Shown here one piece after another: positions 1 to 41,686 of a stretch of 41,686 nucleotides of DNA. The position numbers and the translations under genes are program-made. The first letter of the stretch is position 1. Each line of letters begins with the position of its first letter. Location of the stretch: NCBI GenBank assembly GCA_011390315.1, contig JAABSQ010000565.1, positions 1-41,686 on the forward strand, given 5' to 3'. The stretch comes from Desulfobacteraceae bacterium. Lineage in GTDB: Bacteria > Desulfobacterota > Desulfobacteria > Desulfobacterales > Desulfococcaceae. The notes under the pieces were generated by a model. It saw only the letters and a list, made by a program, of their open reading frames with translations. It was not told where the DNA came from and did no database searches.

Positions 1-1275
1 ACCGCCCGTGAGCGGAGCATTCCGGTGATCGGCGAAATCGAACTGGCCTCCCGGTTTGTGAAGGCGCCTATTCTGGCGGTCACCGGCACCAACGGCAAAA
101 CCACCACCAGCCTGCTGATCGAGCATATCCTTGCCGCCGCCGGATTTCAGGTCGGCGTGATCGGCACCATCGACTACCATTACGCCGGAAAAAGCTTTCC
201 GAATCCGGTGACCACTCCGGAATCCCTCGATCTGCAGCGGATTCTGGCCGAAATGAGAGATCACGGCGTCACCCATGCGGTGATGGAGGCCTCTTCCCAT
301 GCCATCGATCTGGACCGCATCCAAAGCTGCTGGCTGGATCTGGGGGTCTTTACCAACATCAGCCAGGACCACCTCGATTATCACGGCGACATGGAACGGT
401 ACTGGGCCTGCAAAAAAAGCCTGTTTACCCGTCACCTGGTATCGGGGCCCAAAAAAGATCGCGCCGCGGCGGTGATCAACTTCCAGGATTCCAGGGGGAG
501 GGTTCTGGCCGAGACGCTTTCTACTCCCTGCATCCGGGTCGGGCAGGAACCCGATTGCGACGTTCGACCCGACGGAGTCCGGTATGACCTGACCGGGCTT
601 GCCGGGCGTATTCTCACCCCCGAGGACGGGTTCGATCTGTCCTCCAACCTGATCGGGGCCCATAATCTGGAAAATATCCTCTGTGCGGCGGGTGTGGGAA
701 GCGCGCTGGGATTGCCTCCGTCCGTGATCCAATCGGGAATTGAATCCCTGCGGTGCGTTCCCGGGCGCCTGGAGCCGGTGGAAAACGGCTTCGGCCGGTT
801 TGTTTTCGTGGATTACGCCCACACCCCCGCCGCTTTGGAGAATGTGCTGACCGCTTTAAAAGACCTCGGCGGTCACCGGATTATCTGCATCTTCGGATGC
901 GGGGGAGATCGGGACCGGGACAAGCGGCCTCGAATGGGCGAGGTGGTGGGCCGCCTCGCGGATCTGGCGGTGGTCACCTCGGACAACCCGCGGACCGAAC
1001 CGCCGCTGTCGATTGTGGAGGCGATCATCCCCGGAATTCGAAAAAGCTCTCCCCGATGCTATGACCCGGTCGATGTGGCCGACGGGTTTGAAAACAAAGG
1101 GTTCTTGGTGGAGCCGGATCGACGGCGCGCCATCTCCATCGGCATCTCGGCTTCCCGAGCCGGGGACATCGTTCTGCTCGCGGGCAAAGGACATGAAACT
1201 TACCAGGAGGTGGGGGGCCGAACCCTCCATTTCGACGACCGGGAAGAAGCCAAGCGCGCCCTGGAGGTTTTATGA
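1..1275 (+). CDS. murE: UDP-N-acetylmuramoyl-tripeptide/meso-DAP ligase MurE, 5'-truncated; first ~100 bp are murD-like
   Basis: Open at 5' edge (TARERSIPVIGEIEL... in frame). VTGTNGKTTTS Walker A, MEASSHAIDLDRI, FTNISQDHLDYH and the DNPR meso-DAP motif. Followed by overlapping murF. Confidence 0.92.
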   Translation, partial: TARERSIPVIGEIELASRFVKAPILAVTGTNGKTTTSLLIEHILAAAGFQVGVIGTIDYHYAGKSFPNPVTTPESLDLQRILAEMRDHGVTHAVMEASSHAIDLDRIQSCWLDLGVFTNISQDHLDYHGDMERYWACKKSLFTRHLVSGPKKDRAAAVINFQDSRGRVLAETLSTPCIRVGQEPDCDVRPDGVRYDLTGLAGRILTPEDGFDLSSNLIGAHNLENILCAAGVGSALGLPPSVIQSGIESLRCVPGRLEPVENGFGRFVFVDYAHTPAALENVLTALKDLGGHRIICIFGCGGDRDRDKRPRMGEVVGRLADLAVVTSDNPRTEPPLSIVEAIIPGIRKSSPRCYDPVDVADGFENKGFLVEPDRRRAISIGISASRAGDIVLLAGKGHETYQEVGGRTLHFDDREEAKRALEVL

Positions 1276-2696
1276 AGAAAACGGCCTGGCGGGCGTCGGA
1301 CCTTCTCTCGGCCACCGGGGGAGAATGGCTGGGGGGAAATCCGGAACACCGCTTTTCCGCCATCTCCATCGATTCCCGCACATTGCCGGCGGACGCCCTG
1401 TTTTTTGCGGTCCGAGGGGAGCGCCTCGACGGCCACGACTATATCGACCAGGCCGTCGTCCGGGGAGCTTCTGGAATCGTGGTGGAACGGGATAAAACCG
1501 GTGTTCTTTCCATTCGAAAATGGACCGAACAGGGAATCGCCTGCGTGGCGGTGACCGATACCACCGATGCTTTGGGGGATCTGGCCCGATTCCACCGCCG
1601 GCGGATCGGATGCCGGATTGCCGCCATTACCGGTTCCAACGGAAAAACCACCACCCGGGCCATGGCCGCCTCGGTATTGGAAAGGCGGTTCGTCACCCTG
1701 GCCACCCGGGGAAATCTCAACAACCAGTTCGGGCTTCCCCTGACCCTGTTTCGCCTGACCCCCGAGCACCGGACGGCGGTGTTGGAACTGGGGATGAATC
1801 ATGCCGGTGAAATCCGCAAATTGACCCGGATCTGCGAACCGGACCTCGGGGTCATCACCAACATCGCGCCGGCCCATCTTCACGGGGTCGGATCATTGGA
1901 GGGGGTGATGAACGCCAAGGGGGAACTTCTGGAGGAGATGCCCGACCGGGGAACCGCAGTGCTCAATGGAGATGATTCCCGATGCCGGGAACTGGCCCGA
2001 AGGTGGCCCGGCCGGCTGGTGCTCTTCGGAACCGCCTCCGAATGTACCCTTCGAGCCGAATCGATTGAAGAATCGAAAACCGGAATCTCCTTTGTACTGA
2101 AATTTCCAGGTGAAGAACGGCTGGTCCGGCTTCCCGTTCCCGGCCGTTTCATGGTCTCCAACGCCCTTGCGGCGGCTGCCGTCGGATATGAATCGGGTCT
2201 GAAACCGTCGGAAATTCGAGACGGCCTCGAAGGCTTCGCGCCGGTTCCCGGGCGCATGAACCTGCTGAACACCCGCCGATCCATCCGCTTGATCGATGAC
2301 ACCTACAACGCCAATCCCGCCTCCATGAAAGGCGCCATCCGGTCTTTCGGATTTCTCAAGGGAAAGCGACGCGGTTTTCTGGTCCTGGGGGATATGCTGG
2401 AACTGGGCGATGAGGCCGCGGCCCTGCACCGCGAGGTGGGAACGGAGGCTGCTCAATCGGCGGCAACCATGCTGATGGCTTTCGGAAGCTTTGCCGAATC
2501 GATTCGAGAGGGCGCCCTGGAAGGGGGAATGGCCTCCGCCCAGGTCTTTCTCGGTTCCCGGGAGGAGATCACCGCCGCCCTGAAAGCCGTCCTGCAGCCG
2601 GAAGACTGGGTTCTGGTCAAGGGCTCCCGGGGCATGGCCATGGAAAAAATCCTCAATGCAATCAAAGACTGGGCTGATCAATCGGAAGACGCCTGA
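1272..2696 (+). CDS. murF: UDP-N-acetylmuramoyl-tripeptide--D-alanyl-D-alanine ligase MurF
   Basis: ITGSNGKTTTR, NLNNQFGLPLTL, ELGMNHAGEI, DDTYNANPASM motifs; ATG overlaps murE stop. Confidence 0.96.
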   Translation: MKKTAWRASDLLSATGGEWLGGNPEHRFSAISIDSRTLPADALFFAVRGERLDGHDYIDQAVVRGASGIVVERDKTGVLSIRKWTEQGIACVAVTDTTDALGDLARFHRRRIGCRIAAITGSNGKTTTRAMAASVLERRFVTLATRGNLNNQFGLPLTLFRLTPEHRTAVLELGMNHAGEIRKLTRICEPDLGVITNIAPAHLHGVGSLEGVMNAKGELLEEMPDRGTAVLNGDDSRCRELARRWPGRLVLFGTASECTLRAESIEESKTGISFVLKFPGEERLVRLPVPGRFMVSNALAAAAVGYESGLKPSEIRDGLEGFAPVPGRMNLLNTRRSIRLIDDTYNANPASMKGAIRSFGFLKGKRRGFLVLGDMLELGDEAAALHREVGTEAAQSAATMLMAFGSFAESIREGALEGGMASAQVFLGSREEITAALKAVLQPEDWVLVKGSRGMAMEKILNAIKDWADQSEDA

Positions 2697-2708
2697 ACTC
2701 ACTGCGAT

Positions 2709-3788
2709 ATGCTATATCATCTTCTCTATCCGCTCCATACGACGTTTACGGTATTCAATGTTTTCCGGTATATCACCTTCCGGACCATTTATGCCAGTTT
2801 GACCGCCTTTCTGATCTGTTTTGTTCTGGGTCCCTGGGTGATTCGCAAGTTGAGCCGAATGCAGGTGGGGCAATATGTGCGGGACACCGGTCCCCAGAGT
2901 CATTTTAAGAAGAACGGCACCCCCACCATGGGGGGCGCCCTGATCATTTTTTCCGCGGTGGCATCCATCTTTCTCTGGATGGATCTTACCAATCTCTATG
3001 TCTGGATCGTTCTGCTGGTGCTGGTCGGATACGGGGCCATCGGGTTTTACGACGACTATCTGATGCAGGTGAAAAAGCGAAGCAAGGGGTTGAGCGCCCG
3101 GGATAAACTCCTGATGCAGACCGGTCTGGCACTGGTGATAGGGCTATTGTTCTATCTTTCGCCGGGGTTCGACACCCATTTGACCATTCCTTTTTTCAAA
3201 CGGATTTACCCGGACCTGGGTTTGGGTTATATCCTGTTTGCAGCTCTGGTCATCGTGGGGACCTCCAATGCGGTCAATTTGACCGACGGCCTGGACGGCC
3301 TGGCCATCGGGCCGGTCATCGTGGCGGCGGTTACGTATATGATCTTTGCCTATGTGACGGGGCATATCCGAATTGCCGAATACCTTCAGATCAATTTTGT
3401 TCCAGGCAGCGGCGAGATCAGCATTTTCTGCGGCGTTTTGGTGGGCTCGGGGCTCGGATTTCTCTGGTTCAACGCCTATCCGGCCCAGGTCTTCATGGGG
3501 GATGTGGGGTCTCTGGCGCTGGGTGCCGCCATCGGAACGGTGGCGGTGATCACCAAACAGGAGATTATGCTGCTTCTGGTGGGGGGGTTGTTCGTCATCG
3601 AAGCCCTCTCGGTGATTTTTCAGGTGGGATTTTTCAAGATGACCAACGGTCGCCGGATTTTCAGAATGGCTCCGCTCCACCATCACTTCGAACTCAAGGG
3701 ATGGCCGGAACCCAAAGTCATCGTCCGGTTCTGGATCATCTCCATCGCCTTGGCCCTGGTATCTCTCAGCACCCTGAAATTGAGGTAG
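2709..3788 (+). CDS. mraY: Phospho-N-acetylmuramoyl-pentapeptide transferase MraY
   Basis: Multi-[71 protein letters not shown]. Confidence 0.97.
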
Positions 3789-3854
3789 CCGAATGACCCG
3801 ATGCCGTATCCATCTCATTTTTGAAGCTGAATGAAACAGGTGAACCCTGCGGGA

Positions 3855-3977
3855 ATGAATCTTTCCGGTAAACAAGTGGCGGTGGTCGGCATGGGACGGA
3901 CCGGCCTGTCCTGTGTGCGATTCCTCTGCGGTCAAGGGGCTTTTGTGATCGCCAATGACGGGCGAGTGGGTGGATGA
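3855..3977 (+). pseudogene. murD: N-terminal fragment of MurD (MNLSGKQVAVVGMGRTGLSCVRFLCGQGAFVIAND...), separated from the main ORF by a frameshift
   Basis: ATG at 3855 opens a MurD-like Rossmann start (GMGRTG). The frame stops at TGA 3975-3977, while the rest of MurD continues in the +1 frame. Confidence 0.8.
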
Positions 3978-5223
3978 GGCCCGTGCCCTGGGCGCACGAC
4001 CGGTGTGGGGCGATCATCCGCCGGATCTGTTCGCCCAAGCGGATCTCGTGGTGGTGAGCCCCGGCGTCCCCCACACCCTCGGTTTCCTTCAAACCGCCCG
4101 TGAGCGGAGCATTCCGGTGATCGGCGAAATCGAACTGGCCTCCCGGTTTGTGAAGGCGCCTATTCTGGCTGTCACCGGCACTAACGGCAAAACCACCACC
4201 ACGACCCTTCTGGGCGAAATGCTGAAGCAGTCCGGATTCGAGGTGTTTGTGGGGGGCAATATCGGCACCCCGCTGATCGATTATGTTGCAGAACAAAAAC
4301 CGGCCGACCGGGTGGTGGTGGAGGTGAGCAGTTTTCAACTGGATACCATCGTCTCTTTCCGACCGTCTGCGGCGGTGTTGCTCAACATCACCGAAGATCA
4401 TATGGATCGGTACCCGGATTTCGCTGCCTATGTTCACAGCAAGGGGCGTATTTTCGAAAATCAGACGGCGGAGGACACCGCCATTCTCAACGGGTCCGAT
4501 TCCCGGGTCCTTGCCGCCGCCGACCGGATCAAAAGCCGGAAATGGTTTTTCAACAGACCGGATGGACACCCCCCGGGCGCCGTTGAGAAGGGAGGCCGTC
4601 TGGACATTCAGGCCGGCGGAAACGGGTTCTCCCTGGATCTCTTCAAGACGCCCCTCGAAGGTGCTCACAACCGGGAGAATATTGCCGCCGCCGCCTTGGC
4701 GGCCTTGGCTGCCGGAGGGACGCCGGCCGGCATTCGAACCGCCCTGGTCCGATTCCGGGGGTTGCCGCATCGGCTCGCCTATGTGGAAACGGTGAACGGG
4801 GTCCGGTATTATGATGATTCCAAGGGAACCAATGTGGACGCGGTGGTCCGGGCGCTGGAAACCTTTCAAGAGCCGGTGATTCTGATCATGGGCGGCAGGG
4901 GAAAGGGAGGCGGATATGGCCCTCTCAAACATCCCATCGGGCGCGGCGTAAAACAATTGATCGCCATGGGCGAAACCCGGGAGGCGATAAAATCGGAACT
5001 GGGTCCGGTCTGCGCCCGCGGGGCGGAGATCGTCGCCTCCATGGAGGATGCGGTGCGGTCCGCCGCCGAAGCAGCCGAACCCGGCGACGTGGTGCTGCTT
5101 TCGCCTTCCGGATCGAGTTTTGATATGTTCACCAGCTACAGCCATCGGGGGGAATGCTTCTGCCGGGCGGTTCAAGCACTGAAAAAAAAGGAGGAACATG
5201 CGGCCTTATCTGCCGGGGTATAG
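3955..5223 (+). CDS. murD: UDP-N-acetylmuramoylalanine--D-glutamate ligase MurD (main body; true N-terminus out of frame)
   Basis: VVSPGVPHTL, IGEIELASRF, VTGTNGKTTTTTLLGEML, NITEDHMDRY, VRYYDDSKGTNVDAV, LLSPSGSSFDMF. Confidence 0.93.
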   Translation: MTGEWVDEARALGARPVWGDHPPDLFAQADLVVVSPGVPHTLGFLQTARERSIPVIGEIELASRFVKAPILAVTGTNGKTTTTTLLGEMLKQSGFEVFVGGNIGTPLIDYVAEQKPADRVVVEVSSFQLDTIVSFRPSAAVLLNITEDHMDRYPDFAAYVHSKGRIFENQTAEDTAILNGSDSRVLAAADRIKSRKWFFNRPDGHPPGAVEKGGRLDIQAGGNGFSLDLFKTPLEGAHNRENIAAAALAALAAGGTPAGIRTALVRFRGLPHRLAYVETVNGVRYYDDSKGTNVDAVVRALETFQEPVILIMGGRGKGGGYGPLKHPIGRGVKQLIAMGETREAIKSELGPVCARGAEIVASMEDAVRSAAEAAEPGDVVLLSPSGSSFDMFTSYSHRGECFCRAVQALKKKEEHAALSAGV

Positions 5224-6352
5224 GGGCAGTTTTCGAAGCGGATTTCATATGCCGCCGCCGTATGATCTGCGGCTCCTGTTTCCCATGCTCTTTCTGGTGG
5301 GAATCGGAATCGTCATGGTCTACAGCGCCAGTTCCGCCGTGGCTTTGAAAGATCACGGCTCCGACCAGTTTTTTCTGCGCCGACAGGCCCTGTATGTTTT
5401 TCCGGGGTTTGCGGTTCTGCTGATGTGCCGGTATTTTCCGATTCGATTTTTGCGGGCCCTGGCCTACCCGATCCTGGGGTTGTCCTTCGTCAGTCTGGTC
5501 ATGGTTCTTCTGCCCGGTTTCGGAATCAAGGCCGGCGGGGCCACCCGGTGGCTTCGGTTGGGGACGATCTCCTTTCAACCGGCCGAATTTGCCCGGTTGG
5601 CCATGGTGGTCTACCTGGCCTATTCCATGAGCAAGAAAGATTATAAACTGGAGACCTTTTCAGTGGGATTTGTGCCCCATGTGATGATTCTGCTGGTGTT
5701 TACCTTTTTGATCATGCTCCAGCCCGATTTCGGCACCGTGGTCATCCTTTTCGCCATCACCTGGATTCTGATGTTCGTGGGCGGCGTTCGCCTGAAATAT
5801 CTTCTCCTTTCGTTTCTAAGTTCGCTGCCGGTGGTGTATCTCTTTCTGATCGGATCTTCCTACCGCATGCGGCGGATCATCAGCTTTATCAATCCCTGGC
5901 GGTATGCCCATGATGAAGGGTATCAGACGGTTCATTCTCTGATGGCCTTCGGAACGGGCGGCATCTGGGGCGTCGGTTTGGGCAAAGGGTATCAGAAACT
6001 GTTCTATCTGCCCGAACCTCATACCGATTTTATTTTTTCGGTGATCGGAGAGGAACTGGGCCTGATGGGGATCCTGCTGGTGGTGGTCTGCTTCGCCTAT
6101 ATACTTTGGAACGGCGTCAAGATCGCCCGCAGCGCCGAGGATACCTTTTCAAGTTTTCTTGCGGTGGGCCTGACCGTTTGCGTCGGTCTGCAGGCCTGCG
6201 TCAATATGGGAGTGGCTCTGGCGCTGTTGCCGACCAAAGGGTTGACGCTCCCTTTTATCAGCTACGGCGGCACCTCTCTGATCATGAACATGGCCTTTAT
6301 CGGTCTGTTGATGAATATCGGCGCTTCTCAGACCCGGCAGGAATCTCCATGA
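5198..6352 (+). CDS. ftsW: Cell-division lipid II polymerase / SEDS protein FtsW
   Basis: SEDS multi-TM protein; MVYSASSAVAL, GATRWLRLG, QPDFGTVVI, EPHTDFIFSVIGEELG, LPFISYGGTSL. Confidence 0.95.
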   Translation: MRPYLPGYRGSFRSGFHMPPPYDLRLLFPMLFLVGIGIVMVYSASSAVALKDHGSDQFFLRRQALYVFPGFAVLLMCRYFPIRFLRALAYPILGLSFVSLVMVLLPGFGIKAGGATRWLRLGTISFQPAEFARLAMVVYLAYSMSKKDYKLETFSVGFVPHVMILLVFTFLIMLQPDFGTVVILFAITWILMFVGGVRLKYLLLSFLSSLPVVYLFLIGSSYRMRRIISFINPWRYAHDEGYQTVHSLMAFGTGGIWGVGLGKGYQKLFYLPEPHTDFIFSVIGEELGLMGILLVVVCFAYILWNGVKIARSAEDTFSSFLAVGLTVCVGLQACVNMGVALALLPTKGLTLPFISYGGTSLIMNMAFIGLLMNIGASQTRQESP

Positions 6353-7542
6353 GTCCGCTTCCGGTCCGAACCGCAGGGGGGAGTCCGACCCATCGGCCTC
6401 TGAAGCTGCTGGTGGCCGGCGGCGGCACCGGCGGGCATCTTTTTCCGGGAATCGCCGTGGCGGAAGCCTTCTGTGATTCCGATCCGCGCAACCGGGTGCT
6501 GTTCGTGAATGCCGGACGTCCCTTTGAAGTCGAGACCCTGAACCGGTCGGGATGGCCGCACCGGCGAATCACCGTTGAGGGGATCAAGGGAATCGGACGG
6601 CGGCGGCAATTGCGGGCCGGTCTGAAAATTCCGGTCGGTGTGTGGGAATCGATGGGCATCCTTCGAAAATTCAAGCCGGATCTGGTGCTCGGGGTGGGCG
6701 GGTATTCCTCGGGTCCGGTTCTGGCGGCCGCCGCGCTTCTGGGGATCAAGACGGTGCTTCACGAACAGAACTCGATTCCGGGCATTACCAATCGCATCCT
6801 GTCTCGATTTGCCGACCGGATCTGTGTATCGTTTCCCCTGAAAGCGGGACCGCTGTCCGGCAAAAGGTATCGGGGAAAAGTGCGATTGACCGGGAATCCG
6901 ATTCGCAAAGCCTTTTTCACGAATGTGGAAGGGATGGAGAACACCGAGACCGGCTCGTCGGTGAAACCGCCATTTCGAATATTGATCATCGGGGGAAGCC
7001 AGGGTGCTCATGCCGTCAACCGCGCCATGACGGATGCCGCGGCCCGTCTCGGGCAGACGGAATCGATCGGAATCACGCACCAAACCGGTCCGAATGACCG
7101 GTCGGAGGTGGAAACGGCCTACCGGCGCCTGGGGATTTCCGCAACGGTGGAGGCTTTTTTTCACGACATGAGCCGGCGATACCGAGAGGCCGATCTGCTG
7201 GTCTGCAGGGCCGGAGCCACCACGATTGCCGAGATCACCGCCGTCGGAAAGGCCGCCGTTTTCATCCCCTTTCCCTATGCAGCCGACGATCACCAGATGG
7301 TCAATGCCCGGGTCCTGGCGGATGCGGGGGCGGCCGAATTGATTCCGGAAAAGGAATTGACCGGTGAAAAACTGGCGGAGAGAATCCGGTTTTTCCAGAC
7401 GCGTCCCGAGGCGCTGTCGACCATGGCCGCCCGGGCCCGGAATTTCGGCAGACCCGATGCCGCGGAGCGGATTGTGGACGAATGCCGTCGGCTTGTAATG
7501 AACCGAGAATCGAAAAGGGCGGATACGTCCGAAGAGGATTGA
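6349..7542 (+). CDS. murG: UDP-GlcNAc transferase MurG
   Basis: ATG at 6349 overlaps ftsW stop (ATGA). AGGGTGGHLFPGIAVAE, GVGGYSSGPV, HEQNSIPG, GGSQGAHAVN, CRAGATTIAE. The ORF-track start at 6106 is too long. Confidence 0.95.
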   Translation: MSPLPVRTAGGSPTHRPLKLLVAGGGTGGHLFPGIAVAEAFCDSDPRNRVLFVNAGRPFEVETLNRSGWPHRRITVEGIKGIGRRRQLRAGLKIPVGVWESMGILRKFKPDLVLGVGGYSSGPVLAAAALLGIKTVLHEQNSIPGITNRILSRFADRICVSFPLKAGPLSGKRYRGKVRLTGNPIRKAFFTNVEGMENTETGSSVKPPFRILIIGGSQGAHAVNRAMTDAAARLGQTESIGITHQTGPNDRSEVETAYRRLGISATVEAFFHDMSRRYREADLLVCRAGATTIAEITAVGKAAVFIPFPYAADDHQMVNARVLADAGAAELIPEKELTGEKLAERIRFFQTRPEALSTMAARARNFGRPDAAERIVDECRRLVMNRESKRADTSEED

Positions 7543-7552
7543 GAATTCAGTT

Positions 7553-8932
7553 ATGTATCTGAAGCGGTATCATATCCATTTCGTGGGCATCGGCGGCATC
7601 GGTATGAGCGGCATAGCCGAACTGCTGCTGAATCTGGGGTATAAGGTGTCGGGTTCCGACAAAAAACTGTCCGACATTACGCAGCGGCTGGAACGGTTCG
7701 GCGGACGGGTCTACGAAGGCCATGCCGAAGACCAGATCGTCGGGGCCGACGTGGTGGTCATCTCCTCGGCGGTGCCTCAGGACAATCCGGAGGTGTCGGC
7801 CGCTCGCCGGGAGTCGATTCCGGTGATCCGCCGGGCGGAGATGCTGGCCGAATTGATGCGGCTCAAGTACAGTGTGGCGGTGGCCGGAGCCCACGGCAAA
7901 ACCACCACCACCTCCATCGTATCCGCGGTTCTGGCCGGGGGCGGACTCGATCCCACCGTGGTGATCGGGGGCAAGCTCAAAAGCATCGGCTCCAATGCGG
8001 TGCTCGGTAAGGGAGAATTCATTGTGGCCGAAGCCGATGAGAGCGACGGCTCTTTCCTGAAGATGTCGCCCACCATCGCCGTGGTCACCAATATCGACCG
8101 GGAGCATCTCGATTACTATAAGGACCTGGATGAGATCAAGTCGGTGTTTCTCGATTTCATCGAACGGATCCCCTTTTACGGGCTGGCGGTCTTGTGCCTG
8201 GACAACGAGGCGGTCCAGGATCTGATCCCCCGAATTCGAAAGCGGTTCGCCACCTACGGAACCTCATCCCAGGCCGATTTTCAGGCAAGAGAACTTGCTT
8301 TCGAAGGGCTGAAGAGTCGGTTTACGGTCTACCATGAGGGACGGTCCCTCGGTCGAATTCTGCTGAACCTTCCCGGCCGACACAATGTGCTCAATGCCAT
8401 GGCCAGCATCGCCGTCGGTATCGAGCTGGACATTCCCTTCGACAGCATCAAGCATGCCTTGGAATCGATCGAAGGGGTTCAGCGCCGCCTGGAAATCAAG
8501 GGAGAGGTGAGCCGAATCCTGGTGGTGGATGATTACGGTCATCACCCTACCGAGATCAAAACCACCCTTCAGACCGCTCGGGAGAGTTGGCCGGACAGGC
8601 GCCTCGTGGCGGTGTTTCAACCCCATCGATACACCCGCACCCACGCCCTGTTCAATGAATTCACCCGAGCCTTTTACCAGTCGGATGTGCTGGTGGTGCT
8701 GCCGATCTATTCCGCGGGTGAAGCCGCAATCGAGGGGGCGAGCGGTCGAGCCTTGTTTGAGGGAATTCGACTCCACGGGCACAAGGATGTGATCTATTTG
8801 GAAGATACCCGATCGGCCGTCGACCATTTGAAGAAAATGCTTCAACCGGGCGACCTTCTGCTGACCTTGGGCGCCGGGGATATCTACCGGTTGGGAGAAA
8901 GGCTCCTGTCGGAGCTGGAATCCATTCGATAA
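7553..8932 (+). CDS. murC: UDP-N-acetylmuramate--L-alanine ligase MurC
   Basis: HFVGIGGIGMSGIAE, AGAHGKTTTTS, VAEADESDGSFL, VDDYGHHPTEI. Confidence 0.97.
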   Translation: MYLKRYHIHFVGIGGIGMSGIAELLLNLGYKVSGSDKKLSDITQRLERFGGRVYEGHAEDQIVGADVVVISSAVPQDNPEVSAARRESIPVIRRAEMLAELMRLKYSVAVAGAHGKTTTTSIVSAVLAGGGLDPTVVIGGKLKSIGSNAVLGKGEFIVAEADESDGSFLKMSPTIAVVTNIDREHLDYYKDLDEIKSVFLDFIERIPFYGLAVLCLDNEAVQDLIPRIRKRFATYGTSSQADFQARELAFEGLKSRFTVYHEGRSLGRILLNLPGRHNVLNAMASIAVGIELDIPFDSIKHALESIEGVQRRLEIKGEVSRILVVDDYGHHPTEIKTTLQTARESWPDRRLVAVFQPHRYTRTHALFNEFTRAFYQSDVLVVLPIYSAGEAAIEGASGRALFEGIRLHGHKDVIYLEDTRSAVDHLKKMLQPGDLLLTLGAGDIYRLGERLLSELESIR

Positions 8933-9029
8933 CCGGTGTTTGGAAAATATTGGATTTTAAAGCGATTCGAAAGGGCATGGGCCAAAAATATCACAGCATT
9001 CCGAAAGGATTCGGATTAATCTGGCCCGA

Positions 9030-9998
9030 TTGGAAACAGCCGTGGTTTCTTATTCCAAACTGAACAAAGCGGCCAGGGGCTGGCTCGACACCCACATGGG
9101 AGACCATATCCGATGGAATGAACCCATGGCCCGGCACACCTCCTTTCGAGTGGGCGGGCCGGCCGAGGCGTTTTTCACGCCGCCCTCGGCGGCTCATCTG
9201 GCCGATTTCGTTCAGTGGGCCGGAAAAGCCGGAATCCCGTATCGAATCATCGGAGACGGCACCAACCTGCTGGCTCCGGACCGCGGGATCGCGGGGGTGG
9301 TGATCAACCTGAGACATTTCCGGAAGATCGAGTATGCGGCGGAGGATGCGGCTTCGGCTACTGTAACGCTTCGTGCCCTGGCCGGGGTTCGGCTGAAGGT
9401 ATTCTGCCAGTTTGCCGCGCGAAACGGGCTGGAGGGGATGGCTTTTGCCCTGGGCATCCCCGGCACCGTCGGCGGCGGCATGATGATGAATGCCGGGACT
9501 CAGGACGGTTCCATGGCCGATGTGCTGGTCTCCGCAACCGTGATGGATGCGGCGGGCGCGGTTCGTGAGATTGCCCGAGAAGATTTCCGATTCGGTTATC
9601 GATCCTTTTCCTGGGAGTCTTCCGCTGCCGGGGAAAAGGCGATTCTGCTCGCCGGCGCCTTTCAGCTGCAAAAGGGGGGGCGGGATGCCCGAATGCTGAG
9701 AAAGGAAGCCCGGGATCGGCTCTGCGACCGAAGGCGAAAGCAGCCGATCGGACTGCCCAGCGGCGGCTGTTTTTTTCGGAATCCGCCCGAGGGGCCGGGG
9801 GCCGGCGCTTTGATCGATCGGGCCGGTCTGAAGGGAATGCGGATCGGGGGTGCGGAAGTCTCGGCCAAGCACGCCAACTTTATCGTCAACCGGGAAAGCG
9901 CCACCAGTTCGGATATTCTGGCCCTGGCTGCGGCGGTGCGGGATACGGTTCGCCGAAAATTCGGGGTTGACCTGAAACCGGAAATCTGTATTATTTGA
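9030..9998 (+). CDS. murB: UDP-N-acetylenolpyruvoylglucosamine reductase MurB (TTG start uncertain)
   Basis: NEPMARHTSFRVGGPAE, GDGTNLLAPD, GIPGTVGGGMMMNAG, FGYRSFSWE, PSGGCFFRNP. Confidence 0.94.
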   Translation: METAVVSYSKLNKAARGWLDTHMGDHIRWNEPMARHTSFRVGGPAEAFFTPPSAAHLADFVQWAGKAGIPYRIIGDGTNLLAPDRGIAGVVINLRHFRKIEYAAEDAASATVTLRALAGVRLKVFCQFAARNGLEGMAFALGIPGTVGGGMMMNAGTQDGSMADVLVSATVMDAAGAVREIAREDFRFGYRSFSWESSAAGEKAILLAGAFQLQKGGRDARMLRKEARDRLCDRRRKQPIGLPSGGCFFRNPPEGPGAGALIDRAGLKGMRIGGAEVSAKHANFIVNRESATSSDILALAAAVRDTVRRKFGVDLKPEICII

Positions 9999-10033
9999 TA
10001 TATTCTCTAAATTAGGAGACCGGGGGCGCTATA

Positions 10034-10972
10034 TTGCAACAGAAAGAAAACAGACAGATACTGCACATCCTGATCTGGACCGCGGGGATGAGCGTGGGGC
10101 TGGTTTTTCTGTTTCTGTTTCTGATCCAGTGGGATTACCTGCGAGCGGAACGGGTGGTGGTGTCCGGGGCCGTGCGGCTTTCCGAACCCATGGTTATAGA
10201 AAAGGCCGGTCTGAGGCCGGGCGTAAACATCTTTTCCGTGAACCTGTCCAAGGCTCGCAAGCGGCTGCTTTCCCATCCCTGGATTGCCGAGGCGACGGTG
10301 GGGATCGGGTTTCCGCCGGAAATCCGGATTCGAATTAAGGAGCAGGAAGCGCTGGCCGTTTTTGAACTGGATCAAAAATACCTGGCCAATGGGGACGGCA
10401 GGATTTTTAAGGAATGGGATCCGCTCGAAACCCGAATGCTGCCGGTGGTCAGCGGCCTGCGGTATTCCGATGTGGATATCGCGGGGAAACCCGAAGGGAT
10501 GATTCGGGAAGGGCTTCAGCGGGCCGGCGCCTATCTGGAAGAGATGACGCGGAAGCTGTTGACCGAATGGAACATCCGGCGATCCTTCGAAACGGAAACC
10601 GAGCCCGAGTCCGCGGTTCTTTCCGATTCGGAGACGCTGCCTTTTAAAGCGGTGATGAATGTGCTACAATCCGGCATTGCACCGGACAGCATTCTACCCA
10701 ATCGGCTGATCCAGGATATCCGGGTGGACCGGGATATGGGGATTACCCTCATTCTGACCCCTGAAAATGAGGCGGTCGGGGTCGGCCGGATTCGACTGGG
10801 CTATCATAACTACCCTGTAAAATATTTACATCTACAGCAGTTGTTTCGCCATCTGAATCGCGAGGAGCATCATCTGAAAATCGACTCCATAGATCTGAAC
10901 AACCTGGATCGTATCGTCGTCAGCCCCATGCATACCGATTCGCTCGCCAGGGATTACAAGGAGGATATCTGA
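10034..10972 (+). CDS. ftsQ: Cell-division protein FtsQ (POTRA domain)
   Basis: N-terminal TM, POTRA-like region (RAERVVVSGAVRLSEPMVIEKAGLRPGVNIFSVNLSKARKRLLSHPWI), position before ftsA. Confidence 0.88.
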   Translation: MQQKENRQILHILIWTAGMSVGLVFLFLFLIQWDYLRAERVVVSGAVRLSEPMVIEKAGLRPGVNIFSVNLSKARKRLLSHPWIAEATVGIGFPPEIRIRIKEQEALAVFELDQKYLANGDGRIFKEWDPLETRMLPVVSGLRYSDVDIAGKPEGMIREGLQRAGAYLEEMTRKLLTEWNIRRSFETETEPESAVLSDSETLPFKAVMNVLQSGIAPDSILPNRLIQDIRVDRDMGITLILTPENEAVGVGRIRLGYHNYPVKYLHLQQLFRHLNREEHHLKIDSIDLNNLDRIVVSPMHTDSLARDYKEDI

Positions 10973-10973
10973 G

Positions 10974-12203
10974 GTGCAGGGACAGGGAGAGTTAATCGTC
11001 GGTCTGGATATCGGCACCACCAAGATCTGCGCGGTGGTGGGCGAGGTATCCGGCAACGACATCAATATCATCGGAATAGGGTCGCATCCCTCCATCGGGC
11101 TCCGCAAAGGGGTGGTGGTCAATATCGAATCCACGGTTCAGTCGATCAAAAAAGCGGTGGAAGACGCCGAACTCATGGCCGGGTGCGACATCACCTCGGT
11201 CTATGCCGGAATCGCCGGCGGGCACATCACGGGGTTCAACAGCCGGGGGATCATCGCCATCAAGGGCTCGGGCGAAATCACGCCGCTGGATGTGGACCGG
11301 GTGGTGGATGCGGCCCGGGCGGTGGCCATCCCGATGGACCGGGAGGTCATCCATGTGCTGCCCCAGGAATTCATCGTCGACGACCAGACCGGCATTCTCA
11401 ATCCGGTGGGCATGTCGGCGGTTCGGCTGGAAGCCAAGATCCATATCGTCACCGGCGCCGTCACCTCCGCCCACAACATCATCAAATGCGCCAATAAAGC
11501 CGGTCTGGATGTCAACGACATCGTCCTCGAATCCCTGGCCTCCAGCGAAGCGGTCCTGACCGACGATGAAAAGGAGCTGGGGACTGCGCTGCTGGATCTG
11601 GGCGGCGGCACCACCGATCTGGCCATTTTCGCAGGGAAAAACATCAAGCATACTTTTGTTCTGGCCCTGGGCGGAAACAACCTCACCAACGATATCGCCA
11701 TCGGACTGCGCGCTCCTTTGGCCGAAGCGGAGAAGATCAAGAAGAAATACGGGACCTGCCTTCCCGGAAACATCAGCGGGGAGGACGTCATCGAGGTTCC
11801 GGGCATGGGTGGGCGAAAACCCCGCAAGCTTTCCCGTCAGATACTGTCCGAAATTCTGGAACCGCGAATGGAAGAAATATTTTCGCTCGTGAATCGTGAG
11901 ATCTACCGGGCCGGAATGGAAAACACCATCAATTCCGGATTGGTGTTGACCGGCGGGTCTTCTCTTCTGGACGGCGTGACCGATGTCGCGGAATCGATAT
12001 TCGATCTGCCCGCCCGACTGGGCCGGCCGGGCAATATCGGCGGTCTGGTGGATGTGGTCAACAATCCCATGTACGCCACCGGCGTGGGGTTGGTCCTGTT
12101 CGGTGCGCAAAACCGCAATTCGGCCAAGTTCAAGGTCCGGGACAACAACATCTTCAACCGCCTGGTGACCCGGATGAAACGATGGTTTCAGGATATTATT
12201 TGA
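10974..12203 (+). CDS. ftsA: Cell-division protein FtsA
   Basis: Actin-fold ATPase; VGLDIGTTKICAVVGE, LGTALLDLGGGTTDLAIF, GLVLTGGSSLLDG; GTG start. Confidence 0.96.
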   Translation: MQGQGELIVGLDIGTTKICAVVGEVSGNDINIIGIGSHPSIGLRKGVVVNIESTVQSIKKAVEDAELMAGCDITSVYAGIAGGHITGFNSRGIIAIKGSGEITPLDVDRVVDAARAVAIPMDREVIHVLPQEFIVDDQTGILNPVGMSAVRLEAKIHIVTGAVTSAHNIIKCANKAGLDVNDIVLESLASSEAVLTDDEKELGTALLDLGGGTTDLAIFAGKNIKHTFVLALGGNNLTNDIAIGLRAPLAEAEKIKKKYGTCLPGNISGEDVIEVPGMGGRKPRKLSRQILSEILEPRMEEIFSLVNREIYRAGMENTINSGLVLTGGSSLLDGVTDVAESIFDLPARLGRPGNIGGLVDVVNNPMYATGVGLVLFGAQNRNSAKFKVRDNNIFNRLVTRMKRWFQDII

Positions 12204-12266
12204 CCCCGGCATACAACAGACGGGTCTGAAATACAACAGCCGTTACTATGTAAGGAGGAGGGTTCC

Positions 12267-13508
12267 ATGTTTACCTATGTGGAAAACAATGCAACAGACA
12301 GTTCTGCCAAGATAAAAGTCATCGGAGTCGGAGGCGCGGGAGGAAACGCGATCAACAATATGATCGCATCCGATCTTCGCGGGGTCAATTTTATCGTCGC
12401 CAATACCGACATTCAGGCGCTTGAGATTTCCAAGGCCCAGGTGAGGCTCCAGATCGGGGACAAACTCACCGAAGGGCTGGGCGCGGGGGCCAACCCCCAG
12501 ATCGGAAGAGATGCCGCTCTGGAAAACGCCGAAACCATAAGAAACGCCCTGAAAGACAGTCACATGGTCTTTATTACCGCCGGGTTCGGCGGAGGCACCG
12601 GCACCGGCGCCGCGCCGGTGATCGCCGAAATCTGCAAGGAACTCGGGGCGTTGACGGTGGCGGTGGTGACCAAACCCTTCTCCTTTGAAGGTAGAAAACG
12701 GGCTCGGCAGGCCGAGGAGGGTCTGGAGGTGATCAAGGATGTGGCGGACACGGTGATTACCATCCCCAATGACCGGCTGCGCGGGCTGGCGTCCAAGAAC
12801 GCCACCATGATCGATATGTTTCGGCGGGCCGATGAGGTATTGCTCCATTCGGTCAAGGGGATCACCGACCTGATTCTTATGCCCGGTCTGGTGAACCTCG
12901 ATTTCGCGGATGTCAAAACCACCATGGAAAAGGCGGGCCTGGCCATTATGGGCATCGGCATCGGCAGCGGAGAAAATCGCGCCATCGAGGCGGCAGAGAA
13001 AGCCATTTCCCATCCGCTTCTGGAAGATCTGTCCATCGCCGGGGCCAGAGGGGTGCTGATGAACATCACCGCCACCAGCGATCTGACCATGGAGGAGATG
13101 ACCGAGGCTTCCGAGCGGATCTACAGCGAAGTGGGTGAGGATGCGGACATCATCTGGGGCACGGTGGTGGACGAAAGCCTGGGGGATGAAATGCGGGTGA
13201 CGGTGATCGCCACCGGCATCGGGGATTCCCGAACCCTTCGGGACCGTCGCCGAGATCCCCGCAGCATCAAAGGCGGACGGGATCGACAAGCGGATGAGGA
13301 CAAACAGGCCGACGGCCGCAAACCCATGCGGGATATGAAACACAAAGACCGGAACGCGGCCGTGGATTATGAGGAGCCGGCCTTTATGCGCAAGAAAAGG
13401 GCCATGGGCGAAGATGTCGAATCCGAGGAATACCCGGATTACGAAGGCAAGAATATGGACAATGAGGATCTCGAGATCCCCACCTTTCTGAGGAAAAAAG
13501 CGGATTAG
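12267..13508 (+). CDS. ftsZ: Cell-division GTPase FtsZ
   Basis: GGAGGNAINNMI, GGGTGTGAAPVIAEI, conserved C-terminal peptide LEIPTFLRKKAD; AGGAGG RBS. Confidence 0.98.
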   Translation: MFTYVENNATDSSAKIKVIGVGGAGGNAINNMIASDLRGVNFIVANTDIQALEISKAQVRLQIGDKLTEGLGAGANPQIGRDAALENAETIRNALKDSHMVFITAGFGGGTGTGAAPVIAEICKELGALTVAVVTKPFSFEGRKRARQAEEGLEVIKDVADTVITIPNDRLRGLASKNATMIDMFRRADEVLLHSVKGITDLILMPGLVNLDFADVKTTMEKAGLAIMGIGIGSGENRAIEAAEKAISHPLLEDLSIAGARGVLMNITATSDLTMEEMTEASERIYSEVGEDADIIWGTVVDESLGDEMRVTVIATGIGDSRTLRDRRRDPRSIKGGRDRQADEDKQADGRKPMRDMKHKDRNAAVDYEEPAFMRKKRAMGEDVESEEYPDYEGKNMDNEDLEIPTFLRKKAD

Positions 13509-13541
13509 GTTTTTCAGACAGCCTCAGACATTCGATGATTG

Positions 13542-13577
13542 AAAAGACCGGGCCGATTCCACATGGCCTGGTCTTTT
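13542..13577 (+). terminator. Intrinsic terminator closing the dcw cluster downstream of ftsZ
   Basis: AAAAGACCGGGCC-gattccacat-GGCCTGGTCTTTT (one G-U pair), T-rich 3' side. Confidence 0.8.
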
Positions 13578-13599
13578 GTTTTACGGCAGGGTAACGGGT

Positions 13600-15351
13600 A
13601 TGGCGGGAAAACGGAACAAGTACAAACCGGGGGACCGGGAGGAAACGGGGGCGGTTCGCAAGCCGTGGGCCGGACGGGTTCGGGTGGCCCTGGCATATCC
13701 CAATACCTATCATGTGGGCATGTCCAATCTCGGTTTTCAGACCGTCTATCATCTTCTCAATGAAATGGATCATCTGGTCTGCGAACGGGTGTTTCTACCC
13801 GATCGGGGTCGGCCTTCCGGCGATGCAAGACCCGTATCCGTCGAATCCGGGCGCCCCCTGACCGACTTCGATGTGATCGCCTTTTCCGTGTCTTTTGAAA
13901 GCGATTATCCGCATATCCTGTCGATTCTGGACCGGTCGGGAATCCCCCTGATATCCGAAGAGAGGGACTTGTCTCATCCCCTGGCGCTGGCCGGCGGGGT
14001 GGCCTGCTTTCTCAACCCGGAACCGATCGCCTCTTTCATCGATGGATTTCTGATCGGTGAGGCCGAGGAGATTCTGGCCCCGTTTTTCAATCGATTCGAC
14101 CCCGGGACGGATCGAACCCGCATGCTGGAGACCCTGGCCCGGGCTGTGGAGGGGGTGTACGTGCCCCGGTTTTATGATGTCGAATACGGCGGGGACGGCG
14201 CCATCCATTCTTTTGCGCCCAATCGGGAGGTTCCGGAGCAGGTCCGGCGGGTTTATCTGAAGGATCTTTCCGAGTCTCCCACCTGCTCGGTCCTGATGAC
14301 CCCGGACACCACTTTTGACCGGACCTATCTTATCGAAGTGGCCCGGGGATGCGGCCACGGATGCCGATTCTGCAGTGCCGGGTACATCTATCGCCCGCCC
14401 CGCTTTCGAACCCCCGAGGTGGTGGCGGGGTGCATGGCCGAGGGGGCCCAATCCGCTCCGCGAATCGGTCTGGTAGGGGCTGCGGTTTCCGATTTTCCCG
14501 GCATCGGCGATTTATGCGCCCGCTATTTCGGGGAAGCGGTCCGTATCTCCTTCAGCTCCCTGCGGGCGGACGCCATCTCTCCGGAGCTGTTGGACACCCT
14601 AAAACACAGCGGTGTCAAAACCGCCACCATCGCTCCGGATGCCGGGTCCGAACGGATGCGGCGGGTGATCAACAAGGGGATCACCGAGGCCGATATCCTG
14701 TCTGCCGCAGAAACACTGGTGGGGGAGGGCATTCCCAATCTCAAACTCTATTTCATGGTGGGGCTGCCCACCGAGACCGATACGGACGTGACCGGGATCA
14801 TCGACCTGTGCAAACGGATCAAACATCGATTTCTCAAATCCAGCCGGACCCGCGGACGGATCGGTGAGATCACCGTCAGTCTCAATGCCTTCGTGCCCAA
14901 ACCCCTGACCCCGTTTCAGTGGGCCGCTATGGATGAGGTCTTCACTTTGAAGCAAAAGGAAAAGAAAATCAAGGAGGGACTTCGGCGGGTGGCCAATCTT
15001 CGACTTCATCATGATGTTCCCAAACACGCCTATCTTCAGGCCCTGCTCTCCCGGGGCGACCGTCGCGTAGCCCCTCTTTTGACGGCGGCTCACGCTCACG
15101 GGGGCAATTGGGCCCGCATCTTCAAGGAATCGCCTATCCATCCCGATTTCTTTGTCTCCCGGGAGCGGTCGGCCGATGAGATCTTTCCGTGGGATTTTAT
15201 CGACCACCGGGTGGACAAAGGGTTTCTTCGAAGGGAATATGAACGGGCCCTGAAGGGGAAACCCTCACCGCCGTGTTCGCTCACCGACACCTGCACCCTG
15301 TGCGGAGCCTGTGCGGAGGCGACTGTTGATGCCGGCCGCGGTTCGGTTTAA
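13600..15351 (+). CDS. Radical SAM protein with N-terminal B12-binding-like region (TIGR03960-like)
   Basis: IEVARGCGHGCRFCSAGYIYRPPR (CxxxCxxC), MVGLPTETDTDV, SLNAFVPKPLTPFQW. ATG 13600 preferred over the track start at 13576, which lies inside the terminator. Confidence 0.85.
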   Translation: MAGKRNKYKPGDREETGAVRKPWAGRVRVALAYPNTYHVGMSNLGFQTVYHLLNEMDHLVCERVFLPDRGRPSGDARPVSVESGRPLTDFDVIAFSVSFESDYPHILSILDRSGIPLISEERDLSHPLALAGGVACFLNPEPIASFIDGFLIGEAEEILAPFFNRFDPGTDRTRMLETLARAVEGVYVPRFYDVEYGGDGAIHSFAPNREVPEQVRRVYLKDLSESPTCSVLMTPDTTFDRTYLIEVARGCGHGCRFCSAGYIYRPPRFRTPEVVAGCMAEGAQSAPRIGLVGAAVSDFPGIGDLCARYFGEAVRISFSSLRADAISPELLDTLKHSGVKTATIAPDAGSERMRRVINKGITEADILSAAETLVGEGIPNLKLYFMVGLPTETDTDVTGIIDLCKRIKHRFLKSSRTRGRIGEITVSLNAFVPKPLTPFQWAAMDEVFTLKQKEKKIKEGLRRVANLRLHHDVPKHAYLQALLSRGDRRVAPLLTAAHAHGGNWARIFKESPIHPDFFVSRERSADEIFPWDFIDHRVDKGFLRREYERALKGKPSPPCSLTDTCTLCGACAEATVDAGRGSV

Positions 15352-16592
15352 AGAAGAATCAGTACAAACAGCAGAAACAGCAAGGCGATGGTGACAGGAA
15401 GAAGCATCAGGAAACCTTTCCGGTAATCGAACCCCTCCGGTTCCTTGGATGCCGCAACAGCCCCCGCAGGAGGCGGTTTGCCGATGCCGGTGGAATTCAT
15501 GAACCGTTCCACATCCCGGGCCATGATCCGCTGGCCGTGGGCTGTGAAAATATCCCGGTATTTTTTCAATTTCCGGGCCGCGTTTTTTTGCTGACTGTCG
15601 GCGCTCAGCTCCCCCCGGGCGAACATCTCTTTCATCTCCTGAAAACGGGCATAGGCATCATTGACTTCCCGCTGCTGTTTTTCGGAGATGCGGGCCTCAG
15701 CAGCCTTTTGTCTTTCCACTTCCGCCTGAAGATTTTGAAGGGTTCCGTCCAGGGCGGCGATAAACCGCTGAATCCGGTATTTCCGGTCTTCATCCCCCAG
15801 GCTGTCGAAGATCTTGAGGTAGCGCAACAGATCTTCTTTCAGTTCCATAAAGGACTGGATATGGGACAGATCTGAAGGAGTGGTTTTATAGGTCTGGAAT
15901 AAGATTGCGGCTTGGTCGAACAAGAATTCCGCGGCTTTTTTTTCTTTTCGGGCGATCGATTTTCCGGCGGAGTGGACGGTCTGGCGAAGCCGGCGGTAGC
16001 CTTCCGAGAGATAGGGCTCGTCTCTGAATTCCAATGCCCGGGCTTCGATGGCGCCCAGATCCGAGCGAAGCGGGGCCAGTTCTTTAAGGTAGGTGATGGC
16101 CGTCTCTTCGATACCGGGGTTGACCTGGATCGACATATCCGCTTCCTTTTTCACATGGCCGACGGCGTCGATCAGCTGAACCAGTTCCATCGCTTTGATG
16201 AATTCGGAATCGAAAAGCTTTCGTTTTTCGGTGACCAGCTCTCTCAGGTGCGGGTCGTGGACGGCCATGGCCGCGGCGGTGAACAGGGTGTCGAAACGCT
16301 CTTTTTTGTTCAGGTACTGCTCATATTGGCGTTGGCTGAGCCCCTCCGGGACGGTGTGGAGGCGACCGCCCTTCTTCATCTGAAGGTATACCGAAAAAAG
16401 GCTCGACAGTATCCCGTCGATTCGGTCGCTTTGGTGGGCTTCCACGATCTGCCGGTTTTTTTGTTCAATGATGTCGTTGACCCTGGGCAGATCGAGCTTT
16501 TTCGGGCCGCCGGACATTCGGATGTTCAACTCGGCTTGAATGATCCGGTCCAGTTCCTGCTCCAGATTCGGGTATCGGTTCTCTATCGTCAT
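15348..16592 (-). CDS. Uncharacterised coiled-coil protein with C-terminal transmembrane tail anchor
   Basis: 414 aa, helical charged composition, extreme C-terminal TM (GFLMLLPVTIALLFLLFVLILL). Confidence 0.75.
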   Translation of the reverse strand: MTIENRYPNLEQELDRIIQAELNIRMSGGPKKLDLPRVNDIIEQKNRQIVEAHQSDRIDGILSSLFSVYLQMKKGGRLHTVPEGLSQRQYEQYLNKKERFDTLFTAAAMAVHDPHLRELVTEKRKLFDSEFIKAMELVQLIDAVGHVKKEADMSIQVNPGIEETAITYLKELAPLRSDLGAIEARALEFRDEPYLSEGYRRLRQTVHSAGKSIARKEKKAAEFLFDQAAILFQTYKTTPSDLSHIQSFMELKEDLLRYLKIFDSLGDEDRKYRIQRFIAALDGTLQNLQAEVERQKAAEARISEKQQREVNDAYARFQEMKEMFARGELSADSQQKNAARKLKKYRDIFTAHGQRIMARDVERFMNSTGIGKPPPAGAVAASKEPEGFDYRKGFLMLLPVTIALLFLLFVLILL

Positions 16593-16705
16593 GGCACCAA
16601 AAAATCAGACCCGATGAAGTCACGGGGCTGATGGAAATTTACTGATCTTTCTTTCGGGAGATTACAAAAGCGATCCGGCGGAATTGAAATACGTTTGGGC
16701 TTTCC

Positions 16706-17587
16706 TCAGTGTTCGGAATCCGAATAGAGGAGAATTCGGTTCTCTCGAATATGATGATGAAAATCACGGGTTCGATCTTCGTGCTGATAGACCAGCATAT
16801 CCAGGCTTCGTTTCATCATAGGGGAATATCCCTTGGATGCGAGTTTGAGCAGCAGCTTTCCACCCCGCTTCAGATCCTTGATGCATTGTTCGATGACCGT
16901 CTTTCGGCGCTCGATTTCCGAGTAGGTCCCCTGAGTGAGCCGGTAATAGGAAGACATGGCGCTGGTAACCGGGTTCTCCTCGGCATCCCGGCGTATCCCC
17001 TCGGCGTGGGTGTTTTCAAAATCCTGGATCCGCTGAAAGGTGTCGTTGAGCTGCTGAATCTTGCGATCTCTTCCCGCCAGTCGCAATAAGGTGGTCGGGC
17101 GCCGGACAATTCGCTCCCGAATGATCGACATGAGACCGGCGGTTTTCAACAGGGTTTCCGAATGGGTCATGAGAACCGACTGCATCTTTCTGGAATGATC
17201 GATCATGCTCTGGATGATGTCGATCTCATCGGTAATGGCGGAAAGCACTTCCATCTGCTGCTTTTTGATTTTGGAAAAATAGATTTTTGTTTGGCGCTTT
17301 CGTTCGGGGATATCTCCTTGGAAATCATCGGCAGGGAAGCGGAAGTGAATCAGCCGATTGACCGTCAGAGTGGATTGTTTCTGAATACGTGATGCTTCCC
17401 GCTGGATGTCTTCATAACAGGCTTCATGGGACCGCCGCCGTTTTTCAGGCCACCCGCCGTTTTCAGAGCCCAGGGTCCGGTCTAAAACCGCCGCACTTTT
17501 GACATACCGCTCCAGCTGCACCGTGTAGCGCTTGGGATTGATAGTGCGAATGGCGTTGGCCAGATCTTCTACGGTGATCTTTTCCAT
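16706..17587 (-). CDS. Uncharacterised soluble helical/coiled-coil protein
   Basis: 293 aa ORF between two co-directional coiled-coil genes; no family recognised. Confidence 0.7.
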   Translation of the reverse strand: MEKITVEDLANAIRTINPKRYTVQLERYVKSAAVLDRTLGSENGGWPEKRRRSHEACYEDIQREASRIQKQSTLTVNRLIHFRFPADDFQGDIPERKRQTKIYFSKIKKQQMEVLSAITDEIDIIQSMIDHSRKMQSVLMTHSETLLKTAGLMSIIRERIVRRPTTLLRLAGRDRKIQQLNDTFQRIQDFENTHAEGIRRDAEENPVTSAMSSYYRLTQGTYSEIERRKTVIEQCIKDLKRGGKLLLKLASKGYSPMMKRSLDMLVYQHEDRTRDFHHHIRENRILLYSDSEH

Positions 17588-17643
17588 GGGCAGCCGGGAA
17601 AAAGCAAATCAAGAACATGCGGCCGAAGGGATGATTCGGTCTT

Positions 17644-18843
17644 CTAATCCGTCTTGTTGATGAGTTTTTCGATCTCCTCCCGGTTCCCCTGGATCTGCTC
17701 CAGACGCAATCGGTCGTTTTTACGGTAGACCTCTTCGGCATCCTGAAGCGCCTTGTATTCCATCTCCCACTGGGGGCTGCTGGCCATCTGGTCTCCGACC
17801 AGGGAGGCGTATCGGCCCAGGACCTTGTTGCCGTCTTCGATGGACTCGACGATCATGATCATCGACTGGGTCACCCGGGCGACGCCGGCGCAGATCTGGG
17901 AGACATTCTCCACCGCCACCTTCATATGACCGGCGCCGGCGGCGAATTTGTCCACCATGTTGACGTGGATGTCTCCGCGTTCTTTGAAATCGTAAATGAG
18001 TTTTCGATAGCTTTTGAGGGCGTTCTGGTATTTGACCCCCATATCGATGTTGGTCTTGAATTTGAGCTCCATCCCCTGGCTTTCCCGAAGCGCCATCTCC
18101 AGGTGATCCCGAACCTTTTCGACTTCGGCGTACCGGTCGTCCACCAGGGACATCGATTCATGAATCGGGACTAATTCTTTCAACTGGTTTTCCAGTTCCC
18201 GGCTTTGGCCGACCTGGTCGTTGTAGGCCCGGCGGTCGCTGTGAATCTGATCGGTAAAGGCATCATTGACCTCGGTCAGGTTTTTGACGATGCTGTCCAC
18301 CTCCAGAACCGTATCCCGAAGGCCCTCGTTGAGCCCCTTGAGGCTGTTGATGTATTTGTCGATCATCCCCCGGAATTCGGTGATCATCACCTCGTCGGGT
18401 TTGCGGGGAACCTCTTTTTTAACGATATCGTAATCGGTGAAGGTCTCCATTTCCTGTTCTTTGAAGCCCAGGGAGACCAGAGCCTTGTCCACGATGTTGT
18501 ATCGGACGGGGCGCTGTTTTTCGACCGGTATCTTCTCCTCGACCACCTTGTTGGTTCTGGAGGCGATGATGTTTTTGATGCCGTCTTCGATGACCTTGAT
18601 TTCATCGACTACGTTCTGCAGGTTCTGGGCATTGAAAGAGCTGGATTGGATCTCACGGGTCTCGTAATAAGAAGGGGTGGGCGGTCGATATTCTGCCGGC
18701 CGGGTACCGGCTACCGTTTTTCCGGCCTCCTTGCTTTTGCCGTATTTATCCAGAATTTCATCCAATTTTTCACCGACGTCCCCGGGGGTGTCGTTTGCAT
18801 CCGGGGAATCCGGCTTGGGTTTGGCATTGAGCATATGATTCAT
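17644..18843 (-). CDS. Uncharacterised coiled-coil protein
   Basis: 399 aa; Pro-rich N-terminal linker then long heptad-rich helices; first gene of a three-gene minus-strand run. Confidence 0.75.
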   Translation of the reverse strand: MNHMLNAKPKPDSPDANDTPGDVGEKLDEILDKYGKSKEAGKTVAGTRPAEYRPPTPSYYETREIQSSSFNAQNLQNVVDEIKVIEDGIKNIIASRTNKVVEEKIPVEKQRPVRYNIVDKALVSLGFKEQEMETFTDYDIVKKEVPRKPDEVMITEFRGMIDKYINSLKGLNEGLRDTVLEVDSIVKNLTEVNDAFTDQIHSDRRAYNDQVGQSRELENQLKELVPIHESMSLVDDRYAEVEKVRDHLEMALRESQGMELKFKTNIDMGVKYQNALKSYRKLIYDFKERGDIHVNMVDKFAAGAGHMKVAVENVSQICAGVARVTQSMIMIVESIEDGNKVLGRYASLVGDQMASSPQWEMEYKALQDAEEVYRKNDRLRLEQIQGNREEIEKLINKTD

Positions 18844-19158
18844 CCTCTTATTGACAGACTTCTTTTATCGACAGGCTTCTTGAGTAAGCATATCTGGTCA
18901 TGCTTGGTGTAAAGAGCGTATTCTATTGTTTTCAAGGTAAATGGATACCTTCATACGGTGTCCGCAAATCATACACGAGATGCCGTTCATCGTCAATAGG
19001 AATGCGGGTTTTTGTTATACCCGCCACTGTCGAGGCATCCCGGGGCTGAGGGCGGGGTGAAGCAAAAAAACAACTTGAAAGTTTTGTCTCGCTGTGTTAG
19101 GCGATACCCGATTTTATTTGATTTACGCCCACTTTGGTTTAATCAAACTTGAAAGGAT

Positions 19159-19590
19159 TTGGGGGAGATGAGTTCAAACAAAGAATTGAAACTGGCTTAT
19201 GGTATAGCGGTTGTTTTGCTGGTCATGGGGATGCTGAGCTATACCGCCCTTTCGGGCGAAGCTCCCGAGGAACCCCTGCGGATCATGTACCGGGGCGCGG
19301 CTGGGGGCGTTCTTTTTAATCATCAGATCCACTCGTATGATTACGGGTTTTCCTGCACCGATTGTCACCACCATCCCGAGGCTGCCGAAGAGATGCTTTC
19401 CTGCAACGCCTGCCACATCTTTCCCGAGGGAGGAGAACTGCCGGTAGCCTGCCTGGAATGCCACGGCGCCGATGAAGTCGACCTGACCGGAGTTCCCAAC
19501 AAGACCGATGCCTTTCATTCCCAGTGCATCGGTTGCCATGAGGACAGCGGAGCCGGTCCCGTCGAGTGCGCCACATGCCACATCCTGTAA
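19159..19590 (+). CDS. Multiheme c-type cytochrome (class III cytochrome c-like) preceding rnf
   Basis: N-terminal signal/anchor helix and five CxxCH motifs: CTDCH, CNACH, CLECH, CIGCH, CATCH. Confidence 0.9.
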   Translation: MGEMSSNKELKLAYGIAVVLLVMGMLSYTALSGEAPEEPLRIMYRGAAGGVLFNHQIHSYDYGFSCTDCHHHPEAAEEMLSCNACHIFPEGGELPVACLECHGADEVDLTGVPNKTDAFHSQCIGCHEDSGAGPVECATCHIL

Positions 19591-19663
19591 GGCAAGCGGT
19601 CTTTCACTTGCCGGCTTATGGTTGCCCTTTCACATTTAACGCCCAGAATAAGAAGGTTGGACT

Positions 19664-21043
19664 ATGATGAAAAGATCGTTTTTTGGACTGCAACAGCCTC
19701 GGTTTAAATACGACGCGGTCAGCAATGTGAATATCGAGCCCGTGCGGATTGCGGTTCCGGAGAAAGTGACCCTCTTCCTGAATCGACCGTTCGAGGGGAA
19801 AACGCCACGAACACTCAACGTGGGCGACCGGGTCAAGACCGGCCAGAAGATAACCCTCTATGAAGACAGCGACGCCTATGTGATTTCGTCGGTGACCGGC
19901 GTCATTCGCTCCTTCGATTCCTTCCTCGGTGATTACGGCCAGGCCCTGACCGCCATCAACATCGAGCCGGAACAGACCGATGAATTCGATGAAGCCCTGC
20001 GGAAGGCTTTGGAGGAAGACGGAATCGCCGCCGCGCGGGATTACCTTCTCTCCATCCCCGGGGGGATGCCGCCGGAGATGCTCAAAGGCGGGCACGTAGA
20101 CACCCTGGTGATTTGCGGAATCGAACAGGACCTTCTCTCGATCACCAATCAGTTCGTGACCAAATCCAAGGTATCCGCTATGAACAAGGGCGTCAGCGCC
20201 ATCAAAAAGATCACCGGGGTGCACAAGGTGGTGATGGCCCTGCCCCAGAGCCTCATCCAGGAAGCCGGCGCCATCGGCGGGGCTTCGGGCGTGGAGCTTC
20301 GGGTGATCGAGGACGAGTATCCGTCGGCCAACCCCAGGCTCATCATGCGGGACGTGATGGGTCAGGTCGTGCCGGCCGACAAAAGGCCCGAAGAGCTCGG
20401 CATCTTTTTTGTTAATGCCGAGGCGATTGCCGCCGTGGGCGAGGCGGTGGAAAAAAAGATACTGCCGGTGACCAAGACCCTGACAGTGATCAAAAAGGAT
20501 ATGACAAAGACGGTGGTGGAGGCCCGAATCGGCACCCCGTTCTCCGATATTTTCCAGGCCCTCGACATTACCCTCTTCGATCGAGACCGAATCATCGTGG
20601 GCGGCCCCATGAGCGGAACCACGGTCTACGCCGAAGACCATCCGGTGGACCCCCGCACCTTGTCCATCATGATTCAAGACAGTTCGGATGTGCCGCTGGT
20701 ATCCGATTACCCCTGCATCAATTGCGGCGAATGCGTTCGCATCTGCCCCGCCGATGTTCCGGTCAACATGCTGGTTCGGTTTCTGGAGGCGAGACAATAC
20801 GAGACCGCCGCGGATGAATATGATCTGCATTCCTGCATCGAATGCGGGCTCTGCAGCTTTGTCTGCCCGTCGAAAATTCCCGTTTTTCAGTACATTCGAC
20901 TGGGCAAATATGAACTGGACCGGATTCGTCTGGAAGAGGAAGCCGAGGCCCCGGAGACTTTAGAAGAACCGGCCCCCGAGACCGAGGAAACGACTGAGGA
21001 AGAGACAAAGACAGCGGCAGCGGCCAAGGAAGAGGAGGCGTAG
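19664..21043 (+). CDS. rnfC: RnfC-like subunit, divergent, with two 4Fe-4S motifs and acidic C-terminal tail
   Basis: N-terminal RnfC/NqrA-like region, CINCGECVRICP and CIECGLCSFVCP; located before rnfD. Canonical GLGGAxFP and NGxECEP motifs absent. Confidence 0.88.
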   Translation: MMKRSFFGLQQPRFKYDAVSNVNIEPVRIAVPEKVTLFLNRPFEGKTPRTLNVGDRVKTGQKITLYEDSDAYVISSVTGVIRSFDSFLGDYGQALTAINIEPEQTDEFDEALRKALEEDGIAAARDYLLSIPGGMPPEMLKGGHVDTLVICGIEQDLLSITNQFVTKSKVSAMNKGVSAIKKITGVHKVVMALPQSLIQEAGAIGGASGVELRVIEDEYPSANPRLIMRDVMGQVVPADKRPEELGIFFVNAEAIAAVGEAVEKKILPVTKTLTVIKKDMTKTVVEARIGTPFSDIFQALDITLFDRDRIIVGGPMSGTTVYAEDHPVDPRTLSIMIQDSSDVPLVSDYPCINCGECVRICPADVPVNMLVRFLEARQYETAADEYDLHSCIECGLCSFVCPSKIPVFQYIRLGKYELDRIRLEEEAEAPETLEEPAPETEETTEEETKTAAAAKEEEA

Positions 21044-21044
21044 A

Positions 21045-22028
21045 ATGTACAACAGGAAAAAATTCATTGTTTCACATGCGCCGTTCTGGCATGACGGCAG
21101 TTGGATTGCCCAGCGAAGCTATAACATTCTGCTGGCCGCGTTGCCGGCGGTGATCCTCAGCATCTACTACTACGGCCTGCCCGCCTTGGGAGTGGTGGCC
21201 CTGTCGGTCTCGTCGGCCATGCTGTGGGAACTTGGATTTACCCGGGTTTCCAAGACCGCCGATACCATCGGAGACGGCAGTGCGGCCGTCATCGGAATGA
21301 TGTTCGCCATGCTGTTGCCGCCGGTGGCGCCTTGGTGGCTGATCGTGGCGGGGACTTTCCTGGCGGTCGTGATCGGCAAAATGATCTACGGCGGGATCGG
21401 CGGCAATCCTTTCAACCCCGCGGTTCTTGCCTACGCTATTATCGGGGTGTCCTGGTGGGATTACCTCAATTTCGACGCCGCCATCGTAAATTACGATCTT
21501 GGCTTCATTACCATGTTTCCGCTGGCCCTGGCCAAACATGCCGGCATGCACACCGACCTGTTCAACGTCCAGCAAATCATCTCTTCTTATAACCTGACCG
21601 ACCTGTTGATGGGGCGGCAGGTGGGCGGCATCGGCGCCACCTTCGGCTTGGGGCTTTTGCTCGGCGGGATCTACCTGATCATCAGGGGCATTATCCGGTG
21701 GGAGATCTCGATCTCCTTTCTGGCGGGGGTGGGTTTTACCGCTCTGCTGTTCCAGGCCGCCGATCCCGGCCGGTATGCGGGTCCCCTGTTTCATCTGTTG
21801 ACCGGGTATACCCTGCTGGGCGCTTTCTTTCTCGCAACCGAGGACTCCTCTTCGCCGGTCAACTTCCTTCCCATGCTGATCTACGGCGCGGCCGCCGGCA
21901 TATTGACGGTCCTGATCCGTAATATCGGCGCCTATCCCGAAGGGGTCATCTTCGCTATTCTGGTGGTCAATCTCATCAACCCGCTGTTGGATAAAATCAG
22001 ACCCAAAGCATTAGGAAAGGTTACGTAA
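21045..22028 (+). CDS. rnfD: RnfD subunit
   Basis: Multi-TM; GNPFNPAVLAYA, GGIYLIIRGIIRWEI, LLGAFFLATEDSSSPVN, RNIGAYPEGVIFAILVVNLINPLLD. Confidence 0.93.
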   Translation: MYNRKKFIVSHAPFWHDGSWIAQRSYNILLAALPAVILSIYYYGLPALGVVALSVSSAMLWELGFTRVSKTADTIGDGSAAVIGMMFAMLLPPVAPWWLIVAGTFLAVVIGKMIYGGIGGNPFNPAVLAYAIIGVSWWDYLNFDAAIVNYDLGFITMFPLALAKHAGMHTDLFNVQQIISSYNLTDLLMGRQVGGIGATFGLGLLLGGIYLIIRGIIRWEISISFLAGVGFTALLFQAADPGRYAGPLFHLLTGYTLLGAFFLATEDSSSPVNFLPMLIYGAAAGILTVLIRNIGAYPEGVIFAILVVNLINPLLDKIRPKALGKVT

Positions 22029-22029
22029 A

Positions 22030-22623
22030 ATGGGCGACATGATAAAAATGGTTGTGGTGTTGACGGTGTTGAGCGCATTTTCGGGCGGACTGCTGGCCGC
22101 TATACGAGACAACACCAAAGAGCAGATCGAGGTGCAGCAGTTGACATTCGTCAAGGGGCCGGCCATTCGGGAAATTTTTAAAGATGCCGGCAATGATCCC
22201 ATTTCCGATCGATTCAAGCTTCAGTACGGTGACGAGGAACGCAGCTTTTTCGTGGGCGTCTACGACGGCAACCCCAAGGGGGTGGCCCTGGAGACTTACG
22301 GCAAGGGATACGGCGGAGATGTCGGCCTGATGGTCGGCATCGACACGGAGACCGACAAGATCATCGGCGTGAGCGTGACTACCCATGCGGAAACCCCCGG
22401 CCTCGGCGCCCGGGCCAAGGAAGATCCCGAGTTCTCCGGTCAGTTTGAAGGTCTTTCGCTGACGGACACCATTGCGGTGACCAAAGACGGGGGACAGGTC
22501 AATTCCATCAGCGGCGCCACCATCACCTCTCGGGCGGTGGCCAACGCGGCCCAGAAGGCATCGGATATCTACAAGCGGCTCAAGCCCGAAATCATCGAAA
22601 ATGCGAAAAGCATCGCCAAATAA
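22030..22623 (+). CDS. rnfG: RnfG subunit (covalent FMN motif present)
   Basis: N-terminal TM, THAETPGLGARAKE, SGATITSRAV. Confidence 0.94.
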   Translation: MGDMIKMVVVLTVLSAFSGGLLAAIRDNTKEQIEVQQLTFVKGPAIREIFKDAGNDPISDRFKLQYGDEERSFFVGVYDGNPKGVALETYGKGYGGDVGLMVGIDTETDKIIGVSVTTHAETPGLGARAKEDPEFSGQFEGLSLTDTIAVTKDGGQVNSISGATITSRAVANAAQKASDIYKRLKPEIIENAKSIAK

Positions 22624-22634
22624 GGGGGATACAC

Positions 22635-23228
22635 ATGGCTAAAACGCTTGTTCAGGAATTTACAAAAGGTCTCTGGAACGAAATTCCGCCCTTCCGCCTG
22701 GTGCTCGGGCTATGCCCCACGTTGGCGGTGACCAAATCGGTGGAAAGCGGCATCGGCATGGGGCTGGCCACCACCTTCGTTCTGGTCTGCTCCAATGTTT
22801 TGGTATCATTGTTGAGAAACGTCATTCCGCCCAAGGTTCGAATCGCTTGTTTCATTATCGTCATCGCCACTTTCGTGACGGTGGTAGAGCTGGTCATGCA
22901 GGCGTACGCCTATCCGCTGTTTCTGACCCTGGGTATCTTCATTCCGCTGATCGTGGTGAACTGTATTGTTCTGGGGCGGTCCGAGGCGTTCGCATCCAAG
23001 AACAATCTGATCCGCTCCACTGCGGACGGTCTCGGAATCGGCACCGGGTTCACCCTCTCCCTGGGCGCTCTGGGCGGTGTGCGGGAGCTGCTCGGGTACG
23101 GCACACTGCTGGGCAAAGACATCATGCCCGCTTCCTTTGAGCCGTTCTCTTTTGCCATCGAGGCCCCCGGCGCCTTTATCTGCCTCGGTCTCATGCTCTG
23201 CATCATGAATCTCATCGGAAGTAAATAG
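22635..23228 (+). CDS. rnfE: RnfE subunit
   Basis: Multi-TM; LGLCPTLAVTKSVESGIGMG, IPLIVVNCIVLGRSEAFASKN, GALGGVRELLGYG. Confidence 0.95.
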   Translation: MAKTLVQEFTKGLWNEIPPFRLVLGLCPTLAVTKSVESGIGMGLATTFVLVCSNVLVSLLRNVIPPKVRIACFIIVIATFVTVVELVMQAYAYPLFLTLGIFIPLIVVNCIVLGRSEAFASKNNLIRSTADGLGIGTGFTLSLGALGGVRELLGYGTLLGKDIMPASFEPFSFAIEAPGAFICLGLMLCIMNLIGSK

Positions 23229-23236
23229 GAGGAAAC

Positions 23237-23812
23237 ATGGGCGACTATATCGTTCTTGCCATCAGCTGCATCCTGATCAACAATATTCTTCTGGCCCAGT
23301 ACCTGGGGCAGTGCCCGTTTATGGGAACTTCTAAAAAAATGGAGACGGCCGTGGGGATGGCCATGGCGGTCATCTTTGTTCTGGTCATGGCCGGATTGAT
23401 CACATGGATGGTCAATACCTATATCCTGGTGACCTTCGGGCTCGAGTACCTGCGGACCATCGCTTTTATCCTGGTAATCGCCTCTCTGGTCCAGTTTGTT
23501 GAAATGTTCCTGAAAAAATCGATTCCGGCGCTGTATGCCGGGCTGGGTATTTTTCTTCCCCTGATCACCACCAACTGTGCGGTGATGGGGGCCTGCCTGA
23601 TTAACATTAATGAAGAATACACCTTCATGCAGGCCCTGGTAGCCTCCTTCAGCTACGCGGTGGGATTCGGACTGGCCCTGATTCTGTTTGCAGGCGTACG
23701 GGAACGGATTATTCTTGGGCGGGTTCCGAAACCCCTTCAGGATACTTCCATCGCTCTGGTGACGGCCGGCGTTCTGTCGCTGACCTTCTTCGCCTTCAGG
23801 GGAATGGTCTAA
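23237..23812 (+). CDS. rnfA: RnfA subunit
   Basis: Multi-TM; NNILLAQYLGQCPFMGTSKK, FLPLITTNCAVMGACLIN, FAGVRERI. Confidence 0.95.
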   Translation: MGDYIVLAISCILINNILLAQYLGQCPFMGTSKKMETAVGMAMAVIFVLVMAGLITWMVNTYILVTFGLEYLRTIAFILVIASLVQFVEMFLKKSIPALYAGLGIFLPLITTNCAVMGACLININEEYTFMQALVASFSYAVGFGLALILFAGVRERIILGRVPKPLQDTSIALVTAGVLSLTFFAFRGMV

Positions 23813-23857
23813 AAAACATTAAAAAATTCCAATGATTTATTGTCTTAGAAAAGTGGA

Positions 23858-23887
23858 ACAACCCGAATCGGGTTGTCCCTTTTTTTT
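23858..23887 (+). terminator. Intrinsic terminator or attenuator between rnfA and rnfB
   Basis: ACAACCCGA-a-TCGGGTTGT perfect 9-bp stem followed by CCCTTTTTTTT. Confidence 0.85.
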
Positions 23888-23916
23888 CACTCTTACCGTT
23901 TCTAGGAGGTAATAAC

Positions 23917-25998
23917 GTGACAGAAGCCATCCTGATTATGTTGGGTATCGGCGCGGTCTGCGGATCGGTGCTGAGTATTGCTTCTAAGATATTTTATGTA
24001 TGGGAGGACCCCCGCATCGCGGAGGTCGAGCGAAACCTGGCCGGCGCCAACTGCGGCGGTTGCGGCTTTGCCGGGTGCGCTTCGGCGGCGGTCGCGGTGG
24101 TGGAGGGGAAAGCCCCTCCGACGGTCTGCGTCATCGCCGGGCCGGAATCCTCGGCCGGTGTTGCCGAAGTGATGGGAATGGACCCGGGTACCGCCGAACC
24201 CTTGAGGTCTCTAAATACCTGCGACGGCGGTATTCGCGCCACCGATAAATACCATTATATGGGGGTCCAGACCTGCGCGGCCCTGACCGCTCTTTACGGC
24301 GGAAAGAGAGACTGCATGGTCGGATGCCTGGGCATGGGCGACTGCATCCGTTCCTGTAATTTCGACGCCATCCATATGGGGCCGGACAACTTCCCCATTG
24401 TGGACGAGGCCAAATGCGTGGGATGCGGCGCCTGTGAAAAGGCCTGTCCAAAATCGATTCTGACGGTGAAGACCATGTCCGAGCGGCTGCTTCATCTTAA
24501 TGAATTCGACGATGCCTTGGCGCCTTGCCAGCAGACCTGCCCGGCGGAAATCGATATTCCGACCTATATCAACTGTGTGGCCACCGGCGATTATGAAGGT
24601 GCGGTGAATGCCATTCGTGAACGGAACCCGCTGCTGCTGACCTGTGGCCGTGTCTGCCCGCATCCCTGTGAGGATTACTGCCGACGCGGCATCGAGGACG
24701 AACCGGTTTCCATCAATCAGCTCAAGCGGTTTGCCGCCGATTACGAAATGAACTCCGGCAAGCGGCTGCCTATTCCCTGCGCCCCGGCCACCGGCAAAAA
24801 GGTGGCGGTGATCGGCGGAGGGCCGGCCGGGCTGAGCGCCGCCTATTTTCTGCGGCGGGTGGGCCATAATGTCACCATTTTTGAGGCCATGCCCAAGATG
24901 GGCGGGATGATCCGCTACGGCATCCCTGAATACCGCCTTCCCAAAAAGGTGCTCGACTGGGAAATCCAGGGCATTCTGGATCTCGGCATCGAAGCCCGAA
25001 CCGGGGTCCGCTTCGGTCGGGAATTCGATATGCAGACCCTCAATAACGAAGGGTTCGATGCGGTATTTATGGGCATCGGGGCCTGGAGCGATTACACCCT
25101 CGGTGTGGAAGGGGAGGATATGAAAGGGTGCTTTACCGGCATCAACTTTCTTTCCCGAATCGCCGGCGGAGAAAAGATCCCCATCGGGAAGAAGGCGGTG
25201 GTAGTCGGCGGCGGAAACACCGCCATCGACTGTGTGCGAACCCTGGTCCGGCTGGGAGCCGAAGAGGTCACTATCCTCTATCGACGGACCCGAGCGGAGA
25301 TGCCGGCCAACGAGGTGGAGATCGTGGCCGCGGAGCACGAAGGGGTCAACTTCCAGTTCCTGGCAGCCCCCACCCGGGTGGTGGGCGAGGAGGGTCGCGC
25401 CGCCCACATCGAATACCTGAAGATGGAGCTCGGCGAACCGGATGCCTCCGGCCGGCGTCGACCGGTGCCGGTGGAAGGCTCCGAGACCCTGCTGGAAGCG
25501 GATATGATCATCAGCGCCATCGGTCAGCGACCGGACGTCTCTTTCAAGCTGAAGGACAAATCCCTGGAGGGGCTCGAGATCACCCGGTGGAACACCATCG
25601 ACAATGAACCGATTACGCTTCAGACCAGCATGCCCAGAATCTTTACCGGCGGCGATTCGGCCACCGGGGCTTCTCTGGTGGTGGAAGCCATCGGAGGCGG
25701 CAGGCGGGCGGCCCGATCCATTCACCAGTACCTGATGGGCGAAAAGATACAACCTCCCGAAAAAGTGCTGTTTAAGGAGCATATTCCGACCTCTCTGTTC
25801 GAACGGGTGGAGGGCATCATTAAGTCGCCTCGGGCGGAAATGCCTGAATTGCCGGTTAAGGAGAGAATCAAAACATTCGAAGAGGCTGATTTGGTGCTCC
25901 CTGAGTCTGCGGCTTTGGAGGAAGCCAGTCGTTGTCTCAACTGCTGTCGGCTTTGCTACAATCCGGATCTTGTCAAATCGACCCAGAAGGCTGCCTAA
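23917..25998 (+). CDS. rnfB: RnfB fused to GltD/NfnB-like FAD-NAD(P)H oxidoreductase module
   Basis: GTG start with AGGAGG RBS. RnfB Fe-S domain NCGGCGFAGC plus CLGMGDCIRSC and CVGCGACEKACP; then GltD N-terminal Fe-S domain (PCQQTCPAEIDIPTYI, CGRVCPHPCEDYCRR), FAD GGGPAGLSAAYFL, NAD(P) GGGNTAIDCVRTLVRLGAEEVTILYRRTRAEMPA, GGDSATGASLVVEAIGGGRRAA. Confidence 0.93.
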   Translation: MTEAILIMLGIGAVCGSVLSIASKIFYVWEDPRIAEVERNLAGANCGGCGFAGCASAAVAVVEGKAPPTVCVIAGPESSAGVAEVMGMDPGTAEPLRSLNTCDGGIRATDKYHYMGVQTCAALTALYGGKRDCMVGCLGMGDCIRSCNFDAIHMGPDNFPIVDEAKCVGCGACEKACPKSILTVKTMSERLLHLNEFDDALAPCQQTCPAEIDIPTYINCVATGDYEGAVNAIRERNPLLLTCGRVCPHPCEDYCRRGIEDEPVSINQLKRFAADYEMNSGKRLPIPCAPATGKKVAVIGGGPAGLSAAYFLRRVGHNVTIFEAMPKMGGMIRYGIPEYRLPKKVLDWEIQGILDLGIEARTGVRFGREFDMQTLNNEGFDAVFMGIGAWSDYTLGVEGEDMKGCFTGINFLSRIAGGEKIPIGKKAVVVGGGNTAIDCVRTLVRLGAEEVTILYRRTRAEMPANEVEIVAAEHEGVNFQFLAAPTRVVGEEGRAAHIEYLKMELGEPDASGRRRPVPVEGSETLLEADMIISAIGQRPDVSFKLKDKSLEGLEITRWNTIDNEPITLQTSMPRIFTGGDSATGASLVVEAIGGGRRAARSIHQYLMGEKIQPPEKVLFKEHIPTSLFERVEGIIKSPRAEMPELPVKERIKTFEEADLVLPESAALEEASRCLNCCRLCYNPDLVKSTQKAA

Positions 25999-26021
25999 AC
26001 CGCCACCCGTTCTTGCCTTAA

Positions 26022-26073
26022 AATAAAAGCCGCATCCGTCCCCGTCTAAGAGGGGCCGGATGCGGCTTTTATT
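26022..26073. terminator. Bidirectional intrinsic terminator between rnfB and the convergent thioesterase gene
   Basis: AATAAAAGCCGCATCCG ... CGGATGCGGCTTTTATT, 17-bp perfect stem with A/T-rich flanks. Confidence 0.85.
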
Positions 26074-26127
26074 ATCGGTGCTCGCTTTTTCGCGGGGCGG
26101 GTCGTAGTGGTTTGAACTTGAAGAACC

Positions 26128-26556
26128 TCAGGACGGAGCCAAAGCCGATTGAAACCGCTCCGGTACCGATGTCGTCTTTCGGGTATTGTAGTTCAGGAAT
26201 ACAATGCCGGTTTTGGCTCGGGCCACCTCTTTTCCGGTCTCGCGAAGGGTCAGCCGGTAATAAAAATCACACCCCTTTTTGACCCACTCCGCCGGGGTTA
26301 CCTCGACGGTGATCACGTCTCCGTAGAATGCTTCCGCTTTGTACACGACAGCCGCATCCGAGATGACGATTCCGATGCCGTCCGGATTCAACTCGGCCAG
26401 TCCGTACTTGCGCAGACATTGAAGTCGCGCTTCATGGATGATGGACAGCACCGCGTCATTGGCCAAATGGCCTCCGTAATTGATATCGTCGATTCGGACG
26501 GGGATCTCGGTGGAAAAGATGAAGGTGTCGGGCAGTTCCAGTTTTATTCGGGCCAT
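26128..26556 (-). CDS. Acyl-CoA thioesterase (hotdog fold, 4HBT/YbgC-like)
   Basis: VRIDDINYGGHLANDAVLSIIHEARLQCL hotdog signature. Confidence 0.85.
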   Translation of the reverse strand: MARIKLELPDTFIFSTEIPVRIDDINYGGHLANDAVLSIIHEARLQCLRKYGLAELNPDGIGIVISDAAVVYKAEAFYGDVITVEVTPAEWVKKGCDFYYRLTLRETGKEVARAKTGIVFLNYNTRKTTSVPERFQSALAPS

Positions 26557-27524
26557 GAGGTTTCTTTCTCCGTATAAATTCGAAGGCGTTGAATGAGTCG
26601 GCGCATATCCGCCGGGGGCGGGGATTGAAAGGACAAGGGAAGATCGGTCCGGGGATGTTTAAATCCGATTCGCTCGGCGTGGAGCATCTGTCGTGAGGGC
26701 GATCTCAGAAGATGAGATATCCTGCCGGGAAGATGCCGATCGGGCCGACCGCCGTATACCGGGTCACCGACTACCGGATGATGGATGGCCGCGCAGTGAA
26801 CTCGAATCTGATGGGTCCTGCCGGTCATTAAATCGATATCGAGGAGGGCGGCGCCGGTGTATCGTTCCCGAACCGTCCAAAGGGTTTTTGCCGGTCTCTC
26901 GGATCTGCTGATGGTGGACATCCGTTTGCGATCTGTGGGATGGCGGCCGATGGGAAGGGTGATGCTTCCGGAATTTTTCTTCATTACTCCATGCACCAGG
27001 GCCAGATACCGCTTCCGGACGGTCCGGGCTTTAAACTGTGCGGCCAATTCGGCCAGCGCCGGACCGTTTTTTGCCACCACCAGAATGCCGGAGGTATTCT
27101 TATCCAGGCGATGAACGATCCCCGGCCTCAATTCCCCGCCGATCCCCTCCAGGTCCGGGCAATGGTGAAGCAGCCCGTGGACGATGGTGCCGCTGTCATG
27201 TCCGGGAGCGGGGTGAACCACCTGACCGGGGGCCTTGTCGAGGACGATGAGATCACGGTCTTCAAAAAGAATGTCGAGAGGAACAGGTTCGGGCTCACAG
27301 GAGATCGTTTTCGGCTTTGGAATGCATCCGCGGATAACCTCTCCCGGTTTGGGGCGGTAGCCGGGCTTTTTGGTGTCGGTTCCCACCCGAATGAGGCCTT
27401 TGCGGATCAAGTCGGCCGCCAGGGACCTGGAACACTCTTTCAGGTGGGCGCTGACCAACGCATCCAACCGCTGGTTGGCATCCCCCAGGTCGGAAAGGGT
27501 AAAGCAGTGGTCATCATCGGTCAT
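26544..27524 (-). CDS. Pseudouridine synthase RluD-like
   Basis: S4-like N-terminus, GIVHRLDKNTSGILVVAKN, RKRYLALVHG, MTGRTHQIRVH. Confidence 0.93.
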   Translation of the reverse strand: MTDDDHCFTLSDLGDANQRLDALVSAHLKECSRSLAADLIRKGLIRVGTDTKKPGYRPKPGEVIRGCIPKPKTISCEPEPVPLDILFEDRDLIVLDKAPGQVVHPAPGHDSGTIVHGLLHHCPDLEGIGGELRPGIVHRLDKNTSGILVVAKNGPALAELAAQFKARTVRKRYLALVHGVMKKNSGSITLPIGRHPTDRKRMSTISRSERPAKTLWTVRERYTGAALLDIDLMTGRTHQIRVHCAAIHHPVVGDPVYGGRPDRHLPGRISHLLRSPSRQMLHAERIGFKHPRTDLPLSFQSPPPADMRRLIQRLRIYTEKETSWPE

Positions 27525-27542
27525 GGCCGGGAAAGAAAAGAA

Positions 27543-28091
27543 TCAGGATGCGAACAGGGTTTCGATTTCGGAAAGAATGGTTTTTTCGTCGGTGTCTTTT
27601 GCGGTGGACAGCTCTCGAACCAAGAGAACTTGGGCGGTATCGTAGAGTTTACGTTCACCGAAAGAAAGATCTTTGGTCATTTTCAGGAGAAAAAGGTCTC
27701 GGAATACTTCGGCCACCTCATAAAGGGAGCCTGTCTTGATTTTGTCCATATATTCTCGGTAACGCCGGTTCCAGGTTTGATTGTCACCGGGGCCGTTATG
27801 TTTTTCCTGCATTACCTTGTAAATTTCAGGCACCTCCTTCTTGCTGATGATCTCCCGAAGACCCACCGATTCAACATTCGAGGTCGGAATCATAATGACC
27901 ATGTCGTTTTCCAAAACCTTCATGATGTAAAAATCGTGGGTCTCCCCCGCCACAACTTTGCTTTCAATGGATTCGATACGCCCCACCCCGTGCGCGGGGT
28001 ATACCGCCAGATCCCCAACTTGAAATCGCTGCATATTTTTTCTGATCGCCTGTTCTTGTGAATTTTTTGTATCCATAATGTTGTCTTTCAC
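27543..28091 (-). CDS. CarD/CdnL family transcriptional regulator (start may be the internal ATG, MDTKNSQ)
   Basis: FQVGDLAVYPAHGVGRIESIE, IPTSNVESVGLR, WNRRYREYMDKIKTGSLYEVAEVFRDLF. Confidence 0.92.
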   Translation of the reverse strand: MKDNIMDTKNSQEQAIRKNMQRFQVGDLAVYPAHGVGRIESIESKVVAGETHDFYIMKVLENDMVIMIPTSNVESVGLREIISKKEVPEIYKVMQEKHNGPGDNQTWNRRYREYMDKIKTGSLYEVAEVFRDLFLLKMTKDLSFGERKLYDTAQVLLVRELSTAKDTDEKTILSEIETLFAS

Positions 28092-28250
28092 CGGTTAAAA
28101 CGTTGAGCTGGTAATTATCATTCCTCACGCTAACCCGTGGGGGTGCAAAAGGTAAGTTTGGTTCTTACGGAAAAGGTGGCTTCCTGATCGTCAGGGAAAT
28201 CCTCTGTAAGGATGCTTAAATCATACCATACAATATGATAACAATCAAAT

Positions 28251-28286
28251 AAAAAAGGATTGACGCGGTTTCCCGCGCCAATCCTT
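28251..28286 (-). terminator. Intrinsic terminator downstream of the H+-PPase gene (minus strand)
   Basis: Minus strand AAGGATTGgcGCGGGAAACCGCGtCAATCCTT followed by TTTT; stem with one internal mismatch. Confidence 0.75.
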
Positions 28287-28384
28287 GCTTTTATGCTTCT
28301 GTCGGGCCGGGTATGTCCTGACCGGCCCTTTTGCTGTGATCCTGTGTTTGTGGATCCCCTTAGCTCAGGTTTCCGCCCGGAAGA

Positions 28385-30427
28385 TTATACCAGGAAGGGC
28401 ACCATCAGAAGGGCCACCACGTTGAGGATCTTGATCATCGGGTTTACTGCGGGGCCGGCGGTATCCTTGTACGGATCGCCTACGGTGTCGCCGGTAACAG
28501 CGGCTTTGTGGGCATCGCTGCCCTTGCCGCCGAGATGACCGTCTTCGATGTACTTTTTGGCGTTGTCCCATGCGGCGCCGCCGGTAGTCATGGACAGGGC
28601 CACGAAAACACCGGTGATGATACTTCCGATGAGCAGACCGCCCAAGGCTACTTTGCCGAGGAAAAGTCCGACCAGAACCGGAGCGACGACCGGCAGCAGA
28701 GCCGGAACCAGCATTTCTTTGAGTGCGAACTTGGTGACGATGTCAACGCATGCACCGTAATCAGGCTTCCCGGTACCTTCCATGATTCCGGGGATTTCGC
28801 GGAATTGTCTGCGAACTTCGTCCACAACTGCGCCGCCTGCAGCCCCGACGGCATTCATGGCGATGGAGGCGAACAGGTAAGGCAAAAGACCGCCGATGAA
28901 CAGACCGATAATCACATTCACATCACCCAGGTCGAAGCGGATGCCTTCACTCCCGCCATGGAATGTGAATTCTTGCACATAGCAGGCAAACAGAACCAGG
29001 GCGGCCAGTGCGGCAGAGCCGATGGCGTAACCCTTCGTGACCGCTTTGGTGGTATTTCCGACCGCATCCAGGGGATCGGTTACGGCGCGGACGCTTTCAT
29101 CCATTTCAGCCATTTCGGCGATGCCGCCGGCATTGTCGGTGATGGGGCCGTAAGCATCGATGGCGATGACCATACCGGTCATGGACAGCATGGAGATGGC
29201 CGCGATGGCGATTCCGTAAAGACCGGCCATGTTATGGGCCACGTAGATACCCAGGCAGATGGCCAGAACCGGTGCCGCGGTGGCCTGCATGCTGACGCCG
29301 AGACCGGCAATGATGTTGGTGCCGTGACCGGTCGTAGAGGCTTCGGCGACCGCCTTCACCGGACCGTAGATGCCGGTGTAGTATTCGGTGATGATCACGA
29401 TGACCACGGTGAGAACCAGGCCGACCAGCGCTGAATAGTAAAGCGCCATTACGCTGATCTCGCCGCCCAGACCGTCTTGGCCGAGAACCAGGTTGGTGAC
29501 ATAGTAGAAGGCGATGGCGGCCAGAATGGCGGAACCGAACATGCCTTTGTAGAGAGCGCCCATGATATATTCGCTTTTCCCCAGTCGAACGAAGAAGATC
29601 GCGATCATGGAGCAGACGATTGATACGGCGCCCAGAATCAGGGGATACTCGGTGGCGATGGGGATTTTGGGGAAGAGCAGATTGCCGATGAGCATCGCCG
29701 CAACGGCAGTTACCGCATAGGTTTCGAACAGGTCCGCGGCCATACCGGCGCAGTCGCCCACGTTGTCGCCCACGTTGTCGGCGATAACAGCCGGGTTTCT
29801 CGGGTCATCCTCGGGAATACCGGCCTCGACTTTACCCACCAGGTCGGCGCCCACATCCGCGCCTTTGGTGAAGATGCCGCCGCCCAACCGGGCAAAAATC
29901 GAGATGAGGCTTCCACCGAATCCGAGGGCCACCAGTGCGATGACCGCTTCCCGCGGTTCAACGCCGGTTTTCAGCAGAGCGGTATAGTAGCCGGCCACAG
30001 AGGTCAAGGCCAGACCTGCGACCATCATACCGGTCACGGCGCCGCCCTTGAAAGCCAGGCTCAGGCCTTTGGCCAGACCGCCCTTGGCCGCCTCTGCCGT
30101 CCGAACGTTGGCGATAACGGAAACCCGCATCCCCACATAGCCGGCGATAAACGACGCCGTGGCGCCGATGAGAAAACCGACCGCGGTTTTGGCCCCGAGG
30201 GTGGCGAAAATAATGATAAAAATAATGCCGCCGGCAACAGACATCGATTTCAGCTGACGGTTCAGATAAGCGATGGCGCCTTCCTTGATCGCATCCGCAA
30301 TTTCGGTCATCTTCTTGTCGCCCGCCGGGGCGCCCTTGACTACCCCCGCAAGAATGATAGCAAAGAGAACTCCCACTACACCTACCAGAGTACAAATCAA
30401 CGGCAGATTGTTCAATACAGTTTCCAT
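28385..30427 (-). CDS. hppA: Membrane-bound proton-translocating pyrophosphatase, K+-independent type
   Basis: ~16-[80 protein letters not shown] with K at the K+-dependence position. Confidence 0.96.
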
Positions 30428-30445
30428 TTTACCTCCGTCTGAAAC

Positions 30446-31039
30446 TTAGCGTCCTAGGTTAACGTCTTTCCGGTTATACTCTCTCATACCTTCCGTTGTG
30501 CCTTTGGTCAGCACCATAGCCACCGCATCCCGGGCTCGGATCAGGAGTGGTTCGAGCGCTTCGCTTTCAGCGGGGCTGAAACGGCTCAGCACATGATCCA
30601 CGACACTGTCATTGGTTTCGGGACGTCCGATGCCTACCCGAAGACGAACAAACCGGTCGTCTTCAAAAACCTCCATCAAAGATCGAATTCCTTTGTGTCC
30701 CCCGTGCCCTCCTTTCTCTTTGATTTGAATTCTTCCAAAGTCCAGATCAATGTCGTCGTGGATAACCAGTATATCCTCGACAAATATTCCAAAATGCCTG
30801 CAAAGTTCGAAGATCGGCGGTCCGCTTCGGTTCATGAAGGCCAGCGGTTTGGCCAATATCGCCATTTTTCCTTCGATCCGGCCCCGGCCGAATGCGCACT
30901 CGAACCGGTTTTCCGATATCGGAATGCCATGCGACTCCGCCAGTTTGTCGATGATCATGAACCCTGCGTTATGGCGCGTGCGTCGATATTCCAGGCCGGG
31001 ATTTCCCAGCCCGGCCACCAATCGAACCCCCTCGGGCAT
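30446..31039 (-). CDS. pth: Peptidyl-tRNA hydrolase
   Basis: VAGLGNPGLEYRRTRHNAGF, HDDIDLDFGRIQIKEKGGHGGHKGIRS. Confidence 0.96.
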   Translation of the reverse strand: MPEGVRLVAGLGNPGLEYRRTRHNAGFMIIDKLAESHGIPISENRFECAFGRGRIEGKMAILAKPLAFMNRSGPPIFELCRHFGIFVEDILVIHDDIDLDFGRIQIKEKGGHGGHKGIRSLMEVFEDDRFVRLRVGIGRPETNDSVVDHVLSRFSPAESEALEPLLIRARDAVAMVLTKGTTEGMREYNRKDVNLGR

Positions 31040-31045
31040 GACCGA

Positions 31046-31711
31046 TTATTCTTCCGGTTCTTCTTCTTCGCCGGCGGCGGATTCTTCGCCCTCTTCACCG
31101 GCCTCCAGGCCCTCTTCAAGCTCTTCTTCACCTTCTTCGGGAAGTTCTTCCCGATGAGGTACGGATACAGTGACCACGGTGAAGTTGACTTCGGCCGGAA
31201 ATTCCACCCCTTCGACCTCGATATCCTCGATGTGAACTGAATCTCCGATCTCCATATCGGTAACATCCACGATGACTGAATCGGGGATCTTATTGGGATA
31301 GCAGTAAGCTTCCAGTTCCCGCCGCACCACCTGAAGAATTCCGCCTTCCTCAACTCCCTTGGAGAGGCCGGTGGTGGTGACCGGAACGGTCACGTGGATC
31401 TTGCGATCCATAGAAATAGCGTAAAAATCGGCATGAATCGGGAACCGGGTTACCGGATGCACCTGCAATTCCTTCAGCATGACCGAGTGGTTGGCTTGGC
31501 CGCCGTTTTCCACCACCAGGTTCACCAAAAGCTGGCTGCCCTTGCTTTTTTTGATGATGTTTTGAAGGTCATGGGCGCTGACGGAGAGCTTGGTATTCTC
31601 TGTATCCGGCCCATACAAAACCACCGGGAGTTTGCCCTCCCGTCGCAAGGTTCGGGCCGGACCATTGCCCGTTTCTGCTCTCAAAGATGCTTTTAATTCA
31701 ACTAGTTCCAA
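31046..31711 (-). CDS. rplY: 50S ribosomal protein L25/TL5/CTC with acidic C-terminal tail
   Basis: LKASLRAETGNGPARTLRREGKLPVVLYGPD, two-domain TL5/CTC length, Glu-rich tail. Confidence 0.93.
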   Translation of the reverse strand: MELVELKASLRAETGNGPARTLRREGKLPVVLYGPDTENTKLSVSAHDLQNIIKKSKGSQLLVNLVVENGGQANHSVMLKELQVHPVTRFPIHADFYAISMDRKIHVTVPVTTTGLSKGVEEGGILQVVRRELEAYCYPNKIPDSVIVDVTDMEIGDSVHIEDIEVEGVEFPAEVNFTVVTVSVPHREELPEEGEEELEEGLEAGEEGEESAAGEEEEPEE

Positions 31712-31734
31712 GATTAATCCTCCTTCAATCTAAA

Positions 31735-31764
31735 AAACCGGGTTTCCTGTAAGAAACCCGGTTT
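31735..31764 (-). terminator. Intrinsic terminator downstream of prs (minus strand)
   Basis: AAACCGGGTTTC-ctgtaa-GAAACCCGGTTT perfect 12-bp stem; T-run on minus-strand 3' side. Confidence 0.85.
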
Positions 31765-31772
31765 TCAATTTT

Positions 31773-32750
31773 TTACACAAACAGGGAGGTGACGGAATCA
31801 CCCCGGTGACTTCGTATAATGGCTTCGCCGATCAGGGCGGATATGCTGAGTACTTTAATTTTATCGCATTGTCGGGCTTCGGGCCCCAGCGGAATGGTAT
31901 CGGTGACCAGCAGGCTTTTGAGCTCCGAATCGGTAATTCGATCCACGGCAGGCCCGGACAGGACCGGGTGTGTGCAGCAGGCGTGAGCCTCCCGGGCGCC
32001 GTTTTTGATCAGAGCCCCGGCGGCTTCCGTCAGGGTGCCGGCGGTGTCCACCATGTCGTCCAGGATCACCGCGGTTTTGTCGGTGACGTTTCCGATGACC
32101 GCCATGGCTTTGGCTTCATTGGGCACATCCCGGCGTTTGTCGATAATGGCGAGTCCGGCGTCCAGCCGTTTAGCAAATGCCCGGGCCCTTTCCACCCCGC
32201 CGGCATCCGGGGATACGACGATGAGATCGTTCGTAAAATTTTTTCGAATGTAATCGAGAATCACCGGGGCGGCAAAGAGATTGTCTACGGGTATATTGAA
32301 AAAACCCTGGATCTGTGCGGCATGAAGGTCCATGGTAATCACCCGGTCGGCTCCGGCTTTGGTGATCATGTCGGCCACCACCCGGGCGCTGATGGGCACG
32401 CGGGGGGCGACTTTTTTGTCCTGCCGGGCATACCCGTAGTAGGGGAGGACCGCTGTGATCCGACTGGCCGACGCCCGGTTGCAGGCATCCAGCATCAGAA
32501 GCAGCTCGACCAGATTGTCGTTGACCGGTGAACAGGTGGGTTGGATGACGAACACATCCCGGGATCGAATGTTTTCATATATTTCGATCTGAATCTCTCC
32601 GTCGCTGAAGGTCTTGACCGTGGATCCCCCCATCGGGGTGTCGAGGTAGGTGCAGATTTGATGGGCCAGATCGGGATTGGCGTTCCCCGAAAAGATGGTG
32701 ATCTCCCGCATTCGCGTTCCGTTCTTGTAATTATAAGGCTGCACTTGCAC
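31773..32750 (-). CDS. prs: Ribose-phosphate pyrophosphokinase
   Basis: [66 protein letters not shown]. Confidence 0.97.
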
Positions 32751-32774
32751 TGGTGATCCATTACCTTTTAAAAT

Positions 32775-32849
32775 TGGCTGGGGCGGGAGGATTCGAACCT
32801 CCGAATGCAGGAACCAAAATCCTGTGTCTTACCGCTTGACGACGCCCCA
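32775..32849 (-). tRNA. tRNA-Gln (anticodon UUG), CCA encoded
   Basis: TGGGGCGTCGTCAAGCGGTAAGACACAGGATTTTGGTTCCTGCATTCGGAGGTTCGAATCCTCCCGCCCCAGCCA; 7-bp acceptor TGGGGCG/CGCCCCA, anticodon loop TTTTGGT, T-loop TTCGAAT. Confidence 0.96.
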
Positions 32850-32897
32850 GCAAAATTGTGGTGACTATCGACCTTCCCCGGACGGAAGGCTTTGGTT

Positions 32898-33743
32898 CTA
32901 AAGAAGCATTTCAACCCGGAAAGGGCGCCATCCCTTCACTGTGGAAAGGGCGGACTCGGCTTTTCGGGCCCGCGTTTCATCCGGGAACAGACCGAATACG
33001 GTGGGCCCGCTGCCGGACATCAACGCCCCCGCGGCGCCCTGATCCATGAGCGCCTGCTTGGCCGTTTCGATCTCCGGGCGCCAAGCCGAGGTCACCGTTT
33101 CCAGGTCATTGCACAGACAATCGACAGCATCCCATGTTTGTGCTTTAAGAAGAAGACTTTTATGTATTTTTCGGCATTTTGTCAATCCCAAATTCAGATT
33201 TTTATATATTCGGGCGGTGGAAACGCTGAAATCGAACCCGATCAAGAGCACCGAATAGGGGATGATCCGTCCGCAACACGCGAGGTTTTCACCGATGCCG
33301 GTGGCCAGGGCCGGACGCCGATACACGAAGAAAGGCACATCCGCTCCCAGGGTAAGGCCCATCTCCATCAACCGGTCGGTTGTAAACGGTTCTCCGTGGC
33401 GCCGGTTCAATGCCGTCAATACCGCGGCCGCATTGCTGCTGCCGCCTCCGAGGCCCGCACCCACCGGAATGTGTTTGTCGATGGATATGGAGAGCGGATG
33501 TCGAATACCCGATTCCCTGAAAAAAAGATCCGCGGCCCGATAAACCAGATTGGTTTCGTCATCGGGCACCCCGGGATGGGAACAAAACACCCTCAGCCCT
33601 GTTCCGGAAAAGGAAAGGGTGAGGGTGTCGTATAGAGAAACCGGGCACATCAGGGAGATTAATTCATGATACCCGTCGGCCCTTTTTCCGGTCACATGAA
33701 GAAACAGGTTGATCTTTGCCGGCGACAACAGGTCCAAGTTCAT
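32898..33743 (-). CDS. ispE: 4-diphosphocytidyl-2-C-methyl-D-erythritol kinase
   Basis: SPAKINLFLHVTGKRADGYHEL, IPVGAGLGGGSSNAAAVL, MSGSGPTVFGLF. Confidence 0.95.
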   Translation of the reverse strand: MNLDLLSPAKINLFLHVTGKRADGYHELISLMCPVSLYDTLTLSFSGTGLRVFCSHPGVPDDETNLVYRAADLFFRESGIRHPLSISIDKHIPVGAGLGGGSSNAAAVLTALNRRHGEPFTTDRLMEMGLTLGADVPFFVYRRPALATGIGENLACCGRIIPYSVLLIGFDFSVSTARIYKNLNLGLTKCRKIHKSLLLKAQTWDAVDCLCNDLETVTSAWRPEIETAKQALMDQGAAGALMSGSGPTVFGLFPDETRARKAESALSTVKGWRPFRVEMLL

Positions 33744-33796
33744 GACAAAAAATCACCCGCCGTGCCTATAATGCAAGTCGGCGGCGCGGGGTTCTG

Positions 33797-35269
33797 TTAT
33801 TTGGTGATTTTGATCACCAGGAATCCCCGGTTGATCCTTCGAATAAACAGATTGATCGGTTCGCCTTCGTCCACCTCGTCTATGATCCGGCCGAAATCCT
33901 CGACGCTGCCGATGGTTTCATGATTGATCTCCTTGACGATGTCCCCGGCCATCAACCCGGCCGCTTCGGCCTTGCTGCCGGATTCGACATCCATGACCAT
34001 GACCCCGTCTTTCTCGGAAATGCTGTAACGCCGGGCGATCTCCGGAGAAATTTCGGATACCCGAATGCCCAGGTTTTCTTCTTTTTTCCGATCCTCGCCT
34101 TTTCGGGACAGAATCTTTTCTTCCTCCCGCCGGGCGATGGTGACCTCGAAGGTTTCCCGTCTCCCGTTTCGCAGCACTTTTACGGCGGCCTTCTGCCCGA
34201 CGCTGAGACCGGCGATCAGACGGGTCAGGTCCCGGGTGTCTTCAACGGGTCGGCCGTTCACGGAGGTGATGATGTCCCGGGCTCGAATCCCGGCTTTTTC
34301 CGCCGGATCACCCTCGAACGCCTCGGTCACCAATACCCCTTTTTCTTCCTCGATCCCGTAGTATTCCGCGATTTCCGGGGTGATGTCCTGGATCGCCACG
34401 CCGAGCCAGCCCCGGGTCACTTCTCCGCTTTCCTGAAGCTGGTCGATAATGCCCTTGGCCAGGTTGATGGGCACCGCAAAGCCGATCCCCTGTCCGCTGG
34501 CGATGATGGCGGTGTTGATGCCCACCACCTCCCCCTTTGTGTTGAGGAGAGGGCCGCCGCTGTTGCCGGGGTTGATGGAGGCGTCGGTCTGAATGAAATC
34601 ATCATAGGGTCCGGAGCCGATCACGCGGCCCTTGGCGCTGACGATCCCTGCGGTTACCGTATGTTCGAGGCCGAAGGGATTGCCCATGGCGACCACCCAT
34701 TGGCCGATCTTGAGGGTATCCGAATTGCCGAGCGTCACGACCGGCAGATCCGCATCCTGAGTGATTTTGATCAGGGCGATATCGGTGTTGGGGTCCCGGC
34801 CCACGATTTCGGCGTCGTATTCTTCACCGTTGCTCAGGCGGACTCGAATTTCGTCCGCCCCTTCAATGACATGGTTGTTGGTGACGATATACCCGGACTT
34901 GCCGATAATAAAGCCGGAGCCCAGGCTTCGTTGCTTGAATTCCCGGTCCGGATCACCGCCGAAAAAGCGTTCAAACATATCAAAAGGATCTTCATCCCCG
35001 AAGGGACCGCCGAAATGGCGAAAGACGCGTCCGCCGCCCTTGACGCTTTTTTCGGTTCGAATGTTGACCACGGAGGGGGTCACCCTTTCCGCGATGTCGC
35101 TGAAGCTCTCCGGCGCGGTCAAAGCCCGGGCGGGAAGAACGTGGGCCGAGCCTATCGCCAAAAGGATCAGCAGGCCGGCCACTGCGATGACCCGAGTCAA
35201 GGGTGAGATCGAAAGCATTCTTTTTGCCATGGTTGATTTACTCCTTACCTGTTGACGCCCGTTGTGCAA
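33797..35269 (-). CDS. Do/HtrA family periplasmic serine endoprotease with PDZ domains
   Basis: Signal peptide, SGFIIGKSGYIVTNNHVIEGAD, DIALIKI, DASINPGNSGGPLLN, two PDZ regions. Confidence 0.95.
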   Translation of the reverse strand: MHNGRQQVRSKSTMAKRMLSISPLTRVIAVAGLLILLAIGSAHVLPARALTAPESFSDIAERVTPSVVNIRTEKSVKGGGRVFRHFGGPFGDEDPFDMFERFFGGDPDREFKQRSLGSGFIIGKSGYIVTNNHVIEGADEIRVRLSNGEEYDAEIVGRDPNTDIALIKITQDADLPVVTLGNSDTLKIGQWVVAMGNPFGLEHTVTAGIVSAKGRVIGSGPYDDFIQTDASINPGNSGGPLLNTKGEVVGINTAIIASGQGIGFAVPINLAKGIIDQLQESGEVTRGWLGVAIQDITPEIAEYYGIEEEKGVLVTEAFEGDPAEKAGIRARDIITSVNGRPVEDTRDLTRLIAGLSVGQKAAVKVLRNGRRETFEVTIARREEEKILSRKGEDRKKEENLGIRVSEISPEIARRYSISEKDGVMVMDVESGSKAEAAGLMAGDIVKEINHETIGSVEDFGRIIDEVDEGEPINLFIRRINRGFLVIKITK

Positions 35270-35293
35270 TACCGTCGGTTCCGAAGCCGAAGC

Positions 35294-35644
35294 CTACTTT
35301 AATTCCCTGACATACATCAGCCGTAAATCATACAGGATATGTTTGAGCATATCCTCTTCTTCTTTGGTCAGGTTCCCTTTAGTTTTCTGCTCCAGCATGC
35401 CCAGGATGTCGATGGTCTGCTTGGCCGCGGCGGTGTTTTTGGATTTCTGGCCGGTGGACGGATCTTCCAGCAGCCCCAGGTGAACCAGGGCCGAGGAATT
35501 GAGCGAGAAGATGAACATGGAAAAGTCCATCTTGGGAAGCTGGGGACCGCTTTCCTGCCGCTTGGCGGAGTCGTAATCCCGGGCCACCTCCTCGGCGCTT
35601 TTGCCTGTGTGAAGATCTCCCTTGGTATCTTTCTCTTCTGCCAT
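35294..35644 (-). CDS. DUF1844 domain protein
   Basis: PKMDFSMFIFSLNSSALVHLGLLEDP...TIDILGMLEQKTKGNLTKEEEDMLKHILYDLRLMYV. Confidence 0.85.
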   Translation of the reverse strand: MAEEKDTKGDLHTGKSAEEVARDYDSAKRQESGPQLPKMDFSMFIFSLNSSALVHLGLLEDPSTGQKSKNTAAAKQTIDILGMLEQKTKGNLTKEEEDMLKHILYDLRLMYVRELK

Positions 35645-35758
35645 GTCCTTTCCTCCCTAATGATGCTTCAATGTAAAGGGTTTCCGGAAATTCCCGTCCC
35701 GGCCGGATTTCGATGTCGTGATGCAGGCTGTTCAAAAATTCGATTCTACAGTTCGATT

Positions 35759-37339
35759 CTAAAGTTCCAGGGGAATCACCGAGTTGACCAGGGGAAGGGC
35801 GCGAAGCTGTTCCACCACGTCCGGGGGAATGGGGGTATCGGTACGCAGAAAAATGATGTTGCGATCCCCTTCCTCCTCCTGGCCGACCTGCATTCGGCCG
35901 ATGTTGATATTGTTGTCCCCCAGGGTGGTGCCGATGCTGCCGATGGCGCCGGGAACGTCCTTGTTGTGGATGATCGCCGAATGGCCGTGGGGGATCATCT
36001 CCAGCCTGAAATGATTGATCTTTACGATTCGGGGATCGTTTTTGCCGAACACCGTGCCGTCCAGAGAGGTGCTTTTTTCCGGGGTTTTGGCCCGGACCCG
36101 AATCAGGTTGATATAATTCTCGGCATCCGCCTGCCGGGTCTCCGATACCTTGATTCCCCGCTCTTTGGCGATGATCGGGGCGTTGACCGAGTTGACCATG
36201 TCGCTGATCATGGGGGTCAGCAATCCTTTTAAAATCGCCGTGGAAATGGGGGAGAGATCCAGCCCCTGAAAATCGCCCATGTACTCGATGCCCACCTCTT
36301 CCACCGGCCCCTCGCAGAGTTGGGCCATGAGGCACCCCAGGCGGTCTCCCAGGGAAAGATAGGGCCGCAGTTTTTCCAGCAATTCTCCGGTCACCGAGGG
36401 GGTGTTCACCGAGTTGATGACGGTGCCGGTGGTCAGATAGGCGATGATCTGTTCGGCCACCGCGATGGCCACATTGGCCTGGGCTTCCTGAGTGGAGGCC
36501 CCCAGATGCGGGGTGCAGATGAAGTTGTCCAGTTCAAACAGGGGGGATGCTTCCGGCGGTTCGGTTTCAAAGACATCCAGTGCCGCGCCGGCCACCTTGC
36601 CCGACTTCATGGCCTCGTACAGGTCCGCTTCATTGACGATGCCGCCCCGGGCGCAGTTGATGAATCGAACCCCGTCTTTCATGCGCTCGAAAATCGATTT
36701 GTTGATGAACCCCTGGGTTTCTTTGAGTTTGGGCACATGCACGGTGATGTAATCGGCTCTTTTGAGCAGATCATCCAGGGACACGCTTTCGAAACCGGCC
36801 TTTTCAATCTGTTCGGAGGTGACATGGGGATCATGGATGATGACCTGCATCCTGAGCCCTTTGGCCCGATCCGCGACAATGGAACCGATTTTGCCGAAGC
36901 CGATGACCCCGAGGGTTTTATTGAAGATTTCCTGGCCCTGGAGCTTTTTCTTTTCCCACCGTCCGGATTTGAGGGTGGCGGTTCCCTGGGGAATGTTCCG
37001 GGTCAACGCCAGCATCATGGCCACCGCATGCTCGGCGGTGGTGATCACATTCCCGGTGGGGGTGTTCATCACCACCACGCCTCGTTTGGCGGCGGCGGGG
37101 ATGTCCACATTGTCGAGGCCGATGCCGGCCCGGCCGACCACCTTCAGATTGGAGGCCGCCTCCAGCAGGTCCTCGGTGACCCTGGTGGCGCTGCGGATCA
37201 CCAGGGCATCATAGGGACCGATGATCGATTTGAGTTCATCCGGGGAGAGCCCGGTCTTGACATCCACTTCAATTCCTGCCGCTTCCTGAAACATCCGAAT
37301 TCCGACTTCGCCCAGATTGTCACTCACGAGAACCTTCAT
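35759..37339 (-). CDS. serA: D-3-phosphoglycerate dehydrogenase (long form, ACT domain)
   Basis: VGRAGIGLDNVDIPAA, GVIGFGKIGSIVADRAKGL, INCARGGIVNEADL, HLGASTQEAQANVA, C-terminal ACT region. Confidence 0.96.
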   Translation of the reverse strand: MKVLVSDNLGEVGIRMFQEAAGIEVDVKTGLSPDELKSIIGPYDALVIRSATRVTEDLLEAASNLKVVGRAGIGLDNVDIPAAAKRGVVVMNTPTGNVITTAEHAVAMMLALTRNIPQGTATLKSGRWEKKKLQGQEIFNKTLGVIGFGKIGSIVADRAKGLRMQVIIHDPHVTSEQIEKAGFESVSLDDLLKRADYITVHVPKLKETQGFINKSIFERMKDGVRFINCARGGIVNEADLYEAMKSGKVAGAALDVFETEPPEASPLFELDNFICTPHLGASTQEAQANVAIAVAEQIIAYLTTGTVINSVNTPSVTGELLEKLRPYLSLGDRLGCLMAQLCEGPVEEVGIEYMGDFQGLDLSPISTAILKGLLTPMISDMVNSVNAPIIAKERGIKVSETRQADAENYINLIRVRAKTPEKSTSLDGTVFGKNDPRIVKINHFRLEMIPHGHSAIIHNKDVPGAIGSIGTTLGDNNINIGRMQVGQEEEGDRNIIFLRTDTPIPPDVVEQLRALPLVNSVIPLEL

Positions 37340-37592
37340 TGTACCGTCTCCTCAAATCAAACACACAGAAATAGGCCGCTTTTTCAGGCAACCCCGTTCA
37401 CCGGTAAAAAATTTTTCTAAACATATTTACGGAACCGCCGTTGTCAAGAATCGGAAGGTTTTATTTCCCCGGCTGATGGACTTTCGCTTCATGCCTATGA
37501 TTCCTTTGATTTTGACAGGCTTTGGGATATAGTGTGGGAAATTGGTGAATTCATTATTTCCATTGAAAATTTTGAGATCAGGAGGAAAACAG

Positions 37593-38504
37593 ATGATGAA
37601 AATTGAACCTGGAAAGACCCGGATCGGATGGATCGGCACGGGGGTGATGGGCCGCTGGATGTGCCAGCATGTGATGGACCGCGGATTTTCCGCCGCCGTT
37701 TACAACCGAACCCGGGACAAGGCAGGGCCGCTTCTGGATGCAGGGGCGGAATGGGCGGATTCACCCCGGGCGGTTGCCTCGGTTTCGGATGTGATCTTCA
37801 CCATGGTCGGATTTCCGAAGGATGTCCAGGAGGTCTATTTCGAAGACCGGGGCGTTCTGGCGGGCGCCGCGGCCGGCAGTATTCTGGTGGATATGACCAC
37901 CACCCGGCCCAGCCTGGCCCGGGAAATCGATCAGGCCGCCGCCCAGCAGGGCCTCCATGCGGTGGATGCCCCGGTCTCCGGCGGGGATGTGGGGGCCCGG
38001 GAGGCCAAACTCTCCATCATGGTGGGCGGCGACCGCTCGGCGGTGGATGCGGTCATGCCGCTGTTTGAGATTATGGGGCAAAAAATCGTCCACCAGGGAG
38101 CGGCGGGCAGCGGGCAGGATACCAAGATGTGCAATCAGATCGTCATTGCCGGCACCATGATCGGGGTCTGCGAGTCGCTGCTTTACGGTTACCGGGCCGG
38201 ATTGGACCTGGAGGTGATGCTCTCTTCCATCTCGGGCGGGGCCGCGGCCTGCTGGAGCCTGGACAATCTGGCCCCCCGGGTGCTGAGGCGGGAATTCGAC
38301 TCCGGGTTTTTCGTCGAGCACTTTATAAAGGATATGGGAATTGCACTTCGGGAGGCCCGACAGATGGGGATCGTTCTGCCCGGCCTTGCCCTGGTTCACC
38401 AGATGTATCTCTCGGTGGCGGCCAACGGCGGGCAGCGCCTGGGCACCCAGGCGCTGATGCGGACCCTGGAACAGATGAGCAATCTTCAGCCGGATTCAGA
38501 ATAG
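37593..38504 (+). CDS. Beta-hydroxyacid dehydrogenase family NAD(P)-dependent oxidoreductase
   Basis: RIGWIGTGVMGRWMCQHVMDRGF, DAPVSGGDVGAREAKLSIMVGGD, GQDTKMCNQI, KDMGIALREA; AGGAGG RBS at 37581. Confidence 0.93.
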   Translation: MMKIEPGKTRIGWIGTGVMGRWMCQHVMDRGFSAAVYNRTRDKAGPLLDAGAEWADSPRAVASVSDVIFTMVGFPKDVQEVYFEDRGVLAGAAAGSILVDMTTTRPSLAREIDQAAAQQGLHAVDAPVSGGDVGAREAKLSIMVGGDRSAVDAVMPLFEIMGQKIVHQGAAGSGQDTKMCNQIVIAGTMIGVCESLLYGYRAGLDLEVMLSSISGGAAACWSLDNLAPRVLRREFDSGFFVEHFIKDMGIALREARQMGIVLPGLALVHQMYLSVAANGGQRLGTQALMRTLEQMSNLQPDSE

Positions 38505-38828
38505 CAGCTTTTCCGGCGGCCGTCGTTCGGGGACGTACTCATGGGGGGTTTCGGCCTCATTCCATTCTTTGGATACGTAGAGGCTGCAATAGCAGCTCCC
38601 GTATTCCTCGACATCGGGGGCGCGATACACGCAGGGGCAGATGATGTCTTTGTCGTGGTCCCGGTCCCCGGCGGCCAGCCGGCAGGGGCAGACCATGTAG
38701 CCGTAGCGCTCCTTGTTGGTGATCAGCCCCTTGAGCAGCTCCAGGGTTCGCTCTTTGTCCTGGTTGAAGTAGTATCCCTTGGCTTCCTGGATCTTCTTCA
38801 GTTGTTCATACAGTTTTTCAGCATCCAT
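38496..38828 (-). CDS. Ferredoxin-thioredoxin reductase catalytic chain family protein
   Basis: YMVCPCRLAAGDRDHDKDIICPCVYRAPDVEEYGSCYCSLYVS Cys pattern; start set to MDAEKL rather than the longer ORF. Confidence 0.85.
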   Translation of the reverse strand: MDAEKLYEQLKKIQEAKGYYFNQDKERTLELLKGLITNKERYGYMVCPCRLAAGDRDHDKDIICPCVYRAPDVEEYGSCYCSLYVSKEWNEAETPHEYVPERRPPEKLLF

Positions 38829-38829
38829 A

Positions 38830-39126
38830 TCAGAGTCCCAACGCCTCCTTGATTTCGTCTTCCTTGTATCCGACAATCACCTTGTCTCCGATGATGATGG
38901 TGGGAAAGGAGCATCTCGGGTTGAATTTTTTGACATCCTCGATGATGGCTTTACGTTCGTCTCCGTCCAGCAGGTCCACATCGATGACATGGTATTTGAT
39001 CGTGCATTCGTCCAGAAACTGCTTGGTCGCCTTGCAGTGGCTGCACGTGCTCAATCCGTACAACTGGACCTTGGCATCCTTTGCCGTATTGGCTTCCGTG
39101 TTGGCATTTTCTTTTTCGTCAGACAT
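38830..39126 (-). CDS. Glutaredoxin-like redoxin (CSHC active site)
   Basis: VQLYGLSTCSHCKATKQFLDE, FPTIIIGDKVIVGYKEDEIKEALGL. Confidence 0.9.
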   Translation of the reverse strand: MSDEKENANTEANTAKDAKVQLYGLSTCSHCKATKQFLDECTIKYHVIDVDLLDGDERKAIIEDVKKFNPRCSFPTIIIGDKVIVGYKEDEIKEALGL

Positions 39127-39183
39127 ACCCTTTCAGTCCTTTCCTCTCTTCTTTGGCATTTTCGATTGAAAACTCGAATGGGT

Positions 39184-39870
39184 TTAGTTAAAACCCATTT
39201 TCGACAGATATGCAAGAGTATTCGGGGCATTCCGTCGAGAATACGGGTTTTTACTCAGCGCCTTCAAATTCACCACGGTATCGATATCCTTCCAGATCGG
39301 CAGCAGGTGGCAGCTGCGCCCGAGTGCTTCCAGAATATTCCGGGTTTGCTCCAGAACCGAGGGGGTGCTCCAGGAAATTTTCTTGAACACCTCCGGAATG
39401 AAGGAGTCGGTTCGAAAGCCGATCAGATAGTACCCCCCGTCTTCGGCCGGGCCGAGTACGACCGGATGATCGGTCAGCCCGGAAAAAGCCTCCCGAAGAA
39501 ACGCCGGCGGAAGATCCGGAATATCGGTTCCGATCAGCACCGCCCGGTCGAATCCGCGAGAAAAACAATTCCGAAAGGCATCGGCCATTCGCTCCCCCAG
39601 ATCGCCGGCATGCTGAGGCATCAGCGGATGCCGATTCCCGAGCCAGCGGCGTATCGCCTTCGGATCATCCGGCGGGTCATGGCAGAGAATAATGGAATGG
39701 CCCGTCTTTTCCAGGGTGGAGAGAATGTCCGAGACAAAGCATCGGTAAAGGTCGACCCCGGTGCGGGGATCCAGGTCTTTGGAAAGCCGGGTTTTTACCC
39801 GCCCTATTTCAGGGGTTTTCAAGAAAAGAAGCACGCATTGATTTTCCATTCCAAAAATCCTCGTTATCAC
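39184..39870 (-). CDS. DUF2064 / TIGR04282-like glycosyltransferase
   Basis: FLKTPEIGRVKTRLSKDL, DRAVLIGTDIPDLPPAFLREAF, LGPAEDGGYYLIGF. Confidence 0.88.
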   Translation of the reverse strand: MITRIFGMENQCVLLFLKTPEIGRVKTRLSKDLDPRTGVDLYRCFVSDILSTLEKTGHSIILCHDPPDDPKAIRRWLGNRHPLMPQHAGDLGERMADAFRNCFSRGFDRAVLIGTDIPDLPPAFLREAFSGLTDHPVVLGPAEDGGYYLIGFRTDSFIPEVFKKISWSTPSVLEQTRNILEALGRSCHLLPIWKDIDTVVNLKALSKNPYSRRNAPNTLAYLSKMGFN

Positions 39871-39924
39871 TTGCTGATTCCACGGGGTGCGTGTTCAATA
39901 GGTAAGGCGATTCGGGTAAGTTAG

Positions 39925-39984
39925 AATACCATCCGAACGCCGCCGGGGGATGAATCCCCCGGCGGCGGGCATGGTATTTTTATT
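39925..39984 (+). terminator. Strong intrinsic-terminator-like hairpin with no annotated upstream plus-strand gene
   Basis: AATACCAT-ccgaa-CGCCGCCGGGGGA-tgaa-TCCCCCGGCGGCG-ggc-ATGGTATT then TTTATTT. Confidence 0.75.
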
Positions 39985-40190
39985 TCGACAAACCGCCTGA
40001 GGCTTTCTCTCCGCTGCCCGGAGGGTACACCTTCCAAGGTTCGAACCCGGGTGTCGGCGTATCGAATACAATAGAACATGCCGACCGGAGCGTCAAACCG
40101 ACTTCCAGAGGGAATCTCAATAATAAGGAAGGGAAAAATACAATTTCGTATTCTCCAGTCTTTTATCCGGGGTAAATTTAAATTGAGAAT

Positions 40191-40251
40191 AAAAATTAAA
40201 TTTTGTGATATATAAGTGGCTTATGATGAGAAAAGCCGAAATTTAATTTTT
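40191..40251. repeat. 13-bp perfect inverted repeat upstream of the second rnfC promoter candidate
   Basis: AAAAATTAAATTT (40191-40203) and AAATTTAATTTTT (40239-40251). Confidence 0.6.
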
Positions 40252-40256
40252 CTATC

Positions 40257-40283
40257 TTGACAGACGGAGAAAAATTCTATAAT
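40257..40283 (+). promoter_or_regulatory. Sigma70-like promoter candidate for the second rnf cluster
   Basis: TTGACA (40257-40262), 15-nt spacer, TATAAT (40278-40283); ~80 nt upstream of ATG 40366. The spacer is shorter than ideal. Confidence 0.5.
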
Positions 40284-40365
40284 TCCCTCTGCTGATTTTT
40301 ATAAAATGCTTGAACAGGCCGCGCCGACCGGCGCCGGCTTTCCGAGGAAATTTCAAGGAGAACTT

Positions 40366-41686
40366 ATGGCACTTTTTTTCAAAGGCTCGGCAAGCGGCGG
40401 CACTTTCCCCCGCGGGGTCCATCCGCCCGAATGGAAGACCTATTCCGAGGACGCGGCCATCGAGGTGGTTCCGCCGCCGCAGAAGGTCATGCTGCCTCTG
40501 CTTCAGAATGTCGGCGCACCCAGCAAGCCGATCGTCAAGCCCAAGACCATGGTCGCCTTCGGGGAAAAGGTCGCCGACGGGGGCGCATTCGTGTCCGCGC
40601 CGCTTCATGCCCCCATCGCCGGCAAGGTGTTGAAGACCGGGGTCACCACCCTGGCCAACGGCCGGCACGTCAGCGCCATTCCCATCAAGGCGGACGGGGA
40701 GCAGCTTTCCGGGCAAGCCCTCTATGATGAAATCCTGGGGGGAGAATGGCCCAAGGAGGGTTTTGAAAAATACGATATCCAGGAGATCGTCGACGCCATT
40801 CAGGGGGCCGGTATCGTGGGGCTCGGCGGAGCCGCTTTTCCCACCCATGTGAAGTATGTTCCCAATGAGAAGAAGCCGATCCATACGGTCCTGATCAACG
40901 GATGCGAATGCGAGCCTTATCTCACCTCCGATTACCGCCTTATGCTGGAGGCCCCTGAAGCCATCGTCAGCGGCGCACTGATCGCCGGCCGGGTCACCGG
41001 GGCCAAGGAGATCTTCATCGGCATCGAAGACAATAAACCCAAGGCGGTCGAAGCCCTGCGGAAGGCGGCGGCCGGCGCCTCCATTCAGGTGGCCGTACTC
41101 AAGACCAAATACCCCCAGGGCAGCGAAAAACAGCTGATCCTGGCCCTGACCGGCAAAGAGGTGCCGATGGGCGGTCTGCCCCTGGATGTGGGCATCGCGG
41201 TGAGCAACGTGGGCACCGCCGCAGCCATGGCCCGGGCCGTGCTTCGGGGAAAGCCCCTGACCCATCGGGTGGTGACGGTGACCGGCGGCGGCATCAAAAC
41301 CCCCAAGAACCTGCTGGCCCCGATCGGGATTCCTCTGGGGGAACTGATCGATTTCTGCGGCGGACTCACCGATGACGCGGCCCGAATGATCTCCGGCGGT
41401 CCCATGATGGGCTTTTCCTTTACCGACCTCGATTCTCCGGTCACCAAGGGAACCAGCGGGGTTACCATTCTCACGGCGGCGGAGGTCAAAAAGGCCGAGG
41501 AGACCACCTGTGTCCGATGCGGCCGATGCGTGGACGTCTGCCCCATGAACCTGGTGCCTACCAAGCTGGCCTTGGCCTCCCGGCATAAGGATATCGAGTT
41601 GGCCAAACGATACAACATCATGGCCTGTTTCGAGTGCGGCTCCTGTGCGTATATCTGTCCGGCCTCCATCCCGCTGGTTCAGCTGG
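40366..41686 (+). CDS. rnfC: RnfC, canonical, runs off the window end
   Basis: ATG 40366 after AAGGAG: MALFFKGSASGGTFPRGVHPPEWK..., GIVGLGGAAFPTHVK, LINGCECEPYLTSD, CVRCGRCVDVCPMNL, CFECGSCAYICPASIPLVQL. Absent from the ORF track because it has no stop in the window. Confidence 0.95.
   Translation, partial: MALFFKGSASGGTFPRGVHPPEWKTYSEDAAIEVVPPPQKVMLPLLQNVGAPSKPIVKPKTMVAFGEKVADGGAFVSAPLHAPIAGKVLKTGVTTLANGRHVSAIPIKADGEQLSGQALYDEILGGEWPKEGFEKYDIQEIVDAIQGAGIVGLGGAAFPTHVKYVPNEKKPIHTVLINGCECEPYLTSDYRLMLEAPEAIVSGALIAGRVTGAKEIFIGIEDNKPKAVEALRKAAAGASIQVAVLKTKYPQGSEKQLILALTGKEVPMGGLPLDVGIAVSNVGTAAAMARAVLRGKPLTHRVVTVTGGGIKTPKNLLAPIGIPLGELIDFCGGLTDDAARMISGGPMMGFSFTDLDSPVTKGTSGVTILTAAEVKKAEETTCVRCGRCVDVCPMNLVPTKLALASRHKDIELAKRYNIMACFECGSCAYICPASIPLVQL

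Follow-up and report, generated by a model that had tools for sequence, protein, structure and literature searches.

Predicted loss of two flavin sites accompanies an RnfB-GltD fusion in a Tol2-type (Rnf2) operon of a Desulfobacteraceae bacterium

Desulfobacteraceae are known to encode an unusual Rnf complex. The published sections on the Tol2-type Rnf describe an RnfB of ~700 aa with NAD-binding sites and an RnfC that lacks the NADH domains (PMC5109826). In the relevant part of a later account this complex is named Rnf2, assigned to the Desulfobacteraceae core genome and described as constitutively formed (PMC11887813). The former source, in its section on Desulfococcus multivorans, places Rnf1 and Rnf2 ~20 kb apart and states that the mode of action of Rnf2 awaits verification (PMC5109826). 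The RnfB-GltD architecture is thus already published (PMC5109826, PMC11887813) and is not new here. In the canonical complex of C. tetanomorphum, RnfD carries FMN covalently bound to Thr153 (PMC9588780). The Rnf of M. acetivorans is reported to work without NAD(P), and its RnfG is the proposed donor to cytochrome c (PMC4023990). StnC, which resembles the GltD part of the fusion, is reported to bind NADPH and to have a non-bifurcating FAD, and StnC-type modules serve as input modules attached to various partners (PMC10482914).

We analyzed a stretch of 41,686 nucleotides (the window; contig JAABSQ010000565.1 of assembly GCA_011390315.1). Positions 23917-25998 of the forward strand form a single open frame of 693 codons (693 aa) with no internal stop, a GTG start and AGGAGGT upstream. 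Pfam domains, all above cut-off, are FeS (PF04060, residues 41-72), Fer4 (160-180), Fer4_20 (202-280) and Pyr_redox_2 (294-594); NCBIfam places RnfB models over residues 3-257 and NAD(P)-binding/GltD models over 189-681. The two databases agree with the initial annotation, which had read an RnfB Fe-S domain, 4Fe-4S clusters, a GltD-type Fe-S domain and both Rossmann folds in one uninterrupted frame. The RnfB half contains the FeS domain and two more 4Fe-4S motifs, and by homology it would be the ferredoxin-accepting subunit, as annotated; RCLNCCRLC at the C-terminus is part of the GltD module. Of 57 related genomes, ~40 (counted from the listed matches) encode a full-length homologue at 55-82% identity, and the cluster cysteines of both halves are conserved in 55-57 of 57 fusions. 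The fusion is therefore confirmed as real, neither a chance frame nor a frameshift artefact, and its recurrence excludes a hidden stop or frameshift between the RnfB and GltD parts. One partial fusion is known from the Calditrichaceae (L050). In-frame TGA codons in relatives were considered as selenocysteine; nearly all are a true stop just before the query end, the single internal one (L017, residue 75) is isolated, and this reading was dropped.

The fusion gene is the last in the order cytc-rnfC-D-G-E-A-[rnfB-gltD] (Table 1), and fusion operons of the order with flanking sequence available have the same arrangement, a few being only partly visible at contig ends. A terminator-like hairpin with T8 in the gap between rnfA and the fusion gene (23813-23916) is not conserved in relatives and was discarded. 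Downstream, an ORF on the reverse strand (28385-30427) resembles, as far as can be recognized from its sequence, a membrane-bound pyrophosphatase (HppA).

Table 1. Features of the Rnf2-type operon and of the second RnfC in the window
Feature	Coordinates	Strand	Characteristics
Pentaheme c-type cytochrome, first gene	19159..19590	+	small, membrane-anchored, 143 aa; 5 CxxCH
RnfC, Rnf2 type	19664..21043	+	two 4Fe-4S motifs conserved (residues 351, 391)
Position of lost FMN/NADH loop in RnfC (residues 127-138)	20042..20077	+	loop present in the window's second RnfC (40819-40854)
RnfD	21045..22028	+	covalent-FMN Thr replaced by Phe158 (codon 21516-21518; alignment to 7zc6_D)
RnfG	22030..22623	+	SGAT motif, FMN-binding Thr164 conserved; NF045876 260.8 bits (cut-off 205)
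RnfE	22635..23228	+	TIGR01948; membrane Cys ligands of the RnfA/E iron centre conserved
RnfA	23237..23812	+	TIGR01943; membrane Cys ligands conserved
RnfB half of fusion (residues 1-198)	23917..24510	+	membrane helix; FeS domain C46/49/54/71; ferredoxin domain C133/137/143/147, C167/170/173/177
GltD/StnC-like half of fusion (residues 199-693)	24511..25998	+	Fer4_20 Cys 204/208, 243-255; Lys270; FAD fold from 294; Arg340; NAD(P) fold GGGNTA; Arg456/457; C-terminal RCLNCCRLC 672-680
Canonical RnfC (Rnf1 type)	40306..41685	+	GLGGAAFPTHVK loop; cut by contig end; TIGR01945 502 bits

The operon encodes all six Rnf subunits (RnfABCDGE), including the RnfG FMN threonine and the RnfA/E cysteines, and both flavin sites that mark a canonical Rnf, the covalent FMN threonine of RnfD and the FMN/NADH loop of RnfC, are absent from it. 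In an alignment to solved RnfC, YLLSIPGGMPPE stands in place of the loop GxGGAxFPTxxK. This RnfC scores 195.8 bits against TIGR01945, below the cut-off of 245.95, and has no Pfam match to an SLBB domain; a weak match to Complex1_51K (36.8 bits, cut-off 31.2) remains, and we therefore consider the fold retained. The canonical RnfC ~14 kb downstream of the fusion serves as an internal control for the loop loss. The locus has the features of the Tol2 type: a ~700 aa RnfB with an NAD(P) module, and an RnfC with neither an NADH/FMN site nor SLBB.

Our survey covered 101 operon loci, including a few duplicates. Among 52 loci with a fusion, 46 lack both flavin sites, three lack the loop and are ambiguous at the threonine, and three lack the threonine and have RnfC outside the available sequence. 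In the 40 loci where RnfB is encoded by a gene of its own, both sites are present 29 times and both absent 10 times, and one locus (L201) lacks the loop only; at the remaining nine loci RnfB is not in the sequence stretch. The RnfC loop is thus absent from 49/49 evaluable fusion operons (38/38 in a first set) and present in 29/40 operons with a separate RnfB. The RnfD threonine is missing from 49/52 fusion operons, where the residue is Tyr in most relatives; three fusion operons (L185, L190, L192) have a threonine near the site, which counts against the explanation proposed below. A simple pattern matched the RnfG motif in 36 of 40 fusion-operon RnfG sequences, the RnfA/E cysteines are conserved in all, and every Rnf2 operon examined retains RnfC with its two 4Fe-4S motifs. 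L201 is a separate, partial case: its full-size RnfC (9497-11023) lacks the FMN/NADH loop, the RnfD threonine is present and RnfB is short. A literature search with partial journal coverage found no relevant report on loss of the RnfD FMN in sulfate reducers, and the loss of the RnfC loop and RnfD threonine in fusion operons, with the RnfG FMN threonine and RnfA/E cysteines kept, appears to be new.

A tree of RnfD, RnfG, RnfE and RnfA from 97 operons, to be read with caution given a quick method and long branches, places 65 flavin-depleted operons, with all fusions among them, in one branch (SH-aLRT 100). In some operons of this branch RnfB is encoded separately, among them the decaheme type L174, our stand-in for Desulfovibrio (decaheme cytochrome and a match to RnfG_DVU2794 of 280 bits), and some relatives of the complex have an RnfB of 266-308 aa without the GltD module. 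The RnfC and RnfD losses amount to about one event, so their association with the fusion is anatomical and does not represent many independent tests.

The explanation we prefer, to which we give an even chance, is that the fusion is the RnfB of a Tol2-type (Rnf2) complex with a flavin-poor electron route, its C-terminal half being an StnC/NfnABC-type NADP(H):FeS module that does not bifurcate. On the best reading of the sequences, the NAD(P) site would have moved from RnfC to RnfB. A hydride would pass between NADPH and the FAD of the GltD half, and single electrons would pass from the 4Fe-4S clusters of that half to the ferredoxin clusters of RnfB, which would still meet ferredoxin too. Electrons would then cross through the RnfA/E iron centre, the putative ion-coupled step, to the FMN of RnfG on the periplasmic side and on to the c-type cytochrome of the operon, or the whole route may run in reverse. 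Departure at RnfG is proposed in view of the missing flavin sites of RnfD and RnfC. RnfC may be mainly a scaffold that still holds 4Fe-4S clusters, by analogy with NqrA, which serves Nqr as a scaffold devoid of cofactors. We put electron exit to cytochrome c at somewhat below an even chance, and give about the same chance to the complete scheme of an NADPH:cytochrome c ion pump, in which NADPH and ferredoxin feed RnfB and electrons run through RnfA/E and RnfG to periplasmic cytochrome c with RnfD and RnfC free of flavins. Against this scheme, RnfD could bind FMN non-covalently, and the two retained 4Fe-4S motifs suggest that RnfC may still carry electrons.

Immediately upstream of rnfC, ~50 of ~65 flavin-depleted operons (48 by script, plus L107 and L174, which are in the same list) and 0/30 canonical operons have a heme gene, in favor of a cytochrome exit. 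The M. acetivorans Rnf offers a biochemical precedent for a complex that is linked to a cytochrome and does not use NAD(P) (PMC4023990), and in D. alaskensis, whose Rnf is cytochrome-linked, ferredoxin:NAD+ vesicle experiments were unsuccessful (PMC4841214). Several observations argue against a cytochrome exit. Two fusion-bearing subclades (L181/L186/L189 and L184/L185/L190/L192) have no nearby heme gene. The rnf2 cytochrome of D. multivorans was detected in lactate cells only (PMC5109826), and the fitness of D. alaskensis dhcA mutants was unaffected with ethanol, formate or H2 (PMC4841214).

Alternatively, Rnf2 may still be a ferredoxin:NAD(P)+ oxidoreductase that is closed on the cytoplasmic side, with electrons running from RnfB through RnfA/E, RnfG and RnfD to RnfC by way of non-covalent RnfD flavins and passed by the RnfC clusters to a soluble partner, and with the GltD half as a second outlet that balances NADPH. 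Retention of RnfC and its cluster motifs throughout the Rnf2 operons examined is consistent with this, as are the fusions without a heme gene and the assignment of Rnf2 to NAD/ferredoxin/NADP linkage in the pertinent part of PMC11887813. The loss of FMN-binding residues from both RnfC and RnfD and the tight linkage of the cytochrome in most members argue against it, and we regard it as unlikely, though deserving of real weight.

Our preferred explanation also depends on the kind of GltD module present. The best solved matches of the GltD half are large subunits of NfnABC/StnABC (464, 447 and 419 bits), above NfnL of T. maritima and P. furiosus (318 and 314 bits). These large subunits also rank first in a fold search with the predicted structure, for which the Rossmann part alone was used (mean pLDDT of the fusion 62.8 from a shallow alignment, with the RnfB half poorly modelled). 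Counted along alignments, Lys270 corresponds to K170 of StnC, where NfnL has Glu, and Arg340 corresponds to R239 of StnC and R201 of NfnB. This proximal-cluster ligand position is Lys in 56/57 fusions. The RCxxC motif starts NfnL and ends the fusion protein; StnC has this circular permutation too. The initial annotation's assignment of NADPH-type residues holds, with YRR present and the two nucleotide-site arginines conserved in 53-54 of 57 fusions. The fusion therefore has the whole StnC-type set (Lys ligand, R239 equivalent, C-terminal RCxxC and NADPH arginines) and none of the NfnB/NfnL features (Glu ligand, N-terminal RCxxC and an NfnA partner in the operon). The operon encodes neither the NuoG-like domain nor the HydBC-like partners of StnABC/NfnABC. 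Elsewhere, the genome encodes a separate, true NfnAB with the Glu ligand and N-terminal RCxxC. We conclude that the GltD half is very probably an NADP(H) module. It is also probably non-bifurcating, since its ligands are of the StnC type, StnC is reported not to bifurcate and the genome has a true NfnAB.

The initial annotation had proposed a bifurcation-like module on RnfB. In such a module the FAD of the GltD half would split NADPH electrons as in Nfn, sending one through the RnfB clusters to ferredoxin and the other into the Rnf membrane chain. The good alignment of the fold to both NfnL proteins and an R201-equivalent arginine in 57/57 fusions could be taken to favor this, but StnC has the same arginine and is reported as non-bifurcating (PMC10482914). 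The Lys ligand, the C-terminal RCxxC, the better NfnABC/StnC matches, the lack of an NfnA/[2Fe-2S] partner in the operon and the true NfnAB elsewhere all speak against bifurcation, so that this part of the annotation is not supported and we now consider it quite improbable. Least probable of all is a GltD half that works as a plain ferredoxin/RnfB:NADP+ reductase, tethered for convenience with no part in the pump, as the use of StnC-type modules on different partners (PMC10482914) and the short RnfB of some relatives might allow, because wherever a fusion lies in an rnf operon whose RnfC is available, that RnfC has lost its nucleotide site, which suggests replacement rather than decoration.

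Other associations of Rnf with GltD-like proteins were found. The same genome encodes a paralogous RnfB-GltD fusion of 698 aa (39% identity; C151, L002/L149) in a cluster NuoE-NuoF/HydB-like-[RnfB-GltD]-RseC (L149 4007-9549) that is conserved in many relatives and may form a membrane-tethered StnABC-like or NuoEF complex. Thirteen of 15 paralogues of this type have Glu/Asp in place of the second nucleotide arginine (Arg457), a substitution that hints at NAD(H) use or a dead site. In genome G090, genes for NfnA and NfnB follow rnfA in the place of rnfB (L173, 7972-10436), and the fusion is on another contig. Seven loci (L194, L197-L199, L202, L206, L207) have operons in rnfABCDGE order with a separate GltD-like gene near rnfE.

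If the preferred explanation is true, a major group of marine sulfate reducers uses an ion pump to connect NADPH and ferredoxin with the pool of periplasmic cytochromes, and an Rnf would work without the RnfD and RnfC flavins, which bears on the location of the ion-coupling step. The residue-level losses lead to specific tests, on the subunits that bear flavin, the nucleotide used and a possible exit of electrons to the periplasm.

Of the systems to which Rnf2 can be compared, Na+-NQR is an analogy, in that an FeS subunit anchored in the membrane bears the NAD(P)H site and the RnfC/NqrA subunit has no flavin; it differs in that NqrF is unrelated to RnfB-GltD and NqrB retains FMN and hands electrons to quinone. 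The M. acetivorans Rnf (PMC4023990) parallels Rnf2 in its co-encoded multiheme cytochrome c and in RnfG as donor, but it is archaeal, has no reported GltD module on RnfB and is likened here by description, not by sequence. NfnAB (NfnL/NfnS) shares the GltD fold and the FAD/NADPH folds, and differs in its Glu ligand, N-terminal RCxxC and NfnA partner, all missing from the fusion. StnC of Sporomusa ovata and the NfnABC large subunits (8oh5, 9bov, 9n5u) have a GltD-like domain with the Lys ligand, C-terminal RCxxC and NADPH arginines of the fusion, but there the domain is joined to NuoG-like domains, with HydBC/StnAB as partner subunits, and here to RnfB. The closest system is the Tol2-type Rnf2 of Desulfobacula toluolica Tol2 and Desulfococcus multivorans. 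As described in the sections of PMC5109826 and PMC11887813 that deal with it, it has the ~700 aa RnfB with extra NAD-binding sites, an RnfC said to lack the NADH-oxidoreductase and soluble-ligand domains, a small cytochrome encoded in the gene cluster, and Rnf1 and Rnf2 ~20 kb apart, all as in the window. Against those sections the window shows no difference in kind, and what we add to the account they give is that RnfD has lost its threonine and that the GltD half has ligands of the StnC type, together with a survey across the clade.
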